From: Ruminococcus sp. UBA1409
GTDB lineage: Bacteria > Bacillota > Clostridia > Oscillospirales > Ruminococcaceae
NCBI GenBank assembly: GCA_002305045.1
Contig: DBPX01000005.1
Span: 62,001-126,000, forward strand
Direction: 5' to 3'
DNA length: 64,000 bases
A model generated the notes under the pieces. The model was not told the DNA's origin, searched no databases, and worked only from the letters and a program-made list of their open reading frames with translations. Below, one piece after another: positions 1 through 64,000 of this stretch; positions within the stretch are counted from its first letter, which is position 1; the number at the start of each line of letters is the position of its first letter. The translations under genes and the position numbers were made by a program.

Positions 1-108
1 TTTTTCTCTGCGGGAGGCACGGCTATGCTATCCTCCTGGCTGGCGGTGGGGCTTGCGCTGTCGGTGTATTATCATCATCAAAGATTTGACACAATCTTCA
101 AAAATTAA
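1..108 (+). CDS. C-terminal end of an FtsW/RodA/SpoVE-family protein (partial)
   Basis: Frame 1 is open from the window edge and ends at TAA 106-108. The 35 residues include FFSAGGTAMLSSWLAVGLAL, which matches the last conserved loop and final membrane helix of SEDS-family glycan polymerases (PFxSYGGTS...). These proteins polymerise peptidoglycan at division, elongation or spore cortex formation. Which of FtsW, RodA or SpoVE this is cannot be told from the tail. Only the C-terminus lies in the window. Confidence 0.7.
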   Translation, partial: FFSAGGTAMLSSWLAVGLALSVYYHHQRFDTIFKN

Positions 109-131
109 ATAGGGAAAGGACGGCTTGGATA

Positions 132-1394
132 ATGAACAGGATTGATTTTTCAGCGCTGTACGGCGACGCTCAGCTTCAAAAAAAGAGGTATCAGAAAACT
201 GCGCTTTTGTTTAAGGAGGAGTTTGGGAGGCTTCCCGAGCTTTGGTTTTCCGCTCCCGGCAGGACGGAGGTCTGCGGAAACCACACCGACCACAATCACG
301 GCATAGTCGCAGCGGCGGCTGTGGATATGGACATCATCTGCGCCCTGGCTCCGACTGAGGACGGCATTATCACCGTAAAGTCGGAGGGCTTCCCGGGGAC
401 TGACATAGTAGACACCCGGGAGCTTGAGATAAGGGCTGAGGAGTATTCAAGCTCCTGCGCCCTTATAAGGGGAGTCGCAAAGGGCTTTTTTGACAGGGGC
501 TACAGGATAGGGGGCTTTACCGCCTACACCAGCTCGCAGGTCTTAAAAGGCTCCGGGCTTTCCTCCTCGGCGGCGTTCGAGGTGCTTATCGGCACCGCTC
601 TTAACCATCTTTACAACGGCGGGGAGGTTTCAGCCGTCGAGATAGCCCAGATAGCCCAGTTTTCGGAGAATGTCTACTTCGGCAAGCCGTCCGGGCTTAT
701 GGACCAGATGGCGTCCTCGGTGGGAAGCTTTATTTCCATCGACTTTAAGGACCCCTCAAGCCCGGTGATAGACACTATCGACTTCGACCCAGCTAGAAGC
801 GGGCTCAGGCTCTGCATTATAGACACAAGGGGAAGCCACGCCGAGCTGACCCCGGAGTACGCCGCAATACCCGCCGAGATGAAGGCGGTTGCCGGCTCCT
901 TCAAAAAGGATTATCTTAGGGAGCTTGACAAGAGCACGCTTATTTCGGATATCGCAAGGGTAAGGCAGGAGTGCGGCGACAGAGCTGTTTTAAGAGCGCT
1001 TCACTTCTTTGACGAAAACGACAGGGTAATAAGCCTTTGCAGGGCTCTAAGGGCAGGCGACACCGAGAAAATGCTGGAAATAATTAATCTCTCGGGAAGA
1101 AGCTCCTTTGATTATCTCCAGAATGTCTACGCCTCGTCCATGCCGGGGATGCAGAGCGTCTCGCTGGCTCTTTACACCTGCGGAAGCCTCTTGGGCGGCA
1201 GGGGAGCCTACAGGGTCCACGGCGGAGGCTTTGCGGGAACGGTGCAGGCGTTTGTCCCAGAGGACGCCCTAGATTATTTCAGGCAGGGAATAGAGTCTGT
1301 TTTCGGGGAGGGAAGCTGTCATGTTCTTAATTTCCGTCCCTGCGGCGGAGTCATGGTTGACGGCGTAAGCCTTTCCTGCGAGGAGTCCTGCTGA
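132..1394 (+). CDS. galK: Galactokinase-like GHMP kinase
   Basis: The 420-residue protein has the full GHMP kinase layout: an N-terminal substrate signature GRTEVCGNHTDHNHG near residue 43, the ATP-loop GSGLSSSAAFEV near 139, LMDQ (catalytic Asp) near 190 and the C-terminal motif GGGFAGTVQAF. Length and motif order fit galactokinase, which phosphorylates galactose at C1 for the Leloir pathway. However, the canonical GEHTDY sugar-binding Glu is Asn here (GNHTDH), so substrate may differ. trmB starts 2 nt downstream, suggesting one operon with trmB and the patatin gene. No other Leloir genes are in the window. Confidence 0.82.
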   Translation: MNRIDFSALYGDAQLQKKRYQKTALLFKEEFGRLPELWFSAPGRTEVCGNHTDHNHGIVAAAAVDMDIICALAPTEDGIITVKSEGFPGTDIVDTRELEIRAEEYSSSCALIRGVAKGFFDRGYRIGGFTAYTSSQVLKGSGLSSSAAFEVLIGTALNHLYNGGEVSAVEIAQIAQFSENVYFGKPSGLMDQMASSVGSFISIDFKDPSSPVIDTIDFDPARSGLRLCIIDTRGSHAELTPEYAAIPAEMKAVAGSFKKDYLRELDKSTLISDIARVRQECGDRAVLRALHFFDENDRVISLCRALRAGDTEKMLEIINLSGRSSFDYLQNVYASSMPGMQSVSLALYTCGSLLGGRGAYRVHGGGFAGTVQAFVPEDALDYFRQGIESVFGEGSCHVLNFRPCGGVMVDGVSLSCEESC

Positions 1395-1396
1395 GT

Positions 1397-2089
1397 ATGA
1401 GGATGAGAAGAAAGGCGAATCTTGACGCAAGGCTTAAAGGCTGTCAGGATACCGGCAGGCTTATAGTCCTTGACTGCGAGGACAGAAACTTTGTTACATC
1501 AATAGAGAAAAAGGAATATCTCGAGCTTGAAGGGCTTTTCGGGAACGACAGACCCATCGTGATGGAAATAGGCTGCGGCAAGGGTCAGTTTGCCTGCGAG
1601 CTTGCAAAGAGGAATCCCGGGATAAATGTCTTGGCGGTGGAAAAGACATCGAATGTCATAGTGGACGCCGCTGAGAAGGCGATAGCCATGGGCATTGAAA
1701 ATCTGTATCTTCTGAGGTGCGACGCCGCCTATCTTTCAAAATTCATCCCTCCCGACTCCGTGAGCAGGCTGTACCTCAACTTTAGCTGTCCCTTTCCGAA
1801 AAAGAGCTACGCCTCCCATCGGCTGACGCACAGGAGCTTTCTTGAGATATACAAGGAGCTTCTCAAGGACGGCGCAGAGCTTCACCAGAAAACCGACGAC
1901 AGGAAGCTCTTTGAGTTTTCGGTAGAGGAGCTGTCCTATTCAGGCTTCAGGCTAAAAAACATAAGCCTTGACCTTCACGCCGATTCCCCTGAGGACAACA
2001 TTATGACCGAGTATGAAAAGCGGTTTGTCGACATGGGTCTGCCGATTTACCGCCTGGAGGCTGTCTACAGCCGGGAGTCAAGCGTATGA
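1397..2089 (+). CDS. trmB: tRNA (guanine-N7-)-methyltransferase
   Basis: 230 residues. The SAM-binding loop MEIGCGKGQF near residue 56 and the downstream signature LYLNFSCPFPKKSYASHRLT identify TrmB, which methylates G46 in the tRNA variable loop. The family core is usually NFPDPWPK; here it is NFSCPFPK, with Asp and Trp replaced. The C-terminal TEYEKRF motif is intact. The gene is tightly packed with galK upstream, and its stop overlaps the start of the patatin gene (ATGA), so translation is probably coupled. Confidence 0.88.
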   Translation: MRMRRKANLDARLKGCQDTGRLIVLDCEDRNFVTSIEKKEYLELEGLFGNDRPIVMEIGCGKGQFACELAKRNPGINVLAVEKTSNVIVDAAEKAIAMGIENLYLLRCDAAYLSKFIPPDSVSRLYLNFSCPFPKKSYASHRLTHRSFLEIYKELLKDGAELHQKTDDRKLFEFSVEELSYSGFRLKNISLDLHADSPEDNIMTEYEKRFVDMGLPIYRLEAVYSRESSV

Positions 2090-3024
2090 GAGGGTCTAAG
2101 GCAAGACAGCAGGAAAGGGAGTTTAAAGCGTATTCAGGGCTTGACAGCCTGCCCTGCGGAAGGGCTGAGGGCGAGCCGGTAAGGGGCTGCCTCGTCCTTG
2201 AGGGCGGAGCGTTCAGGGGAGTATACACCAGCGGAGTGCTTGACGCCATGATGGAGGGCGGAGTCAATCTGGAGTGCGTAATAGGAGTCTCGGCAGGCGC
2301 TCTTAACGGGATGAACTATCTCTCAAGGCAGATAGGCCGCTCCGCCAGAATCAACCTAAAGTACAGGCACGACCCGGAATATGTCGGACCGAGGGCGTAT
2401 AAGAGCAACAAGGGGATAATCGGCTTTGATTTCCTCCTAAAGAGGGTAAACAGGTACGACCCCTTTGACTACTCCAGCTTCTTCGACTCCAAAAGGCGGT
2501 TTGTCGCAGTGGCAACAAGCTTTGACACCGGCAGGCCGGTCTATTTTGAAAGAGGCGTCGAGAGGGAAATATTTAACGCAGTGAAGGCGTCCGCCTCGCT
2601 TCCCTTTGTCTCAAGGCCAGTGAGGGTGGGAAACGGTCTTTATCTTGACGGCGGCTGTACCGTAAAGATCCCCTTTGACTGGGCGATGCGTGAGGGATAC
2701 TCCAAGATTATAGTAATAAAGACCAAGCCGTCTGGGAGCAAATCCAAGCTAGCTGACATGAGCAGGCTTGCCCCTGCCGTATACAGGGGACACCCAGAGT
2801 TTGCCCGCTCGCTTTACTACAGCACCCATGCCGGTATAAGACAGCAAAGAGTGCTTGACGCTCTCGCAAGGAAGGGGAGAGTCCTGCTTATTCAGCCGTC
2901 AAGGCATATCCCGGTTTCAAGGCTGGAGCCGGACATGGAGAAGCTGGGAGAGCTTTACTATCTTGGCTACTCCGACGGCAAAGAGCAGCTCCCTAGGATT
3001 ATGGAGTATCTTGGAATGAAATGA
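2086..3024 (+). CDS. Patatin-like phospholipase family protein
   Basis: 312 residues. It has the oxyanion-hole motif EGGAFRGVYTSGVLD near residue 40, the nucleophile elbow GVSAGALNG (Ser in GxSxG) near 66 and the DGG motif of the Ser-Asp dyad (LYLDGGCTVKIP near 188). This resembles the YjjU/RssA-type bacterial patatins, predicted cytoplasmic lipid acyl hydrolases. There is no signal peptide. The start overlaps the trmB stop by ATGA. A strong terminator follows directly, making this the last gene of the operon. Confidence 0.85.
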   Translation: MRGSKARQQEREFKAYSGLDSLPCGRAEGEPVRGCLVLEGGAFRGVYTSGVLDAMMEGGVNLECVIGVSAGALNGMNYLSRQIGRSARINLKYRHDPEYVGPRAYKSNKGIIGFDFLLKRVNRYDPFDYSSFFDSKRRFVAVATSFDTGRPVYFERGVEREIFNAVKASASLPFVSRPVRVGNGLYLDGGCTVKIPFDWAMREGYSKIIVIKTKPSGSKSKLADMSRLAPAVYRGHPEFARSLYYSTHAGIRQQRVLDALARKGRVLLIQPSRHIPVSRLEPDMEKLGELYYLGYSDGKEQLPRIMEYLGMK

Positions 3025-3030
3025 TTGTAA

Positions 3031-3065
3031 AATCCCGGAGGGATAGACCCCTCCGGGATTTTAAC
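3031..3065 (+). terminator. Rho-independent terminator after patatin gene
   Basis: A perfect 12-bp stem (AATCCCGGAGGG at 3031-3042, CCCTCCGGGATT at 3049-3060) with a 6-nt loop is followed by a short T-rich tail. It starts 6 nt after the patatin stop codon. Confidence 0.85.
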
Positions 3066-3094
3066 TTGTCAAAAATCTCAGCAGCCTGCAAAGC

Positions 3095-3280
3095 CTCCCC
3101 CTTCGTGCAAAGTGAGCTGTCAGCAGCGCTGACCGAGGGCTTGCCGCCTAAATTTGATAATAGCCTGAAAGGCGTGCCCCTCCCCGGAAAACGGCGTAAG
3201 GCTTTTATCTAACCGGCAATCCCCGGCAATCCCTTCGCCACGGCAGAAGCCGTGGTGACTCACTTTGCACAGGGCTGCCT
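3095..3280 (+). repeat. Structured dispersed repeat, copy 1
   Basis: This intergenic element shares order and sequence with 57915-58092. It has an outer inverted repeat (GTGCAAAGTGAG near 3105 with CTCACTTTGCAC at 3259-3270), an internal hairpin GTCAGC/GCTGAC and a 3' hairpin CCACGGC/GCCGTGG. Arm differences between copies are compensatory, so pairing appears conserved. No coding sequence is apparent. It looks like a MITE- or REP-like element of Clostridia. Confidence 0.7.
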
Positions 3281-3304
3281 CCCCAAGCTGCTAAAGAAGG
3301 CTTC

Positions 3305-3331
3305 GCTTGCCGTCAGGCGAGCCTCTTTTTT
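3305..3331 (+). terminator. Possible terminator between repeat and cotJ operon
   Basis: The hairpin GCTTGCC (3305-3311) / GGCGAGC (3316-3322) with a GTCA loop is followed by CTCTTTTTT. It would isolate cotJ from upstream transcription, or may be the tail of the repeat. Confidence 0.4.
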
Positions 3332-3409
3332 GCGGGCAGTAACGCTTATCCCCGCATAGGCATAGTATGTAATGCAGTAAAGCTGCAAAAAGACCTACAG
3401 GAGATAACC

Positions 3410-3664
3410 ATGAACATTAACGATATAATTTTTAAAATCGACCAGGGACAGCAGCCTGAGAGCCGCTTAGCCGCAAATGCAGGCGACAAGCCCTCACTGT
3501 GCTGCATCCAGCCAAGGTCCTCCCTGCCCGACAGCATGCCAATAGCGATGATGTATGTGCCGTATCAGCAGTGGGCTAAGGTCTATGACCCTAAGGTCGG
3601 ACTCGAAAGAGGCACTATTTTTGAGGAGCTTGACAAGCCCTTCATCGGGGAGAGAACAATATGA
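3410..3664 (+). CDS. cotJA: Spore coat-associated protein CotJA
   Basis: 84 residues. The C-terminal half MPIAMMYVPYQQW...YDPKVGLERGTIFEELDKPF is the CotJA signature. CotJA is a small protein of the inner spore coat, made in the mother cell and dependent on CotJC for assembly. The start ATG follows AGGAGA. The stop overlaps the cotJB start (ATGA). The order cotJA-cotJB-cotJC is the standard operon and is good evidence that the host makes endospores. Confidence 0.92.
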   Translation: MNINDIIFKIDQGQQPESRLAANAGDKPSLCCIQPRSSLPDSMPIAMMYVPYQQWAKVYDPKVGLERGTIFEELDKPFIGERTI

Positions 3665-3921
3665 ACGACAGAGCTAAGCTTTTAAAGACCGTACAGTGCT
3701 ACTCCTTTGCGATGCTGGAGGCGTCGCTGTTTCTGGACACCCATCCCGAGTGCAGGGAGGCTCTTGAATATTATAACAAGTACAAGAAGCTATGCGAGGA
3801 GCAGAAAAGGCTCTTCGAGGAAAAATACGGACCGCTGACAATGGCGTCGGACGCCAACAGCGAAAGCTGGCAGTGGGCAAACGGTCCGTGGCCGTGGGAG
3901 CTATGTGCAAATGAGGACTAG
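3661..3921 (+). CDS. cotJB: Spore coat protein CotJB
   Basis: 86 residues. FAMLEASLFLDTHPECREALEYYNKY is typical of CotJB, followed by the aromatic C-terminus WQWANGPWPWE conserved in the family. It is a small spore-coat component of unknown biochemical role. It overlaps cotJA by 4 nt and lies 81 nt before cotJC, leaving room for a possible 23-codon micro-ORF. Confidence 0.92.
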   Translation: MNDRAKLLKTVQCYSFAMLEASLFLDTHPECREALEYYNKYKKLCEEQKRLFEEKYGPLTMASDANSESWQWANGPWPWELCANED

Positions 3922-3925
3922 CGGC

Positions 3926-3997
3926 ATGAGTAAGAATCCCGCCAGCCGTTCAGCCGGCACGGCAAAAAACTTTATCAAGTACAGAAAGGAAGGATAA
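3926..3997 (+). CDS. Possible 23-residue micro-ORF between cotJB and cotJC
   Basis: ATG at 3926 is preceded by GAGGA at 3913-3917 (8-nt spacing), and the frame runs 23 codons (MSKNPASRSAGTAKNFIKYR...) to TAA. The peptide is strongly basic. Its last codons overlap the cotJC ribosome site (AAAGGAAGG), so translating it could modulate cotJC. No homology is recognised and chance remains likely. Confidence 0.25.
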   Translation: MSKNPASRSAGTAKNFIKYRKEG

Positions 3998-4002
3998 GCT
4001 GA

Positions 4003-4599
4003 ATGTGGCAATATGAAAAAAAGCTTCAGTATCCCGTCAAGATAAAAAACCCAAATCCCGCCGCAGCCAAGGTCATAATATCTCAGTTCGGCGGACCTGA
4101 CGGCGAGCTGGGCGCCGCTATGCGCTACCTCTCACAGCGCTACACTGCACCCTGTCCAAAGGTCAAGGCGATTTTGAACGATATAGGCACCGAGGAGCTG
4201 GGGCATATGGAGATGATATGCGCAATCATCTACCAGCTCACCAAGAACCTCACTCCCAAGGAGATAAAGGAGTCCGGCTTCGACACCTACTTTGTCGACC
4301 ACACCACCGGGCTGTACCCCATAGCCGCCTCAGGCACGCCGTTCTCGGCTGAGATATTCCAGTCCACCGGCGACCCGATAGCCGACCTCTCCGAGGACTT
4401 GGCGGCAGAGCAAAAGGCGAGGCTGACCTATGACAACATCCTTCGCCTTGTCGACGACCCGGATGTCAGAGATGTAATAAAGTTTCTTAGGGAAAGGGAG
4501 ATAGTCCACTTCCAGCGCTTCGGCGAAGCCCTTAGAATGGTCACCGACCAGCTAGATTCCAAAAACTTCTACGCCTTTAACCCAAGCTTTGACAAATAA
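4003..4599 (+). CDS. cotJC: Spore coat protein CotJC (manganese catalase family)
   Basis: 198 residues. It has the ferritin-like di-manganese catalase fold with metal-ligand motifs in EELGHMEMI (near residue 65) and EREIVHFQRFGEAL (near 165), and an N-terminal MWQYEKKLQYPVKI typical of CotJC. It is a spore-coat protein probably able to remove peroxide. The ribosome site AAAGGAAGG lies about 9 nt upstream. It is the third gene of the cotJ operon; a partial duplication of its stop-codon region and a terminator follow. Confidence 0.93.
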   Translation: MWQYEKKLQYPVKIKNPNPAAAKVIISQFGGPDGELGAAMRYLSQRYTAPCPKVKAILNDIGTEELGHMEMICAIIYQLTKNLTPKEIKESGFDTYFVDHTTGLYPIAASGTPFSAEIFQSTGDPIADLSEDLAAEQKARLTYDNILRLVDDPDVRDVIKFLREREIVHFQRFGEALRMVTDQLDSKNFYAFNPSFDK

Positions 4600-4680
4600 C
4601 CCCTGCGGGCGGATAAATTCCGCTCAGCCGGACGAGGCTACGCTGTGCCTGATGAAATAACCCCTGCGGGCGGATAAATT
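4594..4680. repeat. 26-nt direct repeat at the cotJC stop
   Basis: The 26 nt at 4594-4619 and 4655-4680 are identical (beginning AAATAACCCCTGCGGGCGG) and lie 61 nt apart. The first copy contains the last Lys codon and stop of cotJC. It looks like a short local duplication. Confidence 0.75.
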
Positions 4681-4681
4681 A

Positions 4682-4715
4682 CGGGAGACCACAAAATGCG
4701 GTCTCCCGGTTTTTC
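4682..4715 (+). terminator. Terminator of the cotJ operon
   Basis: A 9-bp stem CGGGAGACC (4682-4690) / GGTCTCCCG (4700-4708) is followed by GTTTTTCTCTTTT. The rest of the gap to 4915 is AT-rich; I see no recognisable riboswitch there. Confidence 0.85.
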
Positions 4716-4914
4716 TCTTTTCACCGTTTTATCTCGTCTGACGGTGCGTAAACTTTTATAATAGTTTAAATTAATCGTGAACAAAATGTGACTTTTTTAA
4801 TATTGTGTTGCTTTTTTTCGGCAAAGGGGTTAAACTATATGCAGTGACTCTTAGGCGCAGCAGCGGGGAAATGCTGTGCCGGTCATGAATAGAAATATAG
4901 GAGTGTGACAGATT

Positions 4915-6342
4915 TTGGACAAGTTTTTTAAAATCTCCGAGCGTGGCTCAACCGTCAGGACGGAGATAATCGCCGGGTTGACGACATTCTTTGCAATGGC
5001 TTACATTGTAATAACCAACCCCAACCAGATAGTCAGCTTTAATCATCTTGCGGAAAACGCAGACCCTGCCTTCCAGCAGATTTGGAACGCAGTCTATGTC
5101 GCCTCGATACTGGGAGCGGTAATAGGCACATTGCTTATGTCGCTCTATGCGAGGATGCCGTTTGCTCAGGCATGCGGCATGGGACTTAACTCCTTCTTCT
5201 TCGTTTCCTTCGTGCTTCCCGCCGTAATAAGCGGCAGCGATGTCATCGAGGGGTATCAGTCTGGCCTTGTAATAATCCTAATCTCAGGACTTATCTTCCT
5301 GCTGATTTCGGTTACAGGACTCAGGTCGAAGATAGCAAGAGCGCTTCCTGACTGCCTCAAGAAGGCTATCCCCGCCGGAATCGGTCTGTTTATCGCATTC
5401 ATCGGCTTCCAGAATGTCGGAATCATCCAGACCAACCAGTACACCCTGGTCCAGTTTGTCGACATCCACGGAGCTATAAACAACGGCACCTTCTTCGAGA
5501 CCGCCATGCCTGCCCTTTTGGCGCTTGCGGGACTTCTTCTCATAGCCGTTTTGGAGAAGTTCAAGGTAAAGGGCTCGGTGCTTATCACCATTTTGGCGAT
5601 AACCGTCATCTACTATATCCTCCCCGGAAGCGTATTCTCATTTGATATGAGCCAGGTCGGCGCTACTTTCAAGGACTTTGCCTCGATAGGACTTGCGGCA
5701 GCCTTCAAGCCCCAGTCATGGGCAAACGCCTTCTCCGGCGAGGGTCTTGGAGCCATCTTCTCGACTATAATGCTGATTATAACCTTCTGCCTCGTCGACA
5801 TGTTCGACACCATAGGCACCCTCTACGGCACAGCCTCCCAGGCTGATATGCTTGACGATAACGGCGACCCGATAAGCGTAAACGAGTGCATGACCAGCGA
5901 CGCCATTGCGACGGTTGCAGGCTCGGTATTCGGAACCTCGACGGTCACCACCTATGTTGAGTCGGCCGCCGGAGTCGGAGCCGGAGGAAGGACGGGTCTT
6001 ACAAGCCTAGTAGTAGCAATCTGCTTTGCCGTATGCCTGTTCCTAAGCCCTGTTGCGTCGCTTGTTCCGGCATGCGCTACTGCTCCTGCGCTTATCTATG
6101 TCGGAGTATTGATGCTAAAGAGCTTTGCAAAGGTTGACATGAACGACCTTGCCAGCGCCGTCCCCGCATTCCTGGCGCTTGTCATGATGCCTCTTACCTA
6201 TTCGATTTCAAACGGTATCGGAATCGGAGCCATAGCCTATGTTCTTATCTCCCTCTTTACCGGGAAGTACAAGAAAAAGGATATCCCGATTACTGTTATA
6301 GCAGCCCTCTTCGTTCTTAGATTCGTCTTTGTAACGATGTAG
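4915..6342 (+). CDS. NCS2-type guanine/hypoxanthine permease (AzgA/PbuG-like)
   Basis: 475 residues with 12 or more hydrophobic segments. The N-terminus (RTEIIAGLTTFFAMAYIVITNP) and CGMGLNSFF near residue 85 are diagnostic of the AzgA/PbuG branch of nucleobase permeases. DMFDTIGTLYGTASQA and STVTTYVESAAGVGAGGRTGL are also conserved. It imports purine bases by proton symport. The start is TTG at 4915, preceded by TAGGAG at 4900-4905. It is a single-gene unit ending in a terminator at 6380. I looked for a purine riboswitch in the leader and did not find its conserved loops. Confidence 0.9.
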   Translation: MDKFFKISERGSTVRTEIIAGLTTFFAMAYIVITNPNQIVSFNHLAENADPAFQQIWNAVYVASILGAVIGTLLMSLYARMPFAQACGMGLNSFFFVSFVLPAVISGSDVIEGYQSGLVIILISGLIFLLISVTGLRSKIARALPDCLKKAIPAGIGLFIAFIGFQNVGIIQTNQYTLVQFVDIHGAINNGTFFETAMPALLALAGLLLIAVLEKFKVKGSVLITILAITVIYYILPGSVFSFDMSQVGATFKDFASIGLAAAFKPQSWANAFSGEGLGAIFSTIMLIITFCLVDMFDTIGTLYGTASQADMLDDNGDPISVNECMTSDAIATVAGSVFGTSTVTTYVESAAGVGAGGRTGLTSLVVAICFAVCLFLSPVASLVPACATAPALIYVGVLMLKSFAKVDMNDLASAVPAFLALVMMPLTYSISNGIGIGAIAYVLISLFTGKYKKKDIPITVIAALFVLRFVFVTM

Positions 6343-6379
6343 GCGCAAAGACCCGGTATAGGGTTATTAAAACGCAAAG

Positions 6380-6411
6380 GGCGGTCAGATTTTTCTGGCC
6401 GCCACTTTTTC
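6380..6411 (+). terminator. Terminator after purine permease
   Basis: A 10-bp stem GGCGGTCAGA (6380-6389) / TCTGGCCGCC (6394-6403), with one G-U pair, is followed by ACTTTTTC. Confidence 0.85.
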
Positions 6412-6457
6412 TGCCGCAGGAAGTTTAGAATATTTAAAGATTTTTTCAACTCCCCCC

Positions 6458-6486
6458 TTGTAAAGTCTTTCAGTAAATGATATAAT
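6458..6486 (+). promoter_or_regulatory. Sigma-A promoter for the GH94 gene
   Basis: TTGTAA at 6458-6463, 17-nt spacer, TATAAT at 6481-6486. This predicts a leader of about 110 nt before the GH94 start. Confidence 0.75.
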
Positions 6487-6602
6487 GCCATTAAGGTATT
6501 AAGCCCGGATATTGACGGGTTTTCACCGGGAGAGGGGCGCTTCCTGCCGGAGCCTTACCTCGCCGATAAAAAAATATTACACTGCTTTTAAGGAGGATTT
6601 TG

Positions 6603-8999
6603 ATGAGATACGGCTATTTTGATATTGCGAATAAGGAGTATGTCATAACACGGCCGGATACTCCCGCACCCTGGTCTAACTACCTCGGCTCGCCGGCATA
6701 CGGCGCAATAATCTCAAACAACGCAGGAGGCTACAGCTTTGTCCAGTCGGGAGCGAACGGAAGGCTTATAAGATACCGCTTCAACTCCTCGATGGCTCTG
6801 CCGGGAAGATATATCTATCTTAGGGATAATGACAACGGCGACTACTGGTCGGCGTCCTGGCAGCCGGTAGGAAAGCCGCTTGACGCCTACAAATCCGAGT
6901 GCAGGCACGGCACGGCGTACACCATAATAAGCTCGGAGTACGGAAAAATCGGCTCGGAGGTCAGCTACTATGTTCCGCTCGGAGCGACTCACGAGGTCTG
7001 GAGGGCTAAGATTACAAACCTTAGCGAAAGGCCGAGGTCCTTGTCTGTGTTCGGCTTCTGTGAGTTTACCAACGACAACAACTACGAGCAGGACCAGGTT
7101 AACCTCCAGTACACCCTGTTCATAACCAGGACATCATTTGAAAAGAACATGATAGTTCAGCACATAAACGAGAACTCCGGCAAGGATAGCTCCGGCTCAA
7201 ATCACCGTGAGCGCTTCTTTGGACTCGCAGGTGAGAGAGTCACCCGCTGCAACGGAAATCTTGACAGCTTCATAGGACCGTATCGCAGCTACAGCAACCC
7301 CGTATCGGTTGAAAGGGGCTTCTGCGACGGCGTTATGAACTACAATTCCAACGCCTGCGGTGCGCTCCAGTCCGACATTATGCTGGCTCCCGGGGAGACA
7401 AAGGAGCTTATCTACATACTCGGACAGAGATGCCCTGCCGACGCCGCCGTGCTTATCTCGGGCTACGAAAAGCCGGGAGTAGTCGACAAGGAGATCTCCC
7501 AGCTTAAGGACTACTGGCACGGAAAGCTTGAGAACCTCTCGGTCTGCACTCCCAGCGAGGAGTTTAACAACATGATAAATGTCTGGAACTCCTACCAGTG
7601 CTTCATCACCTTTACCTGGTCGAGGGCGGCGTCGCTGATATACTGCGGACTCCGCAACGGCTACGGCTACCGTGACACCGTTCAGGACATTCAGGGAATA
7701 ATCCATCTCGACCCAGAAATGGCTCTTGAGAAGATACGCTTCATGATTTCCGCCCAGGTTGACAACGGGGGAGGGCTTCCTCTTGTCAAATTCAACCACA
7801 ATGCCGGTCATGAGGACACGCCGGACGACCCGTCCTATGTCAGGGCTACGGGACATCCGTCTTACCGTGCGGACGACGCTCTGTGGCTCTTCCCGACCGT
7901 CTATAAGTACATCGGCGAGAGCGGAAACACCGCCTTCCTAGACGAGGTCATAGTCTATGCCAACGGCGGGGAGGACAGCGTATACGACCATCTGAAGAGG
8001 GCGATTCGCTTCTCTATGGAAAGGCTCGGCGCTCACGATATGCCTGCCGGACTCTATGCCGACTGGAACGACTGCCTTAGAATGGGCGCAAAGGGCGAGT
8101 CCACCTTCGTTGCCTTCCAGCTATACTACGCCATGAGCATAATGCGTGAGTTTGCCGGCGACAGAGGCGACCTAGAGTATATAGCCTATCTCGACGGCGC
8201 TAAGCAAAAGCTCGGCGAGTCGCTTGCTGACTGCTGGGACGAGGACAGGTTCATAAGAGGAATCAGGGAGGACGGCGTCGTAGTAGGAGCTAAGAAGGAC
8301 CCCGAGGCAAGCATGTGGCTGAATCCCCAGAGCTGGTCGGTTATATCCGGCTTTGCCTCCAAGGAGCAGGCGGAGCTTGCCATGGAGAGTGTACACTCGA
8401 TTCTTAACACTAAATACGGAGCCAAGCTTTTAGACCCTCCGTATATAGACCATATGTTTGACGGCGCTATAATGCACATCTTCAATCCCGACACCAAGGA
8501 AAACGGCGGAATCTTCTCCCAGTCTCAGGGCTGGCTGATACTCGCCGAGGCTCTCTTGGGTCACGGAGACAGGGCGTTTGAGTACTTCATGGAGTCCGCT
8601 CCGGCTTCGATGAACGACAGCGCTGAGATAAGGGTTATCGAGCCTTATGTCCACGGTCAGTTCGTAGAGTCCACAGCCTCTCCCTTTGAGGGCAGGGCGC
8701 ATGTCCACTGGCTGACCGGCACCGCCTCGACCGTCATGGTAGGCTGCGTGGAGGGAATACTCGGTATGCGTCCTAACGCCAAGGGTCTTAGAATCTGCCC
8801 CTCGATACCAAAGGAGTGGGACGGCATCACGATTAAAAAGAGCTTCAGAGGCTCAAGGCTTGATATTACAGTTGACAACTCCGCTCATGTCGAGTCGGGA
8901 GTCAAGGAGCTGATTCTTAACGGCGAGAGGCTGGAGGGCTGCCTCATCCCCGAGGATAAGCTTCTTCCCGAGAACAAGGTAACGGTAGTTCTTGGCTAG
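6603..8999 (+). CDS. GH94 family glycoside phosphorylase (cellobiose phosphorylase-like)
   Basis: 798 residues from ATG 6603, chosen because AGGAGG at 6591-6596 sits 6 nt upstream; a TTG just before is less likely. The N-terminal beta-sandwich begins MRYGYFDIANKEYVITRPDTP and the (alpha/alpha)6 domain carries GYRDTVQDIQG and YADWNDCLRMG (catalytic Asp about residue 490). GH94 enzymes phosphorolyse beta-glucosidic disaccharides to sugar-1-phosphate plus glucose, saving ATP. There is no signal peptide, so it is cytoplasmic. Cellobiose is the likeliest substrate, but laminaribiose or a related disaccharide cannot be excluded. It is transcribed alone. Confidence 0.85.
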   Translation: MRYGYFDIANKEYVITRPDTPAPWSNYLGSPAYGAIISNNAGGYSFVQSGANGRLIRYRFNSSMALPGRYIYLRDNDNGDYWSASWQPVGKPLDAYKSECRHGTAYTIISSEYGKIGSEVSYYVPLGATHEVWRAKITNLSERPRSLSVFGFCEFTNDNNYEQDQVNLQYTLFITRTSFEKNMIVQHINENSGKDSSGSNHRERFFGLAGERVTRCNGNLDSFIGPYRSYSNPVSVERGFCDGVMNYNSNACGALQSDIMLAPGETKELIYILGQRCPADAAVLISGYEKPGVVDKEISQLKDYWHGKLENLSVCTPSEEFNNMINVWNSYQCFITFTWSRAASLIYCGLRNGYGYRDTVQDIQGIIHLDPEMALEKIRFMISAQVDNGGGLPLVKFNHNAGHEDTPDDPSYVRATGHPSYRADDALWLFPTVYKYIGESGNTAFLDEVIVYANGGEDSVYDHLKRAIRFSMERLGAHDMPAGLYADWNDCLRMGAKGESTFVAFQLYYAMSIMREFAGDRGDLEYIAYLDGAKQKLGESLADCWDEDRFIRGIREDGVVVGAKKDPEASMWLNPQSWSVISGFASKEQAELAMESVHSILNTKYGAKLLDPPYIDHMFDGAIMHIFNPDTKENGGIFSQSQGWLILAEALLGHGDRAFEYFMESAPASMNDSAEIRVIEPYVHGQFVESTASPFEGRAHVHWLTGTASTVMVGCVEGILGMRPNAKGLRICPSIPKEWDGITIKKSFRGSRLDITVDNSAHVESGVKELILNGERLEGCLIPEDKLLPENKVTVVLG

Positions 9000-9135
9000 A
9001 GAGAAAAAGGAGTATATAAAAGCTTCTTATTAAATTGAATCAGATAATCGGCGGGGGAGTCCTATCCGGGGCTTTCCCGCCGAAGCCCTTAATTGCTCCT
9101 TGAGGCTGAGGCAGTGAGGCTTTTAAGGCTTTTAG

Positions 9136-9176
9136 CAAAAAAGACCTACGACAGTACCCTGCCATAGGTCTTATTA
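9136..9176. terminator. Bidirectional terminator between convergent GH94 and GH36 genes
   Basis: The hairpin AAGACCTA (9141-9148) / TAGGTCTT (9165-9172) has an A-run before it and a T-rich tail after it, so it can serve both strands. A second G/C stem (9049-9059 with 9072-9082) lies upstream without a U tract. Confidence 0.55.
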
Positions 9177-9219
9177 TTATGCCATTATGCTTACGAGCGC
9201 TTTTTGGGTCCTGCGGCGT

Positions 9220-11097
9220 CTAGCGATAGATTACAGCCTCCGCCGTAAAATCGCCGTCAGCACTTGAGAAGCGGGAGATTATATTTTTGCCCTCAAGGAA
9301 GCTATAATCCGGCGTGGCAGACTCGCCGAAGCGGTGCATAACAGCAAGCCTTGTTCCGTTTAGCTCCCTTATAAGAAGCTGATTGCCGGTAGGTCTGTCA
9401 TAGCTGTCCGAGCTGCATTCAATAAGCTCCGTCCTGCCGTACTTTATGATGTCGGCGGCGCTTCGGTAGAATGAAAGACCCTCGCTGACAAGGCTCCACT
9501 GCTCCAAGGACAGCTCCGGGATGTCTCCGCTGAGGCAGAGCCTGCCCAAAAGTCCCGCACACAGCGAGTATGCGATTCTTTTGTCGCTGTCACCCTTTCT
9601 CAGCACCGCCCATATCTGCGACTGCGAGGGCCTTACAACCCTGTGCAGGTTTGCGGCGATTATCGGGATGCAGCTAGGCTCGTGAGCGTCCGAGAAGCTC
9701 GCCTGAGAGCACAGCTCCAGCATCGACGGCTCAAGACGGTGGCCTCCGCTCGAGCAGCTTTCTATCACAAGCTCGGGAAGCTCTCTTTTTAGCTCCCTGA
9801 AGAAATCCTTTGTAGCCTCCACCTTGCGGCGAAGATTCTCGCCGATACCGTCAGGACCGTCACAGCCGGCTCCCATGGTGTCGTTGTAATCTATTTTTAT
9901 GTAGCCGAAGCCGCAGCTCTTTAAAAGCCCGATGACCCGTTCACGAAGATAATCCTTTACCCAGGGGTCCTCCATGTCCCAAAATCTTCTTGAGCCGACG
10001 GTTAGGGGCAGACCGTCCCTTTTCACAAGATGCTCGGCTGAGTTAAAGTGCTTTGACCCGACCGACACCGACTCAAGCTCAAACCAGATTCCGGGTATCA
10101 TGCCCTTTGAGCGGATGTAGTCTGCAATCGGCTTCATTCCGCCGGGGAATCTTTTTTCGTTGACCTCCCAGTCGCCGGTGGAGTCCCACCAATTGTCCTT
10201 ACCGAACCACCCGGCGTCTATAACGAGGTATTTTATACCCCTGCCCTCAAGGCTGTCGGCGATTTGCTTAACCCGCTCGAAGCTCGGGTTGCCCCAGGTG
10301 GTGCAGTATTCGTTGAAGGCTATTCCCATGTCGGAATCTACGCTGGAGACATCGGGTCTTTGAGCCGCAGTCAGCACAGAGGAAAGCTTTAAAAGACTAT
10401 CCTGAACGCTTATAAGGGCTGAGGGCGTGACAAAGCTCTCCCCGGGAGCGAGAGTTTTCGTCCACTGCCCGAAGTCCCTGTCTGGAAGTCCTCCCGCTAT
10501 GAGAAGGGTGTTCGGCTGACGGCAGATAGCCTGAAGCTGCCAGGAGGACGGAGCGTAAAGCTGGACTCCAAAGACACTGCCGGAGTCGTCCTCGGCGGCA
10601 AGAAAGGGAAAATACCTTCTTACCGGCATCGAGCCTAGGTTTCCAAAGCTCTCCACCCTAGGCGCCCAGCGATTCCAGGACGGCTCCAGGTGAAGCTCAG
10701 CCAGAGTCTCGGTTTTGAGTCTGCCCTCTGCGCTCCAGAAGGACATCAGCCTGTGGAGCCTGCTCGCCCTGACTCCGCTCACAGCGAAGCTTGCGAGCAT
10801 TTCAAGGGTGCAGGGATTTTCATCCTGATTAATAAACTCGGTCGAGACCTTGTAGGCGGTGCCGAAGGGAGTGTCGATTCTTTCCTTGCGGATTAGGATT
10901 TTATGCCCCCTGCCGTCCTCGTAGACATCCACGCCGTCATTTTGCTCGGTGAGCTTAAAAAGCCGTGCGGACTCGCTCTCGCACATGGTAAGTCCGTTTG
11001 CGAACGAGCCGGGATAGGGGTCTTTAAGCAGCTTGACCTCAGGATGAAGCCCCTTTAAAGCGTCCTCTATGCTGTATCTAGAGTTTTGCGCCATCAT
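9220..11097 (-). CDS. GH36-like alpha-galactosidase
   Basis: 625 residues. The central barrel shows YLVIDAGWFG (near 300), GIWFELESVS, and the two catalytic regions: GFGYIKIDYND with the nucleophile Asp, and ESCSSGGHRLEPSML...SDAHE with the acid/base Asp. These correspond to KWDMNR and SCSGGGGRxD...SD of classical GH36, but with clade-specific changes, so exact specificity is uncertain. It removes alpha-linked galactose from oligosaccharides such as raffinose or galactomannan fragments. There is no signal peptide. The start overlaps the nadE stop (ATGA) with GGAGG upstream; it is the last gene of the ackA operon. Confidence 0.82.
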   Translation of the reverse strand: MMAQNSRYSIEDALKGLHPEVKLLKDPYPGSFANGLTMCESESARLFKLTEQNDGVDVYEDGRGHKILIRKERIDTPFGTAYKVSTEFINQDENPCTLEMLASFAVSGVRASRLHRLMSFWSAEGRLKTETLAELHLEPSWNRWAPRVESFGNLGSMPVRRYFPFLAAEDDSGSVFGVQLYAPSSWQLQAICRQPNTLLIAGGLPDRDFGQWTKTLAPGESFVTPSALISVQDSLLKLSSVLTAAQRPDVSSVDSDMGIAFNEYCTTWGNPSFERVKQIADSLEGRGIKYLVIDAGWFGKDNWWDSTGDWEVNEKRFPGGMKPIADYIRSKGMIPGIWFELESVSVGSKHFNSAEHLVKRDGLPLTVGSRRFWDMEDPWVKDYLRERVIGLLKSCGFGYIKIDYNDTMGAGCDGPDGIGENLRRKVEATKDFFRELKRELPELVIESCSSGGHRLEPSMLELCSQASFSDAHEPSCIPIIAANLHRVVRPSQSQIWAVLRKGDSDKRIAYSLCAGLLGRLCLSGDIPELSLEQWSLVSEGLSFYRSAADIIKYGRTELIECSSDSYDRPTGNQLLIRELNGTRLAVMHRFGESATPDYSFLEGKNIISRFSSADGDFTAEAVIYR

Positions 11098-11867
11098 TTT
11101 TCCTCCGGGAAGGACGCTGCGCCGCCGAAAACAGGTATGCCGGGGTCGAAGCTGTCCATATATCTTAGCTTAAACTGATTGAGTCTGTTAAGACGGTCTA
11201 TTTTTTCCCTGATATCCGCTCTTGGGAGTATTCCCTGCCTGATATAGCCGTCCAGTTCGGCGTAGCTAAAGCCGAGGTTTTCCTCGTCTGTAAGACCGCA
11301 AAGACCGTCGACAGGCGGCTTCTCAACGAGATTCAAGGGAAGCCCCAGATAGCTTCCGACAGCCTTGACCTCCTGGACCGTGAGCCTTGAAATCGGGGCG
11401 AAATCCCCTGCGCCGTCGCCGTATCTGGTGGCGTAGCCGACCCAGTCCTCGGAGAGGTTGCAGGTATTGGCAACACGCCCGTTGTAGGACTGCGAGACTG
11501 CGTACAAAACCGTCATCCTTATTCTCGGAGGGATGTTAATGAGCGTCTGCCTGCTAGGCTCAAAGGGGAGCATGGACTCTATTGCTCTTGCGGCGCTCTC
11601 TATGTTTATGACCAGCTTTTTTACTCCCAACAGCCTGCAAAGCTCATGGGAGAAGTCTATATCCTCCTGAATCCCTCTGGGCATTAGGACGCCTATAACC
11701 CTCTCACGACCCAGAGCCTCGGCGCAGAGCGCACAGACGACCGAGGAGTCCTTACCTCCTGATATTCCGACCACGGCGTTGCAGTCCGGACCGTTTTTTG
11801 AAAACCAGTCCCTAATCCACTCTATGCAGAGGTCTGCGGTTTTTTTGGGGTCAAAGCAGTAGCTCAT
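11094..11867 (-). CDS. nadE: NH3-dependent NAD+ synthetase
   Basis: 257 residues. The PP-loop VGISGGKDSSVV near residue 33 and GDGAGDFAPISRLTVQEVK near 150 identify NadE, which amidates nicotinic acid adenine dinucleotide to NAD. The length shows the short ammonia-dependent form without a glutaminase domain. The start ATG follows AAGGAGG by 6 nt. It sits between the DUF6472 gene and GH36, and overlaps GH36 by 4 nt. Confidence 0.92.
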   Translation of the reverse strand: MSYCFDPKKTADLCIEWIRDWFSKNGPDCNAVVGISGGKDSSVVCALCAEALGRERVIGVLMPRGIQEDIDFSHELCRLLGVKKLVINIESAARAIESMLPFEPSRQTLINIPPRIRMTVLYAVSQSYNGRVANTCNLSEDWVGYATRYGDGAGDFAPISRLTVQEVKAVGSYLGLPLNLVEKPPVDGLCGLTDEENLGFSYAELDGYIRQGILPRADIREKIDRLNRLNQFKLRYMDSFDPGIPVFGGAASFPEEK

Positions 11868-11887
11868 AATCTGCCTCCTTGACGGAT

Positions 11888-12094
11888 TTACATCTGGCGC
11901 CTTACGACGCCGTATTCATCGTACGGACGGAAATAGCTGCAAAAAAACCTGCCGCTCTTATTCGCATAGGCAAGCCTTGACAGCTCGTCCTCGTCCATGG
12001 CAGCATTGCAGACATATTCCGAATATTCTTCATCATAATAGTAGTATGCACAGCTCTCGCATACCGGCTGACGGGAGCCCTTACCCTGCTTCAT
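11888..12094 (-). CDS. Small cysteine protein of the DUF6472 type
   Basis: 68 residues from the ATG at 12094, chosen because AGGAGG lies 10 nt upstream; a longer frame to 12133 would overlap the DUF1294 gene. The sequence has CESCAYYYYDEEYSEYVC and FFCSYFRPYDEYGVVRRQM, i.e. four cysteines in a likely metal-binding arrangement. This matches the small Clostridia family DUF6472 of unknown function. It lies between DUF1294 and nadE in one operon. Confidence 0.7.
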   Translation of the reverse strand: MKQGKGSRQPVCESCAYYYYDEEYSEYVCNAAMDEDELSRLAYANKSGRFFCSYFRPYDEYGVVRRQM

Positions 12095-12108
12095 GCCAAC
12101 AGCGCCTC

Positions 12109-12414
12109 CTATCCTGCCGAAAGATACAGCCATACAATAAGAGCGATATGCATCGCCAAAAAGACATAGTTTACCGCCCAGAAATAGGCGTGCCTTGTCT
12201 TGTGGCGAAACAGCCTCATTCCTATAAGCCCGCCCAGTGCGCCTCCCGCTATCGAGAGGGTAAGAAGCGTTTTTTCGCTGATTCTCCAGCCGCCCTTAAC
12301 AGCCTTCAGCTTGTCGGCTCCGTAGCACAAAAGTGCGGCTATGCTCATAACGGCGACATACCCGGCGGCGAAAAGCGCCGGGCTGCCGTTAATAGTCTCA
12401 AAAAGCCGTGCCAT
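12109..12414 (-). CDS. DUF1294 family membrane protein
   Basis: 101 residues with three hydrophobic segments. YGADKLKAVKGGWRISE, GGALGGLIGMRLFRHKT and the closing hydrophobic helix are the DUF1294 (YsdA-like) signature. Its function is unknown. It starts 2 nt after ackA, so it is co-transcribed, and is followed by DUF6472. AAGG lies immediately against the start, so the exact start is uncertain. Confidence 0.8.
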   Translation of the reverse strand: MARLFETINGSPALFAAGYVAVMSIAALLCYGADKLKAVKGGWRISEKTLLTLSIAGGALGGLIGMRLFRHKTRHAYFWAVNYVFLAMHIALIVWLYLSAG

Positions 12415-12416
12415 CC

Positions 12417-13631
12417 TTACTGGCAGGACTCGGAAATAAGGCTTATAGTGTCTCTTGCGATTAAAAGCTCCTCGTTGGTGGGAACCACCCAGACCTCAGC
12501 CCTTGAGTCGGGAGCGGAGATTTTAACAAGCTCGCCCTTTGCCTGACGGTTAGCCTCCCTGTCAAGCCTGATGCCCAAAAACTCCATATTCTCGCAGACG
12601 CCCTCTCTTACCTCCCAGGAGTTCTCGCCGATTCCTCCTGTGAACAAAACGGCGTCGAGACCGTTCATGGCTGCGCTGAATGCGCCGATGTACTTTTTAA
12701 TCTGGTACTTTAAAATCTCGGTGGTAAGAGCGGCTCTCTTGTCGCCCTCGGCTGCCGCCTTGCAGACATCCCTGTTGTCCGAGCTGACGCCGGAAAGCCC
12801 CAGGAAGCCGGATTTTTTGTTCATGTACTCGCTCATCTCGTGGGCGTTAAAGCCATGCTTGTCCATGACATAGGTGACGGCGGAGGGGTCGACCGCTCCG
12901 CAGCGTGTGCCCATTATGATGCCGTCAAGAGGGGTGAAGCCCATCGAGGTGTCGACAGATTTTCCGCCGTCGACAGCGGTTATCGAGGAGCCGTTTCCAA
13001 GATGGCAGGAGACTATTTTAAGCTCGCTGATATCCCTTTCCATGGCCTTTGCCAGCCTTGCGGATACAAAGCGGTGGGAGGTGCCGTGGAAGCCGTACTT
13101 TCTGACGGCGTACTTCTCGTAATCCTCATACGGCAGACCGAACAGATACGCCTTAGGAGGCATTGTCTGATGGAAGGCGGTGTCGAATACGACGACCTGC
13201 GGGATGCTCTTTGGGAGCACCTTGGAGCAGGCTCTTAAAGCCAGCACATGGGGATGGTTGTGGACCGGGGCAAGCTCGGAAAGACCGTCTATCTTCTCGA
13301 TTACCTCCTCGGTGACAAGACAGGCCTTGTTGAATATCTCTGCACCCTGAACGATTCTGTGACCGACGGCGGAGATTTCAGCCATAGAGTCTATGACCCT
13401 GTTCTCGCCGGTGGTGAGGACCTCTACAAGCTTTTCAAAGGCCTCGGTATGGGTGGGGAAAACGCAGTCCTCGCTGTACTCATAGCCGGTGGAGGGAACC
13501 TGGTGCTTTACATGGCCGCCTATTCCTATGCGGTCGCAGTTTCCCTTTGCGAGGCAGGACTCGTCCTCCATGTTTAGAAGCTGGTACTTCAAGGAGGAGC
13601 TTCCCGAATTGACAACTAATACAAGTTTCAT
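12417..13631 (-). CDS. ackA: Acetate kinase
   Basis: 404 residues. LVLVVNSGSSSLKYQLL at the N-terminus, YGFHGTSHRFVS near 170, HLGNGSSITAVDGGKSVDTSMG near 205 and FTGGIGENSW near 320 are all conserved in acetate kinases. It makes ATP and acetate from acetyl phosphate, the main energy-yielding end of fermentation. I chose ATG 13631 because homologues begin MKxLVINxGSSS; a GTG at 13643, closer to GGAAAGG, is possible. No pta gene is adjacent. It heads the operon ackA-DUF1294-DUF6472-nadE-GH36. Confidence 0.93.
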   Translation of the reverse strand: MKLVLVVNSGSSSLKYQLLNMEDESCLAKGNCDRIGIGGHVKHQVPSTGYEYSEDCVFPTHTEAFEKLVEVLTTGENRVIDSMAEISAVGHRIVQGAEIFNKACLVTEEVIEKIDGLSELAPVHNHPHVLALRACSKVLPKSIPQVVVFDTAFHQTMPPKAYLFGLPYEDYEKYAVRKYGFHGTSHRFVSARLAKAMERDISELKIVSCHLGNGSSITAVDGGKSVDTSMGFTPLDGIIMGTRCGAVDPSAVTYVMDKHGFNAHEMSEYMNKKSGFLGLSGVSSDNRDVCKAAAEGDKRAALTTEILKYQIKKYIGAFSAAMNGLDAVLFTGGIGENSWEVREGVCENMEFLGIRLDREANRQAKGELVKISAPDSRAEVWVVPTNEELLIARDTISLISESCQ

Positions 13632-13677
13632 GGCAATATTCACATACCCTTTCCGAAAAAGATGGATTTACCGCTAA

Positions 13678-13706
13678 ATTATACTACAAAGGCGGCGAAA
13701 AATCAA
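13678..13706 (-). promoter_or_regulatory. Sigma-A promoter for the ackA operon
   Basis: On the minus strand: TTGATT (13706-13701), 17-nt spacer, TATAAT (13683-13678), about 45 nt upstream of the start codon. Confidence 0.8.
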
Positions 13707-13710
13707 GTAT

Positions 13711-13753
13711 AAAAAGCCCTCGGGCGATTATTTTTCCCCAAAATCAGCCCGAG
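13711..13753 (-). terminator. Terminator of the ogg-tmcAL operon
   Basis: On the minus strand the stem CTCGGGC (13753-13747) pairs with GCCCGAG (13725-13719) and is followed by GGCTTTTT. It lies between the tmcAL stop and the ackA promoter. Confidence 0.75.
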
Positions 13754-13762
13754 AGCAGTCCT

Positions 13763-14938
13763 TTATTTTATGATTACGGCGTTTTTCTCATACTCCGAGA
13801 CAAACGGCATTTTCCTGTCGCAGCGGCAGTGGTATCTAAGCCTTGCACAGGTCTCGGTGAGATCAGCTATTCTTTTTGCCCTCGGGGAGGTCCTTGAGAG
13901 CCTTGCAAGCGAGTGCCCAAGAGGCATTTTAGAGCTTTTTTTAGCTGCTGCAAGAAGCTCAAGACCCCGGCTGTTTGCCGCAAGCACCCTGGCAAAGGGC
14001 GGAGGAAGAAGCCCTGCGCCGCCGTCCTCCACGGGGGAGTAGATATCCTCCCTTGTCGCTCCGACTGCATACATAAGCACAGCCCGCCTGAGTCTTGCGT
14101 GGGTGATGTTTCTTGACTTCGCCCTGTCAAACAGCTCGTATATCCCGGCGGAGTCCTTTAGCGAGCCGATAAGCCTTGCCGCCATCCCCTCGTTCATCCC
14201 GGGGACTCTTAAAAGCTCCTTTTTGTCTGCGAAATATAGCCTGTAGAGTATGGCGTCCTCCCCGTTTTCCAAAAAGTAAAGCCCTGACGGGTCGGGAGTC
14301 TCGGAAAGGTATTTTCCGCACTCGTCGAGCCGTCCCTCACGCAAAAGCCTCCTTATCGCCATGGCGCTTGCGAAGTCCGAAGGGGAGTCGCCGTCGTGCG
14401 GGACGGTCCTTTTTATTGCGACAGGCTCTATCCCGGTGCCTCTGAGGGCAAAAAGGTATTCAAGAGCAAGCACGCTGTTAGGTCCTGACAAAAGCCCGCC
14501 GTACTCCGGGACCAGCCTTGCTATAGCCTGAGGATAGGTAAGCCCGGAGGAAATAAGCGGCTTTAGACTCTGGGAGCTTATGGCTGTGATTTTATCAAGA
14601 CAGCCGCAGAGCCTTACGATGTCGCACTCCTCCGAGCCGAAGGACAGAGCGCTTATGCAGCCCAGCGAGTCTATCACCGAGACTGCGCCCATGGCAAAGT
14701 CCCTAGCCGACGCTAAGGAGTAGGGAGGGGCAAGCTCTAGGACAAGGTCTGCTCCGCCCCTCACTGCCGCCGCCGCTCTTTGGTGCTGGTCGGCAACGGC
14801 GACATCTCCCCGCTGCACAAGGCTTCCGCTCATTACAGCGGCGATGTGAGTAAAGCCCATATCCCTTGTCTTTTTTATGTGATAGGCGTGGCCGGAGTGA
14901 AAGGGATTGTACTCCGCAACTATTGCGGCGGCTCTCAT
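13763..14938 (-). CDS. tmcAL: tRNA(Met) cytidine acetate ligase
   Basis: 391 residues from ATG 14938; the frame is open further upstream but MRAAAIVAEYNPFHSGHAYHI is the conserved start and it overlaps the ogg stop by ATGA. AEYNPFHSGHAYH is the nucleotidyltransferase HxGH-type motif, and MSGSLVQRGDVAV and GPNSVLALEYL are family-conserved (formerly DUF795). TmcAL activates acetate with ATP and makes N4-acetylcytidine at the wobble base of elongator tRNA-Met. It forms a two-gene operon with ogg. Confidence 0.9.
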   Translation of the reverse strand: MRAAAIVAEYNPFHSGHAYHIKKTRDMGFTHIAAVMSGSLVQRGDVAVADQHQRAAAAVRGGADLVLELAPPYSLASARDFAMGAVSVIDSLGCISALSFGSEECDIVRLCGCLDKITAISSQSLKPLISSGLTYPQAIARLVPEYGGLLSGPNSVLALEYLFALRGTGIEPVAIKRTVPHDGDSPSDFASAMAIRRLLREGRLDECGKYLSETPDPSGLYFLENGEDAILYRLYFADKKELLRVPGMNEGMAARLIGSLKDSAGIYELFDRAKSRNITHARLRRAVLMYAVGATREDIYSPVEDGGAGLLPPPFARVLAANSRGLELLAAAKKSSKMPLGHSLARLSRTSPRAKRIADLTETCARLRYHCRCDRKMPFVSEYEKNAVIIK

Positions 14939-15735
14939 TCTCCCGACCTTCTTATGTAGTTGAAAAGATATAGCTGAGCTATGCCCTCGGTGCCTTTTGT
15001 ACATTCCGGCAGGCCGTCAGGATAGAATCTTGACATCGCCCTTTTTATCCAGACATCGACGGGAAACGCCTCCCTGCGGCAAAGCCCGTAGAGCAAAACG
15101 CAGTCCGAGACCTTAGGGCCGACTCCCTTAATCCTCATAAGCTCCGCCCTTGCCGATTCGTAGGGAAGCTCCCTCAGCCTTTCAAGCGAGACCTCGCCTT
15201 CTGCGACCTTTTTTGCGGCGTCTATAATATATTTTGCCCTGAAGCCGCACCTAAGATAGGAAAGAGATTCCTCCGACTCGCCGGCAAGCTCAGCGGGGGA
15301 GGGAAAATGCCCGTAGTGCTCGTAAAGCCGCTTTATTATCATTTTTATGTTATGGATTGTGTTGTTGCTCGAAAAGACATAGGAGCAAAGAGCCTCCCAG
15401 CCGTCCTGCCGCAAAAGCCTCATCCCGCCCGAGAACTCGCACGCCCTCTTAAGCATCGGGTCGCAGGAGTAGAGCCTTTTAAGCTCGGAATAGTCGGTGT
15501 CGAGGTCGAAATAATCCCTCCAGACGCCAAGAAAGTCACTCTCGGAGGTATTTTTAAGCCTAAAGACCCCGTTCTCGCCGGTTATTTCAAGATATCTGTC
15601 CAGATACCAGCCGGTGTAGCCCGAGCCGTCCTCATTAGGCTCCCAGCGAAACGCCTGACCGCAGTCGAGCGTCTGCGAGAGGTTAAGGTCGTTTTCATAT
15701 AGGATAATATCCTTCCCGGATGACTCGTATCTCAA
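14935..15735 (-). CDS. ogg: 8-oxoguanine DNA glycosylase (OGG1 type, HhH-GPD)
   Basis: 266 residues. It has the OGG N-terminal domain (LDCGQAFRWE) and helix-hairpin-helix IKGVGPKVSDCVLLYG with catalytic Lys and PVDVW with catalytic Asp. It excises 8-oxoguanine and nicks DNA as a lyase. I place the start at TTG 15735 because AAAGGTGA ends 6 nt upstream; the GTG at 15744 lies inside that ribosome site. It is coupled to tmcAL by ATGA. Confidence 0.87.
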   Translation of the reverse strand: MRYESSGKDIILYENDLNLSQTLDCGQAFRWEPNEDGSGYTGWYLDRYLEITGENGVFRLKNTSESDFLGVWRDYFDLDTDYSELKRLYSCDPMLKRACEFSGGMRLLRQDGWEALCSYVFSSNNTIHNIKMIIKRLYEHYGHFPSPAELAGESEESLSYLRCGFRAKYIIDAAKKVAEGEVSLERLRELPYESARAELMRIKGVGPKVSDCVLLYGLCRREAFPVDVWIKRAMSRFYPDGLPECTKGTEGIAQLYLFNYIRRSGE

Positions 15736-15762
15736 ATTAATCACCTTTTTCTAAAACTTCTA

Positions 15763-15791
15763 TTGTAATCGGCGGTAAAATCAATTATACT
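15763..15791 (+). promoter_or_regulatory. Sigma-A promoter for the DUF6062 gene
   Basis: TTGTAA at 15763-15768, 17-nt spacer, TATACT at 15786-15791, giving a leader of about 33 nt. It overlaps the region where a divergent ogg promoter must lie. Confidence 0.7.
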
Positions 15792-15830
15792 GATTTTAAA
15801 GGATTTTTCAAGACAGGACGGTGTATTTTT

Positions 15831-16514
15831 GTGAGAGAAAGCATACTTACCATACCGATAAACGAGATATTCGAGCCGAAAGAGGGCTGCCCGATATGCA
15901 GAATGAGGGATATACTGGAAAAGAGGACGGTCGATTACATAATGGGAGCCGCTATGATGGAGCCGGATGTGAGAATCGAGACAAACCGCCTCGGCTTCTG
16001 TCATACCCATTTTGAGCAGATGCTGGAAAAGAAGAACAGGCTCTCTCTTGCCCTCATGCTCCAGACACATCTTGAGGAGCTTAACAAGGAGGTCTTTTCC
16101 AAAAAGGGGCTGTTTGAGCCTAGGGCGAGGCGTCAGCAGCTTATAAAGGCGAGAAACGAGAGCTGCTTTGTCTGCTCGAAGGTTGAATGGGCGATGCAAA
16201 GGCTTATGGTCACGGTCTTTGATATGTTTGAGAACTCCAAGGACTTTGCAAAGCTGTATTCCGAGCAGGAGTATATCTGTATGCCGCACTGCGAGCAGCT
16301 TATATACGCCGCAGACTCCGCTCTCAACAAAAGGGTGCAAGCAGACTTTAAGGACATTACAAAGGAGCTTTCCGGCAGGTACGCAGCGGCTTTATATGAG
16401 GATGTATCCCATTTTTGCAGGATGTTTGACTACAGAAACTCCGGCAAGGACGCCGACTGGGGCAACTCCAGGGACTCTGTTGAAAGAGCGATACGCTTTT
16501 TGACCTCGAGATAG
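15831..16514 (+). CDS. DUF6062 family protein with paired cysteines
   Basis: 227 residues from GTG 15831. Cys/His clusters CPICRM (near 20), GFCHTHF (near 62), CFVCSKVEWAMQRL (near 112) and YICMPHCEQL (near 147) suggest two metal-binding sites in a helical protein. The sequence matches the Clostridia family DUF6062, function unknown. There is no signal peptide or membrane segment. It is monocistronic; the ribosome site is weak. Confidence 0.7.
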   Translation: MRESILTIPINEIFEPKEGCPICRMRDILEKRTVDYIMGAAMMEPDVRIETNRLGFCHTHFEQMLEKKNRLSLALMLQTHLEELNKEVFSKKGLFEPRARRQQLIKARNESCFVCSKVEWAMQRLMVTVFDMFENSKDFAKLYSEQEYICMPHCEQLIYAADSALNKRVQADFKDITKELSGRYAAALYEDVSHFCRMFDYRNSGKDADWGNSRDSVERAIRFLTSR

Positions 16515-16725
16515 CCTTGGAGCGGATAAAATGCATAATAGTCCTTAAAATCGTACTTTAAGCTAAGAGACCGGCGATTCTCCGTGGGATTTTAAAAAAT
16601 CGGGAAAAATTTATCCTTGATGCGGGCGACGGTTTTCTGCGGGTTTGCGGCTTTGCCGGCGCAATACTCATAAAAAGCTGTGAATATCGGTTTTTGACGC
16701 CCTGTATAAGTTGAAGATACTGACA

Positions 16726-16852
16726 GTTGAAAAGTAGATTCGCATGAAACCGTGGGGTTTGTCAACATTTCAACCTAGTTTTCAACATTCAAGCTCCCCT
16801 CAGGATGAAGCTTTCAACACTTTCAACCGAGTTTTCAACAGGGAGGTTGAAA
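16726..16852. repeat. Cluster of seven TTTCAAC heptamers
   Basis: Exact TTTCAAC occurs at 16768, 16780, 16812, 16821 and 16833, and its complement GTTGAAA at 16726 and 16846. Two pairs form near-identical 20-nt units (16768-16787 and 16821-16840, one mismatch). The region 16515-17249 has no convincing gene; this cluster and the promoters listed next are what I see in it. Confidence 0.75.
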
Positions 16853-16875
16853 AATCCCTATACGGCTTGTATATA
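16847..16875 (+). promoter_or_regulatory. Candidate promoter overlapping the last TTTCAAC box
   Basis: TTGAAA at 16847-16852, 17-nt spacer, TATATA at 16870-16875. The -35 box is part of a GTTGAAA heptamer. No ORF follows closely, so it would make a non-coding leader or small RNA. A weak AGAGTT/AACTCT hairpin lies near 16950. Confidence 0.4.
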
Positions 16876-17074
16876 GATTCTTATGTATCAGGAGTAAATA
16901 AAAGTCAGCCTTAGCCAAAACCCGGTGAAAAAACCTCTGCGGCCCAGAGTTAAAAACTCTTGTGCCCGAGCTTAAAATCCCCTGAGACTGCACCCTCCAA
17001 GCAGAAACGGAGCGTATCGCCGCTTTAAATTTTAAAAATAATTGTTATAAGCTCTTTTCTTTCACGGGAAATTA

Positions 17075-17083
17075 TGATATAAT
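17075..17083 (+). promoter_or_regulatory. Extended -10 promoter upstream of rlmB
   Basis: TGATATAAT at 17075-17083 is an extended -10 (TGN-TATAAT); no good -35 is present. An imperfect inverted repeat follows at 17084-17113. The leader to rlmB would be about 160 nt. Confidence 0.55.
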
Positions 17084-17249
17084 AAGCTCAAAAGCGAAGT
17101 TTTTAAGCTTATTTTTTCAGTCTAGCATAATGAGCTCATCGCCTGGGAGGGCTTACCTCGCAGGCTTGAATGGATAAAGCTGCCGGAATCAGCGGCAGTT
17201 TAACGGGGACGGAGGGCTTTGCCGGCGTCCCGGTCAGGTGAAAGGCGAT

Positions 17250-18068
17250 ATGAACAACAGCATTAAAAACAGCCGGGAGGCTAACAGCGCCGTCTTGGGC
17301 AGCCGTGAGGAAGCGTCCGACAGGCAGATAATAATAGGCAGAAATCCCGTCGCCGAGGCTATAAAGTCTGGCAAAGATATAGACATCATCTATGTCAACA
17401 GGGACGGCGGAGGCTCGCTTTCAAACATAGTAAGGCTTGCCAGGGAAAAGGGCCTTGTGATAAAGGAGACGACTCAGAAAAGGCTTTCTGAGCTTGCGGG
17501 AGGGGATTCTCACCAGGGAGTCGTGGCGACTGTGGCGTGCGCCGCATATTCGGATATCGAGGACATTCTGGAGCTTGCAAAGTCTCGTGGGGAGGACCCG
17601 TTTATAATACTCTGCGACGGTATCGAGGACCCTCACAACCTGGGAGCTATAATAAGGACGGCGGAGTGTGCGGGAGCGCACGGGATAGTACTTCCCAAGC
17701 GCCGCTCGGCGTCACTGGGACAGACGGTCTTTAAGACCTCCGCAGGAGCCGCAAGCTGGCTTCCCGTGGCAAGGGTTTCAAACATCCCCCAGGCTATAGA
17801 CAGGCTCAAGGAGCTTGGAATATGGATATACGGAACCGACGCCTCAGGAAGCCTGTGCTACAGCACCTCGCTTTTAGGTCCGATAGCGCTTGTTATCGGC
17901 TCGGAGGGAAACGGCATCGGGCGTCTTACAGCCTCCAAGTGCGACGGTATGCTCAGCGTCCCGCTTATGGGCAGGATAACCTCGCTCAACGCCTCGGTAG
18001 CGGCAGGCGTGTTTATGTATGAAATATTACGGCAAAGAAATATTAACTCTGGAAAGGAGAGCCGATGA
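17250..18068 (+). CDS. rlmB: 23S rRNA (guanosine-2'-O-)-methyltransferase RlmB (SpoU family)
   Basis: 272 residues from ATG 17250, which follows AAAGG by 4 nt; the GTG at 17238 has no ribosome site. The N-terminal substrate-binding domain (IIIGRNPVAEAIKSG, DSHQGVVA) is followed by the SPOUT knot with DGIEDPHNLGAIIRTAECAGAHG, VIGSEGNGI and LMGRITSLNASVAAGVFMYE. It methylates G2251 in the 23S peptidyl-transferase loop. The membrane ATPase-like gene begins 15-21 nt downstream and is probably co-transcribed. Confidence 0.92.
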   Translation: MNNSIKNSREANSAVLGSREEASDRQIIIGRNPVAEAIKSGKDIDIIYVNRDGGGSLSNIVRLAREKGLVIKETTQKRLSELAGGDSHQGVVATVACAAYSDIEDILELAKSRGEDPFIILCDGIEDPHNLGAIIRTAECAGAHGIVLPKRRSASLGQTVFKTSAGAASWLPVARVSNIPQAIDRLKELGIWIYGTDASGSLCYSTSLLGPIALVIGSEGNGIGRLTASKCDGMLSVPLMGRITSLNASVAAGVFMYEILRQRNINSGKESR

Positions 18069-18088
18069 CAGCTCGGCGGTAGTTGGTA

Positions 18089-20689
18089 ATGGCTGATAAC
18101 AATCTGTCTGTTGAAAAGATAATAGAGCAGTATTCAAACAGGTCCCGCAGCAAAAGCTCCTCGGATTTCGATGTCGACGCATTTTTGGAGAGCCTTGACA
18201 AGGGCGGCAGGAAAACGGCTCAGAAAACCGAGATGATAGAGGATGTCCTCGAAATAGGGGACAACAGCCTTGTCGTCCAGCCTGCGGAGGAGTACGGGGA
18301 GCAAGGCGGGTCTGATGCGCCTTCGGATTCAAAGGCAAGCCCTTCGGACGGCGGCGAGAGGGTCCTTAAGGCTAATCCCGCCTCGGTCGGGCTGACTGCT
18401 CCCAGGATAAAGCCCCAGATAGACAGGGAGGCTGTAAGCCCCGAGCCTATAGAGGGAATAAGGGTCGGGGAGGCTATGTCTCCCGATAAAATAAATGCCT
18501 CGGCGGTCAACGATAACAAGCCGGCTGACGGCGAGGCAAAAGGCGGCTCCCCGGCGGCAGAGAATACGGCGAAGAGTTCCCAGTCCGCCCAAAGCGGCAC
18601 GGAGCCTGATAAAAAGCCCCAGGATGCGCAAAAAAAGCCTCACGGCATAAGACCGGTAGAGGGCAAAAACTCGGACGAGTCCATAATGAACGAGCTTATA
18701 AGGCTCAAAAACGAGCGTGGGACAAGAAAGCCGGTACAAAAGCAGACGCCTCCCGTGAACAGGGCGTCGATTGGCGATATAGACCTTAATCTTGGCAAGA
18801 AGGTAATCCCCAACACCGAGATGGGAATTGACGAGAACGCCTCCGAGGAGGAAAAGCTAGCCTATCTCAACGCAAAGCGCAGGGAGAGGGTCAAGCAGCT
18901 AGTCGAGGAGGAAGATGAGCAAAAGGAGCCCTCCTCGCCGGACGAGTTTGAAAGATTCGACCAGGCTGATAAAAAGGCGGCGTCGATAGCCGGCCTCAAG
19001 GCGAGCCTTATAGCCAGGCTGTGCATACTCCTTGTAACAGGGCTTGTAAGCGGATATCTGACGGTCGCTAAGGACATAGGGCTTCCCGTGATACAATCCC
19101 TTATACAGACAAATACCTTCCTGTTTGTGAATGTGGTTTTGGGTCTTGCGGCGAGCTTTGTTGTCTCCCTGACGGTCATGAGGGTCGGAATAGTAAAGCT
19201 TTTCACCATGAAGGCGGACAGTGACAGCCTTGCGGCGGTCTCTACGATTTTTGCAATAATCTCGGCGATTGCTCTGCTTGGGGACACCGAGCTTGCCCAG
19301 ACCAGGGCGGCTCATGTCTACATCTGCGCCGCAATCTTCGGGCTGTTTATAAACACCGTAGGAAAGCTCCTTATAATAACCAGAACGGAAAGAAACTTTA
19401 AGTATGTCTCCGGAGGGTACTCTAAGTACGCAGCCGTTCATATCGACGACGACGAGATTGCATGCAAGTTCACCAAGGGGGCGCTCACAGATTTTCCCTC
19501 TCTTGCGACCTCTAGAAAGACAGAATTTGTAAGAGACTTCATAAAAAACAGCTACAGCGCAGACATGACAGATTCGTTCTGCAGGCTTTTCGTCCCGATA
19601 ATAACCGGCATAGCGCTCCTTATAGGGGTGGTATCCTTCTTCACCGCTCCCGAGCAGGCGGCGCTTGTCAGTCAGAAGCTCTTAATAGCTCTTGCCAACG
19701 CCTCTGGAGTGATGACGGTATGCTCCTGCGCCGGCATGATGCTTGTCACAAACATTCCGCTTGCCAGGGCGTCAAAGAAGTATCTTCAGTCCTCTGCGGT
19801 GATGCTCGGGTACTCTGCCGTCGAGCAGTTTTCTGATGTCAACTCGGTGCTCGTCGACGCCGTAGACCTCTTCCCGGACGGCATGGTGGAAATAGTAAAC
19901 CTGAAGCCGGCGAGAAACTATCCTATCGAGGAGGGTATACTTTTCGCAGCCTCGCTTTGCTGTCAGACCGAGAGCATCCTAAAGCCCGCCTTCTACAAGA
20001 TGATAAGGGGCAAGACGGATATGCTCTATGCCGTCGAGAGCTACATCTGTGAGGACGGTCTTGGAATATCCGGCTGGATAGAGAATAAAAGGGTGCTTTT
20101 TGGAAACCGTACACTCATGGAGAGCCACTCTATAGAGGGACTTCCCACTCCCCAGAAGGAGGCTGAGTACTCCAAGGGCGACGGGCTTGTATACCTGTCG
20201 ATAGGCGGCCATGTAGCCATGATATTCATAGTCAGGACAATCGCCTCGGTGTCTGTATCAAGGGCGCTCAGGGAGCTAGAGAGGCAGGGCGTCACCGTGA
20301 TACTAAGGTCGGTGGATTCCCTTTTGAGCATAACAAGACTGTCAGAGCTGTTTAATGTCTCCCCCAACTGCTTCAAGCTACTCCCGTTCAGGTATCACTC
20401 TGAGTACGACTCCCAGACCTCCTATGTCGACGAGGTGTCCTCTCCCATGGTATTTTCCGGCAGGTTTGAGTCGCTTATCATGCTCATAATCGGGGCTAAG
20501 AGGCTCCAGCGCTCCGCCGCCGTCGGAGTGACCGTCCAGGTGCTCTCGGCTGTCATAGGAGTGGTGCTTTGTGCAATCTTTGCGATTCTAGGCTCCTTCG
20601 GAACAGTTTTTTCGGGCACGGTGGCTCTGTGCTATCTTGCGCTCTGGACGCTTATTACAGCCCTCTGCCAGACCGTTCTTAAAGCCTAG
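18089..20689 (+). CDS. Degenerate P1B-type ATPase-like membrane protein
   Basis: 866 residues from ATG 18089 (TTG 18083 also possible). Positions below count from the TTG. Residues 1-300 are low-complexity and highly charged. Membrane segments follow near 307-327, 343-366, 383-400, 410-432, 502-520 and 535-556, with a C-terminal pair near 812-862. CRLFVPIITGIALL (500-513) and MTVCSCAGMMLVTN (544-557) align with the VPIVIGIA and CPC segments of P1B metal ATPases. VLVDAVDLFPDG (589-600) aligns with VVFDKTGTLTEG, keeping one Asp but losing KTGT. No TGES or GDGxND is visible. It is therefore likely not an ion pump. Its function is unknown. Confidence 0.65.
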   Translation: MADNNLSVEKIIEQYSNRSRSKSSSDFDVDAFLESLDKGGRKTAQKTEMIEDVLEIGDNSLVVQPAEEYGEQGGSDAPSDSKASPSDGGERVLKANPASVGLTAPRIKPQIDREAVSPEPIEGIRVGEAMSPDKINASAVNDNKPADGEAKGGSPAAENTAKSSQSAQSGTEPDKKPQDAQKKPHGIRPVEGKNSDESIMNELIRLKNERGTRKPVQKQTPPVNRASIGDIDLNLGKKVIPNTEMGIDENASEEEKLAYLNAKRRERVKQLVEEEDEQKEPSSPDEFERFDQADKKAASIAGLKASLIARLCILLVTGLVSGYLTVAKDIGLPVIQSLIQTNTFLFVNVVLGLAASFVVSLTVMRVGIVKLFTMKADSDSLAAVSTIFAIISAIALLGDTELAQTRAAHVYICAAIFGLFINTVGKLLIITRTERNFKYVSGGYSKYAAVHIDDDEIACKFTKGALTDFPSLATSRKTEFVRDFIKNSYSADMTDSFCRLFVPIITGIALLIGVVSFFTAPEQAALVSQKLLIALANASGVMTVCSCAGMMLVTNIPLARASKKYLQSSAVMLGYSAVEQFSDVNSVLVDAVDLFPDGMVEIVNLKPARNYPIEEGILFAASLCCQTESILKPAFYKMIRGKTDMLYAVESYICEDGLGISGWIENKRVLFGNRTLMESHSIEGLPTPQKEAEYSKGDGLVYLSIGGHVAMIFIVRTIASVSVSRALRELERQGVTVILRSVDSLLSITRLSELFNVSPNCFKLLPFRYHSEYDSQTSYVDEVSSPMVFSGRFESLIMLIIGAKRLQRSAAVGVTVQVLSAVIGVVLCAIFAILGSFGTVFSGTVALCYLALWTLITALCQTVLKA

Positions 20690-20819
20690 GCTATGGGTTT
20701 TCCTGGCAAAACGCAATTTTTCAGGGCTAAATTTTGTATTGTATACAGAAGGCTTCCTGCTGAAAGGCTGGGGGATTTCGGCGCTGTGAGGCGTCTTTAA
20801 ATATGAAGGAGATATTTAG

Positions 20820-22619
20820 ATGATGATAAAAAGCAGTCGTAAGCTAAAACCGATTATCCTTTTTCTGGCGGCAGTGATTCTTATTGCCGCTCTTTGCTCC
20901 TGCGGGGAGTCAGAAAGGACCCCGTCGGACGGCAGCATTTCAGTAAGCGCCGACGACCAGCCGGAGCAGCTGCCTCCTGCCGAGGACAGTATCGACTACT
21001 CAACCCTCCCGGGAAGGATAATAAAGCTTCTTGAGGACGATTCCGTAAGCTTTACCTTAGGGGACGCCGAGGACTCGCAGGATGGCTACGGAATGCTTGA
21101 CAGCACCACGATAACCCTTGAAAACGGTGGCTTTATATACCTGTCGAGATTTGACAGCGCACAGAGCGCCTCGGCGTATTCTGGGTATTTTGACGAGACA
21201 GGCTCAAGCTTCCAGAGTCCCGAGGAGACAAAGGTAAATCTTTACTCCCAGCCGGTCATCTTCTGGGCTAAGGAGGAGTATGTTATATGCTACAGCGCAA
21301 TAGACGGCGAGCTGTATGTCCCTCTTTGCTCCCTGCTGGGAAATCCCTTCGCAGGGCAGGGAAGCTTCTTCCCGGACAAGCCTGGGGTCTTTGACGACAA
21401 GAGCATCGACACCGTTACGCTTGCCGTAAACGCCCTTGACAGCCTGGGAACCGAGTACACCTCCGAGGTCTACGACATCGAGCCGGGAGACGGCAGCCTC
21501 GGCGCATTAAGCGAGCATTACTACGAGATATCAAACGGCGACTCCCTCAGCGTGGTGACCTTTGAAGGCGAGGATAAGTCCCAGCAATATATAAACGGCT
21601 TCAGCGACGACGGTCTTATCTGGAACGACGGCTCTGTGACGGTAGACCTTGACTATGGCGGAGCCGTCCACATATGGCTCAGGGGAAGCGAGGTCATATC
21701 CTATCGCTCCGAAACGGGCGAGCATCTTTGGACAATGAACCGCTACTTCGGCTACGAGGCTGTCGGAGCTGGGTACGACTACTATCGTCCGCAGTACGCC
21801 GCCGGGCTGACAGAGGCTCTTGACCAAGCGGGAGTGGAGTACAAGGTCAGAAGGGCTGTTGCCATGCAGAACCCGATTTATATGTATCAGCCGGTGTCTA
21901 TATGCATGGTTGACGCCGGGGACGCCGGGGTAATATATCTTAGCTGCTTCCAGGACGAGAGCGTTGCGCTCGACCACGCCTCGAGATTCTCAGCCGACGG
22001 AAGATTCTACACAGGTCTTGAGGGGATGAGCAGCATCACAATAGGCTTCGGCAGGGAGTATCCGATACACCTTTTCAGAAGCAGTGAGGTGGTTGTTGAA
22101 TACTCTGCCAAGAGCGAGGAGCTTTTAGGAATACTTGAGGGAGTATTCGGAGCGGAGTTTGCGGGTCCTGCGGCGGTCTCCGGGGATGACTACTACGCAG
22201 TAGAGTACACAGCCTCCTTTGTGAGGACCTACGGCGACCTTGGGGACACTCAGCTTCCCAGCCATCAGTATGTAATAATCCGCTCGAGGGAGGAGCTTGA
22301 CGGCTTTTACAACAGCTTCAGCGGCATGCTTAACCTTGAAAGGAGCGAGGATATTGGCTTCCTAGACTACGCCGATGACTTCGACGACGCCTACTTTGAA
22401 AACGGAACGCTGATACTAATAACGCTCAGCGAGCCGTCCGGCTCGATAAGCCATGTAGTTGACGGCGTCAACAAAAACCCGGACGGGAGCTACAGCGTAT
22501 ATATCCACAGGGTTGTCCCCGAGGCAGGGACAGATGATATCGCTATCTGGCAGCTGTTTTTGGGTCTTGAAAGCGAGAAGCTAGGCCCTCTTGAGAATGT
22601 GGATATCGTGATAGGCTGA
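20820..22619 (+). CDS. Lipoprotein with three tandem repeats
   Basis: 599 residues. It has a lipoprotein signal (lipobox LCSC, Cys28). Three related segments, about 62-178, 196-312 and 326-448, share a plan: a short helix, a FIYLSRF / VHIWLRG / VIYLSCF strand, and a pattern ending in a FG-FAG or similar turn. The C-terminal domain (458-599, YVIIRSREELDGFY) is distinct and slightly recalls PrcB-like domains. It is exported and membrane-tethered. No known function is recognised. The ribosome site GAAGGAGA precedes the start. Confidence 0.6.
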   Translation: MMIKSSRKLKPIILFLAAVILIAALCSCGESERTPSDGSISVSADDQPEQLPPAEDSIDYSTLPGRIIKLLEDDSVSFTLGDAEDSQDGYGMLDSTTITLENGGFIYLSRFDSAQSASAYSGYFDETGSSFQSPEETKVNLYSQPVIFWAKEEYVICYSAIDGELYVPLCSLLGNPFAGQGSFFPDKPGVFDDKSIDTVTLAVNALDSLGTEYTSEVYDIEPGDGSLGALSEHYYEISNGDSLSVVTFEGEDKSQQYINGFSDDGLIWNDGSVTVDLDYGGAVHIWLRGSEVISYRSETGEHLWTMNRYFGYEAVGAGYDYYRPQYAAGLTEALDQAGVEYKVRRAVAMQNPIYMYQPVSICMVDAGDAGVIYLSCFQDESVALDHASRFSADGRFYTGLEGMSSITIGFGREYPIHLFRSSEVVVEYSAKSEELLGILEGVFGAEFAGPAAVSGDDYYAVEYTASFVRTYGDLGDTQLPSHQYVIIRSREELDGFYNSFSGMLNLERSEDIGFLDYADDFDDAYFENGTLILITLSEPSGSISHVVDGVNKNPDGSYSVYIHRVVPEAGTDDIAIWQLFLGLESEKLGPLENVDIVIG

Positions 22620-22750
22620 CGGCGTAGGGACATGCCGCACTCTGTCCGGGAGTTATACAGGCATTATAAAATACAGGAAATAATCAAGCCGACTGCGGTT
22701 AAAAGCTCGAGCCGGCTTGTATTATGGAGAGGAGAGTCCAGGTAAAATAT

Positions 22751-23869
22751 ATGCTACTTATTGACGAACTTAGCCGCAGGCTTCAGGAGTACCGCCCCAA
22801 GCTTGACGAGCTGCACTCTGTTTTGAATATCGACGCCGCAAGGCAGGAGCTTGAGCAGCTTCACAACAAGGCGGCGGAACCGGGCTTTTGGGACAATATG
22901 GAAAGATCTCAGAAGATACTCCAGAGGACAAAGAGCCTTGAGACATCCATAGAAAACGACAGGAAGCTGTTTTCCCAGGCAGAGGACATCTCGACGATGA
23001 TTGAGATGTACGGCGAGGAAAACGACGAGGAGCTTTTGCAGGAGATAAAGAGCGAGCTTGAGAGCTTCTGCCTTATGATAGACAAGCTGACCCTCTCGAC
23101 GCTTCTCACCGGGGAGTATGACAGCTCGAACGCAATACTTAACCTCCACGCAGGAGCGGGAGGAACCGAGGCTCAGGACTGGACCGAGATGCTTCTTAGG
23201 ATGTATGTCCACTGGGGAGAGCAGCACGGCTACAAGGTCTCGGTGCTTGACTCGCTGGACGGCGGCGACGCCGGAATAAAGAGCGCCTCGGTGATATTCG
23301 AGGGCGAGAACGCCTACGGCTATCTAAAGAGCGAGGCGGGAGTCCACCGCCTGGTGAGAATATCCCCCTTCGACGCCTCCGGCTCAAGGCACACCTCATT
23401 TTCTGCCGTAGAGGTCATGCCGGAGATAGACGAGGACATGAGCGTTGAGATACGCCCGGAGGACATAAAGATGGATGTTTTCAGGTCCTCGGGAGCGGGA
23501 GGTCAGCACATAAACAAGACCTCCTCGGCGGTCAGGCTTACGCATATTCCTACCGGGATAGTAACCTCCTGTCAGACGCAAAGGAGTCAGGTCCAGAACC
23601 GTGAATATGCCATGAAGCTGCTTGTTGCAAAGCTTGTGGAGATAAAGGAAAGGGAGCATCTTGCAAGGATAGAGGACATCAAGGGAGTCCAGAAGGAGAT
23701 AGCCTGGGGCTCGCAGATACGTTCCTATGTCTTTATGCCCTACACACTTGTCAAGGACCACAGGACGGGCTATGAAAACGGAAATGTCCAGGCTGTAATG
23801 GACGGCGACCTCGACGGCTTCATAAACGCCTATCTTAAGGCGCTGTCAAATAACACTCTGGAAAAATAG
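22751..23869 (+). CDS. prfB: Peptide chain release factor 2
   Basis: 372 residues from ATG 22751 (an in-frame ATG at 22724 has no ribosome site). The stop-recognition SPF motif (RISPFDASGSRHTSF) and the catalytic GGQ (SSGAGGQHINKTSSAVR) define RF2, which reads UGA and UAA. The frame is continuous from a normal RF2 N-terminus, so the usual programmed +1 frameshift is not needed. A terminator follows at 23881. Confidence 0.93.
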   Translation: MLLIDELSRRLQEYRPKLDELHSVLNIDAARQELEQLHNKAAEPGFWDNMERSQKILQRTKSLETSIENDRKLFSQAEDISTMIEMYGEENDEELLQEIKSELESFCLMIDKLTLSTLLTGEYDSSNAILNLHAGAGGTEAQDWTEMLLRMYVHWGEQHGYKVSVLDSLDGGDAGIKSASVIFEGENAYGYLKSEAGVHRLVRISPFDASGSRHTSFSAVEVMPEIDEDMSVEIRPEDIKMDVFRSSGAGGQHINKTSSAVRLTHIPTGIVTSCQTQRSQVQNREYAMKLLVAKLVEIKEREHLARIEDIKGVQKEIAWGSQIRSYVFMPYTLVKDHRTGYENGNVQAVMDGDLDGFINAYLKALSNNTLEK

Positions 23870-23880
23870 GCGGGAAGATA

Positions 23881-23914
23881 AAGGGGTAGGCTTGCTTGGG
23901 CATACCCCTTTTCC
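23881..23914 (+). terminator. Terminator of prfB
   Basis: The stem AAGGGGTA (23881-23888) / TACCCCTT (23903-23910) is followed by TTCC in a short T-rich tail, 11 nt after the stop. Confidence 0.7.
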
Positions 23915-23963
23915 TATCCTCTTAGACAGACTGCCTTTAAGCCCCGCAAGGGCGACAGGGCAG

Positions 23964-24253
23964 GCGTCCCAGCCTGAAGCAGCACGGCGTGGCGGGTCAT
24001 GGCACCCCTGACGGGGTGCCATTTCGTGTACAGGGCGTGGGGCTGAGGCCGAAGAGCGGTATGGCAGGCTTGCTAACCCGGGCGGCAAGGGCTTGGAGTA
24101 AAGGCTGGGCAAAAGAGCCCCACGCCCGCACACGGGCTTGCCGAGGCAAGCCCCCGCCACGCCCTTGCTGCGGCTCGCCGCATGAACGCCTTTAATGCCT
24201 TGAGTCCTTCATGCGGCGGGAGAGGCGCCTTCGGCGCCGTCAGGCTGGGACGC
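23964..24253. repeat. GC-rich element bounded by 14-bp inverted repeats
   Basis: The ends GCGTCCCAGCCTGA (23964-23977) and TCAGGCTGGGACGC (24240-24253) are perfect inverted repeats. Inside are perfect nested hairpins: ATGGCACCCC/GGGGTGCCAT (23999-24022), GGGCGTGGGGCT/AGCCCCACGCCC (24033-24044 with 24116-24127), GGGCTTGCC/GGCAAGCCC (24134-24153) and GCCGCATGAA/TTCATGCGGC (24177-24217). There is no convincing ORF. It may be a MITE or structured RNA. Confidence 0.65.
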
Positions 24254-24307
24254 TGTCCGTGGAGCCGGACAGCCCCTGGGACCTAAAAAATTTTTTCTTA
24301 AAACCCC

Positions 24308-24336
24308 TTGACAACCGGCGGGGAGGAGGTTATAAT
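24308..24336 (+). promoter_or_regulatory. Consensus sigma-A promoter of the feo operon
   Basis: TTGACA at 24308-24313, 17-nt spacer, TATAAT at 24331-24336. Two operator-like palindromes begin 7 nt downstream. Confidence 0.9.
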
Positions 24337-24342
24337 GATATC

Positions 24343-24360
24343 AGTTAGCCGAGGCTAACT
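24343..24360. promoter_or_regulatory. DtxR/IdeR-like operator 1
   Basis: AGTTAGCC-GA-GGCTAACT, 8-bp arms, located at the predicted transcription start. It resembles the DtxR-family site core GTTAGCCTAACC, so metal-loaded repressor would block feo. Confidence 0.75.
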
Positions 24361-24376
24361 TTATTTGAGAGATTGA

Positions 24377-24392
24377 GTTAGTCTTAGCTAAC
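24377..24392. promoter_or_regulatory. DtxR/IdeR-like operator 2
   Basis: GTTAGT-CTTA-GCTAAC has the same 6-4-6 geometry as operator 1 with one arm mismatch, 33 bp downstream of it. Confidence 0.65.
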
Positions 24393-24446
24393 CAGCCCCG
24401 CAGAGGGGAAGCTGATAGCTATAATTTTAGTAACGGTGGTGGTAAT

Positions 24447-24659
24447 ATGACGCTGAAGGACGCTGTGAGCGGCAGGGAGTATATTATAACGGATATAAAA
24501 ACCGACGATGATGAGCTAAACGCCTTTTTGTTCTCGCTTGGGCTGTATGTAGGCGAGGCTGTAACCGTAGTGGCTCACCGCAGGGGGAGCTGTACTGTCG
24601 CCGTGAAGGACGGCAGGTACAGCATAGATTCTCAGCTTGCGGAGGCTATAGCAATCTAG
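24447..24659 (+). CDS. feoA: FeoA domain protein
   Basis: 70 residues forming one SH3-like FeoA domain (REYIITDIKTDDDELNAFLFSLGLYVGEAVTVVAHRRGSCTVAV shortened in sense). FeoA assists the FeoB ferrous-iron channel. The ribosome site is weak (GGTGGT). It lies downstream of two metal-responsive operators and 160 nt before feoB, with a third operator between them. Confidence 0.85.
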   Translation: MTLKDAVSGREYIITDIKTDDDELNAFLFSLGLYVGEAVTVVAHRRGSCTVAVKDGRYSIDSQLAEAIAI

Positions 24660-24714
24660 CGGCGCATCCCGGCAGAATACCGCTTGGTTTGATGTCGGGA
24701 GTTTTCTTTGGAGC

Positions 24715-24736
24715 TTAGTTAGCCTATGCTAACTAA
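24715..24736. promoter_or_regulatory. DtxR/IdeR-like operator 3, between feoA and feoB
   Basis: TTAGTTAGC-CTAT-GCTAACTAA is a 22-bp site with perfect 9-bp arms and the same 6-4-6 core as the other two. It is the most symmetric of the three. A weak promoter (TTGCCT at 24763, TAAAAT at 24786) follows. Confidence 0.75.
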
Positions 24737-24819
24737 AAGCTTCAGTCAGGATATTTTACGGGTTGCCTAGACCCTTAAAATGTATTAAAATAAAATAAGG
24801 CGAAACAGGAGGAAGCATT

Positions 24820-26820
24820 ATGAGAATCGCTTTTGCGGGAAATCCTAACTCTGGCAAAACAACGATGTACAACGCTCTTACCGGGCGGAACGAAAAGGTG
24901 GGAAACTGGGCGGGAGTCACCGTCAGCAGTAAGGAGCACGGGGTGAGGTCCAAATATTCGGGAGGCTTAAAGATTACTGCTGTGGACCTTCCCGGAGCCT
25001 ATTCGATGTCTCCCTTTACCGGGGAGGAGAGCATAACAAGCTCTTATGTCAAAAACGAAAGCCCTGATGTTATAATTAACATCGTGGACGCCACAAATTT
25101 GGGAAGGAGCCTTTTCTTCACCACTCAGCTTCTGGAGCTGGGGATCCCGGTGGTCGTGGCGTTGAACAAGTGCGACCTCAACCGCAAAAACGGCACCGAA
25201 ATCGACACGGCGGAGCTTGAAAAAAGGCTTCTTTGCCCGGTTGTAGAGACTGTCTCCACCTCGGGAGAGGGTCTTGCCGAGATTATCGGCACTGCGTCAG
25301 GACTTCTTGGGATGGGTCAAAGGGCGGCTTATTCCGAGGAGGGATTAAAGTCCTCCGGCAGCTGTCAGGAGGAGCTTGACCGCAGAAGGTTCGAGTTTGT
25401 AAACGGCATAGTTTCCGCCGTAGAGAAAAGGACGGTGCTCACCCGGGAGAAAAACCTCGGCGATAAAATCGACGCTGTTCTTACAAACAAATGGCTCGGC
25501 ATACCGATTTTCGCCGTGGTGATGTTTTTTGTATTCCACATCTCTCAGGCTGAGGGTCCGCTCGGGCTTGGAAAGTGGCTGGAGGGACTCCTAGCCGGTG
25601 GGATAGACGCCTTCCAGGGCTATATCGCCGGTCTGATGGAAAGCTCAAGTCCGCTTTTGCAGGCGATAGTCGTCGACGGCATAATAGGCGGAGTCAGTGC
25701 GGTAATGGGCTTCCTGCCGCTTGTAATGGTGATGTATTTCCTGATTTCGCTTTTGGAGGACTGCGGCTATATGTCGAGAGCGGCTGTGGTTTTAGACCCG
25801 ATATTCAAAAAGGTCGGGCTGTCCGGCAGGTCGGTGATACCCTTTGTCATAACGGTTGGCTGTGCCGTCCCCGGAATCATGGCGAGCAGGACGATAAGAA
25901 GCGAGCGTGAGAGAAGGGCTACTGCGATGCTTGCCCCCTTCATGCCCTGCGGAGCAAAGATACCCGTCATAGCGCTTTTTGCCGGAGCCTTCTTTGACAA
26001 CGCCGGCTGGGTCAGCGCACTTATGTACTTTGCCGGAATCGCACTTATATTTGTAGGAGCGCTTCTTATCAACCTCATAACCGGCTACAGAGCAAGAAAG
26101 TCCTATTTCATAATCGAGCTTCCTCAGTACAAGCTGCCCTCGCTGATAGGAGCCTTTAAGTCGATGTGTCAAAGGGGCTGGTCCTACATAGCAAAGGCGG
26201 CGACGATAATCCTTCTTTGCAACATGGCGGTCCAGCTTATGCAGAGCTTTACCTGGAGCTTTAGCATTGCGGAGTCGGCAGACAGCTCGATACTGGCCTC
26301 GATAGCTACTCCCTTTGCCTACATTTTAGCTCCTGTGGTAGGCGTTGTCTCCTGGCAGCTTGCGGCTGCCGCAGTCACCGGCTTTATAGCCAAGGAGAAT
26401 GTCGTCGGGACGCTTGCTGTATGCTTTGCGGGGCTTGAAAGCCTAATAGACGCCGACGAGCTTGTCCTTATGGAGGGAGCGGGAGCAGAGGTTGCCGTTG
26501 TTATGGGACTCACCAAGGCGGCGGCGTTGGCGTACCTTATGTTCAATCTTTACACTCCGCCCTGCTTTGCGGCTATAGGAGCCATGAACTCCGAGATGAA
26601 GAGCGCAAAATGGCTCTGGGGCGGAATAGGACTCCAGCTTGGAGTCGGCTACACGGTTGCATATTTTGTCTACACAATAGGGACATTACTGTCAGGCGGA
26701 GGGCTTAACCCTGCCATGGCAGCCGGAGGGCTTTTCGTAGTGATACTCTTTATTGCGGTGACGGCGGGAATTGCAATAAGGTCAAGGCGTGCCGGCGCCG
26801 AGGAAAGGGCGGCGGCATAG
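24820..26820 (+). CDS. feoB: Ferrous iron transport protein B
   Basis: 666 residues. The N-terminal G domain has AGNPNSGKTT (G1), GNWAGVTV (G2), DLPGAYS (G3) and ALNKCDL (G4); a helical regulatory segment follows to about 220. The membrane part has two Gate motifs (CGYMSRAAVVLD; FMPCGAKIPV) and SYIAKAATIIL. It is a GTP-dependent Fe(II) transporter of the cytoplasmic membrane. It is somewhat short for the family. The ribosome site is ACAGGAGGAAGC. Downstream is the FeoB-associated small protein. Confidence 0.95.
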   Translation: MRIAFAGNPNSGKTTMYNALTGRNEKVGNWAGVTVSSKEHGVRSKYSGGLKITAVDLPGAYSMSPFTGEESITSSYVKNESPDVIINIVDATNLGRSLFFTTQLLELGIPVVVALNKCDLNRKNGTEIDTAELEKRLLCPVVETVSTSGEGLAEIIGTASGLLGMGQRAAYSEEGLKSSGSCQEELDRRRFEFVNGIVSAVEKRTVLTREKNLGDKIDAVLTNKWLGIPIFAVVMFFVFHISQAEGPLGLGKWLEGLLAGGIDAFQGYIAGLMESSSPLLQAIVVDGIIGGVSAVMGFLPLVMVMYFLISLLEDCGYMSRAAVVLDPIFKKVGLSGRSVIPFVITVGCAVPGIMASRTIRSERERRATAMLAPFMPCGAKIPVIALFAGAFFDNAGWVSALMYFAGIALIFVGALLINLITGYRARKSYFIIELPQYKLPSLIGAFKSMCQRGWSYIAKAATIILLCNMAVQLMQSFTWSFSIAESADSSILASIATPFAYILAPVVGVVSWQLAAAAVTGFIAKENVVGTLAVCFAGLESLIDADELVLMEGAGAEVAVVMGLTKAAALAYLMFNLYTPPCFAAIGAMNSEMKSAKWLWGGIGLQLGVGYTVAYFVYTIGTLLSGGGLNPAMAAGGLFVVILFIAVTAGIAIRSRRAGAEERAAA

Positions 26821-26864
26821 AGAATAACTCTGGCAAGAATCTAAGATTAAACCGGGAGGACGGC

Positions 26865-27029
26865 ATGACAGACATTATCATCATTTTGGTTTTACTGGCG
26901 ATAGTAGCGGGAATAGTTTACTATCTTGTCCGTGAGAAGAAAAAGGGAAGGGGCTGCACAGGCTGTCCGTACTCCGGGCAGTGCCACGGTGGCTGCGGCG
27001 CAGCCAAAAAGCCCTCCCCCAAAAAATAA
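26865..27029 (+). CDS. FeoB-associated Cys-rich membrane protein
   Basis: 54 residues: one N-terminal membrane helix (IIIILVLLAIVAGIVYYLV), a basic stretch and the cluster CTGCPYSGQCHGGC. This is the small FeoB-associated Cys-rich protein family, often called FeoC-like in Firmicutes and possibly an iron or redox partner of FeoB. The ribosome site GGGAGGA lies 5 nt upstream. It is the last gene before the operon terminator. Confidence 0.85.
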   Translation: MTDIIIILVLLAIVAGIVYYLVREKKKGRGCTGCPYSGQCHGGCGAAKKPSPKK

Positions 27030-27034
27030 AAATT

Positions 27035-27077
27035 GCTCCCGGCTTTTAAGCTAAATGCTTTGCCGGGAGCTTTTTTT
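27035..27077 (+). terminator. Terminator of the feo operon
   Basis: The stem GCTCCCGGC (27035-27043) / GCCGGGAGC (27062-27070) is followed by TTTTTTT. Confidence 0.92.
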
Positions 27078-27102
27078 CGCTGTTAAAGCTATTATAAGGG
27101 TG

Positions 27103-27327
27103 TCAGCTTTTATTATCCTCCTCACCGCTCAAAAAGTCCAGCTCCAGCGGCTTGTCGATATCCTTTGAGACATAGCCGCCGGTTTTTCTGTGCTGGCGGA
27201 CGCACTCGGTCAGAAGATACTCTATCTGAGAGTTCACCGAGCGAAAATCGTCCTCCGCCCATGCGACAAGCTCACGGTAGAGCTTTTCTGATAGCCTGAG
27301 CGGGAGCTGCTTCTTCTCGCCGCCCAT
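27103..27327 (-). CDS. Ribbon-helix-helix (Arc-type) DNA-binding protein
   Basis: 74 residues. The N-terminal strand [21 protein letters not shown] and helix [18 protein letters not shown] form a classical Arc/CopG RHH motif; the C-terminus is acidic. It lies 1 nt downstream of an SPFH gene, a pairing common in Clostridia. Two TGATATCA boxes in the operon promoter suggest autoregulation. It has been named as an antitoxin-like protein in some genomes, but no toxin is seen here. Confidence 0.75.
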
Positions 27328-27328
27328 G

Positions 27329-28360
27329 TCAGTAAAGGCTTCCAGAGTTGATGACCGGCTGAGCGTCCTTGCTTCCGCAGAGGACTACTAAAAGGTTTGA
27401 GACCATTGCCGCCTTTCTCTCCTCGTCCAGCTCGACCAGACCGCCGTTGTTAAGCCTCTCAAGAGCCATCTCAACCATCCCGACGGCGCCGTCGACTATC
27501 ATCTTTCTTGCGTCTATTATGGCGGACGCCTGCTGACGCTGCAGCATCACAGCCGCTATCTCGGGAGCATAGGCAAGATAGGTTATCCTTGCCTCTATGA
27601 CCTCAAGCCCGGCGGAGCCCACACGGTTTTGAATCTCATCCCTTATCCTTGCCGCCACGACATCGCTGGAGCCTCTGAGACTGCCCTCGTCCGCTAGACC
27701 GTCTCCCGTGGTGTCGACATTGTCTGACACATCGTAAGGGTATATTTTGACAATCTCCCTGAGTGCGGCGTCGCACTGAAGGCTCAGATACTCCTTGTAG
27801 TTGTCGACATTAAATACTGCCTTGGCGGTATCTACCACCCTCCACATGACGGCGATTCCAATCTCAACGGGATTTCCAAGACAGTCGTTTATCTTCTGAC
27901 GGCTGTTGTTAAGCGTCATCACCTTTAGGGATATCTTGTTGCTTACAAGCTCTGCGGACAGCGACTGAGTGCTTAAAACGAGCTGCCCGGGTTTCTGACC
28001 GCCGACATCACCGGACTGGTTCAGCTTTGTCTTTGCGGCGGGATTAAAGGAGACGCAGAACGGATTTACAAAGTAAAAGCCGTCTGTTTTAAGAGTGCCG
28101 GCATACTTTCCAAAAAGGGTCAGCACTAAAGCCTCCTGCGGCTTGACTATCTTCAGACCCAAAAACGGTATCCAGCCGAGAACAGCCCATATCACTCCCA
28201 AAACGAATATCGGGACGCCGGGGAAATATCTTTCGGATTCCACCATCATCCCGCCGGCTACTATAAGAGCTATTGCTGCGATGTAGGCTAGAATCAGCAC
28301 AAAAAGAACTGCAAGCCCGTTCTCCTTTTTGACAATAAGCTTTTCCCTTACCTCATTCAT
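27329..28360 (-). CDS. SPFH/band 7 domain protein
   Basis: 343 residues with two N-terminal membrane helices (about 18-38 and 48-66), then an SPFH domain ([31 protein letters not shown]) and a helical tail ([38 protein letters not shown]). SPFH proteins scaffold membrane microdomains. The gene is translated just upstream of the RHH gene, forming a two-gene operon with a strong promoter and likely operator. Confidence 0.85.
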
Positions 28361-28398
28361 GATTAAATCCTGCCTTTCTAAGAAGTCGTTTTGTTTTC

Positions 28399-28437
28399 TG
28401 ATATCAATATGATATCATATTGCTCGAAGGATGTCAA
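28399..28437 (-). promoter_or_regulatory. Promoter with paired TGATATCA operator for the SPFH-RHH operon
   Basis: On the minus strand: TTGACA (28437-28432), 17-nt spacer, TATCAT (28414-28409). Two perfect 8-bp palindromes TGATATCA lie at 28399-28406 and 28410-28417, 11 bp apart, and an 18-bp palindrome spans 28405-28422 over the -10. This geometry suits an RHH autorepressor. Confidence 0.75.
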
Positions 28438-28455
28438 TACCCTTTAGAAAAAATA

Positions 28456-28484
28456 TTGCAAAAGCTCCCGATATGTGCTATAAT
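28456..28484 (+). promoter_or_regulatory. Sigma-A promoter for argS
   Basis: TTGCAA at 28456-28461, 17-nt spacer, extended -10 TGC-TATAAT ending at 28484. It is divergent from the SPFH promoter. Confidence 0.8.
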
Positions 28485-28550
28485 GGGGCGCAAAGACTCC
28501 TTCCGGGGCGGAGCCTGCCGTGAGGGAGGGCATTATTTTAGGAGGATTTT

Positions 28551-30317
28551 ATGGGAAAGCTCGAAAAACTTACGGATATACTCTCCAGGGCGGTCTCCGA
28601 GGCGTTTGCAGGCTGCGGCTACGACTATTCGCTGGGCACCGTCGTAGTGTCGGACAGGCTTGATTTGTGCCAGTTCCAGTGCAACGGCTCCTTTGCCGCC
28701 GCAAAGCTTTACAAAAAGCCGCCTCTTGCGGTCGCCGGGGAGGTCGCAGCAAGGCTTGAGAGCGACGCAAGGATAAAAAGCATAGAGGCTGTAAGACCGG
28801 GATTTATAAACATAACCCTCACCGACGAGTATCTTCTTGAATACCTTTCGGCGGTGAACAGCGACCCTAGCCTTGGCGTCCCGCAGGATGACAGCAATAA
28901 GAGCATCGTCATGGACTACGGGGGACCCAATGTCGCCAAGTCGCTTCACATCGGGCATCTTCGCTCAGCCATAATCGGAGAGGCGATAAAAAGGATTGCA
29001 AGGGCGATGGGAATCACGGTTTATTCAGATGTCCATCTTGGGAACTGGGGAACGCCTATGGGACTTGTCATAGCCGAGTACAGCGAGAGGCATCCAGAGT
29101 GGGCGTGCTTTAGGGAGGATTTTGACCCTGAAAGGGACGAGCTTCCTATCCTTGACCCCGAGGAGCTTAACGAAATATATCCCTACGCCAGCGCAAAAAG
29201 CAAGCAGGACGAGGCGTTCAAGGAGAAGGCTCACAGGATTACCTTCGAGCTTCAGAGCAGGCGTCCCGGCTACTATGCGCTATGGAAGCAGCTTGTCAGC
29301 GCCTCTGTGAGCGATGTCAAAAAAATCTTCGGCGCACTCAATGTCGACTTTGACCTTTGGTACGGCGAGAGCGACTCCGACGGTTATATCCCCGAGCTTG
29401 TAAGCATACTTGACTCCAAGGGACTTTTGCATGAGAGCGAGGGCGCACTGGTTGTCGATGTCAAAAGGGAGGACGATAAAATAACCGTCCCGCCGGTGAT
29501 AATAAAGAAGTCGGACAGCTCCAGCACCTACGCCACAACCGACCTTGCAACCATCATCCAGAGGGAGAGGGATTACCACCCGGGCAAAATCCTCTATGTC
29601 GTCGACAAGAGGCAGTCGCTCCACTTCGAGCAGGTGTTCAGATGCGCAAGAATGGCTGAGCTTGTCCCGGAGGACACCCAGCTTAGCTTCCTAGGCTTCG
29701 GGACGATGAACGGCTCAGACGGGAAGCCCTTTAAAACCCGTGACGGCGGCACCATGAAGCTGAGCGAGCTTATCAGGACGGCGACCGATGAGGCTCTTGA
29801 AAAGCTCAGGGACTCCCAGTACCTCTCCTCTGACATCGAGGAGATAGCTAGAAAAATAGGAATAGCCGCTATAAAGTTCGGGGACCTGTCCAACCAGCCC
29901 TCGAAGGACTATATATTCGATCTCGGAAAGTTTCTTTCCTTCGACGGCAAGACCGGCACCTACCTTTTATATACCGTAACAAGGATAAATTCCATCCTCT
30001 CAAGGGCGGGGATTGACAGCTTGAGCGACCTTACGCCGTCAGGAATATACTCCGACGCCGAAAGGGAGATAGTTCTTGACATTATCCTCTCCGGTGAGGC
30101 GTACCAAAAGGCGCTTTCTGACCTTGCTCCCAGCGTTCTGTGCGACTGCGCATATAATCTTGCCTCCGCCTTCTCTAGGTTCTACCACGATAACAGAATC
30201 CTCTCCGAGGAGGACGGCGAAAAGAGGACAAGCTGGCTTGCCCTCTGCCTGATAACAAGAAGGGTGCTTGTCAAGCTGCTTGAAACGCTTGGGATAGAGC
30301 CCGTCGAGCATATGTAG
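28551..30317 (+). CDS. argS: Arginyl-tRNA synthetase
   Basis: 588 residues. An ArgRS N-terminal domain precedes the class I core with the HIGH motif SLHIGHLRSAIIG near 131 and a KMSK-equivalent GKPFKTRDGG near 393; the C-terminal anticodon domain contains SRFYHDNRIL. It charges tRNA-Arg. The start ATG follows AGGAGGATTTT. It is a single gene under its own promoter. Confidence 0.95.
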   Translation: MGKLEKLTDILSRAVSEAFAGCGYDYSLGTVVVSDRLDLCQFQCNGSFAAAKLYKKPPLAVAGEVAARLESDARIKSIEAVRPGFINITLTDEYLLEYLSAVNSDPSLGVPQDDSNKSIVMDYGGPNVAKSLHIGHLRSAIIGEAIKRIARAMGITVYSDVHLGNWGTPMGLVIAEYSERHPEWACFREDFDPERDELPILDPEELNEIYPYASAKSKQDEAFKEKAHRITFELQSRRPGYYALWKQLVSASVSDVKKIFGALNVDFDLWYGESDSDGYIPELVSILDSKGLLHESEGALVVDVKREDDKITVPPVIIKKSDSSSTYATTDLATIIQRERDYHPGKILYVVDKRQSLHFEQVFRCARMAELVPEDTQLSFLGFGTMNGSDGKPFKTRDGGTMKLSELIRTATDEALEKLRDSQYLSSDIEEIARKIGIAAIKFGDLSNQPSKDYIFDLGKFLSFDGKTGTYLLYTVTRINSILSRAGIDSLSDLTPSGIYSDAEREIVLDIILSGEAYQKALSDLAPSVLCDCAYNLASAFSRFYHDNRILSEEDGEKRTSWLALCLITRRVLVKLLETLGIEPVEHM

Positions 30318-30452
30318 ACAAGAATATGTTAAAAAGCTCCGGCTTTCGGCAGGAGACGGGGCGCAAATATTTTCCGCACTTTCACCCTATTATCACAATT
30401 ACGGGGTATAATAGCGGTCAACGACTTTAATTCCAAGATGGAGATGTAAAAA

Positions 30453-31592
30453 ATGAATAAGCTTTTAAGGATAATTTCAGTTTTACTGGCTCTTGCTTTG
30501 AGCATGACGATGCTTTTCGGCTGCGGAAGCTCCGCAAATGACGACGGAACGGTCTCAGGCGATAACCAGTCCGACAACGGCGGGAGCACCGCAGACGACG
30601 GTGAGGACGAAATCGAGGCTTTGGAGCCTTCTCTTACCATAGACGGCGAGGCTGTCGATATATCCTCAAACCCCGTCATGATAAACATCGGTGGTATAGA
30701 CATCCCCTTTGACGAGTTCAGGTATGTATATATCTACTACGCCGCCTCCAGGGGAATATCCAGCGATTTGTGGGAGTCCGACCCCGACCTGTTCCCGACA
30801 TTCCTAGAGATAATAGTATCCGCCTGCAAGGAGACCTGCTACGGCGAGCTTCTTGCAAATAAGTACAACATCAGCCTCACCGACTCCGACATGGATGAGA
30901 TAGCCCTGAATCTTGCCAACGAGTCGGCTCAGTTTGAGTCGCAGGAGGAGTACGAGCAGGCTCTTAAGGATGCCGGAATCACCGAGGACCTCCTAGAAAG
31001 GCTGATTACCAAGCAGGTGCTTGGAAACAGAGCCTATTTAGAGCTTTACGGCGGCGAGAATCCCCAGCTTATCGGCTCTGACGAGGATATAAAGGCTGAT
31101 ATCAGCGAAAATTATGTAAGAGTTTACCATCTGCTTATCTCTGCCGACCATTTCTACGGCCTGGAGGGCTATGAGGACTATACCGACGAGCAGCTTGCTC
31201 AGGAGGCAAAGACTCTCGCCGAGGAGACTCTTGCAAGCATCCAGAACGGCGACGGCGATATCTACGAGCTTGCCCAGACCATAGGCGACGACCCCGGCAT
31301 GATAGACAACGAGGAGGGATACCTCTTCACCTACGGCATGATGGTAGAGCCGTTTGAGAAGGCGTCCTTTGCCCTTGGAGTCGGAGATGTAAGCGGTCTT
31401 GTCGAGACCGACTACGGCTGGCACATCATAATCCGTCTTGAGCAGGACGAATATGTAAACGAGCACTTTGAAGAGGTGAGAGAGACCTATGTAAACGACA
31501 GGTTCAACTCCGATGTCAATACGCTTTTAGCCGAGACCGAGGTCACAACGACTGAGTATTTCGATAAGCTGACCCCGGACAGCATAACCTAA
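30453..31592 (+). CDS. Parvulin-type peptidyl-prolyl isomerase lipoprotein (PrsA-like)
   Basis: 379 residues. Lipoprotein signal (LFGC, Cys near 25), an acidic low-complexity linker, a SurA_N-like helical region and a C-terminal parvulin domain (VYHLLISADHFYG...IGDDPGM...GYLFTYGMMVEPFEKASFALGVGDVSGLVETDYGWHII). It would fold secreted proteins outside the membrane, fitting a genome rich in exported enzymes. A TATAAT at about 30410 may be its -10. Confidence 0.85.
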   Translation: MNKLLRIISVLLALALSMTMLFGCGSSANDDGTVSGDNQSDNGGSTADDGEDEIEALEPSLTIDGEAVDISSNPVMINIGGIDIPFDEFRYVYIYYAASRGISSDLWESDPDLFPTFLEIIVSACKETCYGELLANKYNISLTDSDMDEIALNLANESAQFESQEEYEQALKDAGITEDLLERLITKQVLGNRAYLELYGGENPQLIGSDEDIKADISENYVRVYHLLISADHFYGLEGYEDYTDEQLAQEAKTLAEETLASIQNGDGDIYELAQTIGDDPGMIDNEEGYLFTYGMMVEPFEKASFALGVGDVSGLVETDYGWHIIIRLEQDEYVNEHFEEVRETYVNDRFNSDVNTLLAETEVTTTEYFDKLTPDSIT

Positions 31593-31652
31593 AAAAGCAG
31601 TCAGCCGCCCCCGAAAAGGGATGGCTGATATACTGTGAGGAGGGAAGCCGTG

Positions 31653-32891
31653 ATGGCAAATAAAAAAAGTCTGCTGTCTCTTATGCTGGCGGCATTGCTC
31701 CTTCTTTGCTCCTGTGCAAGGCATATCCCTGCAGCCGTCCCGGACGGCGGCATGACTACCTCCCAGGCTCTTGAGGATAATAATGTTCACAAGGACAGCG
31801 TCCCGGACTCAGAAAATCCCCCTCCCGGCAGCATAGAGCCTGACTCCGAAAATCCTCCTCCCGATAAAAAGGAGCCTGACAGCCCTCATAGGGAGGAAGG
31901 GTCCTCATATGAAGCCCATCCTGCTGCCGACGGGGATAATGGGGACGAAAAAAACACCCCTCCCGAGGCTGAATCACCTGCTTCGCAGACGCCCGAGCCT
32001 CCCGATAAGCCCCAGCCCGATACCGAACCTTTAGAGGATATAAGCGGGTTTAGTATGCCGGAGGAGTTCTTTTTAAGGCTTGACGAGCTTCTTTCGGGGT
32101 ATCTTGTGAATCCTCACTGCGAGCCGGATAAAACGCCCTGCGGCTGTCAGCCCGAGCTTGCGGTGGACAACGGGGACGGAACCGTCACTAAGGACAGGAT
32201 AGTCTCCATCTACTTTGAGGACCTTGAAACAAAGTATAGCTTCGAGATAAACCCAGGAGTGCATTATCCTGTTGCAAGCACGGTAAAAATGCCCTTTATA
32301 ACCCTGGCATATCAGATGCTGGAGGACGGCAGGCTCTCCCCTGACACCGTTTTGACCTACGAAAGAAGGCACTATTTCGGCGGGACGGGGGTCATAGTCC
32401 AGGGGGATTTCGGTCAGCAGTACACAGTAGCCCAGCTTTTGACCCTAGCCATAACAAGGAGCGACAATGTAGCCTATGAGATGCTAAAGGATGTCGTCTC
32501 GATGGATGAGATGTTTGATTCCCTCAGACAAAGAGGCGTTTCCCATCCCGAGGATTTAAGAAAGTCCAAGCAGAAAATCTGCCTGCAGTCCGCCGAAGCC
32601 TATTCGCACATCCTAAACGATTACATAGCCTCGGACGGCGAGTATGTAAGCCTTTACCGTCAGGACCTTCTCAATACCAGGCTGAGGCTCATATGCTCCA
32701 GCTATCCTGTTTTGAGAAAGTACGGCTGGACAGGCTTCTCCCTCCACGACATAGCAATCGTCGAGGCTCCCCATCCCTACATACTGATAATCCTTACAAA
32801 CCTAGACGAGGGCACAAAGCAGGACATCGGGCTGTTTGAGAGCATATCCTTGCTTGTCGAGGAGTACAGCCAGAGCCGTGGGGAAGGCTGA
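31653..32891 (+). CDS. Class A beta-lactamase-fold serine hydrolase lipoprotein
   Basis: 412 residues from ATG 31653 (GAGGAGG lies about 9 nt upstream). Lipobox LCSC, then a Pro/Glu/Asp-rich linker with an internal repeat (PDSENPPP twice). The catalytic domain has SxxK (ASTVKMPF), SDN (RSDNVAYEML) and a KxG variant (KYGWTG). It resembles PF13354 enzymes rather than a proven antibiotic-resistance enzyme; cell-wall peptide hydrolysis is equally possible. Confidence 0.75.
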   Translation: MANKKSLLSLMLAALLLLCSCARHIPAAVPDGGMTTSQALEDNNVHKDSVPDSENPPPGSIEPDSENPPPDKKEPDSPHREEGSSYEAHPAADGDNGDEKNTPPEAESPASQTPEPPDKPQPDTEPLEDISGFSMPEEFFLRLDELLSGYLVNPHCEPDKTPCGCQPELAVDNGDGTVTKDRIVSIYFEDLETKYSFEINPGVHYPVASTVKMPFITLAYQMLEDGRLSPDTVLTYERRHYFGGTGVIVQGDFGQQYTVAQLLTLAITRSDNVAYEMLKDVVSMDEMFDSLRQRGVSHPEDLRKSKQKICLQSAEAYSHILNDYIASDGEYVSLYRQDLLNTRLRLICSSYPVLRKYGWTGFSLHDIAIVEAPHPYILIILTNLDEGTKQDIGLFESISLLVEEYSQSRGEG

Positions 32892-32914
32892 CATTAAACT
32901 ATCTTGGAAATAAC

Positions 32915-32944
32915 TAAAAGCCTCGCCTTAGTGCGGGGCTTTTA
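32915..32944 (+). terminator. Terminator of the serine hydrolase gene
   Basis: The stem TAAAAGCCTCGC (32915-32926) / GCGGGGCTTTTA (32933-32944) has one wobble pair and ends in TTTTA. Confidence 0.8.
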
Positions 32945-32975
32945 GCTTGTCGAAAAGGATTTTTCGATAAACTAA

Positions 32976-32998
32976 GCCAGAGGCGCTGAACCTCTGGC
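32976..32998 (-). terminator. Hairpin that followed spoIVB before the cassette insertion
   Basis: GCCAGAGG (32976-32983) / CCTCTGGC (32991-32998). It lies just beyond the displaced spoIVB 3' end on the minus strand. There is no strong U tract. Confidence 0.5.
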
Positions 32999-33004
32999 AC
33001 ATAA

Positions 33005-33126
33005 TTACCCCGCCGCCTCGAGCATATTCTCGATAAAGATTCCATATCCTCTTGACGGGTCGCTCAAAAAGACATGGGTCACGGCTCCAACCAGCTTGCC
33101 GTTTTGAAGTATCGGGCTGCCGGACA
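33005..33126 (-). pseudogene. Displaced 3' fragment of spoIVB (122-bp direct repeat)
   Basis: These 122 bases are identical to 34354-34475, the last 40 codons and stop of the intact spoIVB gene. The fragment begins at the codons of the catalytic-Ser motif SGSP and ends exactly at the stop. It has no start and is a leftover of the original gene end, cut off by the cassette at 33127-34353. Confidence 0.9.
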
Positions 33127-33180
33127 GGAGTGATTGTCATTAGGGTCAACATTCCAATCGGCATGAGAAACCATATTCTC

Positions 33181-33209
33181 TTGACAATATCACGGTATAG
33201 TGATATTAT
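33181..33209 (+). promoter_or_regulatory. Promoter of the cassette with operator in the spacer
   Basis: TTGACA at 33181-33186, 17-nt spacer, TATTAT at 33204-33209. The palindrome AATATCAC-GGTATA-GTGATATT (33185-33206) fills the spacer, a typical repressor site. The HTH-bearing DUF2442 protein is the obvious candidate ligand. Confidence 0.8.
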
Positions 33210-33276
33210 ATTCATATAAGAGGGAGGTTGAAATCGTAGGCCGGTTTTATCAAGATTTTATGGAATTGTTATCAGA

Positions 33277-33492
33277 ATGTACTTTTTGCAAAGTGAACAC
33301 AACCCGCCGCATATCCATGCGATTTATAATGAGGATGTTGCGGCCATCGACTTTATGACAGGGGATGTGTTGGAAGGACATCTTCCCCCGAAAGCGTTAA
33401 TGATGGTACGAGAATGGCTGTCCATTCACAAAAATGCTTTACAGGAAATCTGGGAGACACAAGAATTTCGGAAGCTCCCGCCATTAGAATAA
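33277..33492 (+). CDS. DUF4160 protein, start codon apparently lost
   Basis: 71 residues from ATG 33277 (MYFLQSEHNPPHIHAIYNED). The same frame upstream encodes PVLSRFYGIVIR, the conserved N-terminus of the family, beginning at 33241; the codon before it, where homologues have ATG, is AGG at 33238-33240, 11 nt after AGGGAGG. Thus the full protein may lack a start, or use a non-standard one. DUF4160 and DUF2442 proteins are usual partners and have been proposed as a toxin-antitoxin-like pair; activity is unproven. Confidence 0.7.
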   Translation: MYFLQSEHNPPHIHAIYNEDVAAIDFMTGDVLEGHLPPKALMMVREWLSIHKNALQEIWETQEFRKLPPLE

Positions 33493-33504
33493 GGAGGTGC
33501 TTGT

Positions 33505-33939
33505 ATGTTTCATAAAATCAAAAATGTTCATCCGATTTCTGACTTCAAACTGAGCGTCCAGTTCAGCGAGGGCGTCACCAAGGTCTACGACATGAAGCCG
33601 CTGTTTGAGAAGCTACCGGCTTTCCGGCGGCTCCAGGAGGCCCCGGCGCTGTTCGCCTGTGCAAGTGTGGATACAGGCGGCTACGGCATCGTGTGGGATG
33701 ACGAGCTGGACCTGTCCTGCGATGAGCTGTGGGAGAACGGTACCGTTGTTCAAACGCCCTTTGACGGGCTGATTGCCTTTAGCGATGCGACGGAGCTGTG
33801 GGGGTTGAATGAAAGCACCCTAAGAAAAGCGATTTCCTACGGGAAACTGGTCAATGGTATAGATGTTTGTAAGTTTGGGAAGCAATGGGTGGTTTCCATT
33901 GATGCTATGAAACGGGAATATGGGACGGCTTCAAAATGA
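33505..33939 (+). CDS. DUF2442 protein fused to a helix-turn-helix domain
   Basis: 144 residues. Residues 1-90 are DUF2442 (VHPISDFKLSVQFSEGVTKVYDMKPL, GIVWDDELDLSCDELWENG). Residues 90-140 (LIAFSDATELWGLNESTLRKAISYGKL...FGKQWVVSIDAM) resemble an excisionase-like HTH. The ribosome site AAGGAGG lies 7 nt upstream, and the gene is 12 nt after DUF4160. It probably acts as antitoxin and autorepressor at 33185-33206. The first half is more GC-rich than the rest of the cassette. Confidence 0.75.
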   Translation: MFHKIKNVHPISDFKLSVQFSEGVTKVYDMKPLFEKLPAFRRLQEAPALFACASVDTGGYGIVWDDELDLSCDELWENGTVVQTPFDGLIAFSDATELWGLNESTLRKAISYGKLVNGIDVCKFGKQWVVSIDAMKREYGTASK

Positions 33940-33980
33940 AAAAGCAGACAAATCGGGATTTGACAAAGGAATGTGATTGT

Positions 33981-34292
33981 ATGCAAAAAGTTTTATTTTA
34001 CTTGCCCGCTGTGATATATACGATAGCTGTAATTGCTTTTAACATAATCCTCAAGACACTCTCTCCCTTATGGTATGCTTGGGTTGTTTTATTATGGCTT
34101 GGTGGTTTTCTGCTCAACAAAAGAAAAGTATGGGGATGTCTATTGGGGCTACTCCCTGCTATTCATCTTCTGCATATGAGCACACAATTCACAGGTCAAG
34201 CTATCAACATTGAAATGCCATTAGGAATTATTACGGCGTTGTATGTGATTGTTTGTACCTTTTGGGTTTGGAAGAAAGGATCATCCAATTAA
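33981..34292 (+). CDS. Small membrane protein of the cassette
   Basis: 103 residues from ATG 33981 (AAAGGA about 10 nt upstream); an ATG at 33936 overlapping the DUF2442 stop is also possible. Four hydrophobic segments (YLPAVIYTIAVIAFNIIL, WYAWVVLLWLGGFLL, WGCLLGLLPAIHLL, LGIITALYVIVCTFWVW). No family is recognised. Co-directional and adjacent to the DUF4160/DUF2442 pair. Confidence 0.6.
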   Translation: MQKVLFYLPAVIYTIAVIAFNIILKTLSPLWYAWVVLLWLGGFLLNKRKVWGCLLGLLPAIHLLHMSTQFTGQAINIEMPLGIITALYVIVCTFWVWKKGSSN

Positions 34293-34314
34293 GCCAATTC
34301 CAGTTTATCAAGCC

Positions 34315-34346
34315 GGCCCTCCCGGAGAAAACTCCCCGGGAGGGCC
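34315..34346. terminator. Hairpin at the cassette end
   Basis: A perfect 11-bp stem GGCCCTCCCGG (34315-34325) / CCGGGAGGGCC (34336-34346). It lies between the cassette's last gene and the spoIVB stop, so it may end transcription from both sides. There is no T-run on either strand. Confidence 0.5.
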
Positions 34347-34353
34347 GCTCCGT

Positions 34354-35556
34354 TTACCCCGCCGCCTCGAGCATATTCTCGATAAAGATTCCATATCCTC
34401 TTGACGGGTCGCTCAAAAAGACATGGGTCACGGCTCCAACCAGCTTGCCGTTTTGAAGTATCGGGCTGCCGGACATTCCCTGGACAATTCCGCCGGTCTG
34501 GGACAAAAGCTCCGGGTCGGTGACTCTTATTACCAGGTTTTTGGTGCCCAGGCCGTCGCTGAGGCTTATCCTCTCGATTTCGACCTCATACTCCTTCGGG
34601 GTGTTGCCGGATATCGTGGTGAGGATGCTTGCCTTGCCCTCGCAGACCTCCTGACGGAAGGCGATTGGCACAGCCTCGCCGTGCGGGGGATAGGTCATGA
34701 CGCCGAAAACTCCCTGCTCGCAGTTTTTGGTGACGCTTCCTGCCGCCAGCCCGGACACAAAGGTCCCGAAAAGCTCTCCGGGACAGCCACGCTCGCCTCT
34801 TTCGTAGCCGGTTACGGTGACATCCACTATCTCCCCGGAGCCTAGAGGGAGTGTCCTTTGGGTGTCGCAGTCGGATATCGGGTGACCCAGCGCTCCGTAG
34901 CAGCCGGTTTTAGGGTCTATATAGGTAAGCGTCCCCACGCCTGCCGAGCTGTCCCTAATCCAGATTCCTCCCTTGAAGCTGCCGTCCGCCTGTGACTGCA
35001 CCGGGACAAGGGAGGTCTCATAGGAATCCCTGCCTCTTTGCACCGTGAGAGCTATCGGCTCTCCGCCCGATTCGCTTATTATCTGGGACAGCCTTGCCGA
35101 GGAGCTAAGACGCTCTCCGTTTGCGCTGACTATATTGTCCCCGGCGACCAGTCCGGCGTCCTTAGCTGGGCAGACACCCTCTAGGACCTCCTGAAGCTTC
35201 ACCACCATAACGCCGTCTGTAAGAAATTTAATCCCTATCGGACTCCCTCCAGGGATGAGTGAGGGAGCCTTTGCGCTTTTAAGCTCGGCGTCCTTTATGG
35301 GCACCGTACCCCAGAGCTTTAGCTCGCCGCTGCAAAGGCTGTCGCCGTTTGCTGACGCAAGAACGGAGTCCTCGCTCCGATACAGCCTGACATCCAAAAG
35401 ACAGCCCAGCCTTGAGTACCCGGCGGACATCCCCTCCGTGAGATAGTAGCTGTCGGGGAGGCTGTGGCTGTAGAAGCCTACAATCGCCATGACCGCAAGA
35501 GCCGCTGTCAGAAATACGGCGGCTGTCCCCTTTATTAGCCTTGACACTCTTTTCAT
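34354..35556 (-). CDS. spoIVB: SpoIVB peptidase
   Basis: 400 residues. An N-terminal membrane anchor (about 9-30), a PDZ domain near 115-190 (GVMVVKLQEVLEGVCPAKDAGLVAGDNIVSANGE) and the S55 peptidase domain with GALGHPISD (catalytic His near 245) and [12 protein letters not shown] (catalytic Ser near 363). In sporulation it is secreted from the forespore and triggers SpoIVFA cleavage and sigma-K activation. The last 122 nt are one arm of the direct repeat made by the cassette insertion; the frame is intact. Confidence 0.93.
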   Translation of the reverse strand: MKRVSRLIKGTAAVFLTAALAVMAIVGFYSHSLPDSYYLTEGMSAGYSRLGCLLDVRLYRSEDSVLASANGDSLCSGELKLWGTVPIKDAELKSAKAPSLIPGGSPIGIKFLTDGVMVVKLQEVLEGVCPAKDAGLVAGDNIVSANGERLSSSARLSQIISESGGEPIALTVQRGRDSYETSLVPVQSQADGSFKGGIWIRDSSAGVGTLTYIDPKTGCYGALGHPISDCDTQRTLPLGSGEIVDVTVTGYERGERGCPGELFGTFVSGLAAGSVTKNCEQGVFGVMTYPPHGEAVPIAFRQEVCEGKASILTTISGNTPKEYEVEIERISLSDGLGTKNLVIRVTDPELLSQTGGIVQGMSGSPILQNGKLVGAVTHVFLSDPSRGYGIFIENMLEAAG

Positions 35557-35759
35557 TTATCCTAAATCCTCCAATTTTGCCTTAAACCTATAATTTCCAT
35601 CCAAAATACCTGCACAGGCAAAGCGGTATATTCTGCCGCCGCAGGTCTTTAGCCTGTAGTATTTTTAGCAGTCTGCCGCAAAATAAACCTGGTAACAAAA
35701 AAGCATTATTTTCTTAGACCGCCATAGGACGATTTTTTATTTTTACTCCCCTGCGGTAC

Positions 35760-35789
35760 TTGAATGTTGACCCTGCGGTATGATATAAT
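35760..35789 (+). promoter_or_regulatory. Promoter upstream of the DUF2500-like gene
   Basis: TTGAAT at 35760-35765, 18-nt spacer, TATAAT at 35784-35789 within TGATATAATA. An inverted repeat AATTCAA/TTGAATT (35791-35815) spans the likely start. The rest of 35557-35942 holds no gene that I can see; the spoIVB promoter must lie there but I could not identify it. Confidence 0.6.
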
Positions 35790-35942
35790 AAATTCAAGCG
35801 CTGCGCTTTTGAATTTCTAGGCTTATTTGCAGGCACGGGCGGGGATTTCTGATGTATTTGGAATACCTTGATTTTTACAATTACGACGGGGACGGCTCGG
35901 GGACTTTAATACAATCTTTGGTACAGGATGGGGGAGTGGCGG

Positions 35943-36290
35943 ATGGAAAACATCGCTGATTATATCTCTGCTGTCTGCGCTGTGGCTGCGGCGGCATTGT
36001 TTTTAAATGTCATGATAAGGGGAATCATAGGCACGGCAAAGGGAGGACGGGGAAAGGTTGAAACCGTCCGGGCGGAGCTGTGCGAAAAGCTTGACGGGGA
36101 TAGCGGGTCAAAAACGCCGCCGACCTTGGTTTTTCGTATGGAGGACGGAAGTAAGTCTGTTCTTAGCGCCACCAAAAAGGAATACGACACGCTGAAGATA
36201 GGCTCGAAGGGAGTGCTTTCCCACAAAAATCACTGCCTTCTTGACTTTGAGATAAAGGACTCTTGGGAGGAGCAAAATGAGAAAGAATAA
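35943..36290 (+). CDS. DUF2500-like membrane-anchored protein
   Basis: 115 residues from ATG 35943, which follows GGGGGAG; an ATG at 35928 lacks a ribosome site. One N-terminal membrane helix (ISAVCAVAAAALFLNVMI), then a small beta domain with LVFRMEDGSKSVLSATKKEYDTLKIGSKGVLSHKNHCLLDFE, like DUF2500/DUF7489 proteins. Function unknown. It overlaps the next gene by 14 nt. Confidence 0.6.
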   Translation: MENIADYISAVCAVAAAALFLNVMIRGIIGTAKGGRGKVETVRAELCEKLDGDSGSKTPPTLVFRMEDGSKSVLSATKKEYDTLKIGSKGVLSHKNHCLLDFEIKDSWEEQNEKE

Positions 36291-36771
36291 CGAAGCTGCC
36301 GACAGGCCTGTTCAGACCGGCTACAAAAGATACTCCGACAATAAGCTCACAATCGGGATGAAGATACTTTTCAGCCTGGTATACGCCTGGTCCTGCTTTT
36401 TCTGGGGCGGAGTGACAGTAATCAATTTCTACTGGTTTATGCCTCAGGAGGCTCACCTTGCGTCCGGCTTTTTAATTGGAGACATCTTTATAACTCTGGG
36501 GCTTATAGCCTGCTGGTTTAGGTGCTACATCCTGCAATTTCCTTTGAATGTAATAGGCGGAAGCATATACCTTGTCAACGCCGGCGAGATGATAGATAAT
36601 TCCGCAAAGACCGTCTTTACCCCCTCCTTCGAGCTTAGGTATATGCCGGTGGCGATTATTTTGATACTCTCGCTCTGCCTGCTGGTTTTGCAGCTTATAA
36701 GCTTCTTTGCAAAAAGGAGCCAAGCTAAGGAGGAGTACAACAACCGTCCGTCTGGGAGCATACTGGATTAG
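36277..36771 (+). CDS. Four-helix membrane protein of unknown function
   Basis: 164 residues. Hydrophobic segments near 28-50, 64-82, 86-104 and 123-146 (AIILILSLCLLVLQLISFF). No family recognised. It overlaps the DUF2500-like gene by 14 nt, so is translated with it; murI follows after 92 nt. Confidence 0.6.
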   Translation: MRKNNEAADRPVQTGYKRYSDNKLTIGMKILFSLVYAWSCFFWGGVTVINFYWFMPQEAHLASGFLIGDIFITLGLIACWFRCYILQFPLNVIGGSIYLVNAGEMIDNSAKTVFTPSFELRYMPVAIILILSLCLLVLQLISFFAKRSQAKEEYNNRPSGSILD

Positions 36772-36863
36772 CGGCAGTATATATTTTATCGGGGATAATA
36801 AAATGTAGCGTGCAGGTTTTTTAGGGCGGGTAACCCTGCAAATTTCTTTGAAAAGGTGATTTC

Positions 36864-37673
36864 ATGACAGACAGGCTTCGTCCCATAGGGGTTTTTGATT
36901 CCGGAGTCGGCGGGCTGACGACGGTAAGGGAGCTTACACGCCTTCTTCCGGGGGAGGATATAATATATCTCGGAGACACTGCAAGGGTGCCCTACGGCAC
37001 CAAGAGCCGGGAGACTATAAAAAGGTACGCCAAGCAGGACTTTGAGTTTTTGAAGCGGTTTGATGTAAAGCTTATCGTCGCCGCCTGCGGAACGGTGTCC
37101 TCCACCGTCGAGCCGGGGGAGCTTGGCCAGGGGCTTTACACCGGGGTTATAGAGCCTGCGGTGGAGGCTGCCGTCAGGGCGACAGTCTCAAAAAGAATCG
37201 GGATAATCGGAACAAGCGCAACCATAAGGAGCGGGAGCTACTCAAGCCTTATAAAAAGGGAGCTTCCCGGAGCCGTGGTGGTGGAAAAGGCGTGCCCTAT
37301 GTTCGTGCCGCTGGTGGAAAATGGCTATACCTCCAGGGACTGCCTTCCCTGCGTTGAGATAGCAAGGGAGTATCTTCTTCCGCTGAAGGAGGCGGGGGTC
37401 GACACTCTGATATTAGGCTGTACACATTATCCCATAATATCCGATGTTATATCGATGATTATGGGAAGCGAGGTCAAGCTTATCTCCTCAGGAGGGGAGG
37501 CGGGCCGCAGAGCGGTCAGGCTTCTTAGCGAGAACTCTCTTTTGAGCGATAAAAGGGAGGGCGGCAGGGTCACTCTTTACTGTACCGACAGTCCCGAGCT
37601 TTTCAGAGAGAACGCAAGGCACTTCCTGGAGGGACTTATGGACGCCGACATCATAGGCTGTAGTATAGAGTAG
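36864..37673 (+). CDS. murI: Glutamate racemase
   Basis: 269 residues. N-terminal IGVFDSGVGGLTTVREL and YLGDTARVPYGTKS, catalytic Cys regions VAACGTVSSTVEP (near 76) and LGCTHYPII (near 190). It supplies D-glutamate for peptidoglycan. The first Cys motif lacks the usual Asn (CNTAS is CGTVS), as in some clostridial enzymes. It lies 49 nt before the DUF1934 gene. Confidence 0.92.
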   Translation: MTDRLRPIGVFDSGVGGLTTVRELTRLLPGEDIIYLGDTARVPYGTKSRETIKRYAKQDFEFLKRFDVKLIVAACGTVSSTVEPGELGQGLYTGVIEPAVEAAVRATVSKRIGIIGTSATIRSGSYSSLIKRELPGAVVVEKACPMFVPLVENGYTSRDCLPCVEIAREYLLPLKEAGVDTLILGCTHYPIISDVISMIMGSEVKLISSGGEAGRRAVRLLSENSLLSDKREGGRVTLYCTDSPELFRENARHFLEGLMDADIIGCSIE

Positions 37674-37722
37674 CAAAAATCGGTACGGCAGGCTAATGCG
37701 GAGCCGGGAAAGGAAATACAAA

Positions 37723-38178
37723 TTGAAGGATGTAATTATTACCATGCTCTCCAGCGTCAAGGGGCCGATGGGAGAGGACAGCACCGAGCTTATAACCGAC
37801 GGCTCCTACACAAAAAATCAGTGGGGCTGTGTGTTTGCCTACTCCGAGTCGGACGCAACCGGCTATGACGGCTCTGAAACGGTCGTCAGCGTCTGCCCGG
37901 GAGAGCGTTTGGAGCTTGTAAGGACTGGAAACGCCAGCACCGAGCTTCTAATCGAGACCGACGAAAGAAACTACTGCACCTATCGCACACCCTTCGGCGA
38001 GATGACCATAAGCACCCTTGCAAAAAGGGTGGAGGCCGACCTCGGCGAGGACTGGGCGGAGATTGCGGCGGATTATGTTCTTGACATCAACTCAGTCTCG
38101 GCGCGGGAGTACAGTCTTAAAATTTCAATAAGGCCGGACAATTCCGAAAAATCAATGTCAGCTGAGGGCTGCTCCTAG
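37723..38178 (+). CDS. DUF1934 (YwiB-like) calycin-fold protein
   Basis: 151 residues from TTG 37723, chosen because AAAGGA lies 8 nt upstream and family members begin with K-x-V-x-I; a longer frame to ATG 37696 exists. RTPFGEMTISTLAKRVEADL and YVLDINSVSAREYSLKISI are DUF1934 features. The family often sits near argS or murI. Function unknown, cytoplasmic. Confidence 0.78.
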   Translation: MKDVIITMLSSVKGPMGEDSTELITDGSYTKNQWGCVFAYSESDATGYDGSETVVSVCPGERLELVRTGNASTELLIETDERNYCTYRTPFGEMTISTLAKRVEADLGEDWAEIAADYVLDINSVSAREYSLKISIRPDNSEKSMSAEGCS

Positions 38179-38330
38179 TAGCAATAGCCGTCAGGATGAA
38201 TAACGACCTTTCTTTGAGATATAATATCCACAAGCTAGTTTGCTTGATTGGGCGGGCGGCGAGTCAAGCCGGCGGAGCTTTTCCTGCCGTGCGGTCCGCC
38301 CGGTTATATTCTTGAAAGGAAATAAAAGCC

Positions 38331-38705
38331 ATGAAAAGATTTTTGCTATTTTCCATCGCCTGCGTGCTCTGTCTGGGACTGTTAGCCGGCTGTAACGACA
38401 GCGAGACCGGCCGTATTGACGGCTCCGAGCCGTCTATACAGCTCCCCGGCACGACTCCCAGCACTCCTACCGGCACCAACCCGTCGGTAAGCTCGGGCAG
38501 TATAAGCACGCCCACAGGCTCCGAGCCCTCCTCGTCGGCTCCTGGGACCGTCACCACTCCCGACACGGGCGTGACGCCCTCTCCCTCGCTGACCGAGGAC
38601 GATGCAAGCGATTCCCGTGACGAAAGGAGCGGGTCGGACAGGCCGGACAGCTCGGGCGGCAGAAATGAAAGCGACAGGGAAGGCTCCGGCAATTCGGCGG
38701 ACTGA
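38331..38705 (+). CDS. Low-complexity lipoprotein
   Basis: 124 residues. Lipobox LLAGC (Cys about 21), then only Ser/Thr/Pro/Gly/Asp-rich sequence with no globular domain. The GGAAAT ribosome site and a -10-like TATAAT at 38220-38225 are present. It may be a cell-wall spacer or a remnant of a larger lipoprotein. Function unknown. Confidence 0.6.
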   Translation: MKRFLLFSIACVLCLGLLAGCNDSETGRIDGSEPSIQLPGTTPSTPTGTNPSVSSGSISTPTGSEPSSSAPGTVTTPDTGVTPSPSLTEDDASDSRDERSGSDRPDSSGGRNESDREGSGNSAD

Positions 38706-38715
38706 GGTTAATACA

Positions 38716-38757
38716 GAGAGGGCAGGATGCGCTTTGCTTCCGCCCTCTTATTTTTTT
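38716..38757 (+). terminator. Terminator after the low-complexity lipoprotein
   Basis: The stem AGAGGGC (38717-38723) / GCCCTCT (38742-38748) is followed by TATTTTTTT. Confidence 0.8.
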
Positions 38758-38776
38758 CAAAAATTGCTTTTAGCTC

Positions 38777-38805
38777 TTGAAATAAAGGCTTGATTATAGT
38801 ATACT
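38777..38805 (+). promoter_or_regulatory. Sigma-A promoter for the CE2 esterase operon
   Basis: TTGAAA at 38777-38782, 17-nt spacer, TATACT at 38800-38805. A 13-bp palindrome TGACGG-A-CCGTCA at 38812-38824 covers the likely start and may be an operator. Confidence 0.75.
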
Positions 38806-38859
38806 TTAGCTTGACGGACCGTCAGGAAGGCGGTCAATAAAATAAGGGAGGATGATTGC

Positions 38860-39906
38860 TTGAAATATTACATAAACGGCGATAAATTCGGACTTACAGG
38901 TCGTATAGATATCAGCGAGCCGGACACCCCGGTGCTAATCTGGGCTGGCTCATACATCTCGTTTTGCTTCAAGGGGACCGGAGCCTCGCTTGAGCTTGAA
39001 AATCTCCAGGGCTGGGGATATAACTGCATAGGCTTCGTCGTGGACGGCGAGGAAAGGGTCATTAAAACCGAGAAGGGCAGGTCCTTAGTGACGCTCTGCG
39101 GCGGTCTTGCCGACAAGCCTCACGAGTGCTATATATACCGTGCCAACTCCGGCGGCTGCGGATATATAAAGCTCCACGGGCTAATTTTGGAGGACGGGGC
39201 GCAGCTTCTTGACCCTCCCAAAAAGCCGAAGAAGCGCATAGAATTTTACGGCGACTCGGTGACGGCAGGGGAGGTCGTCGACGCAGACGAATTTACCGGG
39301 CTTGCCGACCCCGAGGGCAACATCGGGCAGTATGACAACTCCTGGCACTCCTATGCCATGCGTGTGGGAAGAATGCTCCCCGCAGAGGTCCACAATGTCT
39401 CCCAGGGCGGAATTGCGATACTTGACGGCACGGGGTACTTCGAGATGCCGAAGATGATAGGCATGGAGAGCTGCTACGATAAGCTAAGATACTGCTCCTT
39501 CGACGAAAAAACGCCCTGGAGCTTTTCAAGGTTCAGACCTCATGTTATCGTCTTTGCGATAGGTCAAAACGACCACAACCCGAATCCCGACTGCATCTAC
39601 GACAAGGTAAACTATCGCCGCAAGTGGGAGGACAGGTATATCTCGATGATAACCAAAATCCGCCACTACTCCCCTGATGCGGTAATAGTTCTTGCGCTCA
39701 CCGTCTTAAACCACGATCCCGCATGGGACGAGGCCATAGCCGAGATAAAGGACCGCATGGGCGGCGAGAAAAACGGAGTTTATCATCTTGTATATTCAAG
39801 GTGCGGCAAGGCGACTCCCGGGCATCCAAGAAACCTTGAGCAGCAGGAGATGGCAAAGGAGCTTACCGATTTTCTTAACTCCCTGCCAAAAAGCACATGG
39901 AGATAG
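38860..39906 (+). CDS. CE2-type SGNH carbohydrate esterase, cytoplasmic
   Basis: 348 residues from TTG 38860 (GGGAGG 8 nt upstream). An N-terminal jelly-roll (about 1-115) precedes an SGNH domain: IEFYGDSVTAG (nucleophile Ser), VFAIGQNDHN and TPGHPRNLEQQEMA (His). This layout is that of CE2 acetyl esterases that deacetylate xylan or mannan oligosaccharides. No signal peptide. It overlaps the region upstream of fprA and may share its transcript. Confidence 0.8.
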   Translation: MKYYINGDKFGLTGRIDISEPDTPVLIWAGSYISFCFKGTGASLELENLQGWGYNCIGFVVDGEERVIKTEKGRSLVTLCGGLADKPHECYIYRANSGGCGYIKLHGLILEDGAQLLDPPKKPKKRIEFYGDSVTAGEVVDADEFTGLADPEGNIGQYDNSWHSYAMRVGRMLPAEVHNVSQGGIAILDGTGYFEMPKMIGMESCYDKLRYCSFDEKTPWSFSRFRPHVIVFAIGQNDHNPNPDCIYDKVNYRRKWEDRYISMITKIRHYSPDAVIVLALTVLNHDPAWDEAIAEIKDRMGGEKNGVYHLVYSRCGKATPGHPRNLEQQEMAKELTDFLNSLPKSTWR

Positions 39907-39938
39907 CTCTGAAAAATGATTCACAGGAGGCTAAGAGT

Positions 39939-41102
39939 ATGAATATAACAAACGACATTAAATATATAGGCGTCAACGACCATGATATAGACCTCTTTGA
40001 GGGTCAGTACGCAGTCCCCAACGGCATGTCCTACAACTCTTATGTTATAGTAGATGAGAAAATAGCCGTTATGGACACCGTGGACATCCACTTCACCCAG
40101 GAGTGGCTGGGAAATCTTAGGGCTGCCTTGGGAGGGAAAAAGCCGGACTATCTGGTTGTTTCCCATATGGAGCCTGACCACTCCGCAAATATCGACAATT
40201 TTCTGGCTGAGTACCCTGAGGCTGTCGTCGTGGCGTCTAAGATGGCGTTTACCATGATGGGGCAGTTCTTCGGAACCGAGTACGAGAATAGGCGTATAAT
40301 CGTGAAGGACGGAGACTCGCTCAGCCTGGGAAGCCATACCCTTGTTTTCTACACCGCTCCCATGGTCCACTGGCCGGAGGTCATAGTGACCTATGACAGC
40401 CATGACAAGGTTCTGTTCTCGGCGGACGGCTTCGGTAAGTTCGGAGCCATGGACATCAAGGAGGACTGGGTCTGCGAGGCAAGAAGATATTATATAGGAA
40501 TAGTCGGCAAGTTCGGTCAGCCGGTTCAGGCTCTTTTGAAGAAGGCGTCAGCGCTTGATATCGACTACATCTGTCCGCTTCACGGCGAGATTTTAAGCGA
40601 GAATCTCGGCTACTATATCGGGCTTTACGACACCTGGTCGAGCTATCAGCCGGAGACAGACGGCGTATTTATCGCCTACACCTCGGTGTACGGTCACACA
40701 CAGGAGGCTGCTGTTAGGCTCGCTGGAATGCTTGAGGACAGGGGAGTCTCCGTAGCGGTTGCAGACCTCGCAAGGTGCGACATGGCTGAGGCTGTGGAGG
40801 ATGCCTTTAGGTACAGCAAAACCGTGCTTGCAACCACCACCTACAACACCGGGATATTCCCGCCGATGCAGGAGTTTTTGCACCATCTTACCGAAAGGTG
40901 CTTCCAAAACAGGCAGATAGGCATAATCGAGAACGGCTCCTGGGCGCCGATGGCTGCTAAGGTTATGCAAAAGGAGCTTTCCGGCTGCTGCAATTTAAGC
41001 ATAATCCAGCCGGTCGTAACTATAAAATCCTCGCTCAGCCAAGGCTCGCTTGAAGCTCTTGAAAAGCTGGCGGACGCTCTTTGCGAGGGTCTTGAGGCAT
41101 AA
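39939..41102 (+). CDS. fprA: Flavodiiron protein (FprA)
   Basis: 387 residues from ATG 39939 (AGGAGG 9 nt upstream). The beta-lactamase-like di-iron domain has SHMEPDHSAN (H-x-E-x-D-H ligands), HWPEV, SADGFGKFG (Asp bridge) and CPLHGEI; the flavodoxin domain starts AYTSVYGHTQEAA near 265. It reduces O2 to water and/or NO to N2O in anaerobes. The rubredoxin-fused flavin reductase just downstream is its likely electron donor. Confidence 0.93.
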   Translation: MNITNDIKYIGVNDHDIDLFEGQYAVPNGMSYNSYVIVDEKIAVMDTVDIHFTQEWLGNLRAALGGKKPDYLVVSHMEPDHSANIDNFLAEYPEAVVVASKMAFTMMGQFFGTEYENRRIIVKDGDSLSLGSHTLVFYTAPMVHWPEVIVTYDSHDKVLFSADGFGKFGAMDIKEDWVCEARRYYIGIVGKFGQPVQALLKKASALDIDYICPLHGEILSENLGYYIGLYDTWSSYQPETDGVFIAYTSVYGHTQEAAVRLAGMLEDRGVSVAVADLARCDMAEAVEDAFRYSKTVLATTTYNTGIFPPMQEFLHHLTERCFQNRQIGIIENGSWAPMAAKVMQKELSGCCNLSIIQPVVTIKSSLSQGSLEALEKLADALCEGLEA

Positions 41103-41122
41103 AATCAACGGGAGGGATAAGG

Positions 41123-41728
41123 TTGCCGGATAATGCAATAATGAAAATAGGCTACGGTCTATATATTATTACCAGCCGGAGCGGGGACAGGCATAACGCC
41201 ATGATAGGAAACGCCGTCATGCAGGTGGGTCTTAACCCGGACAGGCTTGCGGTGAGCATAAGCAAGACCGCTTATTCGCACGATATCATCAGGTCGGACG
41301 GCAGGATGAACATCTGTATTCTTAGCGAGAGCGCTCCCTTCGAGGTTTTTGAGCGCTTTGGCTTCTCGAGCGGGAGGGACAGGGATAAGCTTGCAGGCGT
41401 GGAGCTTAGCACCTCGGAGAACTCCCTTGCCTACTTCCCGCAGTATTCAAACTCCTTTATATCTCTTGAGGTTGAGGATTATATCGACCTTGGGTCGCAC
41501 GGGATGTTTATCTGCACCGTCACCGAGGAGAGGGTTATAAGCTCCGAGAGGACGATGACCTACTCCTATTATCATGAAAATGTAAAGCCTAAGCCTGCCG
41601 CCAAGCCGGGACCAAAGGGCTGGGTATGCAGCATCTGCGGCTATGTTTACGAGGGCGAGGAGCTTCCAGATGACTTTATCTGCCCATGGTGCAATCACGG
41701 AAAAGAGGCGTTTGAGCCTTTAAAATAG
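41123..41728 (+). CDS. hrb: High-molecular-weight rubredoxin (flavin reductase-rubredoxin fusion)
   Basis: 201 residues from TTG 41123 (GGGAGGGA upstream). Residues 1-150 are an FMN-binding flavin reductase domain (AMIGNAVMQVGLNPDRLAVSISK). Residues 165-201 are rubredoxin with two CxxC knuckles (WVCSICGYVYEGEELPDDF, ICPWC). This fusion matches Hrb of Moorella and Clostridium, which passes electrons from NAD(P)H to FprA. Placement 20 nt after fprA supports that role. Confidence 0.88.
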   Translation: MPDNAIMKIGYGLYIITSRSGDRHNAMIGNAVMQVGLNPDRLAVSISKTAYSHDIIRSDGRMNICILSESAPFEVFERFGFSSGRDRDKLAGVELSTSENSLAYFPQYSNSFISLEVEDYIDLGSHGMFICTVTEERVISSERTMTYSYYHENVKPKPAAKPGPKGWVCSICGYVYEGEELPDDFICPWCNHGKEAFEPLK

Positions 41729-41743
41729 AAAGGAAGTGAAGTA

Positions 41744-43729
41744 ATGGGCATTATAACCATTAAGGACGAGGCAATTTTATTTGAGCGCAGGGACGAGACC
41801 GTTCTCATTGAGCCTTACGGCGACGATTGCATAAGAGTAAGAGCCTCAAAAAATTCAAGACTCTCGGACGAGAGGTGGACTCTTCTGGAGCCGGTAAAAG
41901 CGGCGTCCTGCGAGATATCGGGAGACCAAAAAAGAGCCACGATGAAAAACGGCATGGTAAGCGTTACTGTGTCTACAACCAACGACTGGGGAGGAGAGCT
42001 TGTCTTTAAAAGAGAGGACAGGGTGATTCTTTCCACCAAGAACTACGGCGACTATGTAATGCGCTACCAGCACACCGAGGGCGACAATTACAGAATTCGC
42101 TACGCCTTCAACGCAAACCCCGGCGAGCATATCTACGGGCTTGGTCAGGAGCAGGAGGACGCCTTTGACCGCAAGGGAACAACAACCGAGCTGCAGCACT
42201 ACAATACAAAGTCGGTAATACCCGTTTATTACTCCTCCTTAGGCTATGGCTTCATATGGAACAATCCCTCTCCGGGACGGTGCGAGACCACCCTCAATCA
42301 TACCATGTGGGTGGCTGACAGCGCATATCAGGCGGACTATCTTGTCTTTGCCGGAAGGACTCCCAGGGATACCATGAAAATATATTCAAGGCTCACAGGC
42401 TTTGCTCCGATGATGCCGAGCTGGGCTGCCGGCTTCTGGCAGTGCAAATGCCGCTACGAGTCCCAGGACATACTCCTGAATGTCGCAAGGGAGTACAAAA
42501 AAAGAGGCATCCCGATAGACGCCATCGTCATTGATTTCTTCCACTGGACAGAGCAGGGCGACCTCAAATTCGACCCCAAATACTGGCCCGACCCCAAGTC
42601 GATGGTGGAGGAGCTCAGTCAAATGGGAATCGAGACTGTGGTTTCCGTCTGGCCGACAATAAGCCCCAGGAGCGAGAACTGGCGGATAATGAACGAGCGC
42701 AATATGCTGGTAAGGACCGAAAACGGTCAGTATCCCACCTTCGATTTCTTCGGGCTGATAACCTATATCGACCCAACCAATCCCGAGACTGCGAGCTTCT
42801 ACTGGGATAAGGTCAGGAACAACTACTACAGCTACGGTATAAAGAACTTCTGGCTGGACGAGGCTGAGCCTGAGGTCCATCCACAGCAGTTTGCAAATCT
42901 GAAATTCTATGCCGGAAACGGCGCACAGACCGCACTGCTCTATCCTTATTACTATAATAAGATATTCTACGACGGACTCCGCTCCGAGGGCGAGACCGAT
43001 ATAATCTCTCTGACAAGAGCCGCCTACATCGGCAGCCAGAGGGTCGGCGCCTGCGTCTGGAACGGCGACATTATGTCAAGCTTCCACGCTCTAAAGCAGT
43101 CTATAACCAGCGGTCTTTCGATGGCTATGTGCGGAATCCCGTGGTGGAACAGCGACATAGGCGGCTTTATGTTCGGAGACACCGAGTCTGAAAGCTTTAG
43201 GGAGCTGATAGTCCGCTGGTTCCAGTTCGGTCTTTTCTGCCCGATAATGAGGCTTCACGGCACCAGGCTGAATCAGTCCTATTATGTTGACGAGGCTCCC
43301 GATGTCATGGTTAAGGGCGGAGGCTACAACGAGATATGGCATTTCGGCGAGGAGAACTACAGGACCATCGAGAAGCTCATTAACACCAGAATCAAGATGA
43401 GGGACTACACCCTGAGCCTTGCAAGGGACGCTCACGAAAACGGCGCTCCCATGATGAGACCGATGTTCTTCGAGTTCCCCGACGACCCCAAGTGCTACGA
43501 GCTTTGGGACCAGTATATGTACGGACCTGATATCCTGTTTGCTCCGATATACAACGAGCATCAGACCGACAGGGAGGTTTATCTCCCCGCAGGAGAGTGG
43601 GTCAGCGTGCTGGACGGCAGGATCTATCAGGGAGGAGCTTCAATTAGCGTCCATGCCGAGATAGACCAATACATTGCCTTTGTCAGAAAGGGTCAGGATG
43701 TCCTGAAGGTATTTTTTGACAACAACTAG
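41744..43729 (+). CDS. GH31 alpha-xylosidase/alpha-glucosidase
   Basis: 661 residues. N-terminal beta-sandwich (to about 230), (beta/alpha)8 barrel with IDAIVIDFFHW, nucleophile motif NFWLDEAEPEV (Asp about 372), acid/base WNGDIMSSF, and MRLHGTR. The LDEAEPE form is typical of alpha-xylosidases, which trim xyloglucan oligosaccharides, but alpha-glucosidase activity is possible. No signal peptide. The ribosome site is AAAGGAAG. It follows the fprA/hrb pair by 15 nt and may be in the same operon. Confidence 0.87.
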   Translation: MGIITIKDEAILFERRDETVLIEPYGDDCIRVRASKNSRLSDERWTLLEPVKAASCEISGDQKRATMKNGMVSVTVSTTNDWGGELVFKREDRVILSTKNYGDYVMRYQHTEGDNYRIRYAFNANPGEHIYGLGQEQEDAFDRKGTTTELQHYNTKSVIPVYYSSLGYGFIWNNPSPGRCETTLNHTMWVADSAYQADYLVFAGRTPRDTMKIYSRLTGFAPMMPSWAAGFWQCKCRYESQDILLNVAREYKKRGIPIDAIVIDFFHWTEQGDLKFDPKYWPDPKSMVEELSQMGIETVVSVWPTISPRSENWRIMNERNMLVRTENGQYPTFDFFGLITYIDPTNPETASFYWDKVRNNYYSYGIKNFWLDEAEPEVHPQQFANLKFYAGNGAQTALLYPYYYNKIFYDGLRSEGETDIISLTRAAYIGSQRVGACVWNGDIMSSFHALKQSITSGLSMAMCGIPWWNSDIGGFMFGDTESESFRELIVRWFQFGLFCPIMRLHGTRLNQSYYVDEAPDVMVKGGGYNEIWHFGEENYRTIEKLINTRIKMRDYTLSLARDAHENGAPMMRPMFFEFPDDPKCYELWDQYMYGPDILFAPIYNEHQTDREVYLPAGEWVSVLDGRIYQGGASISVHAEIDQYIAFVRKGQDVLKVFFDNN

Positions 43730-43746
43730 CTGGATATCCGGCAGAT

Positions 43747-43790
43747 AAAAAAGGGGCGCTGTCCCGTCCGCATGGGCTGGCAGCTCCCTT
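43747..43790 (-). terminator. Terminator between convergent GH31 and araC-type genes
   Basis: A hairpin with arms 43751-43761 and 43781-43790 (one bulge, one wobble). On the minus strand it is followed by TTTTTTA, so it suits the AraC gene best. Confidence 0.65.
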
Positions 43791-43804
43791 GTAAAATATT
43801 ATAT

Positions 43805-44590
43805 TCAGCCCTCCGAGCCTTCCTTTTTGGCGTCTAGGTGCAGCTTTCTGAACGCAAGGGGAGACATCCCTGTCACCGCCTTGAACTGCCGGCAAAAATG
43901 CTCGACATTCTGATAGCCGCATATCCCCGCAATTTTAAGCGAGGTAAAGTCGGTGTTTATCAGATGGGTCTTGGCGAGGTCTATCCTCTTGTCGACGACA
44001 TCCTGCATACAGGAAACGCCGAACTGCTTTTTGTATATATTCTGAAGATACCCTGCGCTGACATGGAGGCGGTTTGCCATCGAGGAGACCGTCCAGGGAT
44101 AATAGGGATGAAGCTGTATCTCGTACCTTAAATCAATGAGAGCTCTTTGCTGCTCTGTCATGGTATTGTCGCTTAAGGATTCCTTTATCTTTAGGAACAT
44201 CATCCTCATTATCATCGAGATGGACTGCTGAGAATATGTAAATTTAAAGTAATTCTCCATCGACAGAAGCTCAAACAGCCACGCCATCGAGGAGGGCGAG
44301 CGAAGCAGTATCGGCGTCTCGAGAGGGATGTTTTCGTCGTATACAAAGCTCTCGTCGGTGTAGAAGCGGACATAGTCATTGATGTATTCTCCCTCGTGAG
44401 CCTGATAGAAGGCAAACGCCTTTGGAGGATAGAGGACGGCGCAGTTTGGCGGAGTGACCATATCTCCTGTGGAAAGATGGAAAAGCGCCGGGGTTTTCAC
44501 AAACAGCAGGAGCCAGAAATCGTTTCTCAGACCGTATACAAAGTCGCTCGGATGGATCGCATTCAGCTGCATAAACTCAATATCTACCAT
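43805..44590 (-). CDS. AraC-family transcriptional regulator
   Basis: 261 residues. An N-terminal cupin-like sensor (GDMVTPPNCAVLYPP) and a C-terminal double HTH (TVSSMANRLHVSAGYLQNIYKKQFG; LKIAGICGYQNVEHFCRQFKAVTGMSPLAFRK). It probably senses a sugar and controls nearby CAZyme genes; GH31 is convergent. The ribosome site is GGGAGGT. Its promoter has a palindrome near +1. Confidence 0.88.
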   Translation of the reverse strand: MVDIEFMQLNAIHPSDFVYGLRNDFWLLLFVKTPALFHLSTGDMVTPPNCAVLYPPKAFAFYQAHEGEYINDYVRFYTDESFVYDENIPLETPILLRSPSSMAWLFELLSMENYFKFTYSQQSISMIMRMMFLKIKESLSDNTMTEQQRALIDLRYEIQLHPYYPWTVSSMANRLHVSAGYLQNIYKKQFGVSCMQDVVDKRIDLAKTHLINTDFTSLKIAGICGYQNVEHFCRQFKAVTGMSPLAFRKLHLDAKKEGSEG

Positions 44591-44679
44591 ATTATGACCT
44601 CCCTTTCAGTAAAGACTGACGCTCATGTAGCAAGGGATTGACAGATTGTAATAAAAACAGGGATAAATGCTCAGCCTGC

Positions 44680-44733
44680 TGATTACGATTAATCAATCAC
44701 ATACAGTATAACCCTTTTGAACGGGGTTGTCAA
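44680..44733 (-). promoter_or_regulatory. Promoter and +1 palindrome of the AraC-type gene
   Basis: On the minus strand: TTGACA (44733-44728), 17-nt spacer, TATACT (44710-44705). The palindrome TGATTA-CGAT-TAATCA (44680-44695) lies at about +10 and may be an autoregulatory site. Confidence 0.75.
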
Positions 44734-44802
44734 TGGTAATGCGAGGTTTTTTGACCGGGATGTCGGCAAGAGAATTTTTTTCGGATTTTTTGCGATATAA
44801 GG

Positions 44803-44831
44803 TTGCATTATTTCCCAAAATGTGATAATCT
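44803..44831 (+). promoter_or_regulatory. Promoter for the cohesin-domain gene
   Basis: TTGCAT at 44803-44808, 17-nt spacer, TAATCT at 44826-44831 with an upstream TGA (extended -10). Confidence 0.55.
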
Positions 44832-44926
44832 TATATTTGTGGGAGCGTATAACCTTAGGGCGAAGGGAGGGCTCCTGCTAATAGCTTGTGCAGACGCTGA
44901 TTAGTTCTGTACAGAAGGAGACTTTA

Positions 44927-45976
44927 ATGAACAGCTTGAAGAAATTTGCAGCAATGCTGACCGCCCTTGTGCTCACGGCGACGATGCTTTTGTGCATGAG
45001 CGTAGGAATGTCTGCTGCGGGGTATATCGGACTTAAAAAGGTGAACGAGGTTTCAAAGGGCAGTACCTTCTCCCTAGAGCTCAGCCTGACCGACAATCCC
45101 GGAATTTCCTTTATCGTAATAAGAATCGGGTATGACAGCTCGCTTTTGTCCTATCGGTCGGTATCGCAGGGAAGTATCTTCCAGTCGTTTGGCTGCGCTG
45201 AGACGGATAGCTATCTGGAGCTGGTAATGTCCTCCGCTTCGGACAGCTTTTCGGACGGAAGGCTTGCGACCGTACACTTTTTGGCTCTTGAGGAGCTTGA
45301 GGGCGAGTCCTTAGTAACAGTATCGGTATACGACGCCAGAACGGCAAACGGAGGTATAGTCACCGTAGACGGCGCTACCGTCTCACTGTCGGACGGCTCT
45401 ATGGGCTGGTCGGTTGTAGACAGCTCCGAGCTAGGAGTTGACGAGGGCGACCACGAGGTAGTTTTAGACGAGAACGCATCGACAGGGACGCCGGAGTCTT
45501 TAGAGGATGAAGCCTCCGAGACTACGACACGGCGCCCCTCCACAACGGTCACCACCACCCAGGAGACCACCCGTTCGACCACCACGGAGGCTACAACTAC
45601 TACAAGAGCCACGACCACCACGGCAGCTACCACAACATCCGCAACGACTACTACCGAGGCGACTACCGCCCCTCCCGCCACCACGCCGGAGCTCGAGACT
45701 ACCCTGCCACCGTCGGATACTATCGTATCGGAGAATGCTATTGAGGAGTCCGGGCTTCCAGGGGAGGACAGCGCCGCTGTCTTAGACAGCTTGGATGCGG
45801 AAAATGCTCAGAATCAGCCTCAGAGTGACAATCAGCAGGGGGATAATCTGGACGGCGTAGACGCCTTGGCGGACTCTGCCCAGGCGTCCAGTCCGATAGT
45901 GTTTATACTCATTCTTGCGGCAGCCGGAGTGATAGTATTTGTTGTAATTTCATACATGCTAAGAAACAGGAGATGA
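44927..45976 (+). CDS. Membrane-anchored cohesin-domain protein
   Basis: 349 residues from ATG 44927 (GAAGGAGA upstream). Signal peptide (about 1-31), then one cohesin-like domain to about 155 (VSKGSTFSLELSLTDNPGISFIVIRIGYDSSLLSY), an acidic part, a Thr-rich linker (about 200-260), an acidic/Gln-rich part and a C-terminal membrane helix (IVFILILAAAGVIVFVVISYML) with a basic tail. It is a cell-surface anchor of the type that holds dockerin enzymes. No dockerin is found in this window's enzymes, so a cellulosome role is unproven. Confidence 0.78.
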   Translation: MNSLKKFAAMLTALVLTATMLLCMSVGMSAAGYIGLKKVNEVSKGSTFSLELSLTDNPGISFIVIRIGYDSSLLSYRSVSQGSIFQSFGCAETDSYLELVMSSASDSFSDGRLATVHFLALEELEGESLVTVSVYDARTANGGIVTVDGATVSLSDGSMGWSVVDSSELGVDEGDHEVVLDENASTGTPESLEDEASETTTRRPSTTVTTTQETTRSTTTEATTTTRATTTTAATTTSATTTTEATTAPPATTPELETTLPPSDTIVSENAIEESGLPGEDSAAVLDSLDAENAQNQPQSDNQQGDNLDGVDALADSAQASSPIVFILILAAAGVIVFVVISYMLRNRR

Positions 45977-46089
45977 CCTTGGGCTTACATCAACGCTCCC
46001 ATAAAGGTCAATATAATTGCACCGAGCCGCCGCTAAAGTCGTTTTAAGCTATAGGAGCGCTCGGAGTGAAAGGCACAGGAGGAATTAAT

Positions 46090-46932
46090 ATGTCAAAGAT
46101 ACTAAACAAAAAGGTGATACTTACAGCAGTCGTTGTACTCGTGCTGGCGATAGTCGGCTTTTCCAGCCTCACTATAGTCGAGGCGGGACATACCGGAGTA
46201 GTCGTCACCCTGGGAAGGGTAGAGGAGAGAGTTTTGCAGGAGGGACTTCACCTAAAGCTCCCCTTTATACAGGAGGTCGTCAAGATTGACAACCGCATAA
46301 CAAAGCGGGAAATCTCGACCGAGGCGTTCTCAAAGGACCTTCAGACCGTCGAGACCACCCTGGCGATAAACTACCGTGTTGACACCAGCATGTCCTACAG
46401 CATCTATAAGAATATCGGAAGAAACTATGAGACGGTTTTGATAGACCCCGCCGTCAACGAGGTCCTAAAGGCGACGACAGCGCTTTATACTGCGGAGGAG
46501 AGCGTCACCAACAGAACACTTGTCTCCGAGGGGCTTATAAAGGGTCTTAACGACAAGCTCAACGAAACCGGGCTTTATATCACCGATGTAAACATCATCA
46601 ACTTTGACTTCTCGGAGGCATATGTCACCGCCATCGAGGAGAAGCAGGTCGCACAGCAGCAGCTTTTGAAGGCTGAGACTGAAAAGCAGACTAAAATCAC
46701 CAACGCAGAGGCTGACGCCGAGGCTACAAAGATTCGTGCCGAGGCTGAGGCGGAGGCAAACAGGATTCTCGCCCAGTCGATTACAGACGCTCTGGTGGAG
46801 TACAACAAGATAGAAAAGTGGAACGGCGAGCTTCCCATCGTATCGGGAGGGGCAAGCTCCTTTGTGGACCTGACGGGCATTTTGGAGAGCGAGAAAAGCC
46901 AAGGCTTATCGGGGGAGGCATTTTCTGAATGA
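46090..46932 (+). CDS. SPFH/prohibitin-family membrane protein
   Basis: 280 residues from ATG 46090 (CAGGAGG 8 nt upstream). One N-terminal membrane helix (VILTAVVVLVLAIVGF), SPFH core (TIVEAGHTGVVVTLGRVEERVLQEGLHLKLPFI shortened in sense), then a long coiled coil (about 195-245) with EAEAEANRILAQ. Prohibitin/HflK-like scaffold, distinct from the SPFH protein at 27329. Its stop overlaps the next lipoprotein gene by ATGA. Confidence 0.87.
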   Translation: MSKILNKKVILTAVVVLVLAIVGFSSLTIVEAGHTGVVVTLGRVEERVLQEGLHLKLPFIQEVVKIDNRITKREISTEAFSKDLQTVETTLAINYRVDTSMSYSIYKNIGRNYETVLIDPAVNEVLKATTALYTAEESVTNRTLVSEGLIKGLNDKLNETGLYITDVNIINFDFSEAYVTAIEEKQVAQQQLLKAETEKQTKITNAEADAEATKIRAEAEAEANRILAQSITDALVEYNKIEKWNGELPIVSGGASSFVDLTGILESEKSQGLSGEAFSE

Positions 46933-47690
46933 GAGCTTTAACAGAGCTGCGCCTTAAAAGAGCAACCGCCCTGCTATTGACCCTGGCAATCGTCTTTAGC
47001 TTCACCGGCTGTCAGCTCGCCGAGCTTTTTTCCGCCTACTGGCTCTATTCAAGGGCTGCAAAAAAGCTTGAAAGGGCGGGCGGCTACGAGGCTGACTGCA
47101 GCATGAGCATGAGCTTTGACATCCTTGGTGAGAGCATCGAGGCGGCTAACATCGAAATGAAGCTGATGCTTAATGACGGCAACTCCAAGACAGTAACCTA
47201 CTTCAAAGACGAGACGGTTACAAGCACCGTGCTTGACGGATTTGTATATGTCGATTACGCAGGCGAAAAAATCAGATACACCGTTACAGACAGCGACTCT
47301 GACAGTGCGGACATATACTCCGGCATGGCTATAGCTCCCAAGCTTGAAAAGGAGGTCTTTGAGGAGGTCGAGGCTGTAAAGCTTGAAAACGGCGACCGCT
47401 CGATAACCGTCAACCTGAACGAGGAAAACGCCATGGAGCTTCTTGGAAGCTTTATGGAGGGCGTGGACAGCGTAAGCCTTAAGGACATAGCCTTCACCGT
47501 AGTCCTTACGCCAAAGGGGGAGATAAGGACCACCTCGGTCGACTGCAATGCGGTGATGGAGCTGCTCGGAATGGAGATAACCGGCAGAGTGTCGGCGGAG
47601 TACAGCTTTATAAACTTCGGAGAGGCTCCCGAAATCACCCTTGACAGCCCCGCAGAGGAGTATATAGACGGCGGCGAGTATCAGGGCTAG
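46929..47690 (+). CDS. Lipoprotein, LolA/LppX-like fold possible
   Basis: 253 residues. Lipoprotein signal with FTGC (Cys about 28). The mature part is alternating strands (FDILGESIEAANIEMKLML, DGFVYVDYAGEKIRYTV, KLENGDRSITVNL), as in DUF6612 or LolA-like lipid-binding proteins. Exported and membrane-bound, function unknown. Coupled to the SPFH gene by ATGA. Confidence 0.65.
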   Translation: MRALTELRLKRATALLLTLAIVFSFTGCQLAELFSAYWLYSRAAKKLERAGGYEADCSMSMSFDILGESIEAANIEMKLMLNDGNSKTVTYFKDETVTSTVLDGFVYVDYAGEKIRYTVTDSDSDSADIYSGMAIAPKLEKEVFEEVEAVKLENGDRSITVNLNEENAMELLGSFMEGVDSVSLKDIAFTVVLTPKGEIRTTSVDCNAVMELLGMEITGRVSAEYSFINFGEAPEITLDSPAEEYIDGGEYQG

Positions 47691-47707
47691 TCGCTTCGAT
47701 ACTATGG

Positions 47708-47736
47708 TTGACTTTTTAGCCTGCGGGGTATACAAT
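47708..47736 (+). promoter_or_regulatory. Promoter of the 80-residue membrane protein gene
   Basis: TTGACT at 47708-47713, 17-nt spacer, TACAAT at 47731-47736. Confidence 0.7.
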
Positions 47737-47780
47737 AATCCTAAGGTCTAAAAAGAATTTGACCGTTTGGAGGTATTGTC

Positions 47781-48023
47781 ATGGATATTTTAAAGAAGCT
47801 TTGGCCTATTCCGTTTAAGATTACTGAGAAGGATGTCACCTCGTTTGTGGTCCAGCTTGTCATCTTTATTCTTGTCTGCGCCGTCGCCGGCGTGCTGATA
47901 GGGATTTTGTCTCTTGTTCCCATCGTCGGGATTCTGGTGGGGATAGTCGGCAGCCTTGTCGAGCTTTACGGACTTATAGGAATCATACTCTGTATTCTGG
48001 TATTTTTGGGAGTTATAAAATAG
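47781..48023 (+). CDS. Small two-helix membrane protein
   Basis: 80 residues, with two hydrophobic hairpin segments (SFVVQLVIFILVCAVAGVLI; LYGLIGIILCILVFLGVI) and a Gly/Ile/Val-rich middle. Function unknown. It resembles small conserved Clostridia membrane proteins. The ribosome site is TTGGAGG. It has its own promoter. Confidence 0.65.
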   Translation: MDILKKLWPIPFKITEKDVTSFVVQLVIFILVCAVAGVLIGILSLVPIVGILVGIVGSLVELYGLIGIILCILVFLGVIK

Positions 48024-48181
48024 CTCCGAGAGGGACTCCGACAGGCTGTGAAGGATTCTTACAGTCAAGCTGACCTACACTGGTAAACGAGCAGGATTAA
48101 GAAAAAGAGGGGGGATTAAACGAGGATTCCCCCTCTTTTTAATGACTATTATAGACCAGTCTCCCGATTTTATATTTTTGC

Positions 48182-48210
48182 TTGACATTTTAAGCTTAAT
48201 GTGCTATCAT
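48182..48210 (+). promoter_or_regulatory. Promoter of tRNA-Ser
   Basis: TTGACA at 48182-48187, 17-nt spacer, TATCAT at 48205-48210, 24 nt before the tRNA. Confidence 0.85.
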
Positions 48211-48234
48211 AGCGTTTGGAATCACCACACATAC

Positions 48235-48322
48235 GGAGAGGTATCGAAGCGGTCATAACGAGGCGGTCTTGAAAACCGTTTGGTCAAAAGCCACAAGGGT
48301 TCGAATCCCTTCCTCTCCGCCA
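48235..48322 (+). tRNA. tRNA-Ser (anticodon TGA)
   Basis: The 7-bp acceptor stem GGAGAGG / CCTCTCC pairs, the anticodon loop is CTTGAAA (TGA), the T arm is GGGTTCGAATCCC, the variable arm is long as expected for serine, and CCA is encoded. Length is 88 nt. It reads UCA and UCG-type serine codons. Confidence 0.95.
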
Positions 48323-48323
48323 A

Positions 48324-48376
48324 AAGCACCGCAATTTTGATACAAAGCGTATCAAGGTTGCGGTGCTTAATTTTTG
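48324..48376 (+). terminator. Terminator of tRNA-Ser
   Basis: The stem AAGCACCGCAA (48324-48334) / TTGCGGTGCTT (48358-48368) encloses a GATAC/GTATC pair and is followed by AATTTTTG. Confidence 0.88.
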
Positions 48377-48423
48377 CCTATTTTACGGACTTTTTCATCT
48401 TTTTTATACATTCGACCAAAGAT

Positions 48424-48463
48424 AAATCCCTGCGATGACAGCTTCCAAGGTAGGGATTTTTTA
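48424..48463 (+). terminator. Second terminator downstream of tRNA-Ser
   Basis: AAATCCCT (48424-48431) / AGGGATTT (48452-48459) followed by TTTT. No gene precedes it; it may be left from an inserted element. Confidence 0.6.
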
Positions 48464-48586
48464 CTTTAGTTAGCGATTACGATTAAAGTAATCGTTAAAA
48501 GATATGGAACGGATAGGATTGATGAATAACATACAGGCTTGTGCAAGAGAGATTGTAAATCACGAAATAGATTTTATATAACACTA

Positions 48587-48636
48587 AATAACAGGGCTAA
48601 GATACTTTTTCGAGTATCTTAGCCCTGTTATTTTTC
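48587..48636 (+). terminator. Third, very strong terminator upstream of the DUF2975 gene
   Basis: A perfect 19-bp stem (48587-48605 with 48614-48632; core AGGGCTAAGATAC) and a T-run. A 25-codon ORF at 48504-48581 (MERIGLMNNIQACAREIV...) precedes it without a clear ribosome site. Confidence 0.8.
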
Positions 48637-48702
48637 GCAAGTATGCCCTGTCCTGTTAGAATGATTAGTATATATTTATTAACGATAAACATTAAAAAAT
48701 AG

Positions 48703-48731
48703 TTGACAAACATATCTTTGAAGTGTATACT
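48703..48731 (+). promoter_or_regulatory. Promoter of the DUF2975-XRE operon
   Basis: TTGACA at 48703-48708, 17-nt spacer, TATACT at 48726-48731. Confidence 0.85.
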
Positions 48732-48761
48732 AAAGCTATACCAACAGAGGAGGTAATATTT

Positions 48762-49352
48762 ATGGATAAAATCATCAAGACATCCAAAACTATTCGAGCA
48801 ATTCTCAAAGTTCTTTTTTGGGTGGTCGCCGTAGTAAGTGTAGTTATTTTGGCAGCTAACCTTGTTGCATTATTTATGAAAGGCGGTACAGCATTGGATG
48901 GTGGTTTTTCTATCACACTTGGGAACTATTCACTGCTTTTAAGTCAGGAGTATTCTTCGCAACAGCTTACACCGTTGTATTTTATGACATTTGCAAATGT
49001 TGCACTATTTGGAACATTGTCCTGTTACATCATTAGGGTACTTCTGAATGTATTTGAACCAATGTCTCAGGGGAAGCCTTTTAGCACAACTATAAGTGTT
49101 GCTTTGAAAAAGCTGGCGTATGCGATTCTAATTATGGGCATTATAAGCCTTGTTCTTCAGATTGCCACGAACTTGATATTCTACAATGTATTTGATATTC
49201 CGTCTCTATTCAACGCAGACAGGGTAGAGTCTTGTTCTATATCAATTGTGAGTGACGGGAGCTTTATTATTTGGTTCTTTATTCTTCGTTTGGTCGGTCA
49301 CATCTTTAAATATGGGGAAACATTGCAACAATTATCGGATGAAACATTGTAA
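48762..49352 (+). CDS. DUF2975 membrane protein (YoaS-like)
   Basis: 196 residues from ATG 48762 with GAGGAGG 7 nt upstream; the longer frame from 48723 overlaps the -10 box and is rejected. Four membrane helices (near 14-38, 74-100, 118-142, 160-185). It matches DUF2975, in which a membrane protein is paired with a small XRE regulator such as YozG. The pair is thought to respond to membrane or envelope state, which is not proven. AT-rich relative to the neighbourhood. Confidence 0.8.
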   Translation: MDKIIKTSKTIRAILKVLFWVVAVVSVVILAANLVALFMKGGTALDGGFSITLGNYSLLLSQEYSSQQLTPLYFMTFANVALFGTLSCYIIRVLLNVFEPMSQGKPFSTTISVALKKLAYAILIMGIISLVLQIATNLIFYNVFDIPSLFNADRVESCSISIVSDGSFIIWFFILRLVGHIFKYGETLQQLSDETL

Positions 49353-49372
49353 ATTCAAACAGGAGGGAGATT

Positions 49373-49594
49373 ATGCCAATTATTTTAAGATTGGATAGGG
49401 TTATGGCTGATAGAAAAATATCTCTCAACACATTGTCTGAGAAAGTTGGAATAGCCAATGTTAATTTATCAAAAATTAAAACAGGCAAAGTGAGTGCCAT
49501 TCGTTTTTCAACATTAGAGGCAATTTGTGAAGCATTAGATTGTCAACCGGGTGACATTTTAGAATATCAACCGCCTATAACTGATGACAAATAA
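49373..49594 (+). CDS. XRE-family HTH regulator (YozG-like)
   Basis: 73 residues. The whole protein is one Cro/C1 HTH: IILRLDRVMADRKISLNTLSEKVGIANVNLSKIKTGKVSAIRF shortened in sense, then CEALDCQPGDILEY. It fits the small regulators coupled to DUF2975. The ribosome site GGAGGGAG is 5 nt upstream, and it follows the DUF2975 gene by 20 nt. A terminator at 49739 ends the unit. Confidence 0.88.
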   Translation: MPIILRLDRVMADRKISLNTLSEKVGIANVNLSKIKTGKVSAIRFSTLEAICEALDCQPGDILEYQPPITDDK

Positions 49595-49675
49595 GTATCA
49601 ATACAACTGGCATGTCATACGGTGGCCACTTGAGTTGCCGGCTGGTCTACAATAATTTGTCAAATGCACCCCATA

Positions 49676-49715
49676 ATACAATGCACCCCCTAAAGCCAAA
49701 GGGGGTGCATTGTAT
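49676..49715. repeat. Perfect 15-bp hairpin near the end of the AT-rich cassette
   Basis: ATACAATGCACCCCC (49676-49690) / GGGGGTGCATTGTAT (49701-49715). No T-run. A partial copy of the left arm (AATGCACCCC) lies at 49663-49672. Confidence 0.7.
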
Positions 49716-49738
49716 CAAAATAAGGGTTATTAGCCAGC

Positions 49739-49769
49739 TCGGAACGAGTTACGCTCGTTCCGATTTTTT
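49739..49769 (+). terminator. Terminator of the DUF2975-XRE operon
   Basis: TCGGAACGAG (49739-49748) / CTCGTTCCGA (49754-49763) followed by TTTTTT. A second overlapping stem CGATTTTTTA/TAAAAAATCG covers 49761-49785. The rest of 49786-49950 is GC-rich without a clear gene. Confidence 0.85.
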
Positions 49770-49956
49770 ATGAAATAAAAAATCGGTCACCCGCTACGCT
49801 GCTTCTCCTTTTTCGTAAAAAGTCAGGCCCGGCTTGCCTGTTCGGCTGCAAGCGCCATCACAACGGCTCGCTGTCGCTTCCGGCTTTTTGCAAGACTCGG
49901 GGCCTAGCTCCCTTTCCCAAAAGCCAAAAATATCTTTTTATACAGCTTTTACAGAA

Positions 49957-50000
49957 AGCACCCCTTATCCTAAGGAGATAATCCTAGGATAAAGGGTGCT
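49957..50000 (-). terminator. Terminator of the CE2-GH43 operon
   Basis: A 16-bp stem with arms 49957-49972 and 49985-50000. The single mismatch is C-A on the plus strand but G-U on the minus strand, so it fits the minus-strand transcript. The U tract is weak (TTTCTGT). Confidence 0.65.
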
Positions 50001-50092
50001 CTGGCTTTATATGTACGCTAATGGGAGTATTGCTGGGCTGGTCCTCCCTGAGGGAAGCTAGGCGTCCCGAAATTTAAGACAGTGTCAGGAAG

Positions 50093-51274
50093 CTATTCCC
50101 AGCCCATCTCTGCTTTTATGAACTCAGACAGCTCCACGGCGGCTTTGGTGTGGGTGGCGTCGCTTGGATGCCAGTCGGCTCCGTAGCCGTCCGCCCCGGA
50201 CTGGGGAGTAAGCCTCAGGCAGGCGATGTTGCCGTCGCCGGTCAGGTCGGTGTAGCTTTTGGCGGCGGCTTCTACCGAGCCGTACAGTCCGTCGCCCATT
50301 ACGCCGAGCACGCAGAAGATTTTTGAGCTGGGATTAAGCTCACGGACCCTTTTTAGGAACTCGACATAGCCGTTTTGAAACTGCTCGCATTTTGCGGGGT
50401 CGTTTCCTGTGTAGCTAAAGTCGTTTGTGCCTAGGTTGATAACTACGGCGTCGTGCTCCGTTGAGTCAAAGTCCCATTTTACAGAGTCGGGCAGGACTCC
50501 TCCGACAGCTCCTCCGCCGGAGCCGAAGCTCTCATAGTACTCTGGCATTACGCCCCAGCTCTGGATACTGCCGTCCCCCGAGTAGCCGGATATTATGCCG
50601 TGTCCGCTCTTGGAGACAAGGCTGTAGTCGGCGTCAAGAAGCTCTGCGGCCTTATATGCGTAGGACTTCGAGGCGTCCTCAGTTCTTGTAGAGAAGCTCT
50701 TGTTCTGGTCCTCGGCGTCGACTCCGTAGCCGCAGGTTATCGAGTCTCCTATAAACTCTATCGAGCGCTCCTTTTCGGGAGTGGGAGATATCGCTCCGTA
50801 GGCGCTTGCCTCTATGGAGCTGATAAGACAGGTGGAATTTCCCGTCTCGGACAGCTTAACTATTCTAACTGTATGCTCTGCCGGCTCACTCTCGTCAAGA
50901 ACGGTAAAGACCTCAACAGGGTCGTCAAGCACGGCGTCCACGGCTCTTTCGCCGTCAAGGAATATTGCGATTCTGGGAAGGCTGTCAAAATCCTCGCTGT
51001 CTATGTAGTCGTCGCCCGACATGGTGACGCTGAGTCTGTTGCCGTTGAAGCTGAACTCTGCGCCGCTTCCCGAGTAGGCGAGCCACAGCCCGGAGTCGGT
51101 GACATGGGTCCTGCCAAGAGGCTTTACAAGGCTGTAATCAGGTAAAAAGCTGTTCACGCTAAGCACATCCTCATCTATGATTGTTTTTTTGTCCGAGCAG
51201 CCGATAAGCTGAACTAAGACCGCCGCCGCAGCAGCTACCGAGACTGCTCTTAAAGCTAAAGACCTAAATCTCAT
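50093..51274 (-). CDS. CE2-type SGNH esterase lipoprotein
   Basis: 393 residues. Lipobox QLIGC (Cys about 26). Jelly-roll domain (to about 165), then IEFIGDSITCGYG (Ser nucleophile), VVINLGTNDFS and ADWHPSDATHTKAA (Asp-x-x-His). It is the exported counterpart of the esterase at 38860 and would deacetylate xylan at the surface. The start overlaps the GH43 stop (ATGA), so the two are coupled. Confidence 0.83.
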   Translation of the reverse strand: MRFRSLALRAVSVAAAAAVLVQLIGCSDKKTIIDEDVLSVNSFLPDYSLVKPLGRTHVTDSGLWLAYSGSGAEFSFNGNRLSVTMSGDDYIDSEDFDSLPRIAIFLDGERAVDAVLDDPVEVFTVLDESEPAEHTVRIVKLSETGNSTCLISSIEASAYGAISPTPEKERSIEFIGDSITCGYGVDAEDQNKSFSTRTEDASKSYAYKAAELLDADYSLVSKSGHGIISGYSGDGSIQSWGVMPEYYESFGSGGGAVGGVLPDSVKWDFDSTEHDAVVINLGTNDFSYTGNDPAKCEQFQNGYVEFLKRVRELNPSSKIFCVLGVMGDGLYGSVEAAAKSYTDLTGDGNIACLRLTPQSGADGYGADWHPSDATHTKAAVELSEFIKAEMGWE

Positions 51275-53001
51275 TTTATTTTAACCTCCATGCTGACGCT
51301 CTCGCACTCCCTTGGAAGGTCCTGCTCGGCTGATAGCCACAGGTGAGGGCTGCCGTCCGGCTTGAGCTGAACACGGCGTATGCCGTCGATTCTCTCGGAG
51401 TTTCCAAGGGTCTTATGACCGTGATAGGTTATGTAGATGTCGCCGTACTCGTCGGTAAAGAAGCCGTTGTGGCCGCAGCCAAGCTCTCCCTTTACAAAGT
51501 CGGACGCCAGCACAGGCCTTTGGGACTTCTCCCATGAGCGCATATCAAGGAGGTCAGAGCGCCTGTCGGCTGTCAGCATACCCAAGACATAGGTGTCTCC
51601 CGCCGCATTTCCGCCGGAGTAGACGATAAATATCTTATCCTCGGTGACAATCGGGTGGGGACCCTCGTTGTTGTCGGTACCGTCGATATTCTCCCAGCCG
51701 TACTCTGGTCTTGACATCAGGACAGGGAAGCTTTTTAGCATCCAGGGCTGGTCGGGGTCGGTCTTTGCAAACATCAGCATCGAGCCGCTGTCCGTTCCTG
51801 CCCAGGTCCTGAAGCTGAACGAGACATAGCCCTCGCCGTCCTGCTCGAAATAGGTCATGTCAAGGGTGATGCCGTTCTTGCCGTCTCCTAGGGGATTGGT
51901 TCCAAGAAATCTTCCGTCCGGCATGACGCACCTTTTTGGCTCCGACCAGTCGGCAGGATTTAGCATATCCCCGCCGTCTCTGAGGGTCATGACATGGGAC
52001 TGAGGGTCAAAGCCACCCTTCCCCAGGGTGCAGAAGATTCTCATTTTTCCGCCGGCAATGTGAAGCTCGGGCGCCCAGAAGGTGGACTCGTACTTTCCGG
52101 GGGTGTAATCCAGTATCACCGAGCGCTCGGAGTCCTCGCTGAACAAAAGCTCTGGGCTGTCAGCCCGCCTTATCTCAAACATCTTGTTGCCGCCACGGTC
52201 ATCTGTTCCGATGAAATAGTATTTTCCCTGATAGTATTTGACTATCGGGTCTCCCCACGGACGCTCCTCAACCGGGAAGTCAAACCGTCTGCACTGTATT
52301 TTACCCTCTATTTTATAGCTCCCGGGCCTTGAGGCGTCTAACCCGTCAAGCTCCCATCGAACTCTTTTTTGATGGCGTGAGCCGTCGGTGTAGATTATAT
52401 CGGCTTTAACATTAGCTATCTCATCAACCGAGGAGACGGCAATTCTCTGCGGGAGGAGGGTTTTTGCGTATCTTGGCTCTATGTCGCCAATGGCGATAAG
52501 CTCGGCTAGCTGAGCAGGGATTGAAAGCTCGCAGGCGTCGCCGGAGTCTATTCCGAGATTCTCGGGGATTTTTCCCGGCCTTGCGCCCGTCGTGAGACAG
52601 GAGAAGCTGCTTTTTTCCTGGCAGAGCCTAGGCTCGGTGAATTTTATGAAGTCTTTAGTCCTCCACTCGACAAGGCAGCCGGTCTTTTCGGTCTCGAACG
52701 AGGTCATAAAGATTCCGTTTTTCACCTGATGGCGGATAACCTCCCTGCCAGTGATTATGTACTCGCCGTCAGAGGACAAGCACAGCTCAAGCTCTCTTAC
52801 TCCCGCCGAGACTATGCCGTTTTCCTCGCTGAAGCGGCACTTGGCAAAGAGCATTCCGTAGTTCTTAAACAGTGGCGTATAGCTGCTGCCGCCGTCAAAG
52901 GACAGAGCAAAATGCACGCTTTCCCCTAAATATACGGAGTAGCCCGGCGACGGCGTTCTTATGTAGGCTAAAATTCGGCAGTCGTTATTGCAAAGATTCA
53001 T
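51271..53001 (-). CDS. GH43 enzyme with N-terminal extension and Ig-like domain
   Basis: 576 residues. Residues 1-130 look like a partial GH43-type first blade (ILAYIRTPSPGYSVYLGESVHFALSFDG shortened in sense). Residues 170-240 resemble a bacterial Ig-like (Big_4) domain. The catalytic five-bladed domain begins WGDPIVKYYQGKYYFIG (Asp about 251) with NEGPHPIV (acid Glu). It likely cleaves arabinose or xylose side groups of arabinoxylan. No signal peptide, although Ig-like domains are usually extracellular. Upstream GGGAGGA. Confidence 0.8.
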   Translation of the reverse strand: MNLCNNDCRILAYIRTPSPGYSVYLGESVHFALSFDGGSSYTPLFKNYGMLFAKCRFSEENGIVSAGVRELELCLSSDGEYIITGREVIRHQVKNGIFMTSFETEKTGCLVEWRTKDFIKFTEPRLCQEKSSFSCLTTGARPGKIPENLGIDSGDACELSIPAQLAELIAIGDIEPRYAKTLLPQRIAVSSVDEIANVKADIIYTDGSRHQKRVRWELDGLDASRPGSYKIEGKIQCRRFDFPVEERPWGDPIVKYYQGKYYFIGTDDRGGNKMFEIRRADSPELLFSEDSERSVILDYTPGKYESTFWAPELHIAGGKMRIFCTLGKGGFDPQSHVMTLRDGGDMLNPADWSEPKRCVMPDGRFLGTNPLGDGKNGITLDMTYFEQDGEGYVSFSFRTWAGTDSGSMLMFAKTDPDQPWMLKSFPVLMSRPEYGWENIDGTDNNEGPHPIVTEDKIFIVYSGGNAAGDTYVLGMLTADRRSDLLDMRSWEKSQRPVLASDFVKGELGCGHNGFFTDEYGDIYITYHGHKTLGNSERIDGIRRVQLKPDGSPHLWLSAEQDLPRECESVSMEVKIK

Positions 53002-53180
53002 GCTGATTCCTCCCAGTATTGATTTTAACTAAGCTAAGGTATATTATCTAGGTAAAAAGCCGGGACGGGCATAATTGTCCCGACATCCTTTATGATAACC
53101 TAAAAGCCTGAAAAAAGCAAGGGATAAGCCGCCGCTTTTTATGACTGAAGATAATAAATATGTTGATTATTGCTAAGACA

Positions 53181-53217
53181 TAAAAGCCGGCGGGGACAGA
53201 AAAGGTCCTACCGCCGG
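53181..53217 (-). terminator. Terminator of the dap operon
   Basis: On the minus strand CCGGCGGTAGGAC (53217-53205) pairs with GTCCCCGCCGG (53197-53187), followed by CTTTTA. A second hairpin (53061-53082) lies in the GH43 promoter region. Confidence 0.75.
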
Positions 53218-53227
53218 ATTAAATAAG

Positions 53228-54409
53228 CTATTTTTTAAGGAGCGCCTTGATTCTTTCCATAGCCTCCCTTGTGCTCTCGTGGGTGGAGAAGGAGGTCAGC
53301 CTTAAATATCCCTTGCCGTTTTCGCCGAAGCCCTCTCCGGGGGTGCCTACGACATTGGCACGCTCAAGCAGCATATCGAAAAACTCCCATGAGCCCATGC
53401 CGTCAGGACATTTCAGCCAGATATACGGAGAATTTTTGCCTCCGAAATACTTTATCCCGCAGGCGTCAAGAGCCTCCATGAGTATCCTCGAGTTTTCCTG
53501 ATAGTAGGCTATGCTTTCCTTTATCTGTCTCTGACCCTCCGGGGTAAAGACGGCGTTCGCCCCGCACTGGATGATATAGGAGACGCCGTTGAACTTGGTG
53601 GACTGCCTTCTGAGCCATAGCTTGTTGAGGTCCTGACCGAGCTTAAGCTGCTTGGGGACTATGGTGTAGCCGCAGCGTGTGCCGGTGAAGCCGGCTGTCT
53701 TTGAAAGGGAGCATATCTCAATTACGCACTCCTTGGCTCCCTCCACCTCGTATGCCGTGTGGGGGACGGCAGGGTCGGTTATGAACGCCTCGTATGCGGC
53801 GTCAAGCAGGATGACTGCTCCCCTTGCCCTTGCATAGTCAATCCAGAGCTTGAGTTGGTCTCTGGTGTACGCCGCTCCCGTCGGGTTGTTGGGAGAGCAA
53901 AGGTATATTATGTCTGCGTCAACCGAATTATCAGGAAGCGGCAGGAAGTCGTTTTCCTCGGTTGCGGCGGCATATATGACATTTCTTCCAGCCATCAGGT
54001 TGGTGTCAACATAAACAGGGTACACAGGGTCGGTGACAAGCACGGTGTTGTCGTTGTCAAAGAGGTCTAGGATGTTTCCAAGGTCGCTCTTTGCGCCCTC
54101 AGAGACAAAGACCTCCTCACGCTCTATGTCCACGCCGAAGGATTTGTAGTAGCCCGCTATGCTGTCGCAGAGGAAGTCGTACCCACGGTACTCGCCGTAG
54201 CCCTTGAAGGTCTCCTTCACGCCCATCTCGCTGACAGCCTTGTGCATGGCGTCGATTACGGCAGGGCAGAGCGGCAGGGTGACATCTCCTATTCCCATCT
54301 TGATTATCTTGGCGTCGGGATGCTCCTTGGCGAATGCGGAGGTCCTCTGTGCAACCTCTGCAAACAGGTAGCTCTCCTTTATCCTTGAAAAGTTGTTATT
54401 TATCTTCAT
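53228..54409 (-). CDS. dapL: LL-diaminopimelate aminotransferase
   Basis: 393 residues, class I/II aminotransferase. N-terminal MKINNNFSRIKESYLFAEVA, IKMGIGDVTLPL, SPNNPTGAAYT and the PLP-lysine motif CSLSKTAGFTGTRCGY near 235 are diagnostic of DapL. It converts tetrahydrodipicolinate to LL-DAP in one step, bypassing succinyl or acetyl intermediates. It overlaps dapF by 4 nt and ends the riboswitch-controlled operon. Confidence 0.94.
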   Translation of the reverse strand: MKINNNFSRIKESYLFAEVAQRTSAFAKEHPDAKIIKMGIGDVTLPLCPAVIDAMHKAVSEMGVKETFKGYGEYRGYDFLCDSIAGYYKSFGVDIEREEVFVSEGAKSDLGNILDLFDNDNTVLVTDPVYPVYVDTNLMAGRNVIYAAATEENDFLPLPDNSVDADIIYLCSPNNPTGAAYTRDQLKLWIDYARARGAVILLDAAYEAFITDPAVPHTAYEVEGAKECVIEICSLSKTAGFTGTRCGYTIVPKQLKLGQDLNKLWLRRQSTKFNGVSYIIQCGANAVFTPEGQRQIKESIAYYQENSRILMEALDACGIKYFGGKNSPYIWLKCPDGMGSWEFFDMLLERANVVGTPGEGFGENGKGYLRLTSFSTHESTREAMERIKALLKK

Positions 54410-55245
54410 AGCTCAATCTCCCCCTCATAGGAAAATTCGGCAGATCCTCTCATGGTAATGCTGTAGTCCTCGGAGCAGGTTATGTAAAGCTCCCCGCCTA
54501 AAAGCCTTACGCATATCTCCTGGTTTTTCTGGCAGAGTCCGTTTCTGACAGCCGCCGCTACGGCGGCGCAGGCTCCCGTGCCGCAGGCTAGAGTCTCGCC
54601 GCTTCCACGCTCCCAGACCCTCATCTCAAGGGTGCTTTCGTCAAGCTGCCTTATAAACTCGGTGTTGACCCTCTCTGGGAACGCCTCGTGATTTTCAAAG
54701 TGCGGACCGATTCTGTCAAGCTCAAGCTCGGAAGGGCTGCACTCGGTAAATATCACGCAGTGCGGATTTCCCATCGAGACGCAGGTGACGGTGTACTCCC
54801 CGACAGGAGTTGAAAGCGGCTTCGAGATAACCTCGTCGCAGTCAAGAAGCACCGGGATTTCAGCCGCCCTGAACTCCGCCCTTCCCATGTCAACCGAGAC
54901 GGTTTTGGTGACTCCGTTTTCCAAAAAGCAGCTAAGCGTTTTTATACCGCCGAGGGTTTCAAGGGTGAAGGTGGTCTTGTCTGTCAGCTTCTTGTCGTGG
55001 CAGTACTTTGCTACGCATCTTGCGCCGTTTCCGCACATCCTGCCCTCACTGCCGTCTGCGTTGAACATCCTCATGCGAAAGTCTGCGACATCGGAGGGGA
55101 GAATGATTATTATGCCGTCGCTCCCGACCCCGAAATGCCTCTCCGACAGCCTTATTGAAAGCTCTGCGGGATTTTTTATATCCTCCTTGAAGCCGTTTAT
55201 GTAGATGTAGTCGTTTCCTAAGCCCTGCATCTTGGTAAATTTCAT
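54406..55245 (-). CDS. dapF: Diaminopimelate epimerase
   Basis: 279 residues. The two catalytic Cys motifs NADGSEGRMCGNGARC (near 70) and LACGTGACAAVAAA (near 220) are intact. It interconverts LL-DAP and meso-DAP for lysine and peptidoglycan. It lies 12 nt after lysA and 4 nt over dapL. Confidence 0.94.
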   Translation of the reverse strand: MKFTKMQGLGNDYIYINGFKEDIKNPAELSIRLSERHFGVGSDGIIIILPSDVADFRMRMFNADGSEGRMCGNGARCVAKYCHDKKLTDKTTFTLETLGGIKTLSCFLENGVTKTVSVDMGRAEFRAAEIPVLLDCDEVISKPLSTPVGEYTVTCVSMGNPHCVIFTECSPSELELDRIGPHFENHEAFPERVNTEFIRQLDESTLEMRVWERGSGETLACGTGACAAVAAAVRNGLCQKNQEICVRLLGGELYITCSEDYSITMRGSAEFSYEGEIEL

Positions 55246-55257
55246 ACTAAAGCCTCC

Positions 55258-56559
55258 TCAAAGGTCGTTGGCGGCAAGGTCGTCAAGAGTCTCACGGCGG
55301 ATTACCAGCCTGTCTGAGCCGTTTTTAAGCATGACCATTGCGGGACGGGGGAGCCTGTTGTAGTTTGAAGCCATAGAATAATTATATGCTCCCGTAGTTA
55401 AAACCGCCACACGGTCTCCCCTTGATATATCCTTTGGCAGGGTGATGTCAGTCTGGATGATGTCGCCAGACTCGCAGCAGCGACCTACAAGGTCGCATTT
55501 AAAGCCGGGAGCCTCGGACTCGCCGACCGGCAGAACGGTGTAGCTGGAGCCGTAAAGAGCGTAGCGGGGATTGTCGGTCATGCCGCCGTCTATCGAGACA
55601 TAGTTTTTGTAGCCGGTTATCCTCTTGACGGTGCCGACGGTGTATACCGTCATCCCGGCGTCCGCCACGATGCTTCTGCCAGGCTCTAAAAGAATCTTAG
55701 GAAGCTCGATTCCCAGCCTGCCGCAGCAGTCCTTGATATAGTCTCCCAAAAGCCTTATGTTCTCGGATATGCTGATTTTGGGCTGAGCCTCGACATACCT
55801 CACCCCGTAGCCTCCGCCGAGGTCAAGCTCCTTTGCGGTGTAGCCGTACTTTTTCTTCATATCGGCTATGAAGCCGAGCATTATTTCTGCGCTTCTTATA
55901 AAGACATCGGAGTCGAAAACCATCGAGCCGACATGGCAGTGAAAGCCCATAAGCTCTATTCCGTCAAGCCCTAGGGTATAGGCTAGGATGGATTCTGCCT
56001 GCCCTGTCTCTATGGCAGTGCCGAACTTTGAGTCCACCTTTCCAGTTGCCACCGCTGCGTAGGTGTGGGGGTCGATTCCGGGAGTCAGCCTAAGAAGGAT
56101 TTTTTGCCTGATTCCTCTTTTTCTGGCTATCAGGTCGATTGCCTCGACCTCCTCTTTGTTGTCGCAGACGAAATAGCCGACCCCGCAGTCCATGGCGTAC
56201 TCTATGTCCCAGTCGGTCTTGTTGTTTCCCTGGAAGTACGCCTTTTCCATCGGGAAGCCTGCTAGGACTGCCGTGTGTATCTCTCCGGGGGAGACTACAT
56301 CGGCTCCAAGACCCTCCTCGGCAATTATGCCATAGATTGCCTTGAAGCTTGCCGCCTTGCTGGCGTAAAGAGCCATAGAGCCGCAGCCGAACACCTCGTC
56401 GAGGGCGGCTTTATACTCACGGCAGTTTTTCCTTATCCTGTCCTCGTCCATGAGGTAAAGGGGAGTTGAGTATTTGTCGGCCAGGCTGTCAACGCTCATT
56501 CCGGCGAAGTGCAGACTGCCGTCCTGCATGGTTACATTTTCAGAAAGAATGCAGCTCAT
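55258..56559 (-). CDS. lysA: Diaminopimelate decarboxylase
   Basis: 433 residues from ATG 56559, which overlaps the dapA stop (ATGA) and follows AAGGAGG; the longer open frame is rejected. PLP-lysine motif ALYASKAASF, HCHVGS, ELDLGGGYGVRY, EPGRSIVADAG and the C-terminal TTGAYNYSMASNYN are present. It makes lysine from meso-DAP. Confidence 0.94.
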   Translation of the reverse strand: MSCILSENVTMQDGSLHFAGMSVDSLADKYSTPLYLMDEDRIRKNCREYKAALDEVFGCGSMALYASKAASFKAIYGIIAEEGLGADVVSPGEIHTAVLAGFPMEKAYFQGNNKTDWDIEYAMDCGVGYFVCDNKEEVEAIDLIARKRGIRQKILLRLTPGIDPHTYAAVATGKVDSKFGTAIETGQAESILAYTLGLDGIELMGFHCHVGSMVFDSDVFIRSAEIMLGFIADMKKKYGYTAKELDLGGGYGVRYVEAQPKISISENIRLLGDYIKDCCGRLGIELPKILLEPGRSIVADAGMTVYTVGTVKRITGYKNYVSIDGGMTDNPRYALYGSSYTVLPVGESEAPGFKCDLVGRCCESGDIIQTDITLPKDISRGDRVAVLTTGAYNYSMASNYNRLPRPAMVMLKNGSDRLVIRRETLDDLAANDL

Positions 56560-57443
56560 CAGATAAGTCCCTCCTTGCTCATTAGTGAGTAGAGCCTGTC
56601 TGCCGCCGACGGCTCCATCGGGGTAAGAGGAAGCCTCAGCGTGTTCTCGCACAGCCCGAGCCTTGCCATAGCCGCCTTTACGGGTATGGGATTGACCTCG
56701 CTGAACAGAGCGTTAATCAGCGGGAGGTAGTGGAGCTGAAGCTCTCTTGCAGTCTTGATGTCGCCGCTTAGGAAGCTTTTGCAGATTTCGTTTGTCCTTC
56801 CCGGGAGGAGGTTTGAGAGCACCGATATTACGCCCTTTCCTCCTAGGGACATTATGGGGACTATCTGGTCGTCGTTTCCCGAGTAGATGTCAAGGCTGTC
56901 CCCGCAGATGGAGGCGAGCTCGGCTATCTGGGATATGCTGCCGCTGGCTTCCTTTATGGCGACGATGTTCTCTATCTCTGCAAGCCTCCTTGCGGTTGCG
57001 GGAAGTATGTTGCAGCCCGTCCTCGAGGGGACATTGTAGAGTATGCAGGGGAGATTACAGCAGTCGGCTACAGCCTTGAAGCTAAGGTATATGCCCTCCT
57101 GAGTCGCCTTGTTGTAGTATGGGGTTATGAGCAAAAGAGCGTCCGCTCCGGCTCTTACTGCGAATTTAGACAGCTCAACGGCGTAGGAGGTGTCGTTAGA
57201 GCCTGTCCCGGCAATTACAGGGACTCTTTTTGCGGTTTTCTCTACCGCAAAGCTGATGACATCCCTATGCTCGCCGTCGGTAAGGGTGGAGCCTTCGCCG
57301 GTGGTTCCTGCGATGACAAGAGCGCTTATCCCACCGGAAATCTGCTGCTCTATCAGCCTGCCCATGGCGTCATAGTCGACCTTGCCGCCGGAAAACGGAG
57401 TGATAAGGGCTGTAGCCGCTCCTGTGAAGATGGTTTTTTTCAT
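56559..57443 (-). CDS. dapA: 4-hydroxy-tetrahydrodipicolinate synthase
   Basis: 294 residues from ATG 57443 (AAAGGAG 7 nt upstream; the open frame continues into the riboswitch and is rejected). GTTGEGSTL, YNVPSRTGCN (Tyr) and VAIKEASG (Schiff-base Lys) are present. It condenses pyruvate with aspartate semialdehyde, the committed step of lysine synthesis. First gene of dapA-lysA-dapF-dapL. No dapB is in the operon. Confidence 0.94.
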   Translation of the reverse strand: MKKTIFTGAATALITPFSGGKVDYDAMGRLIEQQISGGISALVIAGTTGEGSTLTDGEHRDVISFAVEKTAKRVPVIAGTGSNDTSYAVELSKFAVRAGADALLLITPYYNKATQEGIYLSFKAVADCCNLPCILYNVPSRTGCNILPATARRLAEIENIVAIKEASGSISQIAELASICGDSLDIYSGNDDQIVPIMSLGGKGVISVLSNLLPGRTNEICKSFLSGDIKTARELQLHYLPLINALFSEVNPIPVKAAMARLGLCENTLRLPLTPMEPSAADRLYSLMSKEGLI

Positions 57444-57540
57444 ATCAAGTCTCCTTTGCAAAGGGTGTAAAGCCTGTAAGCTTCTAAGAGGCGTGGTCAA
57501 GGGGAAAATAAAACAGGCCGCCATACGGCAGCCATCTGCA

Positions 57541-57752
57541 AAAAATCGCACCCACTGATACCCTGGGAATAAGGGTGTAAATCGCAGATAGCTCTCCGCA
57601 CAGCCGTGCGACAGCAAAACGGCTGTTCACCGCATTGCCGGACCGCTCTTTAGCCGCAGAGCGTCCTCGGCAGCCACCCCTTTTGGCAGAATCAGTCTTG
57701 GCTGACCTTGCAATACTGCCTACTTTTGATGAGCTGCGCCTCTATCTTCTTA
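57541..57752 (-). promoter_or_regulatory. Lysine riboswitch (L box) with terminator
   Basis: On the minus strand the order is AAGATAGAGGCGC (from 57748), AAAAGTAG, AAAAGGGGTGGCTGCCGAGGA and GGAGAGCTATCTG (to about 57583), matching the lysC L-box landmarks in sequence and order. A CACCC/GGGTG stem followed by CGATTTTTT (57541-57573) is the likely expression-platform terminator. It controls dapA-lysA-dapF-dapL: high lysine would stop transcription. Confidence 0.92.
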
Positions 57753-57755
57753 ACA

Positions 57756-57784
57756 ATTATAATACCCGCTGTCCGGCTTGTCAA
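57756..57784 (-). promoter_or_regulatory. Consensus promoter of the dap operon
   Basis: On the minus strand: TTGACA (57784-57779), 17-nt spacer, TATAAT (57761-57756), just before the riboswitch. Confidence 0.92.
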
Positions 57785-57914
57785 TAACCGCCCGAAACAT
57801 TGTAGATATGCACAAAAAATAGCCATAGGAAAGGGCTTTATAGGATAAGCTGGCGGATTGCCGGCGGCGTTTGCCTGACGGCAGCTATACATCCCTCCCT
57901 TGGCTTGGCGGGGA

Positions 57915-58092
57915 CTCCCCCTTTATGCAAAGGGAGCTGTCAGCGAGGCTGACCGAGGGATTGCCCTTGGGATTTCATAATAGCCTGACCCTAGAACGCC
58001 TCTAGGGAAGCTGCGGGAGGATTTTCCTGCGGCGAGAGTCAATCCCTTCGCCACGGCTGACGCCGTGGCGACTCCCTTTGCATAGGGGGGAG
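57915..58092 (+). repeat. Structured dispersed repeat, copy 2
   Basis: Same layout as 3095-3280: outer arms TATGCAAAGGGAG / CTCCCTTTGCATA, inner hairpin GTCAGC/GCTGAC, then ATAATAGCCTGA, and a 3' hairpin CCACGGC/GCCGTGG. The middle part differs from copy 1. It lies in the gap between the dap promoter and the xylanase genes, where I see no gene. Confidence 0.7.
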
Positions 58093-58182
58093 GCGTGCTC
58101 TACCGATAATACCCTTTTTATAAAATGAGCCGGCGAAGCTTCCCTCGCCGGCAGTGCGTTATTTATCCAAGTCGTGGTAAAT

Positions 58183-58208
58183 GCGGGCTTAAGGCTCAAA
58201 TCCCTGTC
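58183..58208 (-). pseudogene. Remnant of a third GH10 3' end
   Basis: 25 of 26 bases match 58270-58295, inside the downstream xylanase gene, and the minus-strand translation DRDLSLKPA is the same in frame. It lies beyond the xylanase stop. It may be the last trace of a further tandem copy. Confidence 0.5.
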
Positions 58209-58235
58209 GAGACAGCCAAGGTCGCTCAAACCTAG

Positions 58236-59549
58236 TTATCTGAACGAAGCCTCGGCAATCGCATAAAAGGCGGGTTTAAGGCTCAAATCCCTGTCTATAA
58301 GCATAGCCGCATTCCTTCTCAGCTTAGGAGTGGTGTTGAGCCAGGAGTTCTCGTCGTCGGTTCCCCAGAACACGATGGCGTCGATGATGTCCTCGTCAAC
58401 AAAGTCAAGGAACATATCCATAAGCTCGCCGTACTTTTCAGCCTGACGCTCAAAGTCCTCCTCGGTCCACTTCTTGAAGCCTCCGTCGGCGTCTGCACCG
58501 ACAAACATATTCATGTCCAGCTCGGTTATCTGGACTCTGAACTCGCCCTTATGCTCGGGGAAGCACTCGTCGTAGACAGCCGCAAGACCGGCAATCTTCT
58601 CGATGTTCTGGCGGTACAGCTCGACATTGCAGTCTACCGAGATGTGGGACTGGAAGCCGACGCCGTCTACCCTTATGCCCTTTCTCATCATTCTCTCGAC
58701 CATGTCGTACATAGCCTGGGTCTTTGAGTTCTGCCACTCCATGTTGAAGTCGTTTATCATCAGGAAGGCGTCCTCGTCTGCGGCTCTTGCGGTTTTGAAG
58801 GCAAGCTCGACATAATCGTCAAGATAGCCGTCGCCGTCAAGGTCGCCGATTATTTCAGCCCAGTAGGAATCGTCCGCCTTGGTTCTTATCGAGTTTGCGT
58901 TTAGCACCTCGTTGCAGACATCCCATATGTTGATATCGTCCTTGTATCTTGTTACGACATTGGTAATGTATGTGGTTATCCTCTCCTGGAGCTGCTCGCT
59001 TGTGGCAAGAGCGCCGGCGGCGTCGCACTCCTCAAGAGTTCTGGTGTCGGCAGGGTCAGCCTTGAACCACCAGTCGGGAACCTGGGAGTGCCAGAGCAGG
59101 GTATGTCCACGCAGGGCTGCGTTTGCCTGCTTTCCAACCTCGACAAAGTGGTCGGGGTCGTCGTAGTTAAAGACTCCCTCCGAGGGATTGATATAGGATG
59201 GCTTTAGCTCGTTGCCGAGAACATACATATTGTAATGCTTTAAAATGCCCATTCTTATGTTTTCGGCGGTGGGATCGGTGGACTCGACTATCTGGCTTGC
59301 TCCGAAGGCGACTCCGATGTAGACTCTGTCCTCGTAGTATTTATACAGTGCGGGGACATCATAGTCCTGAACATAATGAGGGCCGGATTCCTTAAGGGCG
59401 TTAAGCTCCTCGAGGGAGTAGGTGAGCGTCTGGTCTGTAAGCTCGGTCTTGTAGTCTATTGCCGGCTCCTCGCCGCAGGATACAAGCCCTAAGAGCATCG
59501 AGACGGCAAGAGCTATTGCGGCTGCCCTTTTAAGTAACAGTTTTTTCAT
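58236..59549 (-). CDS. GH10 endo-beta-1,4-xylanase lipoprotein 1
   Basis: 437 residues from ATG 59549. Lipobox GLVSC (Cys about 25). The barrel has GNELKPSYINP, LRGHTLLWHSQVPDWWF, acid/base WDVCNEVLN and nucleophile ITELDMN. It cuts xylan backbones at the cell surface. It is a close paralogue of the gene just upstream, with a similar WAEIIGDLDGDGY insert that resembles a calcium loop. No carbohydrate-binding or dockerin domain. Confidence 0.92.
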   Translation of the reverse strand: MKKLLLKRAAAIALAVSMLLGLVSCGEEPAIDYKTELTDQTLTYSLEELNALKESGPHYVQDYDVPALYKYYEDRVYIGVAFGASQIVESTDPTAENIRMGILKHYNMYVLGNELKPSYINPSEGVFNYDDPDHFVEVGKQANAALRGHTLLWHSQVPDWWFKADPADTRTLEECDAAGALATSEQLQERITTYITNVVTRYKDDINIWDVCNEVLNANSIRTKADDSYWAEIIGDLDGDGYLDDYVELAFKTARAADEDAFLMINDFNMEWQNSKTQAMYDMVERMMRKGIRVDGVGFQSHISVDCNVELYRQNIEKIAGLAAVYDECFPEHKGEFRVQITELDMNMFVGADADGGFKKWTEEDFERQAEKYGELMDMFLDFVDEDIIDAIVFWGTDDENSWLNTTPKLRRNAAMLIDRDLSLKPAFYAIAEASFR

Positions 59550-59586
59550 GCTTAAAGCTTCCTTTCCTAACCTAATAAGAATTAAA

Positions 59587-60864
59587 TCATTCGCTTTCAA
59601 GGACGGTCTTGACTATCGAATAGTAGCAGGGCTTGAGTTTGCTCTCGCTGTCGTAAATAGACGGCAAACCGTTGCCCCTGGCTATCCAGGAGTGAGCGTC
59701 GTCAGGACACCAGAATACCACTGCATCCAAAAGACCATCCTTGGCATAGCTCAAAAACAGCTCCATAAGCTCAGCGTAGACCTCTGCCTGCCTGCTGTGG
59801 TCCTCGTCGGTCCATCTGACGAAGTTCTTGTCGCTGTTGCTTCCGACAAACATGTTCATGTCAAGCTCGGTCACCTGCATTCTGAACCCGCCCTTGTGCT
59901 CGGGGAAGCACTCGTCATAGACCTTTGCAAGCTCGGCTATCCTGTCCATATTCCTTTTGACATCCTCGACATTGATTTCCACGCTGACATGGCACTGGAA
60001 GCCGACACCGTCGATTCTGGTGCCGTTTCTTAAAAAGCGCTCAACCATGTCGTACATCGCCTGGCTCTTTGAATCCTGCCACTCGATGTTGAAGTCGTTT
60101 ATCATAAGAACGGCGTCCTCGTCGGCTGCTCTTGCGTACTGGAAGGCAAGCTCGACATAATCGTCCGCATAGCCGTTGCCGTCAAGGTCCCCGATAATCT
60201 CAGCCCAGTAGGACTGATCGTCGACGGTGCGTATCGAGTTTGCGTTTAGCACCTCGTTGCAGACATCCCAGTAGTCTATCTGACCCTTATATCTTGTGAC
60301 TACGGTGGTTATGTACTCCTCCATCCTCTCGATAAGCTGCTCGGCTGACGCCAGCTCGCCGTCACGGTGGCAGGCTCCAAGGCTCTTTTCGTTGGTCGGG
60401 TCAGCCTTGAACCACCAGTCCGGCACCTGAGAGTGCCATACAAGCGTGTGACCCCTCAGCTTTGCGCCGGTTTTCTCGCCGAACTCGATAAACTTGTCGC
60501 AGGAGTCAAGGTTGTAGACCCCGGGAGCGGGGTTTATGCTGGAGGGCTTGTAGTCGTTTTCCATGGTGTAGATGTTAAAGTTCTTCATAAGACTTCTTGT
60601 CACCATGTCGGAGTCGTTGTCAAAATTCCACGAGTTTACTATGTTCCCGATGTACATATAGTCCTCGTAATACTTGTAAAGGGCAGGCACATCGTAGTCA
60701 AAGGAGTAATGCTCCCCGGCTTCAAGAGCCTCAAGCTCCTCTAGAGTGTAGACAAGCGACGGGTCGGTAAGCTCGTCCTTGATGCTAGGCGTCGCCTTTT
60801 CGGAGCAGGCGCTCATAGTCATCGTAATGGCAAGCGCAGACACTATAGATATAATTCTAACCAT
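59587..60864 (-). CDS. GH10 endo-beta-1,4-xylanase lipoprotein 2
   Basis: 425 residues. Lipobox TMSAC (Cys about 20). LRGHTLVWHSQVPDWWF, WDVCNEVLN (acid/base Glu) and VTELDMN (nucleophile) are intact. Clearly paralogous to the downstream gene, 37 nt away, so the pair arose by tandem duplication and is probably co-transcribed from the promoter at 60910. Confidence 0.92.
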   Translation of the reverse strand: MVRIISIVSALAITMTMSACSEKATPSIKDELTDPSLVYTLEELEALEAGEHYSFDYDVPALYKYYEDYMYIGNIVNSWNFDNDSDMVTRSLMKNFNIYTMENDYKPSSINPAPGVYNLDSCDKFIEFGEKTGAKLRGHTLVWHSQVPDWWFKADPTNEKSLGACHRDGELASAEQLIERMEEYITTVVTRYKGQIDYWDVCNEVLNANSIRTVDDQSYWAEIIGDLDGNGYADDYVELAFQYARAADEDAVLMINDFNIEWQDSKSQAMYDMVERFLRNGTRIDGVGFQCHVSVEINVEDVKRNMDRIAELAKVYDECFPEHKGGFRMQVTELDMNMFVGSNSDKNFVRWTDEDHSRQAEVYAELMELFLSYAKDGLLDAVVFWCPDDAHSWIARGNGLPSIYDSESKLKPCYYSIVKTVLESE

Positions 60865-60909
60865 AATTCATTCCTTTCCGTACCGACGGCGAGAACACGG
60901 TACAAGGCT

Positions 60910-60918
60910 ATTATAGCA
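60910..60918 (-). promoter_or_regulatory. Extended -10 promoter of the GH10 pair
   Basis: TGC-TATAAT on the minus strand (60918-60910); no strong -35. Confidence 0.55.
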
Positions 60919-61003
60919 GGTTTTAGGCTATCTTTATATAGGCATTTGGCACAACATATTTTACGCATTTTTGGTATTATGACCAACGCCGCCTCTATGG
61001 AGC

Positions 61004-62524
61004 CTATTCATAGATGAAATTGGAGAAGGCGGCGCTTCCGCCGGTCTGATTTCTTGAGTAGTTGAACAGCCCGACCCTTACGCCGACAAAATGCCTAAGG
61101 TCAAACTCAGGCTCGACCGCAATTCCCAAGGGCTTAAACTCCCCGCCGTCCAGATAGTAAAACTCCTCCCGGCTGGAGCCTAGGCTGAAGCTGCCCACGG
61201 CTCTTAAAACAGCGCTGCTTCCGTTAAGCGGGACTCTTGCGTACTCCTTGTCCATCATGACGCTGTGAGGGGAGCCTGTGTGCCTTTCGGTCTGTGCTCT
61301 CATTACGATGTAGAGCCTGTCGCCCTCCTTAGCTATGCCTATAAGACCGTACTTGCACTGAAGCATGCAGATTCCGGCGATGTCGCCGTTATTGAGCATA
61401 CTGCCGTCTACGGTGGCGGTGCAGCAGGTGTTAGGATATTTTGTCCTCTGGGTGAGGGTGTTTCTTGCGTATTCAACGGTGGGGGAGAGCTTCTCGGTGG
61501 TAAGAATCAGCCTGCCGTCCGAGACCTTTACATACTTAAGCTTAGGATTGTGATTAAACTCCCAGACAGGGTCCAGGCTGAGCCTGCCGCTTTCGTCGGA
61601 TGAGCTGTCAAAGCTGTCCGACTTAAAAAGGGGGGAGTAGCTGTAGCTCGGTCTTGTCGAGCTTGACTCAATCTCCTCAGACGGGGTTTCAAATACCGGG
61701 AAGCCGGTTTTGTCAAAGGTCATGGGGACAAGATTGGGAATCCTCCCCACTGCGCCCCTGTCTCCGAATATTACTCCGTACCAGCGTCCATCTGGAGTGT
61801 CGACTATCCCTCCCTGAGCTACGCCGGTGGTGTCCGGGAGGCGGTATCTTATGACATCCCCGCCCGTCCAGGGACCGTAGATGCTGTCCGCCATGAAGCA
61901 GGCCTCAATTCTAATCCATTCGTCCCTCGCCGAGTGTATGAGAAATACATAGTATTTCCCGTTTATCTTATAAAGATGTGCGCCCTCGTAGCCAAGAAAG
62001 GGTCCCGGCTCGTCCTTGATCACAACCCTGTCCGTCCCGGGGACAGGTCCTGAGAGGTCGGCTTTAAGCTCCGTGATGTGAAGCTCACGGTTGCCGTATA
62101 TTATGTAGACCCTACCGTCGTCGTCAAAGAGGACGGAGCAGTCGTGATAAAAGCCCTCGACATAATCCTTTTTCCAGGGTCCCTCCGGGCTTTCGGCGGT
62201 GAAGTGATAGGTCTTTCTAGTGTCGTTGGCTATGAAAAATACATGATATATGCCGTTGTGATATCTTAGGCAGGGCGCCCACATTCCGTTGGCATAGGCG
62301 TTGTCCGTGCCGTCAAGATTCTGCCTGGGAGTGTCCTCCAGGGTATCGTAGATGTGAGAGCAAAGCTCCCAGTTTATAAGGTCGTAGGAGCGAAGCATAG
62401 CTCCTCCCGGCATGAAATACATCGTCGTCGAGCACATATAATAGGTATCGCCGACTCTTATGACATCCGGGTCGGGAAAATCCCCGCAGGTTATGGGGTT
62501 TCGCCCCTTGACTGTATTTGACAT
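61004..62524 (-). CDS. GH43 beta-xylosidase-like enzyme
   Basis: 506 residues, no signal peptide. Five-bladed domain to about 300 with DFPDPDVIRVG (base Asp), HDCSVLFDDDG (modulating Asp) and GYEGAHLYKING (acid Glu). The C-terminal part (about 310-506) is a beta-sandwich as in GH43 beta-xylosidases. It would release xylose or arabinose from oligosaccharides made by the neighbouring GH10 enzymes. Own promoter at 62557. Confidence 0.85.
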   Translation of the reverse strand: MSNTVKGRNPITCGDFPDPDVIRVGDTYYMCSTTMYFMPGGAMLRSYDLINWELCSHIYDTLEDTPRQNLDGTDNAYANGMWAPCLRYHNGIYHVFFIANDTRKTYHFTAESPEGPWKKDYVEGFYHDCSVLFDDDGRVYIIYGNRELHITELKADLSGPVPGTDRVVIKDEPGPFLGYEGAHLYKINGKYYVFLIHSARDEWIRIEACFMADSIYGPWTGGDVIRYRLPDTTGVAQGGIVDTPDGRWYGVIFGDRGAVGRIPNLVPMTFDKTGFPVFETPSEEIESSSTRPSYSYSPLFKSDSFDSSSDESGRLSLDPVWEFNHNPKLKYVKVSDGRLILTTEKLSPTVEYARNTLTQRTKYPNTCCTATVDGSMLNNGDIAGICMLQCKYGLIGIAKEGDRLYIVMRAQTERHTGSPHSVMMDKEYARVPLNGSSAVLRAVGSFSLGSSREEFYYLDGGEFKPLGIAVEPEFDLRHFVGVRVGLFNYSRNQTGGSAAFSNFIYE

Positions 62525-62556
62525 TTAAATCACCTCGCTTAGCATTATTTTATACA

Positions 62557-62585
62557 ATAATAAGCTATCTAGTTTAAAATGTCAA
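62557..62585 (-). promoter_or_regulatory. Promoter of the GH43 gene at 61004
   Basis: On the minus strand: TTGACA (62585-62580), 17-nt spacer, TATTAT (62562-62557). Confidence 0.8.
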
Positions 62586-62609
62586 CAGATTTACAGGCGT
62601 TTTTATTTT

Positions 62610-62659
62610 CAAGCACTCATACGGTGGGAGTGTTAGCACTCAGAATAAAAGAGTGCTAA
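62610..62659. promoter_or_regulatory. CIRCE element with an overlapping second copy
   Basis: TTAGCACTC-N9-GAGTGCTAA at 62633-62659 is a perfect CIRCE, the binding site of the heat-shock repressor HrcA. A second, imperfect one (AAGCACTC-N9... GAGTGTTAG, 62610-62636) overlaps it by 4 nt. It precedes hsp20 by about 240 nt; a TATACT at 62710 may be that gene's -10. Confidence 0.92.
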
Positions 62660-62896
62660 TTTTCAGCATTTCATAACCGTTTCATCACAAAATCATCACA
62701 AAGCGGCTCTATACTCATAATTGTCAAAGGGATAAAGGCAGCGGGAGCTAAAAGGGTCCCATAAAAACGCCGGTTTCCCTTGGATTAAGAAAAGAGTGGT
62801 TAAGATGTAGCTGATTTATACTGAGAATAAATCCTTGGTATCATTCATCAAAAACTAGACAAACTAAGTAAAAATTATTTTATGGAGGCAATTATT

Positions 62897-63337
62897 ATGT
62901 TACTACCCTATGTAAGAAGAAACAACACACTTTCCGCATTCGACCCCTTCAGAGAGCTTGACGAGCTTGAAAGAGCATTCTTCGGCGAGCCTAGAAGGAC
63001 AAAGCTGGCTCCCTTCTCCACCGACATCAAGGACGAGGGCGACCATTACATGCTCGAGGCTGACCTCCCCGGAGTAAGCAAGGAGGACATCTCGCTGGAT
63101 CTTACAGAGAATGTCCTGACCATCAAGGCGGAGCGTCACTCAGAGTATGAGAAGGAGGACAAGAAGCACAACTATGTAAGGTGCGAGCGCTCCTATGGCT
63201 GCTACGAGAGAAGCTTTGACACCTCGGGAATCGACACCGACGGCATCGAGGCTGAGTTCAAGGACGGCGTCCTAAGGCTCACCCTCCCCAAGATTAAGGA
63301 GGTCAAGCCCGAGACAAGAAAGCTCGAAATCAAGTAA
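62897..63337 (+). CDS. Small heat shock protein, Hsp20/alpha-crystallin family
   Basis: 146 residues from ATG 62897 with GGAGG 9 nt upstream. Alpha-crystallin domain from about 40 (STDIKDEGDHYMLEADLPGVSKEDI) with CERSYGCYERSF and the closing FKDGVLRLTLPK. It holds unfolding proteins in the cytoplasm. The CIRCE upstream puts it under HrcA. Long leader of about 180 nt; terminator at 63369. Confidence 0.94.
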   Translation: MLLPYVRRNNTLSAFDPFRELDELERAFFGEPRRTKLAPFSTDIKDEGDHYMLEADLPGVSKEDISLDLTENVLTIKAERHSEYEKEDKKHNYVRCERSYGCYERSFDTSGIDTDGIEAEFKDGVLRLTLPKIKEVKPETRKLEIK

Positions 63338-63368
63338 TTCCGAGCCTAAAGATTATAACATCGCCAAG

Positions 63369-63401
63369 AGCCGCCGCAGAGTTTACTCTGCGGCGGCTTT
63401 T
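63369..63401 (+). terminator. Terminator of hsp20
   Basis: A 13-bp stem AGCCGCCGCAGAG (63369-63381) / CTCTGCGGCGGCT (63386-63398) with a TTTA loop and a short T tail. Confidence 0.85.
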
Positions 63402-63531
63402 ACTGTCGGCAAAAACTATTCATATTAAGCTGCTCATAGCACCATAGTAAGAGTATACTTATGTGAGGTGCGACTTCATCCCGAGCGGTTTTGTCCGTCT
63501 CAAAAAGTGGTCTCATAAGCGCTTGTCTTAC

Positions 63532-64000
63532 TTATAGGAGCTTTACTCCTGCCATCCTGCAGCCGTCTATTGTGTTTTTGTCCCAGATGGAAACCTGCAC
63601 CTCGCCGATATGCGCCTTTTCAAGAAGGAGCATACAAAGCCTTGACTGCCCGATTCCGCCGCCTATTGTGAGAGGTAGCTGACCGGCAAGGAGCTGGCTG
63701 TGAAAATCAAGGCTGCACCTTTTTTGACAGCCGGATTTTTCAAGCTGCTCCGTTAGGGACTCGCTGTCCACCCTTATTCCCATCGAGGACAGCTCAAAGG
63801 CGCAGTCAAGGGTGTCGTTAAAGACCATGATGTCGCCGTTTAGCTTCCAGTCGTCGTAATCCGGCGCTCTGCCGTCATGCTTTTGCCCGGAGCGAAGAAG
63901 GTCGCCTATCTGCATTATAAACGCAGTCCTGTGCTGCCTTAGATACGCATCCTCCCTCTGCTTTGGAGTAAGCCCGGGGTAAAGGTCCTCAAGCTCCTGA
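63532..64000 (-). CDS. asnA: Aspartate-ammonia ligase, C-terminal part (partial)
   Basis: 156 codons to the window edge. [22 protein letters not shown] precedes [23 protein letters not shown], then LNGDIMVF and [19 protein letters not shown], typical of ammonia-dependent asparagine synthetase, a class II synthetase-like fold. The frame is open at the edge, so the start lies outside. Confidence 0.93.

Follow-up and report, generated by a model that had tools for sequence, protein, structure and literature searches.

The 1227-bp segment that separates two copies of the spoIVB 3' end in the window (the whole stretch of DNA analysed, 64,000 nucleotides) is probably a cis-mobilisable cassette that stayed in place when a serine-recombinase element departed. 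Genome comparisons lead us to give this reading a probability of about 0.8, with the drop-off step being one that we infer.

Structure of the spoIVB locus in the window

The gene at this locus was identified as spoIVB by matches to Peptidase_S55 (E 3.7e-80) and, with 370 bits against a cut-off of 305, to the SpoIVB equivalog of NCBIfam. As the earlier note had claimed, two identical 122-bp copies end at the spoIVB stop codon when read in the sense of the gene (minus strand), and so begin with it in window coordinates (Table 1), and such an exact repeat cannot have arisen by chance. In the gene sense each copy consists of TG followed by the last 120 nt of spoIVB, with its start inside the ATG of GM|SGSP. 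The interval 33005-34475 is thus made up, in gene order, of the spoIVB body, a TG core, a spoIVB 3' end, the cargo, a half-site (P), a second TG core and the displaced spoIVB 3' end.

Table 1. Features of the spoIVB locus in the window
Feature	Position	Strand	Remarks
spoIVB, complete and open	35556..34354	-	last 122 nt form the cassette-side repeat copy
Gene-proximal repeat copy	34354..34475	-	TG core 34474-34475 within ATG 34474-34476, then 120 nt of spoIVB to the stop
G+C-rich hairpin, terminator-like	34312..34348	-	directly 3' of the spoIVB stop; seen by eye, absent from the computed scan
Membrane protein ORF, cargo	33936..34292	+	118 aa
DUF2442 + HTH_59 protein, DhiA-like antitoxin (role by family)	33505..33939	+	
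DUF4160 protein, DhiT-like toxin (role by family)	33277..33492	+	71 aa
Promoter-like site upstream of cargo operon	33181..33209	+	11/12 matches
Conserved P half-site TGTTGACCCTAATGACAATCACTC (gene sense)	33128..33151	-	immediately 5' of the displaced end's NTG codon
Displaced spoIVB 3' end	33005..33126	-	TG core 33125-33126

AttP-like palindromes were seen directly after the stop codons of some complete spoIVB genes, and are not accounted for by the passenger model set out below.

The genome that contains the window is a 1.74 Mb assembly in 22 contigs (88.5% complete), and has one copy of the junction motif when searched at up to 3 mismatches. The reading in the earlier note would be refuted if all relatives carried both copies in diverged form; among 31 genomes of the genus (own included), a second 3' end starting at the window site was found only in G000 (E<=0.001), and the second end in G026 starts at a different codon.

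A conserved half-site and TG core in other Clostridia

Displaced spoIVB ends in other Clostridia show the same cut, at the Met codon before the catalytic Ser, and a half-site like TGTTGTCCC...CACTC lies upstream of them. In the window, the TGTTG start of this half-site is 24 nt from the Met codon and its end adjoins the codon. With up to 2 mismatches allowed, TGTTGTCCC precedes 37 of the 44 displaced ends at this codon in a first set, 35 of these 37 at exactly 24 nt. The remaining seven junctions comprise two with 3 mismatches at the right spacing, one joining a RhuM-like gene and four that are unclean. In an independent second set, chosen without the motif by SpoIVB homology only, the half-site was present before all 25 ends, always at 24 nt; copies below 35 bits were excluded from this set, and copies classed FULL or B are outside the 25. 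The genomes G182, G291, G356 and G428 were disregarded, their extra matches being weak or in long open frames. All 24 complete spoIVB genes listed have ATG at the site and no motif (fewest mismatches, 3).

The codon at the displaced end is GTG in 30 cases, CTG in seven, ATG in two and TTG in one (n=40, omitting four unclean rows), thus TG alone is common to them. Four ends, at L188 (two), L201 and L223, are left out of this codon count and of the interval table but are retained in the count of 37 of 44. A well-supported candidate for the recombination core is the TG in the Met codon that immediately precedes the catalytic Ser. Other displaced copies have their start at a second site within the gene.

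At least 25 of 394 genomes of the order were tallied as having displaced ends with the half-site, counting G557 with three mismatches; the first listing of this survey gave the stronger matches, and the 48 genomes re-queried were those with several matches by eye, with G026 added and with G022 and G009, whose second matches fell outside that listing, left out. In a sample of the class, 19 of 391 genomes have displaced ends, and the strict half-site (<=3 mismatches) was found among the 391 in the window's own genome only, the 18 others having displaced ends with variant half-sites. Twenty-three bounded cassette intervals range from 828 to 4938 bp, and up to three displaced ends occur on one contig, as in the named strain assembly of Faecalicatena contorta ET55. 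The same architecture is present on long contigs of G760 (433 kb) and G138 (246 kb). Pairs of spoIVB ends within single other genomes are 61-97% identical (a spurious row, L197:701, was omitted).

Serine recombinase genes at the same site

The earlier note had proposed a search for recombinases beside spoIVB elsewhere, and these were found. Three tandem genes for large serine recombinases, in one orientation and with the element end beside the target, accompany six displaced ends that have the same half-site (L149, L157, L204, L213 at about 1 kb, L252 and L261), the first gene of the L149 trio being without a Resolvase domain. The window cassette itself has no such triplet. The enzymes found at the spoIVB site are of the serine type (Resolvase/Recombinase) and not tyrosine recombinases like the IntI of integrons, and the trio is likely to be what acts at the site. 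At E<=1e-100, a search that scored up to three candidates per genome detected relatives of the third recombinase in 2 of 394 order genomes, in each case at spoIVB. A tblastn search (E<=1e-8) of the loci that hold the 23 bounded intervals, and of those with 19 second-set intervals, detected no trio recombinase. A close trio was not found in the 88.5% complete window genome, where the best serine recombinase match (E 4.6e-58) is on another contig.

In four genomes (G680, G715, G522 and G457) spoIVB is split between the Met and the catalytic Ser, and a trio was seen in G680 and G715. An inverted half-site, P', flanks the junction towards the gene, and P precedes the displaced end; 17-21 of 24 bases match between P and P', and the two junctions are on different contigs in all four. 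P-TG-P' would then be the attP of one element. The intermediate predicted by the passenger model, in which a trio is followed by a displaced end, cargo and another displaced end, was not observed at the six trio loci; in most of these the available sequence does not reach far past the displaced end.

Cargo of the cassettes

The opposite-strand cassette described in the earlier note was confirmed, with three plus-strand ORFs in the 1227 bp between the repeats, encoding a DUF4160 protein, a DUF2442+HTH_59 protein and a small membrane protein. One promoter-like site lies upstream of the operon, but the scanned region contains 2 promoter-like sites against a mean of 2.6 in shuffled sequence, and so has no excess. 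A DUF4160/DUF2442 pair constitutes the DhiTA toxin-antitoxin system (PMC8198452), and the adjacent genes in the window share these domains but differ in the extra HTH_59 on the antitoxin and in a toxin ORF that is short at the start. The DUF4160 ORF has 71 aa, shorter at its start than the 84 aa in L033, and scores 58.7 bits against NCBIfam DhiT, below the cut-off of 100, over positions 14-82 of 84 of the profile. The cargo is predicted, from family membership, to be a DhiTA-like toxin-antitoxin module with a membrane protein. Over 926 bp, the DNA of the DhiTA cassette is 84% identical to that of cassettes which Faecalicatena and Robinsoniella have at spoIVB ends, the 118-aa membrane ORF, with a weak 2TM match (E 0.0085, under cut-off), being outside the aligned stretch. 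No recombination or conjugation genes are among the three ORFs.

A four-gene cassette is common to two families, and other cassettes hold regulated metabolic operons. Cargo is often catabolic with its own regulator (glycyl radical enzyme, amino-acid enzymes, sugar enzymes), so that it could account for differing metabolism among related strains. No genes of integrative and conjugative elements (ICEs) were identified by Pfam among 30 cargo proteins of other cassettes.

Origin of the two spoIVB ends and of the cassette

The gene to the left of the window cassette (31635-32891) has no match beside spoIVB in 29 genus loci, which hold about 1.5 kb downstream in this comparison, or in 27 other relatives, and the spo0A synteny of other genomes was therefore used instead of the window's own empty site. 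The usual neighbour of spoIVB is spo0A, which follows complete spoIVB in, for example, L119, L121, L122, L128, L130, L139 and L140, and follows the displaced end in L204 and L210 (this site) and in L215 (second site). Because of this synteny, the displaced copy in the window is read as the probable original host end, and the gene-proximal copy would be the element-borne end.

The two window ends are identical, and their similarity to genus relatives is about the same as that of the preceding part of spoIVB; comparisons with distant relatives gave no mosaic signal for a foreign restored end. G051 and G418 share a 4.6-kb block at spoIVB with 85.5% identity, the start of which is about 20 nt ahead of the core, the 600 nt upstream of the block being 69.6% identical; their restored ends, at 81.7%, fall between the cargo (85.5%) and the upstream part (68-70%).

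The cassette probably arrived as a passenger on a trio element, arranged as P-TG-(3' end)-cargo, with element and passenger integrating by attP x attB. If the element alone then excised by recombination of attL with whichever P-TG-(3' end) site was nearer, it would leave an intact spoIVB with the cassette-borne end, then the cargo, and the original end downstream behind P. As the restored spoIVB would again be a complete attB, further rounds could build arrays in which the newest cassette adjoins the gene, and exit through a farther site would gather cassettes. The process would amount to accretion together with cis-mobilisation. The P-TG-B' flank in the window resembles the junction beside the trios, and the other flank is attB-like, not attL.

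Alternatively, cassettes could move freely in the manner of integrons, a small circle with P-TG-(3' end) entering the ATG of spoIVB through recombinases that act in trans, with no larger carrier; products would equal substrates, so that the site regenerates. That cassettes outnumber trios (at least 25 versus 2 of the 394 order genomes), are mostly small and reach three displaced ends per contig is consistent with this route. However, it requires attB x P-B' recombination, which ordinary large serine integrases are not known to perform without help. Moreover, viral contigs gave no match to a strict half-site pattern and 0 matches to two relaxed patterns, which are exact and narrow, with no circular cassette contig; a degenerate pattern found L157. 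We consider free cassettes unlikely.

Assembly error in a metagenome bin, arising from variant strains or from a circular form that was opened out at the repeat, is suggested by the fragmentary genome and by several other contigs that break at the same repeat, but is very unlikely because the same architecture occurs in other genomes, including the long contigs and the ET55 contig described above. Least probable, and only barely credible, is the Campbell-type integration that the earlier note had offered as an alternative, in which homologous recombination brought in a circle bearing a spoIVB 3' end and the half-site is incidental. A direct repeat around the cargo, and window ends that are 100% identical, would be expected or easily accommodated; yet a single crossover gives no fixed junction, and the same motif recurs at nearly constant spacing with unrelated cargo, while paired ends within other genomes differ. 

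The finding of this junction with other cargo, which the earlier note had suggested looking for, supports well its proposal of a recombinase-less cassette whose attachment site is formed by spoIVB codons at the catalytic Ser, and after whose entry the gene still has a complete 3' end.

Relation to known systems

Dehalococcoides islands (PMC3146451) lie in tandem behind one conserved gene, ssrA (tmRNA), with displaced gene ends as boundaries, 20-bp repeats and a serine recombinase gene at the island edge (CcrB-like large plus small recombinase); 16 have an integration module and 15 do not, and the authors suggest accretion. The spoIVB cassettes share the position behind a conserved gene and the displaced ends as boundaries, but differ from that account in the protein-coding target cut at its catalytic site, repeated ends of about 120 nt, a large-recombinase trio, a conserved half-site, cassettes mostly of 1-5 kb and occurrence in several Clostridia families (PMC3146451). 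Streptococcal CIMEs lack a recombinase, lie between attachment sites and are moved in cis by an element inserting alongside; they are described as ICEs or IMEs that have decayed but keep their att sites (PMC7563491). The spoIVB cassette is likewise a recombinase-less segment between attachment-like sites, but the scanned cargo consists of small operons with no traces of ICEs, and at one flank an attB-like, regenerated site takes the place of attL. ICEs with serine integrase triplets have, in the portion cited, three co-oriented genes at the end of the element that is near a target gene (mutT, traG or hsdM), which is disrupted, 2-8 bp repeats, and subunits that cluster by triplet position (PMC4701971). 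The spoIVB trios agree in number, orientation and position, and that portion describes no arrays in which recombinase-less cassettes accompany restored gene ends (PMC4701971).

The best NCBIfam Ccr match of the L157 trio is to CcrB (100.9 bits, far under the cut-off of 900), which does not place it with SCC. SCC elements use the large serine recombinases ccrA/ccrB/ccrC, insert at rlmH, a conserved gene end, and form composite arrays with some elements lacking a recombinase. The spoIVB system is similar in its large serine recombinases, conserved gene end and arrays that include recombinase-less units, but the insertion is at spoIVB and not rlmH. In skin-like insertions an element splits a sporulation gene. 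The trio elements and the second-site element likewise split spoIVB, whereas the window cassette leaves it complete.

The literature searched contained no text joining spoIVB to a serine recombinase or to a prophage insertion site, and titles and abstract openings nowhere name a spoIVB insertion site. Tentatively, and at somewhat less than even odds, spoIVB may be a self-regenerating docking site across much of class Clostridia, serving an integron-like serine-recombinase cassette system; small regulated metabolic and toxin-antitoxin cassettes would bring a replacement end as recombination half-site, pass from one family or order to another, and build up in arrays next to the intact sporulation protease. 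This would be a little-noticed gene-exchange route in anaerobes, with the catalytic-site codons of a conserved sporulation gene as landing pad. The half-site with a displaced end provides a simple search handle, the trio recombinases are a candidate integration tool, and the split spoIVB genes raise the question of whether excision is tied to sporulation.

Matches in phage and plasmid sequences

Two of three plasmid matches (H11 and H13) were rejected as displaced ends, as the SpoIVB match extends far past the 3' end, and the third (H12) is annotated as spoIVB. Nine of ten matches in a phage collection were rejected for the same reason, and only MT836038.1 has a displaced end alone.

A duplicated spoIVB end flanking a recombinase-free cassette

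The window locus carries an exact repeat of 122 bp ending at the spoIVB stop codon, as an earlier note had claimed, and the three opposite-strand ORFs which that note placed between the copies are also present. In the spoIVB sense, the repeat is TG followed by the final 120 nt of spoIVB, which run from the catalytic Ser codon (GM|SGSP, the S55 active-site motif) through the stop codon.

Features of the spoIVB locus in the window
Feature	Coordinates	Strand	Remarks
Upper repeat copy	34354-34475		Terminates intact 400-aa SpoIVB
Lower repeat copy	33005-33126		Preceded by no gene body
DUF4160 ORF	33277-33492	+	Between repeat copies; 71 aa
DUF2442+HTH ORF		+	Between repeat copies
Small membrane-protein ORF		+	Between repeat copies

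DUF4160/DUF2442 proteins are described as the DhiTA toxin-antitoxin pair of Dickeya (PMC8198452); on a Thermus plasmid, too, the two are presumed to form a toxin-antitoxin pair (PMC12724237). Compared with the 84-aa ORF in locus L033, the window DUF4160 toxin ORF lacks 13 residues at its start. It aligns to the DhiT profile only from position 14 onward, and the shortened start may weaken the toxin. An Rfam isrJ match below threshold (window 32881-32942; 28.9 bits vs gathering 37) is probably just a terminator-like hairpin.

In several relatives with an empty site, spo0A is the next gene after complete spoIVB. As spo0A comes after the displaced end (a spoIVB 3' end without gene body) in genomes G680 and G522, at the TG site, and in G622, at a second site, the displaced end in these is the host's own and the insertion lies before it. 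The window's displaced end would likewise be the original host end. The genus relatives of the window have other downstream genes behind spoIVB, and in F. contorta the spoIVB gene beside spo0A is an empty site, with the displaced ends located on another contig.

A conserved half-site at displaced ends

The window's displaced end is preceded by the half-site TGTTGACCCTAATGACAATCACTC, then NTG. In the first loci compared, the motif TGTTGTCCC (up to two mismatches) was present at 37 of 44 displaced ends classed at the TG-site codon, with a chance expectation of about 0.03 per junction when position is disregarded, and its spacing to NTG was exactly 24 nt in 35 of the 37. Two of the seven other junctions have the motif with three mismatches, correctly placed, four are unclean ends, and the last, from F. 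contorta, joins spoIVB at ATG to a RhuM-like gene. All 24 complete spoIVB genes listed from these loci have ATG at the site, and the motif was absent there in each (0/24). To avoid circularity, a second junction set was picked by SpoIVB homology alone from genomes outside the window's order in a sample of 391 Clostridia. At least two C-terminal SpoIVB matches were found in 23 of the 391 (own genome included), and displaced ends were verified in 18 of the other 22, giving 19 of 391 with the window's own genome. The motif stood at exactly 24 nt in 25/25 second-set junctions with sufficient upstream sequence.

The RhuM-like gene (L032:5478-5936) is fused at its ATG to the spoIVB 3' end, as if recombination had occurred at TG outside the usual half-site.

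Distribution and cargo in Clostridia

A SpoIVB search of 60 relatives found fragments in addition to full genes: the window's genome and G051 have fragments starting at residue 361, G051 and G026 at residues 376-377. Relatives do not all carry both copies, as the second 3' end at the window's site occurs only in the window's genome among 31 genus genomes (own included). With 80 of 217 confirmed DUF2442 loci kept, the two closest homologues of the window protein (92 and 90%), from Faecalicatena contorta ET55 and a Robinsoniella MAG, both adjoin displaced spoIVB ends. No spoIVB end lies within the available sequence of the remaining 78 loci, indicating that the cargo family is common and that its nearest members alone are docked at spoIVB. 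The cassette DNA is 84% identical to that of Faecalicatena/Robinsoniella over 926 bp, including displaced end and half-site, and the window and Robinsoniella SpoIVB proteins share 42% identity.

A DUF2442 protein 78% identical to the clostridial one is encoded by a contig labelled Methanocorpusculum (JAFQBW010000056.1), likely through binning contamination. A 13.7-kb circular Sedimentibacter 'plasmid' (NZ_CP142397.1), made up of the chromosomal recN-spoIVB-spo0A neighbourhood, is probably an assembly artefact.

A displaced end with half-site was found in at least 25 of 394 genomes of the order (counting G557, whose half-site has three mismatches). The figure is a minimum, since weaker matches were left out and the re-query covered only genomes with several matches; 12 of the 25 have intact spoIVB and displaced end on one contig. 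Bounded intervals measure 828-4938 bp in the order set (n=23) and 1.2-13.2 kb in the class set (n=19), and tblastn found no trio recombinase (see below) in their loci. Pfam matched 24 of 30 cargo ORFs scanned (of 62 listed for the order set; 12 loci). The regulators are of the AraC, LysR and IclR families; a glycine transporter accompanies a dehydrogenase and an enzyme of aminotransferase fold (these two enzymes being read here as Tdh and KBL), and a radical-SAM activase accompanies a glycyl radical enzyme. Further matches include GH5, GH32, GH95, SDR, a sugar kinase and an M20 peptidase; no recombinase or transposase was among the matches.

A four-gene threonine cassette is common to G051, within the window's order, and G418, outside the order in the same class (protein identity 83-97%). 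The shared 4.6-kb block is 85.5% identical and starts about 20 nt ahead of the core; the 600 nt ahead of the core are 69.6% identical and the restored spoIVB ends 81.7%.

Several families have docked cassettes that encode glycyl radical enzymes and/or activase-like proteins (L112, the one examined by Pfam, L191, L341, L344, L345, L349 and L356), often with AraC- or IclR-like regulators.

A serine recombinase trio at the same site

Three tandem large serine recombinase genes (the trio) adjoin a displaced end in L149, L157, L204 (G680), L213 (G715; about 1 kb away), L252 and L261. Subunits in the same position are 45-58% identical (L204 and L213 vs L157 or L149), and those in different positions 22-31% over long alignments. 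With at most three candidates per genome scored, the third subunit had relatives at E<=1e-100 in just two of the 394 order genomes, G680 and G715, in both cases at spoIVB. Three of 18 viral-contig relatives (L157, L252, L261) carry a spoIVB end; eight close ones (L253-L260) have none, though four of these contigs stop within 175 nt of the trio, and the other seven are more distant. Among backbone genes, Pfam recognised ParA in G715 and, in G798 (the source record for L252), RecD2, YqaJ and an actin-like protein. This family is very probably the enzyme for the spoIVB site; no close trio match was found in the window's own genome.

The first trio gene of MT836038.1 (L149:1007-2425) lacks a Resolvase domain match, which the other two have. 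In L253-L260, on IMG/VR contigs, the third subunit is 52-57% identical.

In G680, G715, G522 and G457, the spoIVB 5' part ends at the ATG of the TG site and continues as an inverted half-site, which agrees with the half-site at 17-21 of 24 bases; the trio is visible only in the first two. As gene-side and displaced-end junctions sit on different contigs in all four, we infer rather than observe that both bound one element. On that reading, attP would be P-TG-P' with a TG core, where P is the half-site and P' its inverted form, and trio elements would disrupt spoIVB, as streptococcal serine-integrase triplets do their target genes (PMC4701971).

Origin of the cassette

The earlier suggestion of a recombinase-less cassette at the catalytic-Ser codons is supported and extended, and we put the probability that the window insert is a site-specific cassette at about 0.95. 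A trio element T could have integrated via attP into B-TG-B' (B and B' being the spoIVB sides of the core), bringing a passenger P-TG-B'(e1)-cargo with its own spoIVB end, e1. The locus would then read B-P', T, P-B'(e1), cargo, P-B'(e0), with e0 the original end, and exit of T between B-P' and the nearer P-B' would leave B-B'(e1), cargo, P-B'(e0), the window arrangement. Every step would be an ordinary serine-integrase reaction.

Such a drop-off explains why recombinase and P' are missing, why the gene is complete, why displaced ends carry the half-site and how arrays arise, though it presumes that T passed through the window locus, and no composite of trio element and passenger was seen in the six trio loci, most of which extend little past the displaced end. 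Alternatively, cassette circles may move directly, in trans. On balance the passenger route is slightly favoured over others. It follows the accretion logic described for CIMEs (PMC7563491), and accretion has also been suggested for the ssrA islands of Dehalococcoides, of which 16 have an integration module and 15 do not (PMC3146451). Serine-recombinase sites with tandem islands lacking a recombinase are a known kind; a spoIVB target with repeated coding end, the trio and small metabolic cassettes were not found in the literature searched on spoIVB insertion and serine recombinases, so the spoIVB cassettes are placed as a variant of these islands.

Other sites in and near spoIVB

Palindromes of 50-52 nt, attP-like with arms resembling TGTTGTCCC...GGGACAACA, lie soon after complete spoIVB stops in L171, L176 and L179 (G788, G671 and G600, the last with two), and may be a terminator or an embedded attP. 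The second attachment site lies at AVT|HV (L113, L114, L208, L215-L217 and L219, from G051, G026, G560, G622, G454 and G572). There, a 27.5-kb element of G622 with one large serine recombinase and arms GGTATCAT and ATGATACC truncates spoIVB, and G026, of the window's genus, and G454 carry small cassettes behind complete spoIVB.
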